NCBI GenBank assembly: GCA_018648645.1
Contig: JABGQS010000018.1
Location: 1-49,388 of the forward strand
Direction of reading: 5' to 3'
Origin: Clostridia bacterium
GTDB taxonomy: Bacteria; Bacillota; Clostridia; Christensenellales; SZUA-584
Length of the DNA stretch: 49,388 nucleotides
The position numbers were made by a program, and so were the translations under genes. Numbering within the stretch: the first letter of the stretch is position 1; every line of letters starts with the position of its first letter. The notes beneath the pieces were generated by a model. It saw only the letters and a program-made list of their open reading frames with translations, made no database searches and was not told the DNA's origin. Of the stretch, positions 1 through 49,388 are shown piece by piece.

Positions 1-1
1 A

Positions 2-75
2 ACAGATAGCTGCTAACCAATCAGCTGCTTAGATAAATGTAACCGAGGAATTTACACACTTATATGGACTTGACT
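2..75 (+). repeat. Left copy of 74-bp terminal inverted repeat
   Basis: Bases 2-75 are the exact reverse complement of bases 49315-49388, the last 74 bases of the window. The match stops sharply at base 76 on the inner side. The heptamer AGCTGCT occurs twice inside it (8-14 and 23-29). There is no transposase or coding frame next to it. A dispersed chromosomal repeat at which the assembly ended is the simplest reading; a true linear-replicon end is possible but unlikely given the housekeeping genes between the copies. Confidence 0.9.
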
Positions 76-219
76 AACAACCTTGCATATGCTAATAATG
101 TTTCTATCATATCTCGTCCTTTCAAAACTAATATTTATATAATATCATAATGATTCTACATTTCATACCCATATAATTACAATAAATAATATAATAGCTA
201 ATACGATATTCTTGCACCC
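76..219. other. Non-coding AT-rich stretch
   Basis: Strongly AT-rich sequence between the terminal repeat and the first hairpin. No open frame with a ribosome-binding site was seen on either strand. Some TATAAT-like hexamers occur by composition, but none has a convincing -35 partner. It is probably the spacer after a gene that lies outside the window. Confidence 0.5.
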
Positions 220-251
220 AAAAACGTTCGTGTCTATCACGAACGTTTTTT
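220..251 (+). terminator. Hairpin upstream of the pur promoter
   Basis: A perfect 13-bp inverted repeat (220-232 with 238-250) has a 5-nt loop and its 3' arm ends in a T-run, as in a Rho-independent terminator. It precedes the purE promoter, so it most likely ends transcription arriving from the left. Each arm contains CGAAC/GTTCG, the core of PurR boxes, so it could instead be a regulator operator; the T-run favours the terminator. Confidence 0.55.
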
Positions 252-280
252 ACATTACAAGAATAATGTTTGTATTTTCG

Positions 281-310
281 TTGACACAATCATAACACCT
301 AAAGTAGACT
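281..310 (+). promoter_or_regulatory. Predicted sigma-A promoter of the pur operon
   Basis: A perfect -35 hexamer TTGACA (281-286) is followed after 18 bp by TAGACT (305-310, 4 of 6 consensus bases). Transcription would start near 317. The purE ribosome-binding site AAGGAG is at 341-346. No purine riboswitch aptamer was recognised in the leader. Confidence 0.6.
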
Positions 311-351
311 AACCATATTAAGAGTTTAGCAGCATATACAAAGGAGATAAC

Positions 352-837
352 ATGAAGGTAGCAGTGGTCATGGGCTCAAAATCGGATTTGCCCGTTCTAA
401 ACACAACAATCAACACATTAAAGGACTTCGGCATAGAGGTAGACGCGCACATCATGAGCGCGCACAGAACGCCCGACAAAGCGCACGATTTCGCTGCGGG
501 TGCAGAGAGCAACGGTATCGACGTTATCATCGCGGCCGCAGGCAAAGCGGCGCATCTTGCAGGCGTGCTTGCCGCATACACAGTGCTTCCCGTCATCGGG
601 CTTCCCATAAAATCGTCCACAATGGACGGTCTCGATTCACTTCTTTCCACAGTACAAATGCCGCCGGGTATCCCGGTCGCCACAGTCGCTATCAACGGCG
701 GGCTTAACGCAGCGCTCCTTGCCGTTCAAATACTATCGCTCAAATACAGCGATCTTAAACAGGAGCTGCACGATTACAAGAAATCAATGGCTGACAAAGT
801 GATTGCAGCCGATAAAAAATTACAAGAGGAGTTATAG
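352..837 (+). CDS. purE: N5-carboxyaminoimidazole ribonucleotide mutase PurE
   Basis: Cytoplasmic enzyme of de novo purine synthesis that converts N5-CAIR to CAIR. The 161-residue protein is full length for the family. The nucleotide-binding GSKSD (8-12), the SAHRTP loop with the catalytic His (residue 38) and AAAGKAAHLAG (61-71) are all present. The SAHRTP form fits the class I mutase, which normally depends on PurK; no purK lies in this window. ATG follows AAGGAG by 5 nt and the protein begins at the first beta strand. It is the first gene of the pur operon, with purC 3 nt downstream. Confidence 0.96.
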   Translation: MKVAVVMGSKSDLPVLNTTINTLKDFGIEVDAHIMSAHRTPDKAHDFAAGAESNGIDVIIAAAGKAAHLAGVLAAYTVLPVIGLPIKSSTMDGLDSLLSTVQMPPGIPVATVAINGGLNAALLAVQILSLKYSDLKQELHDYKKSMADKVIAADKKLQEEL

Positions 838-840
838 ATT

Positions 841-1548
841 ATGAAAAAGTTAGAGCAGATTTACGAAGGCAAAGCTAAGAAAGTATACTTGACAGACAAT
901 CCGGATTACGTAATCGTTGACTACAAAGACGACGCTACCGCGTTCAACGGCGTCAAAAAAGGCACAATCATAGGCAAAGGTATCGTCAACAACAAAGTCT
1001 CCAACCACTTCTTCAAGCTTCTCGAGGCAGAAGGCATCCCAACGCACTATGTCGAAGAAATCTCGGACAGAGAAACAATCGTCAAAAAGGTAGAAATCGT
1101 TCCTGTCGAAGTCATAGTGCGCAACAAAGCCGCAGGCAGCTTCACCAAACGCATGGGCGTTCCCGAAGGCAGCGAGCTCCTTTGCACCATTCTCGAATAC
1201 AGCTACAAGAAAGACGAGCTTGGCGATCCGTTCATAAACAGCTACTACGTCAAAGCTCTCGGTCTCGCTACAGACGAAGAAATGGCGAAAATCGACGAAT
1301 ACGCGCTAAAGGTCAACGATTTTCTATCAGCATACCTCAAAACTCTCGGCGTAGAGCTTATCGACTACAAACTCGAATTCGGTCGATTCAAAGGAGAAAT
1401 CATTCTCGCCGACGAAATCTCGCCCGACACATGCAGGTTCTGGGATCTCGATACCGGCAAAAAGCTCGATAAAGACAGATTCCGCCAAGACCTCGGCGAA
1501 GTCGAAGAGGCATATCAAGAAATCATCAAACGACTGATGGGAGCATAG
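841..1548 (+). CDS. purC: SAICAR synthetase PurC
   Basis: Phosphoribosylaminoimidazole-succinocarboxamide synthase: joins CAIR and aspartate using ATP. At 235 residues it has the usual bacterial length. Visible family motifs are YEGKAKKVY near the N-terminus (ATP-binding strand), [13 protein letters not shown] in the middle, and DYKLEFGRF followed by [14 protein letters not shown] towards the C-terminus. The start follows an AGAGGAG ribosome-binding site that overlaps the end of purE. The stop is separated by 1 nt from the purF start, so the genes are almost certainly cotranscribed and translationally coupled. PurB, which would act on the product, is not in the window. Confidence 0.97.
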
Positions 1549-1549
1549 T

Positions 1550-3004
1550 ATGCCACTGCGTATCACTAAACCCGCACCCTATCACAGAATTAAACCCGAC
1601 GACGACTGCATGCACGAAGAGTGCGGCGTTTTTGGCATAGTCAGCAACGATGAAAGCATCGACCCGGCCGAAGCCACATACTACGGACTTTTTGCTTTGC
1701 AGCATCGTGGTCAGGAAAGCGCCGGCATCGCGGTATCTAGCAACAACAAAATCGACTATCACAAAGACATGGGGCTAATTTCCGAAGTGTTCAAAGGCGG
1801 TCTGGATAACCTTGCAGGCGCAACTTCGGCAATCGGTCACGTGCGCTATTCGACAACGGGCGACAGCCACCTCGCAAACGCGCAGCCGCTCGTCATACAA
1901 TCGCGCAAAGGCAGCCTCGCACTCGTCCACAACGGCAACCTCATCAACGCAAAGGAAATCCGTGACGATTTAGAATCGCAAGGCGCAATATTCCAAACAA
2001 CGATAGACACAGAAATCATCGCAAGCTTAATCGCAAAAAACACCAACGGTGACATCATAAGCGGCATCAAAAAAACGATGGAGATTGTCAAAGGCAGCTA
2101 CGCACTCGTTATCATGACCCCCGACAAAATAATCGGCGTGCGCGACCCAAAAGGCATACGCCCAATCGCTCTCGGCAAAATCGACAACTCTTACGTTCTC
2201 GCGTCCGAATCGTGCGCTTTTGACACTATCGGTGCCGAGTTCATGCGCGACCTTCGTCCGGGCGAAATCATCGAAATCGACAAAAACGGCTTAAAGTCGC
2301 ACCAAGGCCCGCGCGCAGACGAAACAGCTCTGTGCATTTTCGAATACGTGTACTTTGCACGTCCCGATTCAGACATAGACGGCATTTGCGTGCACAGAGC
2401 GCGAGAAATGGCAGGCGCACAGCTGGCGATATCCAACCCAATCGAAGCAGACATCGTCGCAGGTGTTCCGGACTCCGCGCGCCCCGCAGCAATGGGTTAC
2501 GCCGAACAATCGGGCATCCCATACAAAAAGGCTCTAGCCAAAAACCGCTACGTTGGGCGCACATTTATCCAGCCCGCGCAAGGTAAACGCGCAGTCGGCG
2601 TAAGCCTAAAGCTAAACGCGCTAAAACGTAACGTAAGAGGAAACCGTGTTATACTTGTAGACGACTCTATAGTGCGCGGCACCACGTCTAAACGCATCGT
2701 AGAAATGATAAAGTTGGCAGGCGCGAAGGAAGTTCACATGCAAATCAGCTCGCCGCCCATCAAGCACCCGTGCTATTTCGGCATAGACACCGCCTCGCAC
2801 GACCAGCTCATAGGCGAAAAAAACTCTGTCGAAGAAATACGCAAACTTATCGGCGCAGACTCGCTTAACTATCTCAGCATAGAGGACTTGCTTAAAACGG
2901 TGGAAGGCGCTGCGTGCAATTTCTGCGTAGGCTGCTTCAACGGCGAGTATCCCGATAACGTAGACCACCTAATCAAATGCAGAACCAAGAACGTTCTTGA
3001 CTAA
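1550..3004 (+). CDS. purF: Amidophosphoribosyltransferase PurF
   Basis: Committed step of purine synthesis: PRPP plus glutamine to 5-phosphoribosylamine. The N-terminal Ntn-type glutaminase has its nucleophile in ECGVFGI (Cys25), implying removal of a 24-residue propeptide, then QHRGQESAGI. The C-terminal PRPP-binding loop VILVDDSIVRGTT is intact. Near the C-terminus ACNFCVGCF matches the cysteine cluster that ligates a [4Fe-4S] centre in the B. subtilis enzyme, so oxygen-sensitive stability is expected. Length 484 is normal. It starts 1 nt after purC; a GGGAG sequence lies upstream in the end of purC. Confidence 0.97.
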   Translation: MPLRITKPAPYHRIKPDDDCMHEECGVFGIVSNDESIDPAEATYYGLFALQHRGQESAGIAVSSNNKIDYHKDMGLISEVFKGGLDNLAGATSAIGHVRYSTTGDSHLANAQPLVIQSRKGSLALVHNGNLINAKEIRDDLESQGAIFQTTIDTEIIASLIAKNTNGDIISGIKKTMEIVKGSYALVIMTPDKIIGVRDPKGIRPIALGKIDNSYVLASESCAFDTIGAEFMRDLRPGEIIEIDKNGLKSHQGPRADETALCIFEYVYFARPDSDIDGICVHRAREMAGAQLAISNPIEADIVAGVPDSARPAAMGYAEQSGIPYKKALAKNRYVGRTFIQPAQGKRAVGVSLKLNALKRNVRGNRVILVDDSIVRGTTSKRIVEMIKLAGAKEVHMQISSPPIKHPCYFGIDTASHDQLIGEKNSVEEIRKLIGADSLNYLSIEDLLKTVEGAACNFCVGCFNGEYPDNVDHLIKCRTKNVLD

Positions 3005-3018
3005 TAGAGGAGAAATTA

Positions 3019-4029
3019 ATGGCAATAACATATAAAGACGCAGGTGTGGACGTTGCGGCAGGCAACAAAGCCGTCAGCCTTATGAAACGCCATGCGCAAT
3101 CTACCTTTGACGACAACGTGCTGACGGGGCTAGGGTCATTCGGCGCAATGTACGACAACGGAGACAGCGTTCTCGTTTCGGGCACAGACGGCGTCGGCAC
3201 AAAGCTCAAAGCAGCATTCGTCATGGACAAGCACGACACAATCGGCATCGACTGCGTCGCAATGTGCGCAAACGACATCATTTGTCACGGCGCAAAACCC
3301 ATGTTTTTTCTCGACTACCTCGCAACAGGCAAGCTCGATCCGCTCGTTGCAGAAAAGGTTGTCAGCGGCGTCGCGAATGGCTGTCGTCAATCGGGCTGTT
3401 CGCTCGTCGGCGGCGAAACGGCCGAAATGCCCGGTTTCTACAACGAGGGCGAGTACGACATCGCCGGTTTCTGCGTCGGCAGCGTCGATAAAGACAAACT
3501 CGTTACAGGTCATAATATAAAAGCAGGCGATGTGCTCATCGGTCTAGGCAGCTCCGGCATTCACAGCAACGGTTTTTCGCTCGTGCGCGCTGTTGTTCCA
3601 ATGGAAACATCCAGCCTTTCTCAATACGTAGACGCTTTCGGCAAAACCATTGGTGAAGAAATTCTGACACCCACAAAAATATACGTTAAAACCATGTTGA
3701 ACCTATTTGATAACTTTGACATCAAAGGCGTTGCGCACATGACAGGCGGCGGCTTTTTCGAAAATATACCGAGGATTTTCCCAAAAGGCATCGGTGCTAA
3801 GATCGACTTAAACAGCTGGGACATGCCGCCCATATTCGACTATCTCGTCAAAGAAGCAAAACTATCGACAAAAGAAGCATACAGCACATTCAACATGGGA
3901 CTGGGCATGATTCTTGCAGTCGACCGGGAAAACGCAAATGATGTCCTTTTTGCGGCTCGAGACCTCGGCGAAAACGCATTTGTCATCGGAGAAACTGTCA
4001 AAGGAAGCGGTGTAGAACTTTGCGGATAA
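3019..4029 (+). CDS. purM: Phosphoribosylformylglycinamidine cyclo-ligase PurM
   Basis: AIR synthetase: ATP-dependent ring closure of FGAM to aminoimidazole ribonucleotide. The 336-residue protein has the family signatures GTDGVGTKLK (about residues 55-64) and GGETAEMPGFY (about 133-143), plus MTGGGFFENIPR in the C-terminal half. The ATG follows AGAGGAGAAA by about 5 nt. Its 3' end overlaps the purN start by 10 nt. The enzyme that supplies its substrate, FGAM synthetase (purL or purSQL), is missing from this operon and must be encoded elsewhere. Confidence 0.96.
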   Translation: MAITYKDAGVDVAAGNKAVSLMKRHAQSTFDDNVLTGLGSFGAMYDNGDSVLVSGTDGVGTKLKAAFVMDKHDTIGIDCVAMCANDIICHGAKPMFFLDYLATGKLDPLVAEKVVSGVANGCRQSGCSLVGGETAEMPGFYNEGEYDIAGFCVGSVDKDKLVTGHNIKAGDVLIGLGSSGIHSNGFSLVRAVVPMETSSLSQYVDAFGKTIGEEILTPTKIYVKTMLNLFDNFDIKGVAHMTGGGFFENIPRIFPKGIGAKIDLNSWDMPPIFDYLVKEAKLSTKEAYSTFNMGLGMILAVDRENANDVLFAARDLGENAFVIGETVKGSGVELCG

Positions 4030-4640
4030 ACAGACTCATCGTCATGGTATCGGGCGGCGGCACAAACTTACAAGCACTCATTGACGCATGCGAGCTTGGC
4101 ACTATCCCCGCAATAATTGCTGGTGTTATTTCCAGCAGCAAAGACGCGTACGCGCTGACTCGCGCAAAAAACGCCGGTATTCCAACCATAGTTTTAAGCA
4201 AAAAACACTTTGATTCAGTACAAGCTCACGAACAAGCTGTTATCGAAGCCATTGAGTCATTCGAGGGGCAGGCTGTCGTTTTGGCCGGCTACATGTCGAT
4301 TCTCGGCAGCAATATAGTCAACCGCTTTTCTATCATCAACGTACATCCCGCGCTCATCCCGTCGTTTTGCGGCAAAGGCTACTACGGTCGCTACGTCCAC
4401 CAAGCAGTTCTTGACTACGGTGCCAAGCTTTCGGGTGCAACCGTGCATTTCGTAGACGAAGGCACAGATACGGGCCCAATCATCATGCAAAAAAGCGTAC
4501 CCGTTCAGCAAGACGACACAGCAGAAACGCTCGCTGCCAGAGTTCTTACTGTTGAGCACGAAATTCTCGTGAAGTCCGTTTCACTTCTGTGCGAAGGCAG
4601 ATTGACTCTTTACGGTCGCACCGTCATTATCAACGATTAA
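4020..4640 (+). CDS. purN: Phosphoribosylglycinamide formyltransferase PurN
   Basis: Transfers the formyl group of 10-formyl-THF to GAR. The core motifs are present: SGGGTNLQALID near the N-terminus, INVHPALIPSF with the catalytic Asn/His, and SGATVHFVDEGTDTGPII with the catalytic Asp. The open frame begins with TTG at 4020, inside the end of purM, with GGAAG about 12 nt upstream. The next in-frame ATG (4044) would cut into the first beta strand, so TTG is preferred. The IPSFCGKGYYG variant of the loop is the form I associate with clostridial sequences. Confidence 0.94.
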   Translation: MRINRLIVMVSGGGTNLQALIDACELGTIPAIIAGVISSSKDAYALTRAKNAGIPTIVLSKKHFDSVQAHEQAVIEAIESFEGQAVVLAGYMSILGSNIVNRFSIINVHPALIPSFCGKGYYGRYVHQAVLDYGAKLSGATVHFVDEGTDTGPIIMQKSVPVQQDDTAETLAARVLTVEHEILVKSVSLLCEGRLTLYGRTVIIND

Positions 4641-4658
4641 TTTTTGGAGGTTTAACAT

Positions 4659-6191
4659 ATGAAAAGAGCATTTTTAAGCGTGTTCGACAAAACAGGTATA
4701 GTCGAATTTGCGCAAGGTCTTGTTGCAGATGGCTTCGAGCTTCTCTCAACAGGCGGCACACAGCGAGCTCTCGAGTCCGCAGCAGTACCTGTCACCAACG
4801 TTAGCGACATCACTGGTTTCCCCGAATGCCTCGACGGCAGGGTTAAAACACTGCATCCCAAAATCCACGCAGGCATACTCGCCATGCGCAGCGACGAATC
4901 GCACATGCAGCAAATCAGCAATCTTGACGTAGGACTTATAGACGTTGTTGCAGTCAATCTATACCCGTTTAAAGCAACTATCTCCAAAGAGGATGTGACA
5001 CTGCAAGACGCAATAGAGAACATAGATATCGGCGGACCAACAATGCTTCGCGCAGCCGCAAAAAACTGGCAGGACGTCGCATCAATCGTAGACCCGTCAG
5101 ACTATACAAGAGTTTTGGACGAGCTGATGAACGGCGGCATCGCCAAAGACACCAAATTCGACCTTTGCGTAAAAGTTTTCGAGCACACAGCCGCATATGA
5201 CGCGCTCATTTCAAACTATCTACGCCAGCAAAACGGCGGGGGATTCCCCGAAAAACTCACACTCACATACGACAAAGCGCAGGACATGCGCTACGGCGAA
5301 AACCCACACCAAAGCGCTGCGTTCTACAGAGAGCCCATCGGCACACAAGGCACACTTGCAAGCGCAGAGCAGATTTGGGGCAAAGAGCTCTCCTTCAACA
5401 ACATCAACGACACAAACGGCGCAGTAGACTGTTTGCGCGAGTTCGATGAAATCACCGTAGTCGCGTCCAAGCACGCTAACCCGTGCGGTGTAGGCAGCGC
5501 AGATAACGTATATGACGCATTCATGAAAGCATACGAAGCTGACCCCGTTTCCATATTCGGCGGCATTGTCGCGCTCAACACAGAGGTGGACAAAGCAACA
5601 GCGCAGGAAATGATCAAAATATTCCTCGAAATCGTCATTGCCCCGTCTTTCTCAGATGAAGCGCTAGAGGTTCTCAAATCCAAGAAGAACTTGCGTCTTC
5701 TGACTCTTCCCGATATTTCGTCAAAAATTTCCGAAACCGCGCTCGACATCAAGAAACCGCTCGGCGGTCTGCTCGTTCAGCAAATCGACACAGTTCTTTT
5801 CGATGAAGACTTAGAGGTAGTCACCAAGCGTCAGCCTACAGAGCAGGAAATGCAGGACTGCAAATTTGCGTGGAAGCTCGTCAAGCACATCAAATCAAAC
5901 GGCATTTCCGTTGCAAAAGGTAAAAAGTCACTAGGTCTTGGACCCGGTCAAGTCAACCGTATCTGGGCTGCAGAAAACGCTCTCAACCGTGCAGGTACCG
6001 ATGCAAATGGCGCTTCACTTGCATCCGATGCTTTCTTCCCGTTCGACGACTGCGTCAAGCTCGCTGCACAATTCGGCATCACGTCCATCATACAGCCGGG
6101 CGGCAGCATCCGAGACGAAGACTCAATCAAAGCTTGTGACGAACTTGGTATATCCATGATTATGACGGGCATGAGACATTTCAAACACTAG
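4659..6191 (+). CDS. purH: Bifunctional AICAR transformylase/IMP cyclohydrolase PurH
   Basis: Performs the last two steps to IMP. The N-terminal cyclohydrolase (about residues 1-190) shows STGGT and the segment [16 protein letters not shown]. The transformylase contains SKHANPCGV with the catalytic Lys-His pair, then [10 protein letters not shown] and near the end PGGSIRDED. Length 510 is standard. The ATG is preceded by GGAGG with 8-nt spacing. A short imperfect hairpin directly after the stop (about 6191-6210) and a TATAAT (6218-6223) suggest that the transcript may partly end here before purD. Confidence 0.97.
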
Positions 6192-6283
6192 AAGAAGCCT
6201 TAGGCTTTCTTATGTTATATAATAACCGAATTTAAAACAGCTGCTGAGTATGTTTGCTGTTTACGAGAGGAACTATCTTTTTT

Positions 6284-7534
6284 ATGAAGATACTGGTTGT
6301 AGGTGGCGGGGGCAGAGAGCACGCCATCATTTGGAAGCTAATTCAAAACAAAAGTATTACGCAGGTCCATTGCGCACCCGGCAACGGCGGCATCAGCGAC
6401 ATCGCAAAGTGCGTCCCGATTGGCGCTACAGATATAGACGCAATCGTCGCATACGCAAAAACCGAAGTGTTCGACCTCGTAATCGTCGCGCCCGACGACC
6501 CGCTTTATATGGGTCTGGTTGACGCTCTCGAGGCAGAGGGAATCCGCGCGTTTGGACCATCGCAAAAAGCAGCAGAAATCGAAGGCAGCAAAGTCTACGC
6601 CAAAAACTTGATGACTAAGTACAACATCCCAACAGCAGACTGCGAGGTTTTCGACAACTACGACAAAGCACTTGCCTACGTGTCTTCCTGCAAGCTGCCA
6701 ACAGTCGTCAAGGCTGACGGGCTTGCGCTCGGCAAAGGCGTAATCATTTGCACTAATGTAGATGAAGCCATTGCAGCACTCAATACAATCATGGTCGATA
6801 AAGTCTTTGGAGATGCAGGCAACCGCGTCATCATAGAGGAATTCATAACGGGACCGGAGGTTTCGGTTCTCTCGTTCTGCGATGGCGAAACCATCCTGCC
6901 GATGGCAAGCGCCCAAGACCACAAACGCGCCTTCGACAATGACACGGGACCCAACACCGGGGGCATGGGTACTTTCTCACCTACACCCAAATACACCGCA
7001 CAGGTTCAAAAGCAAATTGAAGACACCATCATCAAGCCGACTGTCAGCGCGCTCAAAAGCGAAGGCAGACCGTTCAAAGGCATCATCTTCTTTGGACTGA
7101 TGCTGACAGAGGACGGACCAAAACTATTAGAATACAACGCGCGCTTTGGCGACCCTGAAGCACAGGTCGTGCTTCCTCGTCTCAAAAACGACCTGCTAGA
7201 GATTTTTAACGCATGTATCGACGGCACGCTATCCGACATAACGCTCGAATGGGACGATAACAGCGCTGTCTGTGTTGTCATGGCATCGGGCGGCTATCCT
7301 GTTGCCTACAAAAAGGGCGAGCTCATCAGCGGTCTAAACGACATATCGCAATCCATCGTTTTTCACGCAGGCACCAAAAAGCGCGACGGGCGCTACTATA
7401 CCAACGGCGGCAGAGTTCTTGGTGTAACCGCTCTAGGCGATTCAATCGCATCAGCCAGAGCAAAAGCGTACGCAGACGTCAAGAAAATCGAATTTACCGG
7501 CGCACAGTTTCGAGCCGACATAGGCATTAAGTAG
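6284..7534 (+). CDS. purD: Phosphoribosylamine-glycine ligase PurD
   Basis: GAR synthetase of the ATP-grasp family; makes glycinamide ribonucleotide from phosphoribosylamine, glycine and ATP. The protein begins with the dinucleotide-binding-like strand KILVVGGGGREHAI and has the ATP-grasp segments VVKADGLALGKGV and NTGGMGTFSP, with LEYNARFGDPEAQ for metal binding. An upstream in-frame TTG at 6254 would add ten residues without homology, so ATG 6284 is chosen; a GAGAGG site lies about 13 nt upstream, rather far. It is separated from purH by 92 nt and could have its own weak promoter. Confidence 0.96.
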   Translation: MKILVVGGGGREHAIIWKLIQNKSITQVHCAPGNGGISDIAKCVPIGATDIDAIVAYAKTEVFDLVIVAPDDPLYMGLVDALEAEGIRAFGPSQKAAEIEGSKVYAKNLMTKYNIPTADCEVFDNYDKALAYVSSCKLPTVVKADGLALGKGVIICTNVDEAIAALNTIMVDKVFGDAGNRVIIEEFITGPEVSVLSFCDGETILPMASAQDHKRAFDNDTGPNTGGMGTFSPTPKYTAQVQKQIEDTIIKPTVSALKSEGRPFKGIIFFGLMLTEDGPKLLEYNARFGDPEAQVVLPRLKNDLLEIFNACIDGTLSDITLEWDDNSAVCVVMASGGYPVAYKKGELISGLNDISQSIVFHAGTKKRDGRYYTNGGRVLGVTALGDSIASARAKAYADVKKIEFTGAQFRADIGIK

Positions 7535-7586
7535 TTTTTCGATATCGTGACAAATATATAATCTTTGTTACGTTACTCTCATCTGC

Positions 7587-7615
7587 TTAACATTGTGCAT
7601 AAAGTTTGCTATAAT
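7587..7615 (+). promoter_or_regulatory. Predicted sigma-A promoter for the degV operon
   Basis: TTAACA (7587-7592), a 17-bp spacer and a perfect TATAAT (7610-7615). It lies 53 nt before the DegV start and would drive both degV and the overlapping GIY-YIG gene. No clear terminator was found between purD and this promoter. Confidence 0.65.
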
Positions 7616-7668
7616 TAACGTAATTTATTATCGTCATCATATTATAATTGTAAATTGGAGTGATTAAA

Positions 7669-8511
7669 ATGAGAAAAATTAAATTTATTACAGACAGCAC
7701 AACGGACATGCCGCAGAGCTTATTTAAGCAGTTCGATATCGACGTTGTTCCCCTTCACGTCCTGCTGGGCGAGGACGATCATCTCGACGACGGTGGTCTA
7801 AAAAATGAGGACCTCGTCAAGTTCGCAGACGAGACAGGAATATTGCCAAAGTCAGCAGCGGTAAACGAGTTTCAGTTCACAGAAGTGTTCAGCAAATGGA
7901 TTGACAAAGGTTTCGATATTTTCTGTATTACCCTGTCGTCAGAGTTATCAGCAACATATCAAGCAGCAATGTCAGCAGCACAAAAATTTGATGCAGACAG
8001 AATCTGCGTAGTTGACTCACAAAATGTATCTTCAGGCACAGCGATGCTTTTGCTCGAAGCGTGCGATATGGCGCAGGCTGGTGCCTCGCTCTCCGATATA
8101 ACCGAGCACGTTCTCTCGCTGCGGGACAAAATTAATTTAAGGTTTATTGTCGACACTCTAAAATATCTCTATATGGGCGGCAGGTGCTCAAAGCTCGCAT
8201 CCATAATGGGCTCCAGCCTCAAAATCAAACCTATACTTGAGGTTAAGGGCGGCAAAATAGTGCCGGGCGACAAACTGCGTGGTTCGAATTACATCAACAA
8301 ATACTACGACTACGTGATGCAAAACGTCGAAACAATCGATCCTAAACGTATATTTGTAACACACTGCATGTTCGATGGAGTAGACGAGCTAAAAAAACGG
8401 CTGGAGGAGGATTTTGGGTTCAATAATGTTTTAATATCCGACACTTCCGCAACAATATCAACTCATTGCGGTCCGGGGACGGTTGGCATATTGTACCTGA
8501 ATAAACAGTAA
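7669..8511 (+). CDS. DegV family fatty-acid-binding protein
   Basis: DegV proteins bind a long-chain fatty acid between two domains; some (FakB) present it to a fatty-acid kinase for phospholipid synthesis. The 280-residue product starts with the typical KIKFITDSTTDMP strand and has ITLSSELSATYQAA and VDSQNVSSGTAML in the N-terminal domain, then FIVDTLKYLYMGGRCSK and LKIKPILEVKGGKI in the C-terminal domain. ATG 7669 is preferred over the GTG at 7660, because TGGAG lies just in front of it at proper spacing. No fakA partner is nearby, so the role as FakB is family inference. Confidence 0.9.
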   Translation: MRKIKFITDSTTDMPQSLFKQFDIDVVPLHVLLGEDDHLDDGGLKNEDLVKFADETGILPKSAAVNEFQFTEVFSKWIDKGFDIFCITLSSELSATYQAAMSAAQKFDADRICVVDSQNVSSGTAMLLLEACDMAQAGASLSDITEHVLSLRDKINLRFIVDTLKYLYMGGRCSKLASIMGSSLKIKPILEVKGGKIVPGDKLRGSNYINKYYDYVMQNVETIDPKRIFVTHCMFDGVDELKKRLEEDFGFNNVLISDTSATISTHCGPGTVGILYLNKQ

Positions 8512-8762
8512 TGTACTACGTATATATTGTACGGTGCAGCGACAACACTCTCTACACCGGGTCGACAAACGACATAGACGGCCGTATTGCTACGCACAAC
8601 GAGGGCAACGGCAGTAAATACACGCGCTCGCGTCTGCCTGTCGCTTTAAAATATCATGAAACTTGCAGCTCAAAAAGCGCGGCGCTAAAGCGCGAAGCCG
8701 CCATCAAAAAACTCTCGCGCATCGAAAAAATCAAATTAATCGTAACAAAAAAGAGCCGCTGA
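8511..8762 (+). CDS. GIY-YIG nuclease-domain protein (UPF0213/YhbQ-like)
   Basis: An 83-residue single-domain GIY-YIG protein. The first strands read YYVYIVRCSDNTLYTGSTND, matching the GIY and YIG elements with the following Arg in the helix (DGRIATHNEG). The basic C-terminus (KREAAIKKLSRIEKIKLI) is typical of the small UPF0213 group, whose biological role is poorly defined. Its ATG overlaps the degV stop by one base (TAATG) and there is no good ribosome-binding site, so translation probably depends on coupling. The stop codon lies within the terminator hairpin. Confidence 0.9.
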   Translation: MYYVYIVRCSDNTLYTGSTNDIDGRIATHNEGNGSKYTRSRLPVALKYHETCSSKSAALKREAAIKKLSRIEKIKLIVTKKSR

Positions 8763-8778
8763 TCTGCGGCTCTTTTTT
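8751..8778. terminator. Bidirectional Rho-independent terminator
   Basis: Perfect 9-bp GC-rich stem (8751-8759 with 8766-8774), 6-nt loop, T-run after it and an A-run before it. It can end the degV operon on the plus strand and the lipoprotein gene on the minus strand, since the two are convergent. Confidence 0.9.
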
Positions 8779-8817
8779 CTATTGCATGTAATTTCAAGTA
8801 AAACACTTTCTGTCTTT

Positions 8818-9407
8818 TTAATCAATCGACGTCCACTCTGTAGAAAACTCGCAGGAAATACTATACATAATTTCAGTATCTGAAGATGGGTCATTGTAGC
8901 GAATCGTCGCTATAACAACCGGTTTGTCATCAGTAATGTAACTTGATTCAGGCGATAGCCAAGATATCATGCCTTTCCCAAATTCTATTGGAAATTCGAG
9001 TCTGTGAGGGTATTCATTGTACACAACTCTCGAACCGTCACTTTCAATATAGTGAATCAAATTGCCGCTTTTATCAATAGCTATTATTATACTCCCTGTT
9101 TTCCCTGCAGCCAGTCCTCCAAGACCTGTTGTCTCGACTAATTTTCCGTTTTGAAATTCTTTCATCAAAACATGTACTTCCTTAAACTTATCAGACACAC
9201 GATACTCAGATACAAAAACCTTGTGTTGATTTAGTAAATCTATAATGTAAGATTCTCTGGTCGTTAAGTCAACCGAAACCATAGTATTCTTTTTGATTTT
9301 ACTGGTTGGTGAGTAAGCTAATTCCTCATCATTCTGGCATCCCGCGAGTGCAATGACTAAAAAAATAGAATCGCACAACACGATAGTAAAACAAAACGTT
9401 TCAGCAT
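8818..9407 (-). CDS. Putative lipoprotein of unknown function with apparent signal-peptide frameshift
   Basis: The uninterrupted frame runs from a GTG at 9381 to 8818 (187 residues) and I recognise no domain. It contains a lipobox (LAGC) followed by an acidic QNDEE segment, but the GTG start has no ribosome-binding site and gives a poor signal start. At 9405-9407 (minus strand) an ATG with a good site (GAGGTGG) opens a frame beginning MLKRFVLL; it hits TAG right after a run of seven T (9359-9365). One extra T would join it to the lipobox frame as a textbook 24-residue lipoprotein signal. The feature is drawn from that ATG. Sequencing error, phase variation, slippage or a decaying gene are all possible. 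Confidence 0.6.
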
Positions 9408-9430
9408 ATTTTCCACCTCTATATATTCTA

Positions 9431-9468
9431 CAATCATTAGCCGTCGGTAAACCGACGGCTAATGATTG
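9431..9468. terminator. Perfect 18-bp palindromic hairpin
   Basis: Bases 9431-9448 are exactly complementary to 9451-9468 with only two bases between. It lies directly after the stop of the minus-strand YdjG-like gene and before the lipoprotein gene, the place for a terminator on the minus strand. There is no T-run after it on either strand, so termination is not certain; it could stabilise an mRNA 3' end or bind a protein. Confidence 0.5.
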
Positions 9469-9470
9469 AT

Positions 9471-10574
9471 TTATCTAAATATAAAGTATAGCGCCACAAT
9501 TATCGCAATTATAATCAGTATAATCGCGCCAATTTTCACTATACTCTTCGGCGCTTTGCCCTGAACCTCGCCTGTCTGCCCGTTGATATAGAAATTATAC
9601 ACTTTCTTCTTAAACCTATACGAGGAAATCCACACAGGCAACAGCATATGCTTATACTTGATATCCTTATACGTTGTGTTCACATTCACGTTCCCGACAA
9701 CGTCGCAGCTTCTGCCTATAATCGCCTTGATATCGGTCATCAGCACATTCGCGATAAACTTCTTGGCACGCTCCCAAACCGCTTTCAGCCCATTCTTATA
9801 GCGCTCTGCCGCAAACCCAACCAAAAATCTAGGGTTATAATGCAGCAGCTCATTTAGCTGATACGGCTCGATTCTCTCAATCATCTTTTGGTCAAGCGTA
9901 CCCGAGTCGTTAAATATAATATCATCAAACGCTTTGTCGTAAGTTCCCGCAACAAAACGCCAGCGCACTTTCTGCACCTGCCGCGTCCTCGTTTCGGTTC
10001 GCCCGTTGCTGGTTGTCGTATAAGTCTCCGGCGCAAAATAATAATCGCCCGCCTGCCCGGTATAAGTAGACATAGTATTTGTGTCATACGACCAATAGGG
10101 GATATACACGCCTTTGATATTATCTGCTTTATACTCTTTCTTCAGCTTCGAAGGTGCTAACTTGCGCTTTTTGATCCATTTGATAAACAAATCGTGCGAC
10201 GCCTTGCTGCTTATCTTAAACGGTATCACAGACTCCGGTTTAATTCCGGGCAGCTCATCGCGCGATACAACCTTCGGGCTTCCGCAAAACGCGCACACCA
10301 CAGTCGTTTGCTCAGCTGGTACAATGGTCGTGCCACCGCAGTTCTCGCACTGCACAGTCTTGGTCTGCGTGCCCCAGTCGTTCAGCGTCTCGTCCGTTTC
10401 CGCTCTCTCAAAGTCATACTCCTCAATATCCTCACGATTTGCTTCAATCGTTTCCTCGCGTTCGCAAAAATCGCACTTTAAATGACCGGACGCCGGGTCA
10501 AACCGCATATCCGCACCGCAAGAAGGGCACTTGAACGCACTGCTGTCAACAACTTTTTCGCTTTTATCTCTCAT
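9471..10574 (-). CDS. TFIIB-type zinc-ribbon membrane protein (YdjG-like)
   Basis: A 367-residue protein with two CxxC-type zinc ribbons in its first 110 residues (CPSCGAD...CDFC and CENCGGT...CAFC), a long mixed alpha/beta middle rich in Tyr and Trp, and one C-terminal membrane helix (IGAIILIIIAIIVALYF). In B. subtilis, YdjG has this general layout and works with YdjH, YdjI and the PspA homologue YdjF in envelope stress; the match here rests on layout and the SPFH neighbour. ATG 10574 follows AGGTGAG by 8 nt; the longer frame would overlap the upstream gene and adds an unrelated N-terminus. It is 11 nt behind the SPFH gene. Confidence 0.75.
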   Translation of the reverse strand: MRDKSEKVVDSSAFKCPSCGADMRFDPASGHLKCDFCEREETIEANREDIEEYDFERAETDETLNDWGTQTKTVQCENCGGTTIVPAEQTTVVCAFCGSPKVVSRDELPGIKPESVIPFKISSKASHDLFIKWIKKRKLAPSKLKKEYKADNIKGVYIPYWSYDTNTMSTYTGQAGDYYFAPETYTTTSNGRTETRTRQVQKVRWRFVAGTYDKAFDDIIFNDSGTLDQKMIERIEPYQLNELLHYNPRFLVGFAAERYKNGLKAVWERAKKFIANVLMTDIKAIIGRSCDVVGNVNVNTTYKDIKYKHMLLPVWISSYRFKKKVYNFYINGQTGEVQGKAPKSIVKIGAIILIIIAIIVALYFIFR

Positions 10575-10585
10575 AATTATCTCAC

Positions 10586-11716
10586 CTACTGCGTCGCTGT
10601 TCCGCACTCAGGGCAAAACTTCGCGTCGGGTTTCAGCGCAGCTCCGCATTTGGTGCAAAGCGCTGCTCCCTGCGTTGCTCCGCACTCAGGGCAAAACTTC
10701 ACACCCTGCTTAATATCCCTGCCGCATTTCACACAAGCAACCGTTGGAGCCGCCATGCTCGTCCCACACTCTGGGCAGAACTTTGCACCTTGCGCCACGT
10801 TTGCATTGCAGTTCGGGCATTTTACCATCGGTGCTCCGGCTGCGCCCGCTTGCTGTTGGCTGAAAGCGCCCGCCATCATGTTGCCCATCGTAACTCCTGC
10901 ACCCAGTCCAACACCCGCTCCGGCAATTCCGCCGCCTTCGTTGTTGGCAGCGTCCTTAATCGCTTGCGCTGTCTGGAACTGCGCGTACTGGTTCATGTCT
11001 CCAAGCACACCCATCTGCGTTTTGGTGTCTATCATCGCTTCAACTTCTTTTGGCACAGAGATGTTGTTTATCTTGAACGACTTTAGCTCTAATCCAAACT
11101 GCTCAAATATCGGGTCAAACTTCTTAAGCCCGAATGTAGACAGCTCATTATACTGTGTCGACATATCCAGCACTGCCACACCTGACTCTGCCAATAGGTC
11201 AGACAACTCAGACACCATCGAGCTTTTCAAATGTCCTGTAATGTCTTCGGTTTCGTAAGACGCGCACGTTCCAAACACTTCCTTAAGGAACACAGCGGCG
11301 TCCTTTACTTTAAACGAATAAATACCAAACGAGCGGATACGTACCATTCCAAAGTCCTTATCACGCACTATAACAGGGTTCGCCGTTCCCCATTTCTGGT
11401 CGATAAACTGTCGCGTGTTCACAAAATATACGTCCACTTTAAACGGTGACTCAAAACCATACTTCCAGCCCTTAAGCGTCGAAAGTATCGGCATATTCGC
11501 TGTAGCAAGCTCGTGATGCCCCGGTCCGTAAACATCCGCGATAACTCCTTCGTTAACAAAAACGGCAACCTGCGATTCACGAACAATCAACTGTGCTTTG
11601 TTTTTGATCTCGTTGTCATCATCAGGATACTTAAAAACCATAGTATTCCCGGCATTTTCATCTGTCCATTCGATAATGTCTATGAATTCCGACTTGATAA
11701 AATCTTTAATCCCCAT
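10586..11716 (-). CDS. SPFH-domain protein with three C-terminal zinc ribbons (YdjI-like)
   Basis: First gene of the minus-strand operon, 376 residues. Residues of about 1-250 form an SPFH/virion-core-protein-like domain (starting GIKDFIKSEFIDIIEW, with FVNTRQFIDQKWGT and a conserved SFKINNISVPKEVEAMID). Then comes a Gly/Ala-rich segment and three successive double-CxxC zinc ribbons at the C-terminus. YdjI of B. subtilis has the SPFH part and belongs to a membrane-stress complex. There is no membrane helix, so it probably attaches to the membrane through its zinc-ribbon partner. AGGAGCG precedes the ATG by 9 nt. It is transcribed divergently from the HutP-like gene. Confidence 0.8.
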   Translation of the reverse strand: MGIKDFIKSEFIDIIEWTDENAGNTMVFKYPDDDNEIKNKAQLIVRESQVAVFVNEGVIADVYGPGHHELATANMPILSTLKGWKYGFESPFKVDVYFVNTRQFIDQKWGTANPVIVRDKDFGMVRIRSFGIYSFKVKDAAVFLKEVFGTCASYETEDITGHLKSSMVSELSDLLAESGVAVLDMSTQYNELSTFGLKKFDPIFEQFGLELKSFKINNISVPKEVEAMIDTKTQMGVLGDMNQYAQFQTAQAIKDAANNEGGGIAGAGVGLGAGVTMGNMMAGAFSQQQAGAAGAPMVKCPNCNANVAQGAKFCPECGTSMAAPTVACVKCGRDIKQGVKFCPECGATQGAALCTKCGAALKPDAKFCPECGTATQ

Positions 11717-11838
11717 TTTTCACACGCTCCTATATTTTATTGCTGTACTATACATCTATAATAAACCTTTTTTCTGCCCGTGAAAAGGGTCAATTACCTA
11801 AATGCTCATTATTCAGGGCTTCATTGCAATTTTTTGGG

Positions 11839-11867
11839 TTGTTTATTGCGCAATTGTTATATATAAT
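11839..11867 (+). promoter_or_regulatory. Predicted promoter for the hutP-like/cmk operon
   Basis: TTGTTT (11839-11844), 17-bp spacer and a perfect TATAAT (11862-11867). It stands 37 nt in front of the HutP-like start codon, in the 187-nt gap between divergent genes. No equally good promoter was found for the minus-strand SPFH operon. Confidence 0.6.
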
Positions 11868-11903
11868 AGTTAAGCAAAGCGTGACAAATACGGAGGTAGT
11901 AAA

Positions 11904-12314
11904 ATGGTACCGGGGAGCAAAGACACCGCAAAAGCCGCAATAAGACTTGCGCTAAGCTCATCTAGAGACGAAGAAAAACTATTGCAGGGCAAATACGCAG
12001 AAAAAGGCGTTATGGTAGCCGCGGTAGATTTCGGCGGCGAATTTATCCCTTCAATCATGAAAATTATTGAGTGCGCCATTGTCGCTGCAAAGCGCGAAAA
12101 GATAATTGGCGACGTTTTTCACGAGGAAGGTGCTGTCGCAGGCGCAACGCGTGAAGCGCTTACACAATTACACTACAAGGCAATGGGACTTAACGTTGGC
12201 GGCAAAATCGGAATCGCGCGCTATGGCGAGCACATCGCCGTCACCGTGTTCTTTGGAATCGGGCTGCTTCATCTAAACGAAGTCGCCATTGGCCTAGGTC
12301 ACAGAGTCATATGA
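11904..12314 (+). CDS. HutP family protein
   Basis: A 136-residue protein whose last 70 residues align by eye with B. subtilis HutP, the histidine- and Mg2+-dependent RNA antiterminator of the hut operon: HIAVTVFFGIGLLHLNEVAIGLGH corresponds to the C-terminal strands. In an alignment from memory, the histidines that bind metal and ligand in HutP (in SHALYHATMEAL) are Gly here (EGAVAGATREAL), so the ligand is probably different. No hut gene is near; it overlaps cmk by 4 nt (ATGA). GGAGG lies about 10 nt before the ATG. It may be an RNA-binding regulator, perhaps of this operon; this is inference. Confidence 0.8.
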   Translation: MVPGSKDTAKAAIRLALSSSRDEEKLLQGKYAEKGVMVAAVDFGGEFIPSIMKIIECAIVAAKREKIIGDVFHEEGAVAGATREALTQLHYKAMGLNVGGKIGIARYGEHIAVTVFFGIGLLHLNEVAIGLGHRVI

Positions 12315-12961
12315 AAATAGCAATCGACGGACCTTCGGGCAGCGGAAAAAGCACGCTTGCAAAAACACTTGCCAAAAGACTAAACATCTACTACCTTGAC
12401 ACAGGTTCCATGTACCGCAGCGCAGCATACGCGGCCGTGCAAACGGGCATCGACGTCTCAGACGAGTCTGCTGTAGCCGCGCTTATGAACCGCACTGTAT
12501 TTTTGACTGAATACGAGAACGGCGAACAGCAAAACTATGTAGACGGCGTTAACGTTATGCCCTTCATCCGCACACCCGAAATTTCAAAAGCAGCGTCAGA
12601 TATTTCGGCTCACCCGTGCGTGCGCTACAAGCTCGTAGACATGCAGCGTCAGGTCTCGCAAAACTACGATATCGTGCTCGACGGCAGAGACATCGGCACC
12701 TTCGTGCTCCCGGATGCAGACTACAAATTCTACATCACAGCAGAAGCAGCCGAGCGCGCAAAGCGCAGGTTTTTGGAAGACGCAGATAAAAACACCGGAC
12801 AGACTCTGGATGAAGTGCTTATGGATATGAAACAACGCGATTACAACGATGCAAATCGCGGGCTCGCTCCGCTAAAACAAGCCGACGACGCAATTTTAAT
12901 CGACACTACCGATTTATCCATAGACGAAGTGGTTTGCGCTATACTGAAATACTTAAATTAG
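12311..12961 (+). CDS. cmk: (d)CMP kinase
   Basis: Phosphorylates CMP and dCMP with ATP. The 216-residue protein has the P-loop GPSGSGKST at residues 6-14, YLDTGSMYRSAAY for substrate binding, DGRDIGTFVLPDADYKFYITA and a basic lid segment with the QRDYNDANR motif. It overlaps the HutP-like gene by ATGA and is followed after 9 nt by plsC. The series cmk-plsC-ispH-rpsA is a familiar order in clostridia and supports the call. Confidence 0.97.
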   Translation: MKIAIDGPSGSGKSTLAKTLAKRLNIYYLDTGSMYRSAAYAAVQTGIDVSDESAVAALMNRTVFLTEYENGEQQNYVDGVNVMPFIRTPEISKAASDISAHPCVRYKLVDMQRQVSQNYDIVLDGRDIGTFVLPDADYKFYITAEAAERAKRRFLEDADKNTGQTLDEVLMDMKQRDYNDANRGLAPLKQADDAILIDTTDLSIDEVVCAILKYLN

Positions 12962-12970
12962 GAGTATCAT

Positions 12971-13558
12971 ATGTTTTATTATTTTGTTAAATATCTGCTC
13001 ACGCCGTTTTTGTACATTTTCTTTTTTCCTAAAATTATTGGCAGAAAAAACACAAAAATCAAAGGCAAGGCAATCATCATAAGCAACCACTCCAGTATGG
13101 GAGACCCGCTTCTGCTATCTGCCACGTTCCACAGACAAATACTGTGGATGAGCAAAGCAGAACTTTTCGAGCACAAGCTGACGGCCGCATTGTTTAACGG
13201 TGTACGTAGTTTTCCTGTTCACAGAGGGGAGAGTGACCTTCCGGCTATCCGCCACGCTTTTAGGATGCTTCGCGACGGCGAAATCCTTGGCATCTTCCCC
13301 GAAGGCACGCGCGTAAAGAGTGAGGGTATCCGAGACTTCGAGTCCGGCACAGCGCTACTGGCGCTCAAAAGCAAAGCCCCAATTATCCCTGTCTATATCA
13401 AAGGTGACTACAAATTGTTTCGCCGTATGACATTGACTATCGGAGAGCCGATACTGCTGTCAGAACACATTGGTGAGGGACCAAAATCGCAGACGACAGA
13501 GAGAGCAACACTGTTTCTGCAAAACAAACTATTAGAAATGAGAGAAGCACTAAATTAA
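12971..13558 (+). CDS. plsC: 1-acyl-sn-glycerol-3-phosphate acyltransferase PlsC
   Basis: Acylates lysophosphatidic acid to phosphatidic acid at the inner membrane face. At 195 residues it is a compact PlsC. The catalytic NHSSMGD (Asn-His-x4-Asp, about residues 39-45) and FPEGTR (about 115-120) motifs are intact, and the N-terminus is hydrophobic (YYFVKYLLTPFLYIFFFP), likely a membrane anchor. AGGAG precedes the ATG. The ispH-rpsA frame begins 3 nt after its stop, indicating one operon for lipid, isoprenoid and translation functions. Confidence 0.93.
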   Translation: MFYYFVKYLLTPFLYIFFFPKIIGRKNTKIKGKAIIISNHSSMGDPLLLSATFHRQILWMSKAELFEHKLTAALFNGVRSFPVHRGESDLPAIRHAFRMLRDGEILGIFPEGTRVKSEGIRDFESGTALLALKSKAPIIPVYIKGDYKLFRRMTLTIGEPILLSEHIGEGPKSQTTERATLFLQNKLLEMREALN

Positions 13559-13561
13559 CTC

Positions 13562-15982
13562 ATGATTATTTTAGCAGAGAACGCCGGCTTTTGCTTTGGT
13601 GTAAAGCGAGCAGTAGACGCGGTGGAAAACAACATAGACAAGCGGCTCGTAACACTAGGTCCGCTTATCCACAACAAGAACGTAGTAGACTCGCTGGCTA
13701 AGCGCGGCGTAAAATGCATTGGCAGTCTTGATGAAATTCTTCCGGGTGAAACTGTTGTGATTCGCTCACACGGTGTCCCGGAGCAAATCTACACCCGGCT
13801 CCACGATAATAACATCGAGTACATTGACGAAACCTGCCCACACGTAAAGGCAATACACGAGCGCGTGTTGCAGGCGAAGCAAAACGAAACTCCCGTGATA
13901 ATTGTCGGCGAAATCGGTCATCCCGAGGTCATCGGTATACTCGGCTGGTCTGGCGACAGGGCATATGTCGTATACGAGCAAGACGACATAGAGAAATTGC
14001 CTAACCTAGATAAAGCGGTAGTTGTTGCGCAGACAACCATCACACAAGATAAGTGGGACAACATCACTCGCGCTCTTCAAGTAAAGATAGATGAGCTCAT
14101 TTTGTTCTGTAGTATATGCAGCGCAACGCGAAAAAGACAGGACGAGGCGAAACGAATTGCCGAGAAATGCGACACTGTTGTCGTGGTTGGCGACAAATTT
14201 AGCTCAAATACACGTAAATTATACGAATTATGTCTCAAATTTTGCAAAAGAGTTTATTATATTGAACAAAAGTGCGAACTATTACTTGAAATAATGAGTA
14301 ATGGTGGTATAATAGGCATTGTCGCCGGTGCATCAACGCCGGATACGATAATTTTGGAGGTTTATAACTACATGAGTGAAAATGAAAAAGTGCTGCCCAT
14401 CGACGGCGAAGAGGTCGCAGTTGATACGGATGCAGCCATCGACGCGGTAGAAGCTGAATCGGTCGAAACGAAAGTTGCTACCAAGGTTCAAGAAGAAACA
14501 GTACCGGAGCCGGTACAAGAGACAATCGAAGCAGTCGAAGAGGTCACAGAGGTTGCTGATGAAGCAGTCGAAGAGGTCGCAGAGGTTGCTGATGAGGCAG
14601 TCGAAGAGGTCACAGAGGTTGCTGATGAAGTAGTCGCAGAGGTCGCAGAGGTTGCTGATGAAGCAGTCGAAAAGGTCGCAGACGTTGCTGAAAATGTTAC
14701 CGAAGTAGTCGCTGATGAAGCTGCCGAAGTAGTCGCTGATGAAGCTGCCGAAGAGGTTGTTGAAGAAGTTGCTGAGGAAGTTACTGAGGAGAAAGCCGAG
14801 CCTATAACCGAACAGGATGAATTTCTAGAAGGTCTGGAAAATGTTATTCGTTTGAAAAAAGGTCAGCTTGTAAAAGGCAATATCGTGCAAATTACGGATA
14901 CTGACATTTGCGTCAATATTGGCTACAAGTCTGACGGACTTATCCACAGAAGCGAACTGTCTGCAAAAGACGAAGCTATCATTGATACGTTCAACGAGGG
15001 CGACGAAATTGAGGCAGAAGTCTTAAGCCTGAACGACGGCGAAGGCAATGTTCTTTTATCCAGAAAGCGGATAGAGCGAAGACAACACTGGATAAAGATG
15101 AAAGAGAATGTAGGCACAGACAAGCTATATAAGTGTGTTATTGGCAAAGCAGTCAAAGGTGGCGTAACAACCAAAATTGAAGGCTACAGCGCATTTATTC
15201 CGGCTTCTCATATGTCTTTAAAATATATTGAAGACTTAAAACAATTCGAGGGCCAAGAAGTTGAAGTAACGCTTATCGACGCAGACAAACGTCAAGAGCG
15301 TTTGGTCGCGTCTCACAAATCAGTGTTGCTGAAAGAGCGTCGCGAGCAGGAATCGAAAATCTGGGAGAACTTCAAGAAGGGCGAGCAGATTACCGGCACA
15401 GTTAAGCGCCTTACCGATTTTGGAGCGTTTGTTGATGTCGGAGGAGTTGACGGTTTGCTGCACATTTCAGATTTAGCTTGGTCAAGAGTTAAGCATCCTT
15501 CAGATGTTGTCAGCGAAGGTCAGGAGCTAACACTGCTGATTCTTAATGTTGATTCCAACAAAAAGAAGATTGCACTCGGTTACAAACAGCTTCAAGCTAA
15601 GCCTTGGGACACAGTGCCGGAGAAATATCACGAAGGCGATGTCGTCACAGGCAAAGTAGTGCGTATTGTACCATTTGGTGCTTTCGTACAGCTAGAGCCC
15701 ACAATCGACGGTTTGGTACATATATCACAAATTACTAATCACAGACTGGAGCGCGTCGAAGACGAGCTGCGTCTTGGTGAAGATATAGAAGTAAAAATTC
15801 TCGACGTCAATGCCGAGAAGCGCAAGATTAGCTTATCACGAAAAGCATTGCTTGAGCCGGAAGACAAACCGGAAGAAAAGAAGGAAAAATTTGTACGCGA
15901 AGATCGTTACAACTACGAGCTTCCGCCGGTGGAAGAGTCAACTCAGACACTAGGAGATTTTTTCCCGAAAAATGATGAATAA
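13562..15982 (+). CDS. ispH-rpsA: IspH (HMBPP reductase)-ribosomal protein S1 fusion
   Basis: An 806-residue fusion. Residues 1 to about 268 are IspH, the last MEP-pathway enzyme: AGFCFGVKRAV (Cys12), ETCPHV and CSAT supply the three cysteines of the Fe-S cluster, and GASTPD is near the domain end. Residues about 271-428 form an acidic repetitive linker. From about 430 come four S1 RNA-binding domains, the last two most canonical (GTVKRLTDFGAFVDVGGVDGLLHISD; GKVVRIVPFGAFVQL). Such fusions are known in clostridia. Met271 sits behind an in-frame GGAGG (14356-14360), so a separate S1 protein may also be made. The IspH start has only a weak ribosome-binding site 3 nt after plsC. Confidence 0.93.
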   Translation: MIILAENAGFCFGVKRAVDAVENNIDKRLVTLGPLIHNKNVVDSLAKRGVKCIGSLDEILPGETVVIRSHGVPEQIYTRLHDNNIEYIDETCPHVKAIHERVLQAKQNETPVIIVGEIGHPEVIGILGWSGDRAYVVYEQDDIEKLPNLDKAVVVAQTTITQDKWDNITRALQVKIDELILFCSICSATRKRQDEAKRIAEKCDTVVVVGDKFSSNTRKLYELCLKFCKRVYYIEQKCELLLEIMSNGGIIGIVAGASTPDTIILEVYNYMSENEKVLPIDGEEVAVDTDAAIDAVEAESVETKVATKVQEETVPEPVQETIEAVEEVTEVADEAVEEVAEVADEAVEEVTEVADEVVAEVAEVADEAVEKVADVAENVTEVVADEAAEVVADEAAEEVVEEVAEEVTEEKAEPITEQDEFLEGLENVIRLKKGQLVKGNIVQITDTDICVNIGYKSDGLIHRSELSAKDEAIIDTFNEGDEIEAEVLSLNDGEGNVLLSRKRIERRQHWIKMKENVGTDKLYKCVIGKAVKGGVTTKIEGYSAFIPASHMSLKYIEDLKQFEGQEVEVTLIDADKRQERLVASHKSVLLKERREQESKIWENFKKGEQITGTVKRLTDFGAFVDVGGVDGLLHISDLAWSRVKHPSDVVSEGQELTLLILNVDSNKKKIALGYKQLQAKPWDTVPEKYHEGDVVTGKVVRIVPFGAFVQLEPTIDGLVHISQITNHRLERVEDELRLGEDIEVKILDVNAEKRKISLSRKALLEPEDKPEEKKEKFVREDRYNYELPPVEESTQTLGDFFPKNDE
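14356..14374 (+). promoter_or_regulatory. Internal ribosome-binding site and start codon within ispH-rpsA
   Basis: GGAGG (14356-14360) stands 11 nt before an in-frame ATG (14372-14374) exactly at the junction between the IspH domain and the S1 linker. Translation from it would give a 536-residue stand-alone S1-type protein. The site is embedded in the codons for Leu-Glu-Val and is stronger than the ribosome-binding site of the full fusion. Confidence 0.55.
14528..14764 (+). repeat. In-frame tandem repeats in the S1 linker
   Basis: Five consecutive 33-bp units (14528-14692) encode variants of EAVEEVTEVAD, then three 24-bp units (14693-14764) encode variants of EAAEVVAD. The units are nearly identical in DNA, with only a few substitutions each. 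They keep frame and produce a long acidic Ala/Val/Glu-rich, probably helical or extended linker between IspH and S1 domains. Unit number could change by slippage or recombination. Confidence 0.9.
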
Positions 15983-16009
15983 TAGTTATAACTTTAGGGT
16001 ATAACTATT
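15981..16009 (+). other. Hairpin overlapping the ispH-rpsA stop codon
   Basis: A perfect 10-bp AT-rich inverted repeat (15981-15990 with 16000-16009) begins inside the stop codon of the fusion gene. It has no T-run and is followed 40 nt later by a typical terminator, so it is not needed for termination. It could influence mRNA decay or S1 autoregulation; function unproven. Confidence 0.4.
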
Positions 16010-16048
16010 AAAGACCTCACAAAATATATTAAGACCCCCTTTACATTG

Positions 16049-16078
16049 GTCGTGATGCAAATCACGACTTCTTTTTTT
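16049..16078 (+). terminator. Rho-independent terminator after ispH-rpsA
   Basis: Stem of 8 bp (16049-16056 with 16061-16068), tetraloop GCAA, followed by TTC and seven T. It closes the operon running from the HutP-like gene. Confidence 0.85.
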
Positions 16079-16144
16079 GCTCCAAGTTCCATATATTGGG
16101 TTTGTAAACATTTATATTGCACGCTGTTTGAGCTTCATACAAAG

Positions 16145-16173
16145 TTGCAAAACGAGTGATAATCAACTATACT
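16145..16173 (+). promoter_or_regulatory. Predicted promoter of polA
   Basis: TTGCAA (16145-16150), 17-bp spacer, TATACT (16168-16173), 30 nt before the polA start codon. It comes after the preceding terminator and would start the polA-coaE-transglycosylase transcript. Confidence 0.6.
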
Positions 16174-16202
16174 AAATAAGACAAAACTTTTAAGGTGACG
16201 CA

Positions 16203-18752
16203 ATGAAAAAAACACTAATGGTGGTTGACGGAAACAGCTTGATGTATCGCGCTTTTTTCGCTATGCCGCCGCTTACAAACAAACACAGCGAACCGGTTGG
16301 TGCAATATACGGATTCTTTAGTATGCTTATCAGCGCTCTTGATTCATTAGCGCCCGAAAGTCTTGCAATCGCATTTGACATGAAAGGCAAAACATTTCGT
16401 CACGATATTTACGAGCAGTACAAAGGCACCCGCAAACCAATGCCGGACGAACTCATTCCGCAGTTTCCGGTGCTCAAGAAAGCCCTAAATGGTATGGGAA
16501 TCAAGACACTGCAGAGCGCGGGATACGAGGCCGATGACATCCTTGGCGCAATGTCTTTGCTTGCTGCCGGTAATGATATGACTTCGGTGCTGGTCACCGG
16601 CGACAAAGACATTTACCAATTAGTAAGTGATTCTTGCAGCGTACTTATGACGCGCAAAGGCGTCAGCGAATCTCTTTACGTAGACGAGAGCAAACTCGAC
16701 GAATTGTATTCGCTTTCGCCAAGTCAGATTGTCGATCTCAAAGGCTTTATGGGCGACTCTTCCGACAACATCCCGGGTGTTCCCGGCGTCGGCGAAAAAA
16801 CAGCGCTTAAGCTTTTGCACGAATACAAAGACATGGACGGCGTGTATGCTCACATCGATGAACAGAAGGGTAAGCTGAGAGAAAAACTTGCTGACAACAA
16901 AGATTTGGCGTACCTCAGTCGCGAGCTTGCGACAATCGATTCGAATGTGCCTCTGGACGTAACGCTGGAAGACATCGCATTTAGCGGTCTGATAGAAGAG
17001 AACACAAAGCCCGTTCTCGAGGACCTCGGTTTCTCTTCGCTTGTCAAACGCCTCGGCTACGAGAAAAGCTCGCTATCGCAGCTAACAACAATCGAAATCA
17101 CAGACATGGCTGGTTTAATGAAGCTTATATCAGACATAAAATACACTACACACATTGCGCTTCACCTCGGCAGCGAAATCACTGTTTCCTTGTCACAAAA
17201 CACAGAATACTCAATTATCTGCGAGCATTCACTGCTTAATATAGACTTCACGCGCGACATTGTTCTTGACGCACTAAAGCCCATTCTGCAAGACAGCAAA
17301 ATCCCCAAAGTTTTCTTCGGCGCAAAAAACATATCTGCCGAGCTTGCTTTATCTGGCATCAAAATAGACGGAATCCTTTTCGACACAAAAATCGCCGAAT
17401 ACGTTATCAACCCGTCAAGCGCAAACGCCGACATCGAAAAACTTGCCGAACGTTACGGCGAGGGCGGAAGCGCGTCCGCTTTGATGGGCTTATATTTACA
17501 GCAAAAAAAGCAGCTGAAGGAAAACGACCTTTGGTACGTATACAACGACATCGAAATGCCGCTGATGCAGGTGCTGCTCGATATGGAGGACACGGGGTTC
17601 CGTATCGACTTTGATTTGCTGAGTGAATTTTCCAAGAATATGACTGCCGAGATTGACAGCCTAAAAGCAAATATATACGAAACCAGCGGTTACGATGACT
17701 TTAACATCAACTCGACGCAACAGCTTAGCAACGTTCTGTTCGAGCGTCTGGGGCTACCGGCAGAAAAGAAAACCAAAACGGGCTTTTCCACAAGCAACGA
17801 AGTTCTCGAAAGCTTATACGATAAACACCCTGTTATAGATTTCATAATGCGATATCGCCGTCTTGCAAAACTCAAAAGCACTTACATCGACGGTCTTAAG
17901 GAAATCGCAGACACGGACGGTTTTGTACACACAACCTTTGTTCAAGTTTCAACCGTCACAGGCAGAATATCCAGCAAAGAGCCAAACTTGCAAAACATCC
18001 CGATTCGAACAAAGCAAGGCAGAGAAATCCGACGTTTGTTCCTGCCGTCAACGCCACAACGCAAACTCGTCACGTCCGACTATTCCCAAATCGAGCTTCG
18101 TATACTCGCGTCCATTTCCGGCGACGACGTAATGAAGCAAGCATTCTTCTCAGGTGACGACATCCACACTCGCACAGCGTCCGAAGTTTTCGGCGTCCCT
18201 CTTGACCAAGTAACGGGCGAAATGCGCGGCAGCGCAAAAGCCGTCAATTTCGGCATTGTCTACGGCATAAGCGACTTCGGGCTGGCTAAAAATCTCGGCG
18301 TTTCTGTAAAAAAAGCGGGCAGTTACATCGACAGATACTTTATGCGCTTTTCGGGCGTAAAGCAATATATGGACGAAATCAAAATCAAAGCGAAACAAGA
18401 CGGCTACGTGACCACTCTTTTAGGTCGCCGCAGATACTTGCCGGAACTCAAATCATCCAACTATAACGTTCGCTCGTTTGGAGAGCGCGCAGCGTTAAAC
18501 ACGCCGATACAAGGCAGCGCCGCAGACATCATCAAACTTGCGATGATAGACGTAGCGGACAAGCTGAACAGCGGCGGGTACGCTTCAAAGCTGATACTCC
18601 AAGTGCACGATGAATTGATTATAGACACCGCAATGGACGAGTTAACCGCCATCAAAGCGCTTTTGAAGCAGAGCATGGAAACCGCTTACGAACTGGACGT
18701 TCCGCTCATTGCAGACATCGGCGTTGGCGACAATTGGCTGGAGGCAAAATAA
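16203..18752 (+). CDS. polA: DNA polymerase I
   Basis: An 849-residue family A polymerase for gap filling and Okazaki fragment maturation. The 5'-3' exonuclease domain (about 1-290) has VDGNSLMYRAFFA, EADDILG and DSSDNIPGVPGVGEKTA. The polymerase domain carries motif A (TSDYSQIELRILA), motif B (AKAVNFGIVYGIS) and motif C (QVHDELI). The middle 3'-5' exonuclease-like domain (about 300-460) lacks the Asp-x-Glu metal-binding motif (it reads HIALHLGSE), so proofreading is predicted to be absent, as in Bacillus polymerase I. AAGGTGA precedes the ATG. Confidence 0.97.
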   Translation: MKKTLMVVDGNSLMYRAFFAMPPLTNKHSEPVGAIYGFFSMLISALDSLAPESLAIAFDMKGKTFRHDIYEQYKGTRKPMPDELIPQFPVLKKALNGMGIKTLQSAGYEADDILGAMSLLAAGNDMTSVLVTGDKDIYQLVSDSCSVLMTRKGVSESLYVDESKLDELYSLSPSQIVDLKGFMGDSSDNIPGVPGVGEKTALKLLHEYKDMDGVYAHIDEQKGKLREKLADNKDLAYLSRELATIDSNVPLDVTLEDIAFSGLIEENTKPVLEDLGFSSLVKRLGYEKSSLSQLTTIEITDMAGLMKLISDIKYTTHIALHLGSEITVSLSQNTEYSIICEHSLLNIDFTRDIVLDALKPILQDSKIPKVFFGAKNISAELALSGIKIDGILFDTKIAEYVINPSSANADIEKLAERYGEGGSASALMGLYLQQKKQLKENDLWYVYNDIEMPLMQVLLDMEDTGFRIDFDLLSEFSKNMTAEIDSLKANIYETSGYDDFNINSTQQLSNVLFERLGLPAEKKTKTGFSTSNEVLESLYDKHPVIDFIMRYRRLAKLKSTYIDGLKEIADTDGFVHTTFVQVSTVTGRISSKEPNLQNIPIRTKQGREIRRLFLPSTPQRKLVTSDYSQIELRILASISGDDVMKQAFFSGDDIHTRTASEVFGVPLDQVTGEMRGSAKAVNFGIVYGISDFGLAKNLGVSVKKAGSYIDRYFMRFSGVKQYMDEIKIKAKQDGYVTTLLGRRRYLPELKSSNYNVRSFGERAALNTPIQGSAADIIKLAMIDVADKLNSGGYASKLILQVHDELIIDTAMDELTAIKALLKQSMETAYELDVPLIADIGVGDNWLEAK

Positions 18753-18754
18753 TC

Positions 18755-19348
18755 ATGGTTATTGGAATAACAGGAGGCATCGGCTCAGGCAAATCCGCAA
18801 TCAGCGACTATCTGCTTAGCTTAGGTGAAGCTGTCATCGACGCAGACGTGGTTGCTCGGCAGGTAGTTCAGCCCGGCGAGCCCGGTTCGAAAGAAATCAA
18901 ACTCGTTTTTGGCGATTCCTTTTTTTCCGACGACGGCAGCCTTAATCGCAAAAAACTCGCTGACCATGTTTTTGCAGACAAATCTCGTCTTAAGCTGCTC
19001 AACAGTCTTCTTCACCCGATTATCATTGATAGACTTTTTGAGCTGTCAAACCTTCATTCCGGCAGGGTTTTTTGGGATGTCGCGCTTCTTATCCAAGCCG
19101 GTATGCAGCAAAGTGTCGACTTCATCTGGCTGGTCGTTGCAAACGAGGACGAGAAGATCCGCAGAGTTACACAGCGCGACGGTGCAAGCGAGCAAAGCGT
19201 GCGTCAGCGCATGGACAAGCAGCTGAGCGACGAGCAAATGAAACCGTTTGCACACGAAATCATTGAGAACAACGAAGATTTGTCTTCGCTATATAATAAG
19301 ATAGATACGTTGCTAAACAAGCCAACCTACAACGAGGTAAGTGAATGA
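18755..19348 (+). CDS. coaE: Dephospho-CoA kinase
   Basis: Last step of coenzyme A synthesis, phosphorylating dephospho-CoA. The 197-residue protein starts VIGITGGIGSGKSAISDYL with the P-loop at about residues 8-15 and has VIDADVVARQVV and VFWDVALLIQAGMQ in the expected places. The frame could start at TTG 18734, inside polA, but ATG 18755 directly precedes the first strand and has GGAGG 10 nt upstream. It begins 2 nt after the polA stop and overlaps the transglycosylase gene by 4 nt. Confidence 0.95.
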   Translation: MVIGITGGIGSGKSAISDYLLSLGEAVIDADVVARQVVQPGEPGSKEIKLVFGDSFFSDDGSLNRKKLADHVFADKSRLKLLNSLLHPIIIDRLFELSNLHSGRVFWDVALLIQAGMQQSVDFIWLVVANEDEKIRRVTQRDGASEQSVRQRMDKQLSDEQMKPFAHEIIENNEDLSSLYNKIDTLLNKPTYNEVSE

Positions 19349-19911
19349 GTAAACAAGAAAACACAGCTATAACAACAAAAATGAAAATTTGGACGGTTTT
19401 GTGCATATTGCTGGTATGCGCCACAGCGTTTGTTGTGCGCGGGGTGTTAGTATATAAAATATTTCCTTTAGATTACGAGGAGTCTATAATCAAATACAGC
19501 GAGGAATATGAAATAGACAAGTATCTGGTATGTGCCGTCATCTTCGCAGAAAGCGGCTTTGACGACACCGCGCGCTCCTCAGCGGGTGCCGTTGGTGTCA
19601 TGCAGATAATCCCCGGCACCGGTGAATGGGCAGCAGAAAAAATCGGCATCGAATCATACAATGAGCAGATGCTTTTAGACCCAGATATCAACATCAGAAT
19701 TGGCTGCTGGTATCTCAGTTATTTGGGTGCTAAGTTCGAAAACGACTCAGAAAAGTTTCTCGCAGCCTACAACGCAGGACCATCAAAAGTTGAAGAGTGG
19801 ATAGACTCAGACGGAACTCTTCGTGAAATCCCGTATGAGGAAACGGAGAACTACGTGCTGCGAATCAAACGCTACTACAACATATATAAAGGTTTATACA
19901 ATGATCTATAA
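19345..19911 (+). CDS. Membrane-anchored lytic transglycosylase (SLT family)
   Basis: A 188-residue peptidoglycan lytic transglycosylase. One N-terminal membrane helix (about residues 14-36, IWTVLCILLVCATAFVVRGV) anchors the enzyme outside the membrane. The SLT domain has the catalytic Glu in AVIFAESGFDDTA, then SAGAVGVMQIIPGTGEWAA, the RIGCWYLSYL helix and FLAAYNAGP. It overlaps the coaE stop (ATGA) and its end overlaps the start of the next lipoprotein gene by 11 nt, so the four genes are coupled. It may act in cell-wall remodelling; a sporulation role is possible but not shown. Confidence 0.92.
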   Translation: MSKQENTAITTKMKIWTVLCILLVCATAFVVRGVLVYKIFPLDYEESIIKYSEEYEIDKYLVCAVIFAESGFDDTARSSAGAVGVMQIIPGTGEWAAEKIGIESYNEQMLLDPDINIRIGCWYLSYLGAKFENDSEKFLAAYNAGPSKVEEWIDSDGTLREIPYEETENYVLRIKRYYNIYKGLYNDL

Positions 19912-21553
19912 AAAAATTGCAATAATAATTGTATCAATATCGCTGCTCCTTACCTGTGCGTGCGCAGGGGACGTGCTGATAGAGGAAGACACGGCAGTTG
20001 AGGAAATACCGCAATATACTCTTCCGCCGGTTATCAAAGATCCGGTCCCGAAAATCGGGGGAGAGCTTGTTTTTCCTATGCCCAAAAACCCGGCAACGAT
20101 AAATCCGCTAAAAGTCCACAATGTCGAACTGACTAATCTATTAACTCTCGTCTATGAGCAGCTCGTTCACATCGACATAGACGGCAAAGCGACTGCAGAG
20201 CTTGCCGAAACGTGGGAAGCCGACGCAACGGGCACCATATGGACATTTAAGCTGAGACGCGGTGTGCAGTGGCAGCAGGATTACGGCCAGTTCACAGCGC
20301 ACGATGTCATATACACCATCGACCAAATCATGAATCTGTCACCGGAGGAATCCCGGTTCGCAGTCTACAATCACTTAATCGTTTCGTACATCGCTACAGA
20401 CAACTACACTATAGCCATCACGTTAAGCGAGCCAAGTAACGCCGCTATCTACTTTATGACGTTCCCGGTTCTTTGCCAAAGCTTTGCGGAAACTACCGAC
20501 ATAGAAACGCACTTGCCGGTCGGCACAGGTCCTTATCTCGTCACAGAATACGACAAGCGCGAGCAAATGCAGCTCATTGCCAGCGATGTCTGGTGGAAGC
20601 AACCACCATACATACAAAAGCTTACCGCGCTTTGCTACTCAGACCACGACACCGAGCTTGTCGCGCTCGATTCAAACCTGCTCGATTTTGTTACAACATC
20701 AACGCTGGCGATAGACACATACATCAAGTACAATCAAACCGAGTCGCTAGACTATCTGACGCAGTATTACGACTGCCTTATACCGAACGTTACAGACGGC
20801 GTCTTTTCGGATGTCAGCGTTCGTCAGGCTATTGCTTTCGCGCTTGATAAACGCGACCTCATATCAAAAGCGCTGCTGGGTCACGCTGTCGCAACCGACT
20901 ATCCGATTCCGCTCGATTCGTTTCTGTCAAGCGGCTCAACCAACATTCACGAGTATAATCTGCAAAAAGCAATAGAACTTCTTGACACAGCCGGTTGGAA
21001 AAATCGAGACGACGATCCTGTATTCGAAGCTGTTATCAACACGTTGCTGTACGACCTTACAATCGATCTGCTAATTTACGAAAACAGCGAGGACACATAC
21101 CGTCGCGATGTTGCAGACAACATTAAAGCACAACTCATTAATGTCGGCATAGAGGTCAACATAATCGAGGTTCCTTACAGCGAGTACCTCATACGGCTTG
21201 CCAACAAAGACTTTGACTTAGCGCTATGCTCATTCTATCTCGACCAAAATCCTGACCCAACGTTCATGATTGGCACAGGCGGCAGCGCAAACTATGGCGG
21301 ATTTACCGACTTAAACATGGATTTACTGCTCCAAAACTGCAAGACTGCAACAAACGACGAAGACATGGTCGCCGCATATATTACACTAGAGGACTACTTC
21401 GTTGCACAGGCTCCACATATCGGGCTATATTTTAGAACGAATTCCTTGATTTTTGACAGCGCGATCACGATTGACGACAATATCCGCGATTTGAACGTGT
21501 ACACAAGTTTACCAAATTGGTACTTGCTTGTAGAGGAAGGTGAAGTCAATTGA
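19901..21553 (+). CDS. Family 5 extracellular solute-binding lipoprotein
   Basis: A 550-residue binding protein of the peptide/nickel class (SBP_bac_5). A basic start MIYKKIA, a hydrophobic stretch and Cys residues in LLTCACAGD suggest a lipoprotein, although the lipobox is not canonical. Typical segments are ELAETWEADATGTIWTFKLRRGVQWQ, FTAHDVIYTIDQI, LPVGTGPYLVTEYD and VRQAIAFALDKRDLI. No ABC permease or ATPase gene is near, so it is an orphan binding protein or docks to a distant transporter. ATG 19901 is chosen because upstream sequence in this frame is the end of the transglycosylase read out of frame. It is followed by the methyltransferase with a TTGA overlap. Confidence 0.9.
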   Translation: MIYKKIAIIIVSISLLLTCACAGDVLIEEDTAVEEIPQYTLPPVIKDPVPKIGGELVFPMPKNPATINPLKVHNVELTNLLTLVYEQLVHIDIDGKATAELAETWEADATGTIWTFKLRRGVQWQQDYGQFTAHDVIYTIDQIMNLSPEESRFAVYNHLIVSYIATDNYTIAITLSEPSNAAIYFMTFPVLCQSFAETTDIETHLPVGTGPYLVTEYDKREQMQLIASDVWWKQPPYIQKLTALCYSDHDTELVALDSNLLDFVTTSTLAIDTYIKYNQTESLDYLTQYYDCLIPNVTDGVFSDVSVRQAIAFALDKRDLISKALLGHAVATDYPIPLDSFLSSGSTNIHEYNLQKAIELLDTAGWKNRDDDPVFEAVINTLLYDLTIDLLIYENSEDTYRRDVADNIKAQLINVGIEVNIIEVPYSEYLIRLANKDFDLALCSFYLDQNPDPTFMIGTGGSANYGGFTDLNMDLLLQNCKTATNDEDMVAAYITLEDYFVAQAPHIGLYFRTNSLIFDSAITIDDNIRDLNVYTSLPNWYLLVEEGEVN

Positions 21554-22305
21554 ACGAACTAATCACAAGTACAAAAAACGAATATGTCAAAATGGCAAAA
21601 AGCCTCAAATCCAAAAAATCTCGAAATGAGTACGGAGCATTCATGGTCGATGGTACAAAATGCGTGGGCGAGCTTATTTCTCACATGCCAAACCTGTTGA
21701 AAAGCCTCATCGTTATCGAAGGACAACACAAAGATATTGCAGACCTCGCGGCAAATATGAAAGTCGAAGTTTATCCGGTAAAACAGCATGTGATGAACGC
21801 CATCAGCGACTGTAAAACTTCACAAGGCGTTGCAGCCATTGCAACTTACCCAAGTTACATTATTCCAAAAAGCGGCTTTATTCTTGCGCTGGACGGTGTT
21901 GCCGACCCACAAAACGTCGGGACCATGATTCGCACAGCGGATGCCGCAGGATGTGCCGGCGTTGTGATGTCGGATTCGTGTGCAGATTTTCTATCGCCAA
22001 AGTCCGTACGCGCCTCTATGGGCAGCGTGTTCCACCTGCCAATCGTCAAAACCGATTTGCTGCCATATCTATCCGAATTGCGTTCAAACGGGTATCGTAT
22101 CGCAGCCGCGCACATGTCCGGACAAAGCGATTTCGACTTACCATGGCAGTCTTGCTGCCTAGTCATCGGCAACGAAGCCAGAGGCGTTTGCGAGCCGATT
22201 ACAGCGCTTGCGACCGACCACGTCAGCATCCCAATGTTTGGGAGTGCAGAGAGCTTAAATGCTGCTGTAGCGGCCGGGATTCTTATTTACAAAATTCGCA
22301 ACTAA
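21550..22305 (+). CDS. TrmH/SpoU family RNA methyltransferase
   Basis: A 251-residue 2'-O-methyltransferase for tRNA or rRNA; the exact target base cannot be told. An N-terminal substrate-binding domain (about 1-95, with SKKSRNEYGAFMVDGTKC) precedes the knotted SPOUT domain with its three motifs: LDGVADPQNVGTMIRTADAAG, LVIGNEARGV and SIPMFGSAESLNAAVAAGILIY. The start is TTG at 21550, overlapping the previous stop as TTGA, with AGAGGAAGG about 10 nt upstream; the first residues NELITSTKNEYVK are typical of the family. Confidence 0.92.
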   Translation: MNELITSTKNEYVKMAKSLKSKKSRNEYGAFMVDGTKCVGELISHMPNLLKSLIVIEGQHKDIADLAANMKVEVYPVKQHVMNAISDCKTSQGVAAIATYPSYIIPKSGFILALDGVADPQNVGTMIRTADAAGCAGVVMSDSCADFLSPKSVRASMGSVFHLPIVKTDLLPYLSELRSNGYRIAAAHMSGQSDFDLPWQSCCLVIGNEARGVCEPITALATDHVSIPMFGSAESLNAAVAAGILIYKIRN

Positions 22306-22331
22306 ACCAACCAACTATAACAATAAAATAT

Positions 22332-22360
22332 TTGTAAACTAGTTTATCATATGCTATAAT
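22332..22360 (+). promoter_or_regulatory. Predicted promoter of the first LRR/binding-protein gene
   Basis: TTGTAA (22332-22337), 17-bp spacer, perfect TATAAT (22355-22360), 30 nt before the start codon. The gene thus appears to be separately transcribed from the methyltransferase gene. Confidence 0.65.
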
Positions 22361-22389
22361 GGAACAAATTTACACTGTGGAGGTTTCTT

Positions 22390-24627
22390 ATGTATTGCAA
22401 AAAATGTGGTAACGAAATAACCAACGAGGATACTTTTTGTGCAAAATGCGGTGCTGTCACCGGCGCACAGGGACAACCCCAACCCAATAAAGTAGAAATT
22501 CCACCAATGGGTAACGTTAAACCGCCCAAACCAAAAAAATCTCGAAATGCGCTCTGGATATCATTGTTCGCGGTTCTGCTTGTTTTAGTAGCATCCGCGC
22601 TCATTGTCGTGTTTGTCGTTCTTCCAGCGTCAGATACGCAAAACACAACAGACAGTTATGTCATATATGTTAACGACGGTGAGGTTGTGATATTCGAGGA
22701 TATTTTCGAATATGACAATGACCAAATCACTTACGAAATCGACGGCGAGGAGTATGATGAGCTGTTCTCCGATGATTTTATGGACGAGCCAACCGACATC
22801 ACTGTGCTGATTGAAGACGAAAACGGTGATTTACGTAAAACCGTATTTATTCCCGGCGTCATGATTGTGGACACTGAACAGGACGATTCTGTCCGTTGGA
22901 GCGATTACGACGAAGCTCAAACCCTGTACGTTTCTGACGAAATCGGAGTAGTCGAACTTTCAGATATTGTAGAGTTGACATCGGTAACGGTTCTGTTTCT
23001 AGATAAGTGCACTAACATCACTGATATTGACGATATTTCAGAAATGGAACAGCTTCAAGGATTGTCAATTTGCATAATGGACATTGACGATATTGATGTA
23101 CTCGAAGACTTAAAATCGCTCAACCGCCTAGACCTCCTAGTATTAGATAATCTTGATGACTTCGACGTTTTAGAAGACTTGCACTCCCTAAAGTCACTTC
23201 GAGTCTCAGCCATAAACATAGATGAAATAAGCGATTTGGGTGCTCTTGAGTCGCTTGAGAGCTTAATTATAATATCCATTCAATCGCTTACCGATGTGCA
23301 AAGCATCGAGGACTTCTCATCTCTAAAGTTTCTTAAGCTAAAAAACATTAGCACACTCGAAGATATAGACGCCTTGGATGAACTGGAATCGCTCGAATCC
23401 TTATCACTTTTTAGTCTTCACAATCTAGAATCCATAGACGTGCTGGAGGATATTAACGGCTTACGCGAGCTTTTCTTAATCAACCTTTCACTGGTAGACG
23501 AGGATGACGCAGATGACATAATTGATTATCTGGAAGACAACGACGTAACTGTATACGCAGATAACCTATACTTTGAGAAAGACCAAGTGCAAGAACCTGT
23601 GTCACAAGTTGACCCGCAAGAGCCTGTATCACAACTTGATACTTCAGGGCTGACAATAGGCTTTATCAACGCGGGTCCCGACGATTACTATGCCCAGTTT
23701 GCAGACGCCTTCATTACCATCGCAGAGTACGAAGGCTTCGAGGTTATAGTTATGCAATCCGATTACAGCCCGGAAAAAGAGCTGTCCAACGCAAAAGATT
23801 TGATTGCTGCCGGAGTTGACGCTTTAGCAGTAATAACAGTTAGCTCAAACAGGTCTGCTGATACAATTGCGCTTGCAAACGACGCAGGTGTTCCCATCTT
23901 TTTCATCGCAGGCAAGCCTTCTGTCAACCCCGGAGACACACTTAACGGTCACGTCACCGACAACTTCGTAATGATTGGCTATCTCGCTGGGCAGTGGGTT
24001 GCGCAAAACTATCCTGACGCTGTGTGCGTAAATATTCCGGGTTTTATGGGTCAGGGTCCCGCCGAGGGCGAAATCGTTGGCTTTGACATGGCACTTGCGC
24101 AGGCGGGCATGCCACCGGCCATATTGCTCCCCAGTTCCGACTGGCAAAGGCAGTACGCCATCCCGGTAGCTCGCGATTTAATTGCATCGGGGCTCGATTT
24201 CGACGTGTTATTCGCATGCAACGATGAAACATACTTCGGAGTTCAGCAAGTTTTTGACGAGTTGGGGATAACTGACAAAATCATCGTATCCGCGAACGCT
24301 AAAGACGATACGTGGCCGAACCTGCTTTCTGGCGAGCTCGCAGCATCATCCCCAAATCCGCCTTCGCTTAATGCAGACCTTTGCGTTCAACAGATTATGC
24401 GATACTTAAACGGCGAGGATTTCGTGCAATCCTTACAAATTGTACCTCCCTCTGTCATCACAGGCAGCAATATCGACACCGCTATTCCTTGGTCTGTAAC
24501 TGCTTACATGAGGGGGCGCAAAAACAACGACTTCCAATACTTGCTCGAAGATTACGAAAGAGCATTCCTCAGCAACATTGATTTATTCGAAGCTTTCGAT
24601 ACAGCGTTTAGTGATTACATGAATTAA
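22390..24627 (+). CDS. Zinc-ribbon/TM/LRR/sugar-binding-protein-like membrane protein, paralogue 1
   Basis: A 745-residue protein of unusual design. Residues 3-20 form a zinc ribbon (CKKC...CAKC). A Lys-rich linker leads to one membrane helix (about 55-79), with positive charge before it, so the ribbon should be inside and the rest outside. About 80-190 is an acidic all-beta-looking region with IDGEEYDELFSDDFMDEP. About 195-385 has leucine-rich repeats of 22-24 residues, internalin-like and very acidic. From about 421 (LTIGFINAGPDDYY) to about 690 is a type I periplasmic binding-protein domain like RbsB (ALANDAGVPIFFIAGKP; FACNDETYFGVQQVFDELG). I know no named family with this order; a sensor of an extracellular ligand is a guess. 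GGAGG precedes the ATG. Confidence 0.85.
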   Translation: MYCKKCGNEITNEDTFCAKCGAVTGAQGQPQPNKVEIPPMGNVKPPKPKKSRNALWISLFAVLLVLVASALIVVFVVLPASDTQNTTDSYVIYVNDGEVVIFEDIFEYDNDQITYEIDGEEYDELFSDDFMDEPTDITVLIEDENGDLRKTVFIPGVMIVDTEQDDSVRWSDYDEAQTLYVSDEIGVVELSDIVELTSVTVLFLDKCTNITDIDDISEMEQLQGLSICIMDIDDIDVLEDLKSLNRLDLLVLDNLDDFDVLEDLHSLKSLRVSAINIDEISDLGALESLESLIIISIQSLTDVQSIEDFSSLKFLKLKNISTLEDIDALDELESLESLSLFSLHNLESIDVLEDINGLRELFLINLSLVDEDDADDIIDYLEDNDVTVYADNLYFEKDQVQEPVSQVDPQEPVSQLDTSGLTIGFINAGPDDYYAQFADAFITIAEYEGFEVIVMQSDYSPEKELSNAKDLIAAGVDALAVITVSSNRSADTIALANDAGVPIFFIAGKPSVNPGDTLNGHVTDNFVMIGYLAGQWVAQNYPDAVCVNIPGFMGQGPAEGEIVGFDMALAQAGMPPAILLPSSDWQRQYAIPVARDLIASGLDFDVLFACNDETYFGVQQVFDELGITDKIIVSANAKDDTWPNLLSGELAASSPNPPSLNADLCVQQIMRYLNGEDFVQSLQIVPPSVITGSNIDTAIPWSVTAYMRGRKNNDFQYLLEDYERAFLSNIDLFEAFDTAFSDYMN

Positions 24628-24638
24628 CACACGCGTTA

Positions 24639-24669
24639 AGACCTGCTGCCGCTCAGGCAGCAGGTCTTG
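24639..24669 (+). terminator. Strong hairpin terminator between the two LRR paralogues
   Basis: Perfect 13-bp stem (24639-24651 with 24657-24669) with a 5-nt loop, followed by GATTTAT rather than a pure T-run. It lies 12 nt after the stop of paralogue 1 and separates the two transcripts. Confidence 0.75.
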
Positions 24670-24694
24670 ATTTATAAAAAATTCAGATTCTTGT

Positions 24695-24721
24695 GCTCAG
24701 TCCATTCGATATGCTGAGCAT
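24695..24721. promoter_or_regulatory. Inverted repeat upstream of paralogue 2
   Basis: TGCTCAG (24695-24701) and CTGAGCA (24715-24721) are exact inverted copies 13 bp apart, about 35 nt before the second paralogue. This could be an operator or a leader hairpin. No convincing -35/-10 pair was fixed here; the best -10 is a TACAAT closer to the start. No similar repeat was seen before paralogue 1. Confidence 0.35.
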
Positions 24722-24755
24722 TTGAACACCTTATACAATAAAACGGAGGATAGTT

Positions 24756-26954
24756 ATGTACTGTGAAAAATGCGGAAACGAAATCAGCGGTGACAATGTG
24801 TTTTGTGATAATTGCGGAGCCGCGTCCGACGCGCCCGTGCAACCGCCGCGGAAGGCAACTGTAAAAGCCTCTTCGCCCTACATCCCTGCAAACTCAATAG
24901 TACGAAAATCCCGAAAATCACTTTGGATTTCCTTATCCGCTGTCGCACTGGTCTTGATTGCTTCTGCTCTAATCGTCATTTTCGTTGTGCTGCCCTTCGA
25001 CAGTTTTGCATATGAAACATATCAGTTTAGTATTTCAACTTTTGAAGGCGAGATCTATATTTTTGAAGAGTCCTATAACTTAGAAGAAGAACATATAACA
25101 TATGAAATTGATGGTGAGGAAATCGATGAACTCTTTTCAGAAGATTTCATGGACGAACCGGTAGACGTGACTTTGCTAATAGAAGATGAGAATGAGGAAC
25201 TTCTTAAAACCATCTTTATACCCGGAATAATGATTATTGACACAAGTGTAAACGATTCTATATTATGGCATGATTACAAGGACGTTACTACCTTGCTGGT
25301 GAAAGACCCGGAAGGTATGGTCGAACTTTCCAACATCATAGCGCTCGAATCAATTCGAGGTCTGTTTCTGGACGATTGCATCGAGATTACAAACATTGAT
25401 GATCTAGCTCAAATGAACAATCTTTCAATTCTTTCCTTAACAGACCTGGATATTGACAGTTTGGATGCGCTCCAAGAGTTTGAATCACTCGTCTGCTTGG
25501 ATCTTCTCGAATTAGACGAGATAAACGATTTTGATGTTTTAGTAAAAATTAAATCACTGCGAACACTATTGATTTCCCGTTTGCCCCTAGAAGACCTTAA
25601 TGATCTGGGAGAGCTAAGTTCACTCGAAACCCTATCTCTGGTTTACATGGATAAAATTGATGACGTTGACACTCTCTCGTCGTTTTCGTCGCTCAAGAGC
25701 TTGCGGCTTAAAGGTCTTGATACACTAGAGGATATCGACGTAATCGGTGAAATGGAAGCACTTAATAAAGTAACCCTAATTAATCTCGACATCGTCAAGT
25801 CTATTGATATGTTTGAAGATATAAGTGGTCTGCAAGAGGTTTTGCTGGTTCGGCTCCCGCTCCTAAATGAAACTGAATCAAATAAAGTTTTGGATAAACT
25901 AAGAGACGCAGATGTCATCGTTTACGCAGAAAATGCTTTTTCTATCAAAGAGACATCCGATTTAGTCATCGGTTTCATAAATGCAGGGTCCGACCCATAT
26001 TATGACCAGTATGGCGAAACGTTTAACGCTGTTGCAGAGCTCATGGGAATTGAAGTAATTTCAATGCATTCAAGCTTCAACATACAAAAGGAGATATCAA
26101 ACGCGCAAAGTTTAATCGACATGAATGTGGACGCGATTGCGGTTGTTTCAACAAATACTGAAGGATCGGCAGACACAATTGCGCTTGCAAACGAAGCTGA
26201 GATGCCAATCTTCTTCATAGGCGCCGGTCCAAAAATCAACGAGGACAACGAAATAGCAGGTTACGTATCCGAAGATTATACTTACATGGGATATATGCTT
26301 GGGCAATGGGTTGCAAAGAACTACCCGGGCGCAAAATGTGTAAATATTCCCGGTTACTTAGAACATTGGACGGCAAAAGCTCAAATTATTGGTTTTGATA
26401 CTGCGCTCAAGGAAGCCGGTATGGAACCTGCAATCCTGCTTAGAAGCTCACAATGGCAATACCAATATGCACTTCAGATAGCGCGGGACCTCATAGCGTC
26501 AGGTATTGAGTTCGATGTTGTATTCGCTTGCAACGAGCCCACGTTCTATGCTGTTCAGCAGGTGTTTGAAGAATTGGGAGTAACGGATAAGATTATCGTA
26601 TCGACAAACGGACACGAAGATGGCATACCGTATATTATATCCGGCGATCTCGCTGCATCCGCGCCCAATCCTCCATCACTCACCATTGACCTGTGTGTTC
26701 AGCAAATAGCAAAATACTTTAACAACGCATCATATGTAGAGCAAATTTACATCGTACCTGATTCCGTTGTGGATGCAAGCAACATAGACAACTTAATCCC
26801 TTGGGATACGGACGCTTATATGGAGGGGAGAAGCAACGGAGACTTCGAATTCGACCTGAAACACTACGAGGACGCATTTATCGATAACTTCGACAAACTT
26901 ATAGAGCTCTACGATTTATTGATGGAATATTTGGACCTCGAAATCCTTGCGTAA
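24756..26954 (+). CDS. Zinc-ribbon/TM/LRR/sugar-binding-protein-like membrane protein, paralogue 2
   Basis: A 732-residue tandem paralogue of the preceding protein with the same order: zinc ribbon (Cys3, 6, 17, 20), Lys/Arg-rich linker, membrane helix (about 57-80), acidic region with IDGEEIDELFSEDFMDEP, leucine-rich repeats (about 195-385), and a type I binding-protein domain from about 402 (LVIGFINAGSDPYY) with AGMEPAILLRSSQW and FACNEPTFYAVQQVFEELG. Membrane and binding domains are well conserved between the copies, while LRR faces differ more, as expected if they contact different ligands. The linker between LRR and binding domain is shorter and lacks the EPVSQ repeats of paralogue 1. GGAGG precedes the ATG. 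Confidence 0.85.
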   Translation: MYCEKCGNEISGDNVFCDNCGAASDAPVQPPRKATVKASSPYIPANSIVRKSRKSLWISLSAVALVLIASALIVIFVVLPFDSFAYETYQFSISTFEGEIYIFEESYNLEEEHITYEIDGEEIDELFSEDFMDEPVDVTLLIEDENEELLKTIFIPGIMIIDTSVNDSILWHDYKDVTTLLVKDPEGMVELSNIIALESIRGLFLDDCIEITNIDDLAQMNNLSILSLTDLDIDSLDALQEFESLVCLDLLELDEINDFDVLVKIKSLRTLLISRLPLEDLNDLGELSSLETLSLVYMDKIDDVDTLSSFSSLKSLRLKGLDTLEDIDVIGEMEALNKVTLINLDIVKSIDMFEDISGLQEVLLVRLPLLNETESNKVLDKLRDADVIVYAENAFSIKETSDLVIGFINAGSDPYYDQYGETFNAVAELMGIEVISMHSSFNIQKEISNAQSLIDMNVDAIAVVSTNTEGSADTIALANEAEMPIFFIGAGPKINEDNEIAGYVSEDYTYMGYMLGQWVAKNYPGAKCVNIPGYLEHWTAKAQIIGFDTALKEAGMEPAILLRSSQWQYQYALQIARDLIASGIEFDVVFACNEPTFYAVQQVFEELGVTDKIIVSTNGHEDGIPYIISGDLAASAPNPPSLTIDLCVQQIAKYFNNASYVEQIYIVPDSVVDASNIDNLIPWDTDAYMEGRSNGDFEFDLKHYEDAFIDNFDKLIELYDLLMEYLDLEILA

Positions 26955-27005
26955 TTGCAAAACCAACATACATGCGTTGCAGACACTGCTTAAGCTTGGA
27001 GGACT

Positions 27006-27416
27006 ATGAACAATCAAACCACAGATGCATCGCCCAAAAAACCGTACGGTTTGGGCGGTTGGCTGATACTTTTTCAAATAAGATTGCTTGGTACCTTATT
27101 GCTGGCGATTTTTCAGCTGCCGCCAAACAGTATTCTCAGCAATTCTCAAATTATTTTGCTCATCGCTTGTGTTATCCTGTTTTATTCTAAAATTTCTTTC
27201 TTCAAATACGCTTACATAGCGGTGGTGGTGATAGATTTTATCATTCTATTGCCACTAATATTAGATATTTCCAAACTAAACGAGTGGGCTTTAAACTTTG
27301 CTTTTGATGTATTGTTTATTGGTTTACTTTTTACATCAAAGCGAGTAAAAAATACATTCAGGACATTTAAGTATTTAAGATACGAGCGTTTTCTTGCAAG
27401 ACTTGACAATGAATGA
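27006..27416 (+). CDS. Small four-helix membrane protein, DUF2569-like
   Basis: A 136-residue protein that opens with a short polar segment and then GLGGWLILFQI, the signature I associate with DUF2569. Four hydrophobic stretches follow (about residues 20-40, 48-62, 68-88, 97-110) and a basic tail (SKRVKNTFRTFKYLRYERF) that should face the cytoplasm. Function unknown. It begins 51 nt after paralogue 2 with TGGAGGA in front of the ATG and no promoter or terminator between, so it is likely cotranscribed and could work with the LRR proteins. It may equally be an unrelated small membrane gene. Confidence 0.65.
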   Translation: MNNQTTDASPKKPYGLGGWLILFQIRLLGTLLLAIFQLPPNSILSNSQIILLIACVILFYSKISFFKYAYIAVVVIDFIILLPLILDISKLNEWALNFAFDVLFIGLLFTSKRVKNTFRTFKYLRYERFLARLDNE

Positions 27417-27436
27417 ATACAATTTTGCTTACATAC

Positions 27437-27466
27437 TTGTAATTTGCACACGCGCTGTGCTATAAT
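27437..27466 (+). promoter_or_regulatory. Predicted promoter of pheST
   Basis: TTGTAA (27437-27442), 18-bp spacer, perfect TATAAT (27461-27466). Transcription would begin near 27473 and enter the T-box leader directly. Confidence 0.65.
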
Positions 27467-27474
27467 GCGGTTAA

Positions 27475-27690
27475 ATGTGATGATGCTTGAAAAGTATCTG
27501 CGCAATATGTGTGTTTTAGAGAGAAAAGTCACCGGCTGAAAGCTTTTCCGCGCATGCGACAGAGAATATTCGCAAGCAGAGCAGTGCAGTTTGCACCGGC
27601 ACGCGCCGTTATCGCGTCAGAGGCTTTGCAAAAACGCAGGGTGAATTTGGGTGGTACCGCGAACTTTCGCCCCAAGGCGAGAGTTTTTTT
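27475..27690 (+). ncRNA. T-box leader (phenylalanine) controlling pheST
   Basis: The conserved T-box sequence TTTGGGTGGTACCGCGA (27646-27662) pairs with the acceptor end of uncharged tRNA. Stem I has an AGAGA box (about 27518) and a GAATATTCGC segment where TTC (27569-27571) fits the specifier position for tRNA-Phe. A terminator follows: stem 27662-27671 with 27676-27685, one G-U pair, then a T-run to 27690. Low charging of tRNA-Phe should favour the antiterminator and switch on the synthetase genes. An apparent 63-codon frame here (27509-27700) is not a gene. Confidence 0.92.
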
Positions 27691-27720
27691 ATTTGCATAA
27701 ATCAAAGGGGGAATCGTTAC

Positions 27721-28749
27721 ATGGACAATGCACCAAAGCTAGAAAAACTATTGGAAGACGCACTCGTAAGTATTAGCAGCACGACGGGTCTGGAAAGATT
27801 GGACAAAATCCGCATCGGCGTACTCGGCAAGAAAGGCTCTTTGACAGCTGCACTGCGCGGCATGAAGGACATCGCGCCAAAGGAGCGTCCGCTGTTTGGC
27901 AAGCGCGTAAACGAAATTCGTGACGCCGTAACTAAAGCGATGGACGAAAAGATATCTGCACTCGAGGAAGTCGCTAAGAAGGAACGCCTCAAGCAAGAGC
28001 ATATAGATGTCACGCTTCCCGGCACAAAGCACAGCATAGGCGGTTTGCATCCGCTCACACAAATATACTACGAAACGCGCGACATTTTTGTCAGCATGGG
28101 CTTCGAAATTATGGACGGTCCCGAGGTAGAGTACGACAAGTACAACTTCGAAATGCTCAACATACCAAAAGACCATCCCGCGCGTGATATGCAAGACACG
28201 TTTTATGTGACCCCGGACATCGTTCTTCGAACGCACACGTCTCCTGTGCAAATTCGCACGATGCTGCGCAAGGAGCCGCCAATTCGCGTTATCGCACCGG
28301 GCAGAGTATACCGAAGCGACGATGTCGACTCTACGCACTCGCCGATATTCAACCAAATCGAGGGTCTTGTTGTGGGCAAAGACATCAGCTTTGCAAACCT
28401 TAAAGACACTCTCAACAGATTCTTGAAAGAGTTCTACGGCAAGGACACCAAAACGAAGTTCCGTCCCGGACACTTTCCGTTCACCGAACCCAGCGCAGAG
28501 GTAGACGCAACTTGCGCTAAATGCGGCGGAAGCGGCTGCGGCGTATGCAAAGGTACGGGCATGATAGAGATTCTCGGCTGCGGCATGGTGCACCCAAGCG
28601 TGCTTGCTGGCTGCGGAATCGACCCGGAGGTCTACACAGGGTTTGCCTTTGGTATGGGTCTCGACCGCCTTGCAACCATCAAATACGGTATAACAGACAT
28701 ACGACTGCTGTTCGAGAACGACATTCGCTTTCTCTCGCAGTTCAAATAG
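27721..28749 (+). CDS. pheS: Phenylalanyl-tRNA synthetase alpha subunit
   Basis: Catalytic subunit of the alpha2-beta2 enzyme that charges tRNA-Phe. The 342-residue protein has the N-terminal coiled-coil arm (about 1-85) and class II motifs: HPLTQIYYETRDIF, motif 2 around GRVYRSDDVDSTHSPIFNQIEG, and motif 3 in GFAFGMGLDRLATIKYGI. The Cys-rich insertion CAKCGGSGCGVCKG seen in many bacterial PheS is retained. A GGGGG-rich ribosome-binding site lies about 10 nt upstream. It is followed after 12 nt by pheT. Confidence 0.97.
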   Translation: MDNAPKLEKLLEDALVSISSTTGLERLDKIRIGVLGKKGSLTAALRGMKDIAPKERPLFGKRVNEIRDAVTKAMDEKISALEEVAKKERLKQEHIDVTLPGTKHSIGGLHPLTQIYYETRDIFVSMGFEIMDGPEVEYDKYNFEMLNIPKDHPARDMQDTFYVTPDIVLRTHTSPVQIRTMLRKEPPIRVIAPGRVYRSDDVDSTHSPIFNQIEGLVVGKDISFANLKDTLNRFLKEFYGKDTKTKFRPGHFPFTEPSAEVDATCAKCGGSGCGVCKGTGMIEILGCGMVHPSVLAGCGIDPEVYTGFAFGMGLDRLATIKYGITDIRLLFENDIRFLSQFK

Positions 28750-28761
28750 GAGGACAATCAA

Positions 28762-31146
28762 ATGATAGCACCATATACATGGATGTGTGATTACGTAGAT
28801 ATGGACATCGCACCCGAGCAGCTAATGCAGCGCCTCATCATGACAGGCAGCGAGGTTGACGGATACGAGGAGCTAGGTCTACACCTAAAAAAGGTCGTGG
28901 TCGGCAAAATCCTGACCATCGAAAAACATCCGGACGCAGACAAACTTTCATTGTGCAGCGTTGACATCGGCAGCGAAGTTCTGCAAATCGTCTGTGGCGC
29001 AAGCAACATTTTTGAGGGCGCTCTGGTTCCCGTTGCTCTCATCGGCGCAAAGCTTCCCGGCGACTTCAACATCAAAAAAGGCAAAATTCGCGGCGTGAAT
29101 TCTTTCGGCATGCTGTGCTCAGGCAGCGAGCTTGAGCTCACCGAAGAGGATTACCCCGGCGCAGACGTCGACGGCATCATGATCCTTGATGATACTTTAG
29201 AACTCGGCACTTCGCTTCGTGACGTGCTCGGTCTCACCGACACGGTTTTCGAAATCGAAATCGGAGCAAACCGTCCCGACTGCCTTTGCGTACTCGGTGT
29301 CGCGCGTGAATGCGCAGCCGCGCTCGGTAAAGACGTTACACCACCAACTGTCTCTTTCATAGAATCGGGCGGAAATATTGCCGACTATGTCAGTGTTGCA
29401 GTTAACGACCCTGTCCTGTGCGAGCGCTACATTGCCAGAGCTGTCAAAAACGTCAAAATAGGTCCGTCACCAAAATGGCTGAAAGAGCGGCTTATTTCTG
29501 CCGGCGTTCGTTCAATCAACAACGTGGTAGACATCACCAACTTCGTAATGCTCGAGACTGGTCAGCCTATGCACGCTTTTGACCACAGCAATATTCGAGG
29601 CAATCAGATTATCGTTCGCCGCGCCCAAAACGGCGAGGTCATCAAGACACTCGACGACAAGGATCGCAAACTTACGGACGACATGCTGCTCATTTGCGAT
29701 GGGGAAGGGCCCATCGCTATCGCTGGCGTCATGGGCGCACAGAACTCGGAAATCAAAGACGATACAACCACGATTATTTTCGAAAGCGCTAAGTTCGCGC
29801 AAGGTAACACGCGCCGAACATCTCGCAGCCTTGGGCTACCGACAGAATCAGCAATGCGTTTCAGCAAGGGTGTCGACACCGCAGGCTGCAAAACGGCGAT
29901 AGATCGCGCTTTACATCTCATCGAGCTTTTGGACGCAGGGCAAATCGTAAGCGGCGAAATCGATGTTTTATCTGCCGATATTTCCCCGCGCAATGTTATT
30001 GCCGACTCCGATAAAATCAACGCGCGTCTCGGCACTGATCTAACCGCTAAAAAAATGGCAGCTCTTCTCGAGAAAGTGTACATCAAAACTAAGGTGGACG
30101 GCAACATATTGACATGCGACATCCCAAGCTTTCGAGGCGACATCACAATAGGGGAGGACATCAGCGAGGAAGTTGCGCGCATGTTTGGATACGACAACAT
30201 CCCAACCACCAAAATGACAGGCGAAATCATCCGCGGTATCGTTCCGACAGAAGAGCGAGCAATCGACCGAATCAAATCGGTATTGGTTTCCCTCGGTTGC
30301 TTTGAATGCGTTACATACTCATTCGCTGCCAAATCAGAGCTTGACAAACTAAACTTAAACCCCGACGACAATCGCCGCAAGATGGTCAAAATTATCAACC
30401 CGCTTGGTGACGAGCAAGGCTATATGAGAACGTCGCCTGTGCCGGACATTCTAAAGGTTGTTTCAAACAATCTAAAGCAAAAAGTAGTTGACATCGCGCT
30501 TTACGAGAGCGGCAGAGTTTACGCACCGACAAGCGGCGACGAGCTTCCCGAGGAGAACAAGTACATTTGCATCGCGCTGTGCGGCAAACAGGACTTTTTT
30601 TCGCTCAAAGGCGTTGTAGAAAACTTGCTGGAGTCGTTCGGCATACTCGACACGAAACTGACAGCGGGCGCTTCCGTTTACTATCATCCGGGCAGAGCTG
30701 CATCGCTTCATATTGACGGCGAGAAAGTCGGCGAGCTTGGCGAGATACACCCGGATGTCACTAAATCTTACGAAATCGACAAACGCGTTTACGTCGCAGA
30801 GCTTAGCCTGCACGCAATTATCAAAGCCACCGACGACGTCAAAAGGTACGAGACTCTTCCAAGGTTCCCCGCCGCAGAGCGCGACCTTGCGCTGACACTC
30901 GACGAAAGCGTGCCTGCAGGCGATGTGCTCGACTGCATTAAGAGCAGCGCAGGCGAGTTCTTCGAGAGCGCAAAGCTATTCGACGTGTACACAGGCGACC
31001 AGCTGGGCGCTGGTAAAAAGAGCCTTGCTTTCTCCATCGTTTTCCGTGCAAAAGAGCGCACATTGCTCGACGAGGAGGCAAACGCGGCAAGGGATGCAGT
31101 AGTGGCAGCGGCAGGAGCTGCATTTGGCGCAAAAATACGTGATTAA
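28762..31146 (+). CDS. pheT: Phenylalanyl-tRNA synthetase beta subunit
   Basis: Editing and tRNA-binding subunit, 794 residues, full length. A tRNA-binding EMAP-like domain (about 40-150: VVGKILTIEKHPDADKLSLC, IVCGASNI) is followed by the B3/B4 editing domain (VVDITNFVMLETGQPMHAFD), the B5 domain (about 400-470), a catalytic-like core (LPRFPAAERDLAL) and the C-terminal anticodon-binding fold. AGGAGGA overlaps the end of pheS and gives a good start signal. A weak AT-rich hairpin follows the stop. Confidence 0.97.
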   Translation: MIAPYTWMCDYVDMDIAPEQLMQRLIMTGSEVDGYEELGLHLKKVVVGKILTIEKHPDADKLSLCSVDIGSEVLQIVCGASNIFEGALVPVALIGAKLPGDFNIKKGKIRGVNSFGMLCSGSELELTEEDYPGADVDGIMILDDTLELGTSLRDVLGLTDTVFEIEIGANRPDCLCVLGVARECAAALGKDVTPPTVSFIESGGNIADYVSVAVNDPVLCERYIARAVKNVKIGPSPKWLKERLISAGVRSINNVVDITNFVMLETGQPMHAFDHSNIRGNQIIVRRAQNGEVIKTLDDKDRKLTDDMLLICDGEGPIAIAGVMGAQNSEIKDDTTTIIFESAKFAQGNTRRTSRSLGLPTESAMRFSKGVDTAGCKTAIDRALHLIELLDAGQIVSGEIDVLSADISPRNVIADSDKINARLGTDLTAKKMAALLEKVYIKTKVDGNILTCDIPSFRGDITIGEDISEEVARMFGYDNIPTTKMTGEIIRGIVPTEERAIDRIKSVLVSLGCFECVTYSFAAKSELDKLNLNPDDNRRKMVKIINPLGDEQGYMRTSPVPDILKVVSNNLKQKVVDIALYESGRVYAPTSGDELPEENKYICIALCGKQDFFSLKGVVENLLESFGILDTKLTAGASVYYHPGRAASLHIDGEKVGELGEIHPDVTKSYEIDKRVYVAELSLHAIIKATDDVKRYETLPRFPAAERDLALTLDESVPAGDVLDCIKSSAGEFFESAKLFDVYTGDQLGAGKKSLAFSIVFRAKERTLLDEEANAARDAVVAAAGAAFGAKIRD

Positions 31147-31147
31147 T

Positions 31148-31165
31148 ACCACATTTTGTGGTTTT
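31148..31165 (+). terminator. Weak hairpin after pheT
   Basis: Six-bp stem ACCACA/TGTGGT (31148-31153 with 31157-31162), 3-nt loop and four T. It could end the pheST transcript, but it is short. Confidence 0.4.
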
Positions 31166-31170
31166 AGATG

Positions 31171-31199
31171 TTGTGTTATTCTCTATCTTGATATATAAT
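31171..31199 (+). promoter_or_regulatory. Predicted promoter of zapA
   Basis: TTGTGT (31171-31176), 17-bp spacer, perfect TATAAT (31194-31199), 35 nt before the zapA start codon. Confidence 0.55.
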
Positions 31200-31233
31200 G
31201 ATTTTATTATATAGTGAGGGTGTTGATAATAAC

Positions 31234-31593
31234 ATGAAAAAAACACGTACAGCTGTCAACATTTGCGGAAAAGAATACGTTATGGCCGGCTTTGAGAGCG
31301 AGGAGTATATCCACAGGGTTGCTATCTGCGTAGATCGAAAGATGGCAGACTTAAAGGAGCAGTACGTCAACCTTAACCCTAACACGCTTTCAGTACTAAC
31401 TGCGATCAACGTCGCAGACGATTTGCTAAAGCTGCATGACGAATTCGATGCGCTCAGCAAAGAGAACGAAGCTCTTGTTGAGCAGATCAAAAAACTAAAA
31501 ATTGAAATGTCTCTTGGAAACGACGATCAAACCTCAAACGTTTCGTCTTCAACCACCAAAAGCAATCCTAAACGCTTTGATGGTTACAAGTAG
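31234..31593 (+). CDS. zapA: Cell division protein ZapA
   Basis: Small FtsZ-associated protein that bundles FtsZ filaments at the division ring. The 119 residues start with the ZapA strand (TRTAVNICGKEYVMAGFESEEYIHRVA), then a helix with DRKMADLKEQYVNLNPNTLSVLTAINVADDLL, and a C-terminal coiled coil (about 70-95) with a Ser-rich tail. ATG 31234 is chosen over an upstream frame start at 31198, since GAGGGTG lies 12 nt before it and the family start matches. zapA stands directly after pheT in many Firmicutes, which supports the call. Confidence 0.88.
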   Translation: MKKTRTAVNICGKEYVMAGFESEEYIHRVAICVDRKMADLKEQYVNLNPNTLSVLTAINVADDLLKLHDEFDALSKENEALVEQIKKLKIEMSLGNDDQTSNVSSSTTKSNPKRFDGYK

Positions 31594-31613
31594 GCATTGC
31601 GAGAAAACAATTA

Positions 31614-31642
31614 GGCGTACCGGATTGGTGCGCCGTTTTTTT
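31614..31642 (+). terminator. Rho-independent terminator after zapA
   Basis: Stem of 8 bp with one G-U pair (31614-31621 with 31627-31634), 5-nt loop and a run of seven T after a G. Confidence 0.85.
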
Positions 31643-31706
31643 AGGTAACTGCATACGTTTGCCGTGTTGATCGCTAAACGGGTGAAAATAATAGAATGGA
31701 GAAAAA

Positions 31707-32387
31707 ATGACCAGTCCAATTAGTTCACTATTAAGTGGCGATATAACAGGCTTTTTGCTAAACATACTATATCTTTTGCCCGCTATTGTAATAGCACTGT
31801 CGTTTCATGAAGCAGCGCATGCTTGGATGGCAAACAGGATGGGCGACCCGACTGCAAAAAACCTGGGAAGATTAACTCTAGACCCTACTAAACACTTTAC
31901 GTTGTTTGGCGTAATAACTTTTCTATTAATTGGTTTTGGCTGGGGCAAACCTGTTCCGACAAACCCAAGAAATTATACTAATTACAAAAAAGGCAACGTT
32001 CTTGTCGCCCTTGCCGGTGTAACCACAAATCTCATACTGTCTTTCGTGTTTTACTTGATATATTTCTTACTAATTGTCTTTGGCGTAGAGAACACAATTG
32101 TTCTAATGATTATCATAAATATCGTTTACATAAACATAATTTTGTGCTTCTTCAACCTGATACCGATACCGCCGCTTGACGGTCACCATTTGGTAAAAGG
32201 ATTTATCGCGAGAAGAAGTCAAAAGTTCTATTTTGCATATATGCGATACGGCTATTTTGTGCTACTGGGCTTAATATTTATACCGAGGTTCATCAGTATT
32301 ATACCTAACATATTTACTCTCTATCTCGGTACTATGGCAGGTCTGGTACTCAATGCTTACTCTTGGTTTTTTGGGTTGTTTATTTAG
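31707..32387 (+). CDS. M50 site-2-protease-family membrane metalloprotease
   Basis: A 226-residue intramembrane metalloprotease. Zinc ligands are in SFHEAAHAW (HExxH, about residues 34-42) and the third ligand in LIPIPPLDGHHL (about 151-162). About five or six hydrophobic segments make a compact S2P core without PDZ or CBS domains, the form found next to scpA in many Firmicutes. Substrate unknown. TGGAG precedes the ATG; scpA starts in the base after its stop codon. Confidence 0.92.
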   Translation: MTSPISSLLSGDITGFLLNILYLLPAIVIALSFHEAAHAWMANRMGDPTAKNLGRLTLDPTKHFTLFGVITFLLIGFGWGKPVPTNPRNYTNYKKGNVLVALAGVTTNLILSFVFYLIYFLLIVFGVENTIVLMIIINIVYINIILCFFNLIPIPPLDGHHLVKGFIARRSQKFYFAYMRYGYFVLLGLIFIPRFISIIPNIFTLYLGTMAGLVLNAYSWFFGLFI

Positions 32388-33131
32388 ATGAATACGATTG
32401 AATATAAAGTAAAAATTGAACAGTTCCATGGCCCGCTCGATCTTCTGCTCCACCTTGTCGGCAAAGCTCGCATCGACATCGAGGAAATCTTTGTATCCAA
32501 GGTGACAGGGCAGTACTTGTCATACGTTGCTTCCATGGACACGCTGTCGATGGACAGGGCAAGCGAGTTCCTCGAGATGGCGGCAATGCTCGTCTACATC
32601 AAATCGCGCATGATACTGCCCGCAAACGAGTTTGACGAGGATATGGAGGAAGACCCCGAGCTAGACTTAATTGCAAGACTGAAGGAATACAAAACGTTTA
32701 AAGACGCTTCAGTGACTTTGAAGGAGTACGAGGGCGGCGCGCGCAAAGCGTTTTTCAAGCTCCCCGAAGAGGTCGCTTTTCCTGACGAGCACGTCATTCT
32801 CGAGGAAATGACGATGGACGCGCTGATCGAGGCATTCGCTGAAGTTTTGGCTCGTGTTCCCGACACTGCGCCCGAGCACATCGACGAGGTCGCTATTCAC
32901 CACGACATTTTCACAATCAAGAACCGTTCGAAATACATCCTGCGCACCCTCAGCGAAATCGGCAGCGCAACTTTCTCTTCACTGTTTTCTGATGCCAGCT
33001 CAAAGATGGAAGTCGCAGTCACGTTTATCGCCTTGCTCGAACTCATGCACGAAAACATCGTGACGATATCGCAAACCACCAACTACGAGGACATCAAAAT
33101 CACCCAAACCAGAAAGGCGAAAGCAGTATGA
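32388..33131 (+). CDS. scpA: Segregation and condensation protein A
   Basis: Kleisin subunit of the Smc-ScpAB condensin; 247 residues. The N-terminal domain has YKVKIEQFHGPLDLLLHLVGKARIDI and the middle FLEMAAMLVYIKSRMILP; the C-terminal winged helix spans about 170-247. It starts immediately after the protease stop (TAG ATG) and overlaps scpB by 4 nt, so expression of the two is coupled. Smc itself is outside the window. Confidence 0.95.
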   Translation: MNTIEYKVKIEQFHGPLDLLLHLVGKARIDIEEIFVSKVTGQYLSYVASMDTLSMDRASEFLEMAAMLVYIKSRMILPANEFDEDMEEDPELDLIARLKEYKTFKDASVTLKEYEGGARKAFFKLPEEVAFPDEHVILEEMTMDALIEAFAEVLARVPDTAPEHIDEVAIHHDIFTIKNRSKYILRTLSEIGSATFSSLFSDASSKMEVAVTFIALLELMHENIVTISQTTNYEDIKITQTRKAKAV

Positions 33132-33643
33132 ACGAGTCGGCAATCAAAAATTCGCTTTTAGCCATATTGTTTGTAGCGGGAGACGCAGTGCCGTTTTCCG
33201 AGCTCGCCGTTTCTCTTGATATACCGGTAAAATCGCTGATGTCAATCGCAAACGATACCATTTGTGAGCTAGAGAGAGAAGAATCGGGCATACTGCTCAA
33301 GAAAATCGATAACAAACTCCAGCTTTGCTCAAACCCCGCTTACATGCCATACATCGACAAAGCTCTTGCGCCCATTCGCAAATCAAGGCTTTCTCAATCG
33401 CTGCTCGAAACGCTTTCCATAATCGCCTACAAACAGCCCATCACGCGCATAGAGATAGAGCAAGTTCGCGGCGTTGCGTGCAACTACTCCTTGTCAATGC
33501 TTCTCGAGCGCGGTCTCATCGTACGCAAAGGGCGTAAAAAAACGCTCGGCAACCCATTGCTGTACGTCACAAATGACGAGTTTCTGCGCCACTTTGGCAT
33601 AGAATCGTTGAAGGACTTACCAAGCCTAAAGTTAAACGAGTAA
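33128..33643 (+). CDS. scpB: Segregation and condensation protein B
   Basis: Partner of ScpA in chromosome condensation. The 171-residue protein has two winged-helix domains: NSLLAILFVAGDAVPFSELA at the start, and the conserved ETLSIIAYKQPITRIEIEQVRGV (about 97-119) in the second. It is slightly short of the typical 190 residues at the C-terminus but otherwise complete. The ATGA overlap with scpA secures the start. Confidence 0.94.
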   Translation: MNESAIKNSLLAILFVAGDAVPFSELAVSLDIPVKSLMSIANDTICELEREESGILLKKIDNKLQLCSNPAYMPYIDKALAPIRKSRLSQSLLETLSIIAYKQPITRIEIEQVRGVACNYSLSMLLERGLIVRKGRKKTLGNPLLYVTNDEFLRHFGIESLKDLPSLKLNE

Positions 33644-33668
33644 TAGCACCGGTGTAATTACCGGTTAA

Positions 33669-33701
33669 AACAGCACATTTTAAATAAACGTGTTGTTTTT
33701 T
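33669..33701 (+). terminator. Terminator after scpB
   Basis: Eight-bp stem AACAGCAC with GTGTTGTT (33669-33676 with 33690-33697, one G-U pair), a 13-nt loop and more T. Just before it, ACCGGT occurs twice 6 bp apart and may form an additional stem. Confidence 0.6.
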
Positions 33702-33747
33702 ATTGCAACTTTAATGCAGCTTTTGCAATTAGCGCAGCACAGCGGGC

Positions 33748-33777
33748 TTGTCATCTCAATAATTGCTGTGATAGTAT
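33748..33777 (+). promoter_or_regulatory. Predicted promoter of the rluB-like gene
   Basis: TTGTCA (33748-33753), 18-bp spacer, TAGTAT (33772-33777), about 65 nt before the start codon. Confidence 0.5.
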
Positions 33778-33841
33778 ACAAACGAGAAAACTAAGTTACG
33801 ATGGGTTGTAATCAATTACTTCTCATCACGGAGGACACTTC

Positions 33842-34549
33842 TTGAGACTAAACAAATACATCGCAGCATGCGGTATAGCGTCACGCAGGGGAGCGGACGA
33901 GCTAATAGCTGCCGGCAAAATCACCGTCAACGGTGAGCTAATAATTACGATGGGATACGACGTCAACACAAGCAGCGACGTCGTTTGTTTGAATGGCGAG
34001 CTTATCAGAATAGACCAAACTATGGTGTATATCATGCTCAACAAACCCGCTGGTGTTCTGTCGTCCTGCTCCGATGACAGAGGCCGCGAAACCGTAATCG
34101 ATTTGCTTGACGGTATAGACGCACGAGTTTTCCCGGTGGGTCGTTTGGATTTCGACACAGAGGGTTTGCTGCTGCTGACTAACGACGGAGACTTTGCATA
34201 CAAATGCACCCACCCGAAATACGAGGTCGCCAAAAAATACTACGCTGTCGTCAAAGGCGTGCTTAGCGATCATGCGATTGAAACACTTTGCGGCAGCGTA
34301 GTTTTAGACGGTCAGCGGACTGCCGGAGCAATTATTGATATCATCAGTAAAACCAGCAAACGTACCGAGCTTTACATTACGATACACGAGGGTAAAAACA
34401 GACACATAAAAAAACTTTTCCTGCTTGCCGGGTGCAGGGTTTCATCTCTTAAAAGAGTCGCTGTAGGAGACCTTCAACTCGGAAATCTCCCAGTTGGCAA
34501 ATGGCGTAGTCTTTCCGCGCCGGAAATACAAAAGTTGACACAAATTTGA
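33842..34549 (+). CDS. RluB/RsuA-type pseudouridine synthase
   Basis: A 235-residue pseudouridine synthase for rRNA. The N-terminal S4 RNA-binding domain (RLNKYIAACGIASRRGADELI) is followed by the catalytic domain with the essential Asp in FPVGRLDFDTEGLLLLTNDGD, then KKYYAVVKG and IHEGKNRHIKKLF. Length and motifs fit RluB of the 23S rRNA better than RsuA, but the target is inferred. The start is TTG at 33842, 8 nt after GGAGGA; the protein begins with the standard RLNKYIA, so TTG is convincing. Confidence 0.9.
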   Translation: MRLNKYIAACGIASRRGADELIAAGKITVNGELIITMGYDVNTSSDVVCLNGELIRIDQTMVYIMLNKPAGVLSSCSDDRGRETVIDLLDGIDARVFPVGRLDFDTEGLLLLTNDGDFAYKCTHPKYEVAKKYYAVVKGVLSDHAIETLCGSVVLDGQRTAGAIIDIISKTSKRTELYITIHEGKNRHIKKLFLLAGCRVSSLKRVAVGDLQLGNLPVGKWRSLSAPEIQKLTQI

Positions 34550-34718
34550 AGATATCGTGCTTATTTATAACAATTTGCATAAAAACATAATTATTTAATA
34601 GAAATTTAAAGGAAAAAGGTATATTATGTAGAATAACGAATATGGGATAGAATGATGTTAAAATAACGTTTTATTTTTTTTGATAGTTTTTAGATACAAT
34701 TTATAGGAGGAGTACTAC

Positions 34719-36218
34719 ATGAGCGAACTTTATGGTTTTGACCTGCTGGCAGAGAAAAGAAAGTCTGTCGGTGAAAGCAAAGAAAAGCAAGACGCTCAAC
34801 GCACTTCCGGCAAACTAACGGCTCGAGAAAGAATCACCAAACTTCTCGATTCAGAAAGTTTTGTCGAAACGGACGCACTGGCGCAGCAATCAAATTCTGT
34901 TGCCGGACTCAAAGAAGTAAGCGCTCCGGGTGAAGGCGTTGTGACGGGATACGGTACGATTGACGGTCGCGGGGTTTATGTTTTTTCCGAGGACCACACG
35001 GTACTAGGCGGCGCGATGGGCGCAATGCACGCAAAGAAGATTGTCAAAGTGATGGACATGGCTGGCAAAACAGGGCTTCCTGTTATCGCTCTGCTAGATT
35101 CTATGGGTGCACGTCTCGGTGAGGGCGCAGGCGCGCTTGAAGCCTACGCATCTGTTATTTGCAAGATGACAGAGCTGTCTGGCGTCGTTCCAATCATCAC
35201 AGCAGTTTGCGGCACTGCAGCCGGCACAGCTTCATACCTCGTGCCCCTCAGCGACTTTGTGTTTATGACGCAGGACGTAAGCAGCATCTTTACAAGCGCT
35301 CCGGCTTCATACAACAAACCGGGCAGCGACACAGACTTGCAAGCAATCGGCGGCGCTGCACTGCACGCAACCACGACGGGCCTTACTCACTTCAAGTGCG
35401 ATAGCGAAAACGACACGTTCTACTACTTAAAACAGCTTCTCGGCTTTTTGCCGGACAACAACCTCGTTGACGCTCCATATGTCGAGGGCGATGACGTAAA
35501 CCGTCAAATCACAAACTATCAAGGCGCATACGACATTCGCGAAATGATAAACTCCGTTATGGACAACGGCGTTTTCTTCGAGACGCAGGCGTTTTATGCC
35601 ATGCAAATTCTCACAGGGTTTGCAAGAGTCGGTGGTCGCAGTGTCGGCGTAGTTGCAAACAACCCCGGCGCATCACTGGATGGAAAGGCTTGCAGTAAAG
35701 CAGCCGGTTTCATTTCATTCTGTGACGCTTTCGGTATACCGATTATCACATTCACTGATACTCCCGGATTCGACACAAGCAAAAATCCCGGCTGTATCAT
35801 CAAATCGGGCGCTAAGCTGATGTACGCATACGCTCAGAGCAGCGTTGCAATGGTCAACGTAATCACCGGCAAAGCAATCGGCGCAGGCTACGTTGCCATG
35901 TCTCCGAGGTCAATGGGCGCAGACATGGTTTTCGCATGGCCAAACGCTGTTATCTCCTGCCTGCCGATGGACGCAGCCGCAGACATTCTGATGCGCGGCG
36001 ACATAGCGGGCGCTGATGAGCCAAGTGAAGCACGTAAGCAAGCTGCCGACACATTTGCAAAAACATTCGCTTCTCCTTGGGAAGCTGCAAAAATGGGCTA
36101 TGTTGACGAAGTCATCTACCCAAGCGAAACAAGACAACGTATTGCAGGCGCGCTAGAGCTTGCAGTAGGCAAACGAGAAGGTGCTCTTCCAAAGAAACAC
36201 GGCACCAGAATGTTTTAA
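34719..36218 (+). CDS. Acyl-CoA carboxyltransferase subunit (MmdA-like)
   Basis: A 499-residue carboxyltransferase of the methylmalonyl-/propionyl-CoA class that moves CO2 between a CoA ester and biotin. The N-terminal half begins with the family segment GKLTARERITKLLD and has FSEDHTVLGGAMGAMHAKKI and LLDSMGARLGEGAGAL (oxyanion hole); the C-terminal half has GVVANNPGASLDGKACSKAAGFI, TFTDTPGF and GAGYVAMSPRSMGADMVFAWPNA. It heads a five-gene locus with an OadG-like subunit, biotin carrier, OadB and OadA. Methylmalonyl-CoA is the likely substrate, but malonyl- or glutaconyl-CoA cannot be excluded. AGGAGGAG precedes the ATG. Confidence 0.9.
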   Translation: MSELYGFDLLAEKRKSVGESKEKQDAQRTSGKLTARERITKLLDSESFVETDALAQQSNSVAGLKEVSAPGEGVVTGYGTIDGRGVYVFSEDHTVLGGAMGAMHAKKIVKVMDMAGKTGLPVIALLDSMGARLGEGAGALEAYASVICKMTELSGVVPIITAVCGTAAGTASYLVPLSDFVFMTQDVSSIFTSAPASYNKPGSDTDLQAIGGAALHATTTGLTHFKCDSENDTFYYLKQLLGFLPDNNLVDAPYVEGDDVNRQITNYQGAYDIREMINSVMDNGVFFETQAFYAMQILTGFARVGGRSVGVVANNPGASLDGKACSKAAGFISFCDAFGIPIITFTDTPGFDTSKNPGCIIKSGAKLMYAYAQSSVAMVNVITGKAIGAGYVAMSPRSMGADMVFAWPNAVISCLPMDAAADILMRGDIAGADEPSEARKQAADTFAKTFASPWEAAKMGYVDEVIYPSETRQRIAGALELAVGKREGALPKKHGTRMF

Positions 36219-36230
36219 GGGGGGATAATC

Positions 36231-36686
36231 ATGAATGGATTTTTTGATTTTCCCGACCGGCTCCCGACAAACGAAGCGTGGGGACTTGGTGGAAGTGTAA
36301 CTGTTCTCGGCGTAGTCGTTGTTTTTGTAGCACTGGTGCTTCTAATCGTTCTGACGTTCGCTTATCCAAAGTTCTTTGGCTGGCTGCTTCCAATAACAAC
36401 AGCTAAGAAAGCCAAGATGGCGGATAAAAAAGCAGCAAGACAACTAGCGCGAGCACAGGCAAAAGCTGCTAAAAAGGCAACTATCATCTCTGTTGACAAG
36501 TCAGAGCAAGCAGTTGCAGATTCGCCGCCATCCGACGACCCGGCTCTCATCGCAGTCATCACAGCAGCGATTGCAGCCAGCCTTGGGACTTCGTCCAACG
36601 GCATACGAATCAAGTCACTGCGGCGCTCCGGTGCCAGCACACCTGCATGGGGCAGAGAAGGCAAATACGAACAATTTAGATATTAA
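36231..36686 (+). CDS. OadG/MmdD-like gamma (delta) subunit of Na+-pumping decarboxylase
   Basis: A 151-residue small subunit. One membrane helix (about 22-46, SVTVLGVVVVFVALVLLIVLTF) is followed by a Lys/Ala-rich cytoplasmic part and a C-terminal segment DDPALIAVITAAIAASLG...IRIKSLRR that is the usual tail of OadG/MmdD proteins. Such subunits hold the carboxyltransferase and biotin carrier on the membrane pump. It lies 12 nt after the carboxyltransferase with a G-rich ribosome-binding site and 17 nt before the biotin carrier. Confidence 0.85.
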   Translation: MNGFFDFPDRLPTNEAWGLGGSVTVLGVVVVFVALVLLIVLTFAYPKFFGWLLPITTAKKAKMADKKAARQLARAQAKAAKKATIISVDKSEQAVADSPPSDDPALIAVITAAIAASLGTSSNGIRIKSLRRSGASTPAWGREGKYEQFRY

Positions 36687-36703
36687 TAGATGGAGGATAT
36701 AAA

Positions 36704-37090
36704 ATGCGTAAGTTCAAAATAAATGTAAACGGCACAAGCTATGATGTAGAAGTAGAAGAAATCGGCGGCGGCGCAGTAGCAGCCCCGGCACCAATCGCAG
36801 CACCGAGCGCGGCGGCAGCACCTGCGGCAGCGGCAGCTCCGGCAGCAGCGGCAGCCCCAGCGGCAGCGGTAGCAGACGGCACGCCGGTGGAAGCACCAAT
36901 GCCCGGCAACATTCTTGATGTCAAGGTAGCAGTCGGCGACAGCGTAGCCGAAGGCGATATACTGATGATACTCGAAGCAATGAAAATGGAGAACGAAATA
37001 CTTGCACCTGTATCCGGCAAAGTAGCCGGCATACAAGTAGCAGCAGGTGCAGCTGTTAACTCTCACGATGTGCTTATCGTTATTGCATAG
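36704..37090 (+). CDS. Biotin carrier protein (biotinyl/lipoyl-binding domain)
   Basis: A 128-residue carrier. The N-terminal strand FKINVNGTSYDVEVEEIG is followed by a flexible Ala/Pro linker (about 24-57) and the biotinyl domain with EAMKMEN, where Lys94 is the predicted biotinylation site; PMPGNI in the first half-motif is also standard. It carries CO2 between the carboxyltransferases and the OadB-type pump. As OadA in this locus lacks its own biotin domain, this single carrier probably serves both carboxyltransferases. Confidence 0.95.
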   Translation: MRKFKINVNGTSYDVEVEEIGGGAVAAPAPIAAPSAAAAPAAAAAPAAAAAPAAAVADGTPVEAPMPGNILDVKVAVGDSVAEGDILMILEAMKMENEILAPVSGKVAGIQVAAGAAVNSHDVLIVIA

Positions 37091-37125
37091 CACATCCAAC
37101 AAATTCTTAAAGGAGGGTTAACAAC

Positions 37126-38349
37126 ATGGATTTTAATCTAGGCGACGCCTTAGGTAATTTCTGGGCTAACATGGGATTTGCAAACCTGCAATGGCAGCAA
37201 ATCGTCATGATCGTCATTGCATGTATACTTTTATACTTGGCAATCGTTAAAAAATTCGAGCCATTACTGCTCGTTCCAATCGCGTTTGGCATGATATTGG
37301 CCAATTTGCCGGGCACTGGCATCACAGATGCTCCATACGAGCTATTGAACCTCGTAGAGGCATCTGGCAGCGACGCAGCCGCGTCCGGCGGAGCGAATTA
37401 CGTAGTCACACACGCTGAGAACTATGCAAACGGCGGACTTTTATACTACCTATACCAAGGCACAAAGCTTGGCATATACCCGCCATTGATATTCCTTGGC
37501 GTTGGTGCTATGACAGACTTTGGACCGCTGATTGCAAACCCAAAGAGCTTAATACTCGGTGCAGCCGCACAGATTGGCATATTTGTTGCATTTGTTGGCG
37601 CACTGCTAATTGGATTCAGTCCAACCGAAGCCAGCTCCATCGGTATCATCGGAGGCGCAGACGGTCCGACAGCAATATACGTTACTTCAAAATTAGCGCC
37701 GTATCTACTCGGTCCAATCGCAGTTGCAGCATATTCATATATGGCACTCGTTCCGGTAATACAGCCGCCTATCATGAAGGCGCTGACAACACAAAAAGAG
37801 CGCATGATCGTCATGAAACAGCTGCGACCTGTCAGCAAAACGGAAAAGGTTATTTTCCCGATTGTGGTTACTCTGTTTATTTCACTGCTGCTTCCGTCAG
37901 CCGCACCACTCGTCGGTATGCTGATGCTGGGCAACTTGTTTAGAGAAAGCCTTGTTACAGAGCGGCTAAGCAAAACAGCACAGAACGAGCTGATTAACAT
38001 CGTCACCATATTCCTTGGTGTCACGGTTGGTGCAACGGCAGTTGGTCAAGAGTTTTTGAAACTGCAAACGCTGTTCATCATCGTTCTCGGTCTCATCGCA
38101 TTCAGCTTTGGTACCGCAGGCGGCGTGCTTCTCGGCAAGCTGATGAACAAGATTTCGGGCGGCAAAATCAATCCGCTCATCGGCAGCGCGGGCGTTTCCG
38201 CTGTGCCAATGGCAGCAAGAGTATCGCAAAAAGTCGGTCAGGAAGCAAATCCAAAGAACTTCCTGCTGATGCACGCAATGGGACCAAACGTAGCGGGAGT
38301 CATCGGCTCTGCTGTTGCGGCGGGCGTATTGCTGTCGCTTTTCGGATAA
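37126..38349 (+). CDS. Na+-translocating decarboxylase beta subunit (OadB/MmdB/GcdB)
   Basis: A 407-residue polytopic membrane protein that decarboxylates carboxybiotin and exports Na+. About ten hydrophobic segments are present, with the family signature [20 protein letters not shown] (Asp essential for Na+ transport in Klebsiella OadB) and [14 protein letters not shown]...[23 protein letters not shown] at the C-terminus. GGAGG precedes the ATG. Its presence shows that the locus makes or uses a sodium gradient and is not only a soluble transcarboxylase. Confidence 0.95.
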
Positions 38350-38373
38350 GCGAAATTAAGGGAGGATATATAA

Positions 38374-39771
38374 ATGGGTAAAGTAGGAATTACTGATACG
38401 ATATTAAGGGACGCACATCAATCCCAAGCAGCAACACGTATGAGAACATCGGAAATGATGCCGGTGGCGGCACAGCTTAACGCAGCGGGCTACTGGTCGC
38501 TCGAAATGTGGGGCGGCGCAACGTTCGACTCATGCCTTCGTTTCTTAAACGAAGATCCGTGGGAACGCCTCAGGCAGCTTAAGAAGGCGATGCCGGACAC
38601 ACGGCTGCAAATGCTTCTTCGCGGTCAGAACATCTTAGGCTATAAACACTACGCAGACGATGTTGTAGATCTGTTTGTAAAAAAAGCTGTCGAAAACGGC
38701 ATCGACGTTTTTCGTATATTCGATGCGCTCAACGACCCGAGAAACATGGAGCAAGCAATGAAGGCAACCAAAAAATACGGCGGTCTTTGCGAAGCGTGTT
38801 TCTCATATACAACCAGCCCTGTTCACACAAGGCAGTATTTCATTGACCTTGCTGTTGAACTCGAAAAGATGGGCGCAGACACTATTTGCATCAAAGACAT
38901 GGCAAATCTGCTGCTGCCGTACGAAGCATTCGAGCTCGTTAAAGAGCTTAAAAAAGCAGTTAAATGTCCGATACATTTACACACACACAACAAAAGCGGT
39001 ACGGGCGATATGACATACCTCAAGGCAATAGAAGCCGGTGTAGATATCGTTGACACAGCGCTTGCGCCTCTAGCAAACGGTACAGCACAACCATGTACCG
39101 AATCGTTGGTTGCAACTTTGCAGGGCACAGAGTATGACACAGGTATGGACATCGCAGAGCTTAACGAAATTTCACAGCACTTCAAAGGTGTTGCGCAGCG
39201 TCTCAAAGACGACGGTTTCCTAAAACCCGGAGTTCTCGGTGTAGATATTAAAACGCTGATATACCAAATCCCGGGCGGTATGTTCAGTAATCTTTTGAGC
39301 CAGCTTGAGAAACAGGGCGCGTCAGACAAGCTTGATGAGGTTTTGGCAGAAGTTCCGCGTGTTCGCGAAGACTTCGGTTATCCGCCGCTGGTTACACCGA
39401 CAAGCCAAATCGTCGGCACCCAAGCGGTTTTCAACATACTAGCGGGCGAGCGCTATAAGATGGTTACCAACGAGAGCAAAGGATTACTTCGCGGCGAGTA
39501 CGGCAAGCTTCCGGGCGAAGTCAATGCAGACGTACGAAAGCAGTGCATCGGAGACGACGTGGTAATCACGCATCGTCCTGCCGATGATATCCCGCCAGAG
39601 CTCGACAAATACAGAGAAGAGATCAAAGAATACATGGAGCAGGAGGAGGACGTATTGTCCTACGCGCTGTTCCCGCAGGTCGCAATCAAGTTCTTCGAGT
39701 TCAGACGCGCGCAAAAGTACGGCGTAGACGCTGATATGCTCGATAGCGAGAACATGATCCACCCTGTATAA
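38374..39771 (+). CDS. Pyruvate/oxaloacetate carboxyltransferase subunit (OadA/PycB/5S type)
   Basis: A 465-residue TIM-barrel carboxyltransferase. It begins GITDTILRDAHQSQAATRMRT and has EMWGGATFD, FRIFDALND, the Lys that becomes carbamylated in CIKDMANLL, and metal-binding HLHTHNKSGTG. The C-terminal conserved domain ends at DSENMIHPV; there is no C-terminal biotin domain, in keeping with the separate carrier. It can act on oxaloacetate (decarboxylation) or pyruvate (transcarboxylation as in the Propionibacterium 5S subunit). GGAGG precedes the ATG; a terminator follows. Confidence 0.93.
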   Translation: MGKVGITDTILRDAHQSQAATRMRTSEMMPVAAQLNAAGYWSLEMWGGATFDSCLRFLNEDPWERLRQLKKAMPDTRLQMLLRGQNILGYKHYADDVVDLFVKKAVENGIDVFRIFDALNDPRNMEQAMKATKKYGGLCEACFSYTTSPVHTRQYFIDLAVELEKMGADTICIKDMANLLLPYEAFELVKELKKAVKCPIHLHTHNKSGTGDMTYLKAIEAGVDIVDTALAPLANGTAQPCTESLVATLQGTEYDTGMDIAELNEISQHFKGVAQRLKDDGFLKPGVLGVDIKTLIYQIPGGMFSNLLSQLEKQGASDKLDEVLAEVPRVREDFGYPPLVTPTSQIVGTQAVFNILAGERYKMVTNESKGLLRGEYGKLPGEVNADVRKQCIGDDVVITHRPADDIPPELDKYREEIKEYMEQEEDVLSYALFPQVAIKFFEFRRAQKYGVDADMLDSENMIHPV

Positions 39772-39782
39772 CATAGTTTTGC

Positions 39783-39817
39783 ATCAAGCCCGGAATCGGT
39801 TTTCGGGCTTGATTTTG
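39783..39817 (+). terminator. Terminator of the decarboxylase locus
   Basis: Perfect 10-bp stem (39783-39792 with 39804-39813), 11-nt loop and a short T-run, 12 nt after the oadA-like stop. Confidence 0.85.
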
Positions 39818-39856
39818 ACTAAATGCGAACAATAGATGAATAACAACTTTTTTATG

Positions 39857-39885
39857 TTGTTTTTTTATGCCACATGCCTTAAAAT
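39857..39885 (+). promoter_or_regulatory. Predicted promoter of gap
   Basis: TTGTTT (39857-39862), 17-bp spacer, TAAAAT (39880-39885), 45 nt before the start codon. T-rich surroundings make alternatives possible. Confidence 0.45.
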
Positions 39886-39896
39886 AAAGGCGATAA

Positions 39897-40934
<1,038 letters not shown>

Positions 40935-40951
40935 TTACCACAAAACAGAGG

Positions 40952-40984
40952 AGCGATTGACTATACGTCACTCGCTCTTTTTTT
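40952..40984 (+). terminator. Rho-independent terminator after gap
   Basis: An 11-bp stem with one mismatch (40952-40962 with 40968-40978), 5-nt loop and seven T. It separates gap from the ilv leader. Confidence 0.9.
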
Positions 40985-41030
40985 ACGCATTAACACACAT
41001 CAATATATTTCCCAAATCTCTTTTTTCTTA

Positions 41031-41059
41031 TTGACAAAAAAACCGTTGTGCGTTAGTAT
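41031..41059 (+). promoter_or_regulatory. Predicted promoter of the ilv operon
   Basis: A perfect TTGACA (41031-41036), 17-bp spacer, TAGTAT (41054-41059). A second possible -10, TATAAT at 41068-41073, pairs less well with TTGTGC (41046). Either would start transcription just upstream of the T-box. Confidence 0.65.
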
Positions 41060-41074
41060 GTACACTATATAATA

Positions 41075-41326
41075 GCGTTGAAGGAGACAGGTTTAGGACT
41101 TGCGTTTTCAGAGAGCTGGTGATTGGTGCAAACCGGCAGCGAAGTGTTATACAAATCCCTCCGGAGCTGCATGTTGAAGTGAGTAGACATCGCCGGCTAA
41201 TCCCGTTACAGATTTAGGACTTATTATGAGTCTGAAGTGGTCTGTTTAAGGCAAGATGAGTGGTACCGCGAGGTTAGATTCTAACTGCGTCTCTTCAAAT
41301 AATTATTGTTGAGTAGCGGTTTTTTT
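41075..41326 (+). ncRNA. T-box leader controlling the ilv operon
   Basis: The T-box core GAGTGGTACCGCGA (41258-41271) is clear. Stem I has AGAGAG (41110-41115), a GGTG loop (41125-41128) and the returning ACCGGC. The specifier region reads ACAAATCCCTCCGGAGC: ATC (41155-41157, Ile) fits the usual spacing to the CTCCGGAGC segment, while CTC (41159-41161, Leu) is the alternative. An imperfect terminator stem ends in a run of seven T (41320-41326). The operon's citramalate route to isoleucine agrees with an Ile T-box. It fills most of the 420-nt gap after gap. Confidence 0.9.
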
Positions 41327-41355
41327 AATATAATGAAGCGAAAGAGGTAGTGGCT

Positions 41356-41856
41356 ATGCAAAGAGTAATATCGTTTATCGTAACAAACCAACCGGGCGTG
41401 CTAAGCAGAGTTGCCGGGCTGATAAGCCGCCGTGGTTTTAACATCGAAAGCTTGGCTGCCGGCGTCACAAGCAACCCAAAACTGACGCGCATCACAATCG
41501 TCATGTTTGCAGACGATGCTGTCATCGACCAAGTCATCAAGCAAATCGACAAACTGCTGGATGTCAAAGCGATTAAAGAGATTCACCACGAATCAGGCAC
41601 CATGCAAGAGCTCGCGCTCATCAAAGTCGCTCCGACTGCAAATGACCGAATCGCCTTTATGGACGTCGTAAACTCTCGCAACGGCAGAGTGCTCGACATT
41701 GGCGAGGACACAACCACCGTTCGGCTGATAGGCACAATATCATACATCAACGAAAGCATCAAGCTGCTTAGCAAGTTCGGGATTACTGAGATCGCAAGAA
41801 CCGGCATGGTTGCTCTAGAGCGCGGAGACGAAATGCTTTACAACTCAAAGCTGTGA
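41356..41856 (+). CDS. ilvN: Acetolactate synthase small (regulatory) subunit
   Basis: A 166-residue regulatory subunit that gives valine feedback control to IlvB. The N-terminal ACT domain (VISFIVTNQPGVLSRVAGLISRRGFNIESL) is followed by a second ACT-like domain (about 80-160). ATG 41356 is preferred over GTG 41350, since GAGGT lies 7 nt before it. It is the first gene after the T-box, and unusually is separated from the catalytic gene ilvB by four other genes. Confidence 0.93.
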   Translation: MQRVISFIVTNQPGVLSRVAGLISRRGFNIESLAAGVTSNPKLTRITIVMFADDAVIDQVIKQIDKLLDVKAIKEIHHESGTMQELALIKVAPTANDRIAFMDVVNSRNGRVLDIGEDTTTVRLIGTISYINESIKLLSKFGITEIARTGMVALERGDEMLYNSKL

Positions 41857-41945
41857 TTTTATTAGGTTGTTCATGCACATTGTGAACTCTTATATAAATA
41901 TAATTGAAATCAAAATAATTAAAATTATTAGGAGGCACTACCAAA

Positions 41946-42947
41946 ATGGCTAAAATGTATTATGCGAAGGATTGTAACCCAAAACTACTTGACGGAAAAA
42001 CAGTGGCTATCGTCGGCTACGGCAGCCAAGGACACGCACATTCTCAGAACCTGCGTGAATCGGGTGTAAACGTCATCGTTTCAGAGCTCAAAGGCGGCGC
42101 AGCTTGGGACAGAGCGGTAAAAGCGGGCTTTGACGTATTTGAGGCGGCAGAAGCTACTAAGAAGGCAGACATCATCGTTATCTTGGTTAACGACGAGCTG
42201 CAGCCCGTTCTCTACAAAAACGCGATAGAGCCAAACCTCTCAGCTGGCAAATACCTGATGTTCGCTCACGGCTTTAACATTCACTTTAATCAGATTCAGC
42301 CGGCAGACGACATCAACGTGTTCATGATCGCGCCTAAGGGCCCCGGTCACACAGTGCGCAGCCAGTACGTCGAAGGCAAAGGCGTTCCGTGCCTCATCGC
42401 CGTTCATCAAGACCCATCAGGCAACACGCATGACATCGGTCTTGCATACGCAGCGGGCGTTGGCGGAGCACGCGCAGGCATCCTCGAAACAACTTACAAA
42501 GAAGAAACAGAAACTGACCTCTTTGGCGAGCAGGCTGTTCTTTGCGGTGGTGTGTCCGAGCTGATGAAAGCTGGTTTCCAGGTCCTCGTAGAAGCAGGTT
42601 ACGATCCGGAAAGCGCATACTTCGAAGTAGTTCACGAGACGAAGCTTATCGTTGATATGGTCATTCAGGGTGGTCTTAGCTACATGAGATACTCAATCAG
42701 CGACACAGCTGAGTACGGCGATTACATGATTGGACCTCGCATTATCACAGAAGACACAAAGAACGAGATGCGCAAAGTGCTGGGCGAGATCCAAAGCGGC
42801 GCGTTCGCTCGTGATTGGATCCTCGAGAACAAAGCAGGACGTCCAAACTTCTTGGCTAAGAGAAGAATGGAGAGAGAGCTTGAAGTCGAAAGAGTCGGTA
42901 AAGAGCTGCGCAAAATGATGCCTTGGCAGGACGAACCGGAATATTAA
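41946..42947 (+). CDS. ilvC: Ketol-acid reductoisomerase (class I), probably NADH-preferring
   Basis: Second common step of valine and isoleucine synthesis. The 333-residue class I enzyme has [13 protein letters not shown] (24-36) and a helical knotted domain with the metal ligands in [14 protein letters not shown]. The loop between strand 2 and helix B reads SELKGGAAW (46-54), whereas the common NADPH form is like GLRPGSKSW: Arg and both phosphate-binding Ser are lost and Glu47 stands near the end of the strand. This points to NADH. It lies 89 nt after ilvN with its own AGGAGG; the AT-rich gap could hold an internal promoter. Confidence 0.96.
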
Positions 42948-42979
42948 ACAAGGCTACACGGAATAAGAGGAGCAATATC

Positions 42980-44545
42980 ATGGCAAAGAGAATCGAAGTA
43001 TTTGACTCTACACTGCGGGACGGCGCGCAAGCCAAAGGAGTCAACTACTCATTGTCTGACAAGATTCATATGCTCAAATTACTCGACAGTCTAGGGATTG
43101 ATTATGTTGAGGCGGGCAATCCCGCCTCTAATCCTAAAGAGCGCGAGTTCTTTTTGCAGGCAAACAAGGTAGAGCTTAAAAACGCTAAGCTCGTCGCTTT
43201 TGGCAGCACACGCAGAAAAAACGCAGATGTCGCAACCGACGTCGGCGTAACCTCTCTGCTCGGCGCAAACACAAAAGTCGTCGCGATTTTCGGCAAAGCG
43301 TGGGACTTGCACGCTACTGATGTTCTCGGCACAACACTCGAAGAGAATCTCAATATGATATATGACACGTTGAAGTTTTTCAAAGACAACGGCAGAGAAG
43401 TCATATTTGATGCAGAGCATTTTTTCGACGGCTACAAAGCGAACCCGCAGTACGCAATTGAAGTAATAAAAACGGCAGAGCGCGCAGGCGCAGACTGCAT
43501 CGCGCTGTGCGAAACAAACGGCGGCGCCATGCTTGGCGAAGTCGAAGAAGCTTTTTTGGCTTCTCGCAGCGCTGTCAGCGTAAAGCTTGGTATACACGCG
43601 CACAACGACACAGAGCTGGCAGTCGCAAACACTCTGCTATGCGTTAGTTTGGGTGCAGTGCATGTGCAAGGCACGCTGCTCGGCAACGGAGAGCGTAGCG
43701 GCAACGCACGTCTGTCCTCAATCATACCTGACCTACAGCTAAAGCTTAATTACGACTGCATTGGCGAGCACATCTCGCAGCTTTTCCGCATAACCAGAGA
43801 AGCTGCAGAAATCACCAACATTGCATTTAACGAATCACTGCCATACGTCGGCAGAAACGCATTTGCGCACAAAGGCGGCATGCACATTGACGGCATCAAC
43901 AAAGCAAAAGGCAGCTTCGAGCACATCGAACCCTCTCTAGTCGGCAACTCTCGCGAGTTCCTGCTGTCAGAGGTCGCAGGGCGAAGCGCGATGGCGGCAA
44001 AGTTAAAAATACAATTCCCGGACATGACGTTCGAGAAAGAAAAAATCAGTCAGCTGATGAGTAAGCTGAAGGACTTAGAAAACGAAGGTTACAGCTTCGA
44101 AGGCGCAGAAAGCAGTTTTCGCATTTTCGCCATAAAGGAGCTGGGTTTATACGAAAGCAAGTTTGAAGTTGTGCATTACATGGTCAACGACGAACCAACT
44201 GTCGGCAACACTTTTAGCACATATGCCGTGGTCAAAGTCCACGTAGACGGCGAAACGCGTATGACGGCTGCCGAGGGCAATGGCCCGGTCAACGCTCTCG
44301 ACAAAGCTCTCCGAGAGGCATTGGGGCAGTTCTTCCCGCAGCTAATCGACATCTCATTGGCCGACTACAAAGTTCGTGTGCTCGACACCAACGCTGCAAC
44401 GGCAGCAAAGGTTCGCGTCATCATAGAGTCAACCGACGGCGAGAATTACTGGCGCACCATGGGCGTCTCAACAGACGTTATCGAAGCCAGCCTGTTTGCG
44501 TTGATCGACTCAATAGACCATATACTTTTGCAAAACACTATTTAA
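42980..44545 (+). CDS. cimA: (R)-citramalate synthase
   Basis: Condenses pyruvate and acetyl-CoA to citramalate, the first step of the threonine-independent route to isoleucine. The 521-residue protein begins with the signature IEVFDSTLRDGAQAKGVNYS, has the metal-binding HAHNDTELAVANTL, and a C-terminal regulatory domain (about 390-521) as in LeuA-like enzymes. The LRDGAQAKGVNYS form and YVEAGNPASNPKE distinguish this citramalate group from isopropylmalate synthase. ATG 42980 follows AGAGGAG; the upstream frame starting at 42923 overlaps ilvC and is rejected. Confidence 0.93.
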   Translation: MAKRIEVFDSTLRDGAQAKGVNYSLSDKIHMLKLLDSLGIDYVEAGNPASNPKEREFFLQANKVELKNAKLVAFGSTRRKNADVATDVGVTSLLGANTKVVAIFGKAWDLHATDVLGTTLEENLNMIYDTLKFFKDNGREVIFDAEHFFDGYKANPQYAIEVIKTAERAGADCIALCETNGGAMLGEVEEAFLASRSAVSVKLGIHAHNDTELAVANTLLCVSLGAVHVQGTLLGNGERSGNARLSSIIPDLQLKLNYDCIGEHISQLFRITREAAEITNIAFNESLPYVGRNAFAHKGGMHIDGINKAKGSFEHIEPSLVGNSREFLLSEVAGRSAMAAKLKIQFPDMTFEKEKISQLMSKLKDLENEGYSFEGAESSFRIFAIKELGLYESKFEVVHYMVNDEPTVGNTFSTYAVVKVHVDGETRMTAAEGNGPVNALDKALREALGQFFPQLIDISLADYKVRVLDTNAATAAKVRVIIESTDGENYWRTMGVSTDVIEASLFALIDSIDHILLQNTI

Positions 44546-44554
44546 GGAGAATAT

Positions 44555-45619
44555 ATGAAATTCAACATAGCAGTGATACCGGGGGACGGTATCGGACCGG
44601 AAGTAATAGCCGAGACAATACGTGTGCTCGATTATGCGACAAAGGGCACGGACGTTGAGCTTAATTACACCAGCTACCTCGCAGGCGGCTGTGCAATAGA
44701 CGAAGTGGGTAAGCCGCTTCCCGAAGAAACGGTGGTGGGCACTAAAGCAAGCGATGCTGTGCTCCTCGGAGCAGTCGGTGGCGAAAAGTGGGACACTCTT
44801 GGTTCAGATATGCGTCCTGAGAACGCACTTCTTGGGCTCAGAGGCGCGCTCGGACTGTTCGCCAACCTTCGTCCTGCCGTTCTTTTCCCACAGCTCAGTG
44901 AAGCTTGTCCGCTAAAGCCGGAACTCGTTAAGGACGGTCTGGATATCCTCGTTCTGCGTGAGCTGACAGGAGGCATTTACTTTGGCGAAAAAGACAGAGA
45001 CGAAACCAGCGGATACGATACGCTAAAATACAGCGATTACGAAATCAAGCGCATCGCGCACGTCGCTTTCAAAGCAGCAATGAAGCGCGATAAAAAAGTC
45101 ACAAGCGTTGACAAAGCAAACGTGCTCGAATCCTCACGCGTCTGGCGCAAATATGTCGAAGAAGTCGCTTTGGATTACCCCGAAGTTACCCTAAACCACA
45201 TGTACGTAGACAACGCGGCAATGCAGCTTGTCCGCTATCCGGAGCAGTTTGACGTCATCGTCACGGGCAACATGTTCGGAGACATCCTCTCGGACGAAGC
45301 GGCAATGATTACCGGCTCAATCGGTATGCTACCCTCAGCAAGTCTCGGTGACACAACGCTCGGTATGTACGAGCCTGTTCACGGCAGCGCGCCCGATATT
45401 GCAGGGCAAGAGCTTGCAAACCCGCTGGCAACAATTATGTCGGCAGCTATGATGCTAAAATACTCGCTTGGTCAAGACGACCTCGCGAACAAGATAGAGA
45501 AAGCTGTAGACAAAGCGCTCACCGACGGTGCACGCACAAAGGACATTGCACTGCCCGGCGAGCTGACTTTAACTACAACACAAATGACAGATGCGGTAAT
45601 CGCAAACATGGAGAAATAA
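44555..45619 (+). CDS. leuB: 3-isopropylmalate/3-methylmalate dehydrogenase
   Basis: NAD-dependent beta-decarboxylating dehydrogenase, 354 residues. It has [13 protein letters not shown] at the start, [12 protein letters not shown], and [31 protein letters not shown]. Besides leucine synthesis, in this operon it should oxidise erythro-3-methylmalate from the citramalate route to 2-oxobutyrate. The isomerase leuCD needed for both is not in the window. AAGGAG precedes the ATG; ilvD begins 1 nt after its stop. Confidence 0.95.
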
Positions 45620-45620
45620 T

Positions 45621-47282
45621 ATGATTAGTGACAGCGTAAAAAAAGGCGTAGACAGAGCGCCGCACAGATCGCTTTTTAAAGCGATGGGATACACTGACAA
45701 CGAACTGGCTCGTCCGCTCGTGGCGGTTGTACATGCCGCAAACGAGATTATACCGGGGCACATTCACCTCGACAAAATCGCAAAAGCTGTTGCTGACGGC
45801 ATTCGTAGCGCAGGTGGTACACCTGTCCTGCTGCCGACAATCGGCGTTTGTGACGGCATCGCAATGGGTCACATCGGCATGAAATATTCGCTCGCCTCGC
45901 GTGAGCTTATCGCCGACAGCGTAGAAACCATGATAATGGGTCACGCGTTTGACGCTGTAGCATATGTGCCAAACTGCGACAAAATAGTACCCGGCATGCT
46001 TATGGGCGCAGCACGGCTTAACCGTCCGTCGATATTCGTCAGCGGCGGTCCAATGCTTCCCGGCAAAGACCTAAAAGGCAAAGACAACAGTCTTTCCCAA
46101 GTATTCGAGGCTGTTGGGTCTGTTCACGCTGGCACAATGGACGAAGCGGACTTAAACAAGCTCGAGAACAGCGCTTGCCCGGGTTGCGGCAGCTGCTCCG
46201 GTATGTTCACGGCAAACAGCATGAACTGCCTGACAGAGGCACTCGGCATGGCACGCGACGGCAACGGCACAATACCCGCTGTCATGGCAGCCCGCATCCG
46301 TTTTGCCAAGGAAAGCGGCGAGCATCTGATGAAGATTCTCGAGGCAGATTTAAAACCCTCCGACATCATGACGGAAAAAGCGTTTGAGAACGGTCTTCGT
46401 ATAGACATGGCACTCGGCTGCTCAACAAACTCTGTTTTGCACCTTCCGGCTATTGCTAACGAGTGCGGCATCAAACTTAGCTTAGAGCTTGTAGATAAAA
46501 TCAGCAAAAGCACACCAAACCTGTGTAAGCTTTCGCCGGCTGGGGATCACCACATTCTCGACTTATACTACGCAGGTGGCGTATATGCAGTCCTCAACGA
46601 GCTTGCCAAAAACGGTCTTATCAACAAAGACGCAATGACCGTGAACATTAAAACAATGGGTGAAGCAATCGCCAATTCGCAAATTACGGACAGCAGCGTC
46701 ATCAAAAGTGTCGCGGCGCCGTACTCAAAAGAAGGCGGTATCGCCATACTGCGCGGCAACATCGCGCCAAACGGCTGCGTTGTCAAACAGTCCGCAGTCG
46801 ATCCGCAAATGATGATACATAGCGGACCTGCGCGTGTTTTCGAGAGCGAAGAGGAAACAATAGAAGCTATCTACGATGGTAAAATCGTCAGCGGCGATGT
46901 AGTTGTCATCAGGTACGAAGGACCATCGGGCGGCCCCGGCATGAGAGAGATGCTCTCGCCAACGTCATCGCTTGCAGGAATGGGTCTCGATAAAGAAGTC
47001 GCGCTCATCACAGACGGACGCTTCAGCGGAGCGACAAGAGGCGCGGCAATCGGTCACGTTTCTCCCGAAGCGGCAGCCGGCGGATTAATAGCACTCATAG
47101 AAGAAGGCGACATAATAGAAATCGACATCGCTGCAAGAAAAATAAACCTTGCCGTTGATGACGAAACTATACAGAATAGAAAATCAAAACTGCAACAAAA
47201 AGAGCCAAACATCACAAAAGGCTGGCTGGCCAGATACGCAAGAATGGTAACATCGGCGGATCAGGGTGCAGTACTCAAATAG
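45621..47282 (+). CDS. ilvD: Dihydroxy-acid dehydratase
   Basis: Fe-S enzyme of valine, leucine and isoleucine synthesis; 553 residues. The cluster cysteines lie in [11 protein letters not shown] and [38 protein letters not shown] and [23 protein letters not shown] are also standard. The start is ATG 45621, one base after leuB, with GGAG in the leuB end. Immediately followed by ilvB. Confidence 0.97.
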
Positions 47283-47294
47283 GGGGTAAGCGTT

Positions 47295-48941
47295 ATGACA
47301 GGCGTACAAATCGTAATGGAGAGTTTGAAGAAAGAAGGAGTTGACGTTGTTTTCGGATATCCCGGAGGCAAAGTCATCAAGCTATACGACGCGCTTCATC
47401 AAGAGGATAAAATCGACCACGTTTGCACTGCGCACGAGCAGGGCGCTTCACACGCTGCAGACGGTTATGCGCGTGCAACCGGCAAGGTCGGCGTGTGCTT
47501 TGCGACTTCGGGACCGGGGGCAACCAACCTCGTTACTGGGCTTGCAACCGCATATATGGACTCGATTCCTGTTGTAGCGATTACGGGCAACGTGCAAGCA
47601 GCGCTGCTTGGGCGCGACAGCTTTCAGGAAGTCGATATTATGGGCGTTACCATGCCTGTGACCAAACACAACTACCAAATACAAAAAGCGAAAGATGTAG
47701 CGCGCGTATTCCACGAAGCGTTTGCATTTGCTCGGGCAGGGCGGCCGGGTCCTGTGCTTATTGACATAACAAGCGATGTTTTCGGCGAGGAGTGCGAGTA
47801 TATCGTGCCGACCGAAACATATGCAGAGTTTTGCAAAGTTTCAGATGTGCCTGTACAAACCATCAAAGAGATGATTGATGCGGCTCAGCGTCCTGTTGTT
47901 CTCGCAGGCGGGGGAGTAGTGCTCTCAGGTGCAGCAGACGAGCTTTTCGAGTTCGCAGAGAAAATCGACGCGCCTGTCGCATCCACACTGATGGGAACAA
48001 GCAGCTTCCCGGGCGATCACAAGCTGTCCACCGGACTGGTCGGCATGCACGGCACCAAGGCCAGCAACATGGCGTTCCAAAACTGCGACCTGTTGATTGT
48101 TCTAGGCGCACGGTTCAGCGACAGAGTGACGGGGGATGCAAGCAAGTTTGCTTCCCACGCAAAAATTATACAAATTGATATCGACAAATCTGAGGTCGAT
48201 AAAAACATACCCACAGATTTGCACGTTATTCAAGACATAAAATGCGCGCTGGGGCTTCTTAACAGCGCAGTCAGCAAAAAAACACATCAAAAGTGGACAG
48301 ACAGCGTGTACGAGTGGAAGGTGGAAAACGAAGCGCATATCCCAAAAGACCACCTGCCTCGTGCGGTAATGCACGCGCTTTATGACAACCTCGGTGAGGA
48401 CACAATAGTTGCAACCGATGTTGGTCAGCACCAAATGTGGACAGCGCAGTACTACCCGTTTAAAAAACACAACAAGTTCATCACATCGGGCGGGCTTGGT
48501 ACAATGGGCTTTGGGCTTGGCGCGGCTATCGGCGCACAGGTCGGCTCTCCCGACAAGCACGTTATTCACATCACGGGCGACGGCAGCTTCCGAATGAACC
48601 TAAACGAAATGGCGACAACTATTCGCTACAATCTGCCCGTTATCACTGTGCTTTTTGACAACAACACGCTCGGCATGGTTCGTCAGTGGCAAACGCTCTT
48701 CTTCGATAAGCGTCACGCAGAAACCAATCTGCCACCAATGAACTTCTGTGCAATAGCGCAGGGTTTTGGATACCACGCGCAAAAAGTTGACAACGTTGAC
48801 GACTTTGAAGATGCTCTAAAAGTCGCACTTAAGGAAAACAAACCGTGCCTGATCCATGTAGTTCTGGATATCGACACCATGGTGCTGCCAATGGTTGCGC
48901 CCGGCGCTTCGATAGACAATATCGTGATGAGTATCTCGTAA
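47295..48941 (+). CDS. ilvB: Acetolactate synthase large (catalytic) subunit
   Basis: ThDP-dependent enzyme forming acetolactate or acetohydroxybutyrate; 548 residues. The catalytic Glu is in CTAHEQGASHAADGYARATGKVGV, FAD/ThDP regions include GPGATNLVTGLATAYMDSIP, and the ThDP-Mg motif is GDGSFRMNLNEMATTIRYNLPVITVLFDNNTLGM. The N-terminal loop GYPGGKVIKLYD has Lys where Ala-Val/Leu is common. GGGGG precedes the ATG. It closes the operon, apart from its small subunit at the front. Confidence 0.96.
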   Translation: MTGVQIVMESLKKEGVDVVFGYPGGKVIKLYDALHQEDKIDHVCTAHEQGASHAADGYARATGKVGVCFATSGPGATNLVTGLATAYMDSIPVVAITGNVQAALLGRDSFQEVDIMGVTMPVTKHNYQIQKAKDVARVFHEAFAFARAGRPGPVLIDITSDVFGEECEYIVPTETYAEFCKVSDVPVQTIKEMIDAAQRPVVLAGGGVVLSGAADELFEFAEKIDAPVASTLMGTSSFPGDHKLSTGLVGMHGTKASNMAFQNCDLLIVLGARFSDRVTGDASKFASHAKIIQIDIDKSEVDKNIPTDLHVIQDIKCALGLLNSAVSKKTHQKWTDSVYEWKVENEAHIPKDHLPRAVMHALYDNLGEDTIVATDVGQHQMWTAQYYPFKKHNKFITSGGLGTMGFGLGAAIGAQVGSPDKHVIHITGDGSFRMNLNEMATTIRYNLPVITVLFDNNTLGMVRQWQTLFFDKRHAETNLPPMNFCAIAQGFGYHAQKVDNVDDFEDALKVALKENKPCLIHVVLDIDTMVLPMVAPGASIDNIVMSIS

Positions 48942-48953
48942 AAAACAACAGAA

Positions 48954-48987
48954 AAAAAGCACTCATTATAATAAATGAGTGCTTTTT
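48954..48987. terminator. Bidirectional terminator between ilvB and the DUF1508 gene
   Basis: Perfect 14-bp stem including A/T flanks (48954-48967 with 48974-48987), 6-nt loop and a T-rich tail; an A-run on the left serves the minus strand. It is shared by the two convergent genes. Confidence 0.9.
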
Positions 48988-48995
48988 ATTTTTGT

Positions 48996-49172
48996 CTATT
49001 CCTCTACAACCTTTGCCTTCGGAGCATTCTTCTTTACAGACTCAATGCCTTTCAAGCATCCTGCTTTTGATTCGTAAGCTTCGCCGGCAGCGATGATTTC
49101 GCCATTGCCTGCTTTAAGCCTAAAACGATACTTGCCTGCTTTGTCCTGATATACTTCAAATTTTCCTGCCAT
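48996..49172 (-). CDS. DUF1508 (YegP-like) small protein
   Basis: A 58-residue protein with a single DUF1508 unit: AGKFEVYQDKAGKYRFRLKAGNGEIIAAGEAYESKAGCLKGIESVKKNAP. Proteins such as E. coli YegP have two units; function is not established. ATG 49172 follows AAGGAGAAC on the minus strand; the longer frame to 49235 has an unrelated N-terminus. The gene is convergent with ilvB and stands 142 nt from the terminal repeat. Confidence 0.85.
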   Translation of the reverse strand: MAGKFEVYQDKAGKYRFRLKAGNGEIIAAGEAYESKAGCLKGIESVKKNAPKAKVVEE

Positions 49173-49314
49173 AATTGTTCTCCTTTTATTTTTTTTAAAA
49201 TCCGTTCGCACACTTGAAATTTGCTTGCATTGCATTAACCGTTTTCAACTTACAAAACAATTATCTCATACCACAAATTTCTTAATCTACGTTTACCTTA
49301 CAAAAATTATATCA
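49173..49314. other. AT-rich non-coding spacer before the right terminal repeat
   Basis: This stretch must contain the promoter of the minus-strand DUF1508 gene, but no clear -35/-10 pair was found. A GATAAT on the minus strand (around 49260) is one weak -10 candidate. Confidence 0.4.
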
Positions 49315-49388
49315 AGTCAAGTCCATATAAGTGTGTAAATTCCTCGGTTACATTTATCTAAGCAGCTGATTGGTTAGCAGCTATCTGT
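49315..49388 (-). repeat. Right copy of 74-bp terminal inverted repeat
   Basis: Exact reverse complement of bases 2-75; runs to the last base of the window, so the repeat may continue beyond. See the left copy. Confidence 0.9.

Follow-up and report, generated by a model that had tools for sequence, protein, structure and literature searches.

An internal ribosome-binding site as the probable rpsA start within fused ispH-rpsA genes of Clostridia and other members of their phylum

How can an abundant ribosomal protein share a single gene with a metabolic enzyme? The question is raised by a fused ispH-rpsA gene in the window, by which we mean the whole stretch of 49,388 nucleotides of Clostridia bacterium DNA analyzed here (GenBank assembly GCA_018648645.1, contig JABGQS010000018.1). 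The IspH-RPS1 “Rosetta stone” fusion has already been described by Rao et al. (2015), who considered it to be one bifunctional protein and hypothesized that it links Fe-S sensing to the stringent response (PMC4746011); the words “internal” and “linker” are absent from that paper (PMC4746011). The fusion is cited as a Rosetta stone case, from which the ribosome and isoprenoid synthesis are inferred to be linked in function, and databases likewise present it as one bifunctional protein. The gene in the window has the same gene and domain order as the known fusions and comes from the same kind of anaerobe (PMC4746011; NF000907). Its 806-codon open reading frame on the plus strand (13562-15982) encodes IspH followed by S1 (806 aa, 90.0 kDa) and matches NCBIfam NF000907, the bifunctional IspH/S1 family, with 709.7 bits over both parts, above the curated cutoff of 624. 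The IspH (LytB) part comprises 270 codons (13562..14371; NCBIfam TIGR00216/NF009024, residues 2-271), and four S1 RNA-binding domains (Pfam PF00575) occupy 14852-15067, 15125-15319, 15371-15586, and 15626-15844 (14852..15844 in total). ispH has no stop codon of its own in this frame, which stays open through S1, so that here the two coding regions are not an overlapping pair in different frames. In the window's genome, which is incomplete, no second gene was seen that carries several S1 domains. Fused frames differ widely in length between relatives, reaching, for example, 1090 aa in G017.

A preliminary description had placed a GGAGG sequence 11 nt before an in-frame ATG, at the exact border between the two domains. 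The motif and the spacing were confirmed. The GGAGG Shine-Dalgarno element (14356..14360, plus strand) lies within TTG-GAG-GTT, encoding Leu-Glu-Val at the IspH C terminus, and is separated by exactly 11 nt (TTTATAACTAC) from an ATG (14372..14374) that is in frame with the 13562-15982 ORF. As in a gene within a gene, a candidate ribosome-binding site and a start codon are therefore found inside a longer frame and in phase with it, and the proposed separate rpsA frame (14372..15982, beginning MSENEK) would encode a protein of 536 aa and 59.8 kDa. The ATG directly follows the IspH domain, but about 160 codons separate it from the first S1 fold, at 14852; because an acidic linker of tandem 33-bp and 24-bp units (14528..14787) lies between the internal start and that fold, the border can be called exact on the IspH side only. 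These repeats are rich in Val-Glu-Ala and make up the N-terminal extension of S1.

The predicted duplex of the internal site with the anti-Shine-Dalgarno sequence has an energy of -10.5 kcal/mol, versus -2.7 kcal/mol for the start of the full fusion (13538..13564, plus strand; ATGAGAGAAGCACTAAATTAACTC-ATG), which has no Shine-Dalgarno sequence and whose ATG at 13562 is preceded, three bases upstream, by the stop codon of plsC. The weak fusion start that had been reported is thus borne out for the window's gene; it is a property of this genome, however, since the ispH start is middling in 193 genes compared, with a mean of -8.2 kcal/mol versus -12.8 kcal/mol for the site inside. The 3' end of the 16S rRNA was not found in the window's incomplete genome or in two relatives of its family, and for this reason the anti-Shine-Dalgarno sequence was confirmed in a single relative of the same order, G034. 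Only 5 of the window's 31 gene starts are stronger than the internal site. GGAGG followed at 5 to 13 nt by ATG occurs at 13 places on the plus strand of the window, and comparison with the list of open reading frames showed that the other 12 all open a long frame; in fused genes elsewhere, GGRGG lies 5 to 13 nt upstream of just 13 of 1,423 other in-frame ATGs. The internal GGAGG and ATG are thus more than a chance occurrence. Counting against an internal start, the 11-nt gap exceeds that of the window's own genes, which is mostly 6 to 10 nt. The best spacing reported for Clostridium ljungdahlii, with the 5' end of the ribosome-binding site 13 nt from the start codon (PMC6203783), is also exceeded in the present case (16 nt). 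An Rfam scan of window positions 12000-17000 gave no match. Downstream of rpsA, at 16050-16076, an inverted repeat (GTCGTGAT...ATCACGAC) with a run of T residues resembles an intrinsic terminator.

Conservation of the site in close relatives had been named as a check on the proposal. Border regions were fetched from relatives at every level from family through order and class to phylum, with protein similarity and not the motif as the criterion, and these included 206 genomes of one phylum with a fused ispH-rpsA frame. At the homologous codons, 196 of the 206 genes have GGAGG and 8 have GGGGG (204/206 together), and an ATG follows at exactly 11 nt in 188; the remainder of the 204 have GTG at that same distance or ATG at 8 nt. 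In both exceptions (L244 and L247, family f96) GGAGG is found a few codons downstream of this place, again together with an in-frame ATG. The site is therefore kept through family, order, class, and phylum, the opposite of the lack of conservation that would have counted against the proposal. In 188 of 193 genes it is predicted to be stronger than the start of ispH.

Since the motif lies in coding sequence, its conservation has to be weighed against that of the protein. GGAGG might be a by-product, with no role of its own, of a conserved Glu-Val at the IspH C terminus, and both residues are indeed conserved here in many IspH proteins, unfused ones included. The choice of codons argues strongly otherwise. 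Every fused gene with Glu at the motif position encodes it by GAG, where about a third would be expected to do so, and the codon before it ends in G in all 204 genes although the residue that it encodes varies (K, E, R, M, L, Q, T, or V): AAG is used in 93, GAG in 68, and AGG in 19, and AAA, GAA, and AGA never. Moreover, the motif is missing from unfused ispH genes with Lys-Glu-Val or Gln-Glu-Val at this place, in which Glu is encoded by GAA. These controls and the codon statistics together refute the by-product reading, to which we assign practically no probability. In a scan for synonymous constraint over 655 codon columns in 205 genes, in which each gene was compared with its own codon usage, the two motif codons ranked first and second of all columns (z = 21.3 and 18.9; next, 12.5; median, 2.0). 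In a thinned set of 103 genes with less than 60% identity, log10 P was about -101 under the genes' own codon usage, a figure that, like the other constraint values, treats species as independent and gives an order of magnitude only. The ranking against other columns is the safer statement, because all columns share the same phylogeny. Selection thus acts on the internal site over and above any constraint on the protein, as for a gene within a gene. The third most constrained column in the fused genes is the Ser codon in the GASTP sequence of IspH, where codons ending in A occur in 92 of 205 genes versus 31 expected.

The same figures bear on the idea that the motif is the relic of a once separate rpsA start and that the fusion is now the sole product. 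Split relatives, described below, do attest to such a start, now or in the past, but unused synonymous sites would be lost over divergence on the scale of a phylum, and yet no other column of the gene is as constrained as these two; a relic is thus very improbable.

Split relatives offer a natural experiment on the element, and it is the decisive control. In most genomes of two families, f55 (that of G082) and f104 (that of G161), ispH and rpsA are separate genes in different frames, with rpsA beginning inside ispH, typically 13 to 25 nt before the ispH stop codon. The same ispH-internal GGAGG is present at these loci, 9 or 10 nt before the ATG or GTG of rpsA, and an rpsA start inside ispH in another frame is likewise found in G194. 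At such loci S1 cannot be made by reading through ispH, which means that the GGAGG element must serve as the rpsA start; no other ribosome-binding site for S1 is evident there. All 63 split overlapping pairs, a class that was called in part by seeking a site ahead of rpsA, have the motif, and it is absent from all 10 ispH genes with an rpsA that is unlinked or begins at another place. The cut-off and masked loci (L041 and L049) were counted as fused and one with a shifted site (L298) as overlapping.

Comparison of fused and split loci within a family points to the origin of the difference. A sister pair consists of L284, which is split (GAGGAGGTTCATACTAATGTCAGAATTAAGTTTTGAACAAATG), and L319, which is fused (GAGGAGGTTCATACTGTTATGGCAGAAATGAGTTTTGAACAAATG); in f104, the motif lies 10 nt before GTG in L301 and 11 nt before the start in the fused L325. 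In both pairs the two forms differ by a small indel that lies between GGAGG and the start codon. When the gap is 8 or 11 nt, rpsA falls in the ispH frame and the ispH stop codon is gone; gaps of 9 or 10 nt give two genes. The slightly long 11-nt gap of the fused genes is accounted for in this way, because, of the gaps that are usable, mainly those of 8 or 11 nt keep the frame. Parsimony requires at least six changes of state within f55 and 10 over the whole set, although the f55 tree is weakly supported and its starred branches alone force only one change. As reconstructed from these loci, small indels toggle the gene between split and fused forms while the ribosome-binding site stays in place.

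These observations also speak to a role in elongation, in which the motif would slow ribosomes between the domains and so aid IspH folding, with no initiation at all. Its position between two domains would suit such a role. Slowing requires no start codon at a fixed distance, however, and the few genes without ATG at 11 nt still have a start codon at a set distance, 11 nt for GTG or 8 nt for ATG; motif and ATG have shifted together in the two relocated cases, and in the split families the motif stands ahead of the rpsA start. We regard slowing as a highly unlikely explanation. Alternatively, free S1 might arise by proteolysis in the acidic linker instead of internal initiation, and the linker is long, acidic, repetitive, and plausibly unstructured. 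Cleavage leaves the conserved ribosome-binding site and start codon unexplained, and there is little chance that it is the explanation, although it could coexist with internal initiation. Termination of IspH by a frameshift at the +1-frame TGA overlapping the ATG (ATGA) was considered and set aside, as many relatives have ATGG.

Two further properties were compared along the fused genes. The internal start is predicted to be less folded than the rest of the same frames (mean z = +1.07; n = 205). Codons favored in highly expressed genes, counted as C-ending codons for Phe, Tyr, Ile, and Asn, are more frequent in the S1 half than in the IspH half of 153 of 201 genes, whereas fourfold sites trend in the opposite direction and the contrast does not hold for the window's own gene (21/42 versus 24/62).

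Overall, the comparisons establish, at the level of sequence, that the site exists, that selection acts on it at the nucleotide level throughout the phylum, and that it is the evident rpsA start in out-of-frame sister lineages. In the explanation that we favor, ispH and rpsA are an overlapping pair in which the ribosome-binding site and start codon of rpsA lie within the 3' end of ispH. Here and in most relatives the overlap would be in frame 0, and ribosomes completing IspH would therefore run on into S1 and produce the IspH-S1 fusion, while other ribosomes would bind GGAGG at 14356, begin at the ATG at 14372, and release free S1 of 536 aa. The proposal that the internal site starts a separate S1 is thereby supported, both by its conservation and by its place at the beginning of rpsA in split relatives, and we consider it very probable that it is a working rpsA start. 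We infer that free S1 is made from the same gene in this organism, and the relative strengths of the two sites suggest that it is in excess over the fusion, as had been proposed; free S1 is probably the main S1 of the cell. It is conceivable, though rather unlikely, that cells with the in-frame form hold both free and IspH-tethered S1, that the internal site sets the proportion of the two and some ribosomes thereby carry an Fe-S enzyme, and that one- or two-base indels gain or lose the tethered kind.

The different forms of IF2 produced from infB arise by in-frame internal initiation. Other cases include RpnS within rpn (PMC10327210) and Cas11b (PMC11899642). In these genes within genes, as proposed here, one ORF has two starts and the shorter product is the C-terminal part; unlike them, the present gene joins an enzyme to a ribosomal protein, and its reading-frame relation switches among relatives. 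Unidirectional overlapping gene pairs are also a known class in bacteria (PMC3887535), to which the split relatives, with rpsA beginning inside ispH, would belong. The frame-0 version differs from such pairs in that the ispH stop codon is out of the reading frame, so that the fusion arises while the downstream start is kept. Internal starts with C-terminal products are thus of an already known kind, and it is the consequences for a well-known fusion that are unusual. Searches of the open-access literature for an internal start, for an ispH/rpsA overlap, and for start-site data from Clostridia yielded no report, and an apparently phylum-wide internal start in the IspH-S1 gene, matching a frame-switching overlapping pair, was not found in those papers; it may have been described elsewhere. 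Passages from proteomic and genomic papers gave no information on the size of S1. If practically all of these genes have a separate start for S1 and small indels switch the frame, the fusion may largely follow from the reading frame, which would weaken the Rosetta stone inference. The site suggests how one gene can serve both an enzyme and an abundant ribosomal protein, and, if the reading is true, an S1 product is overlooked in the annotation of hundreds of anaerobes.

Several genomes depart from the common arrangement. A second, stand-alone S1 gene is present in two (G093:C42:37232-38278 and G118:C140:40805-41839), and the fused ispH-rpsA gene there still keeps the internal site. Three genomes without a detected ispH (G031, G054, and G116) keep a free S1; in two of these, of the same order as the window and 0.8 to 0.9 Mb in size, no ispH was found and the free S1 is about 340 residues long (L070 in G031 and L091 in G054). 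S1 genes without ispH in front are L099 (G095), L136 (G116, where no ispH was found), L185 (G250), L235 (G143), and L252 (G221). The upstream gene is cmk-like at L136 and plsC-like at L099, L235, and L252; G095 has its ispH at another place in the genome.
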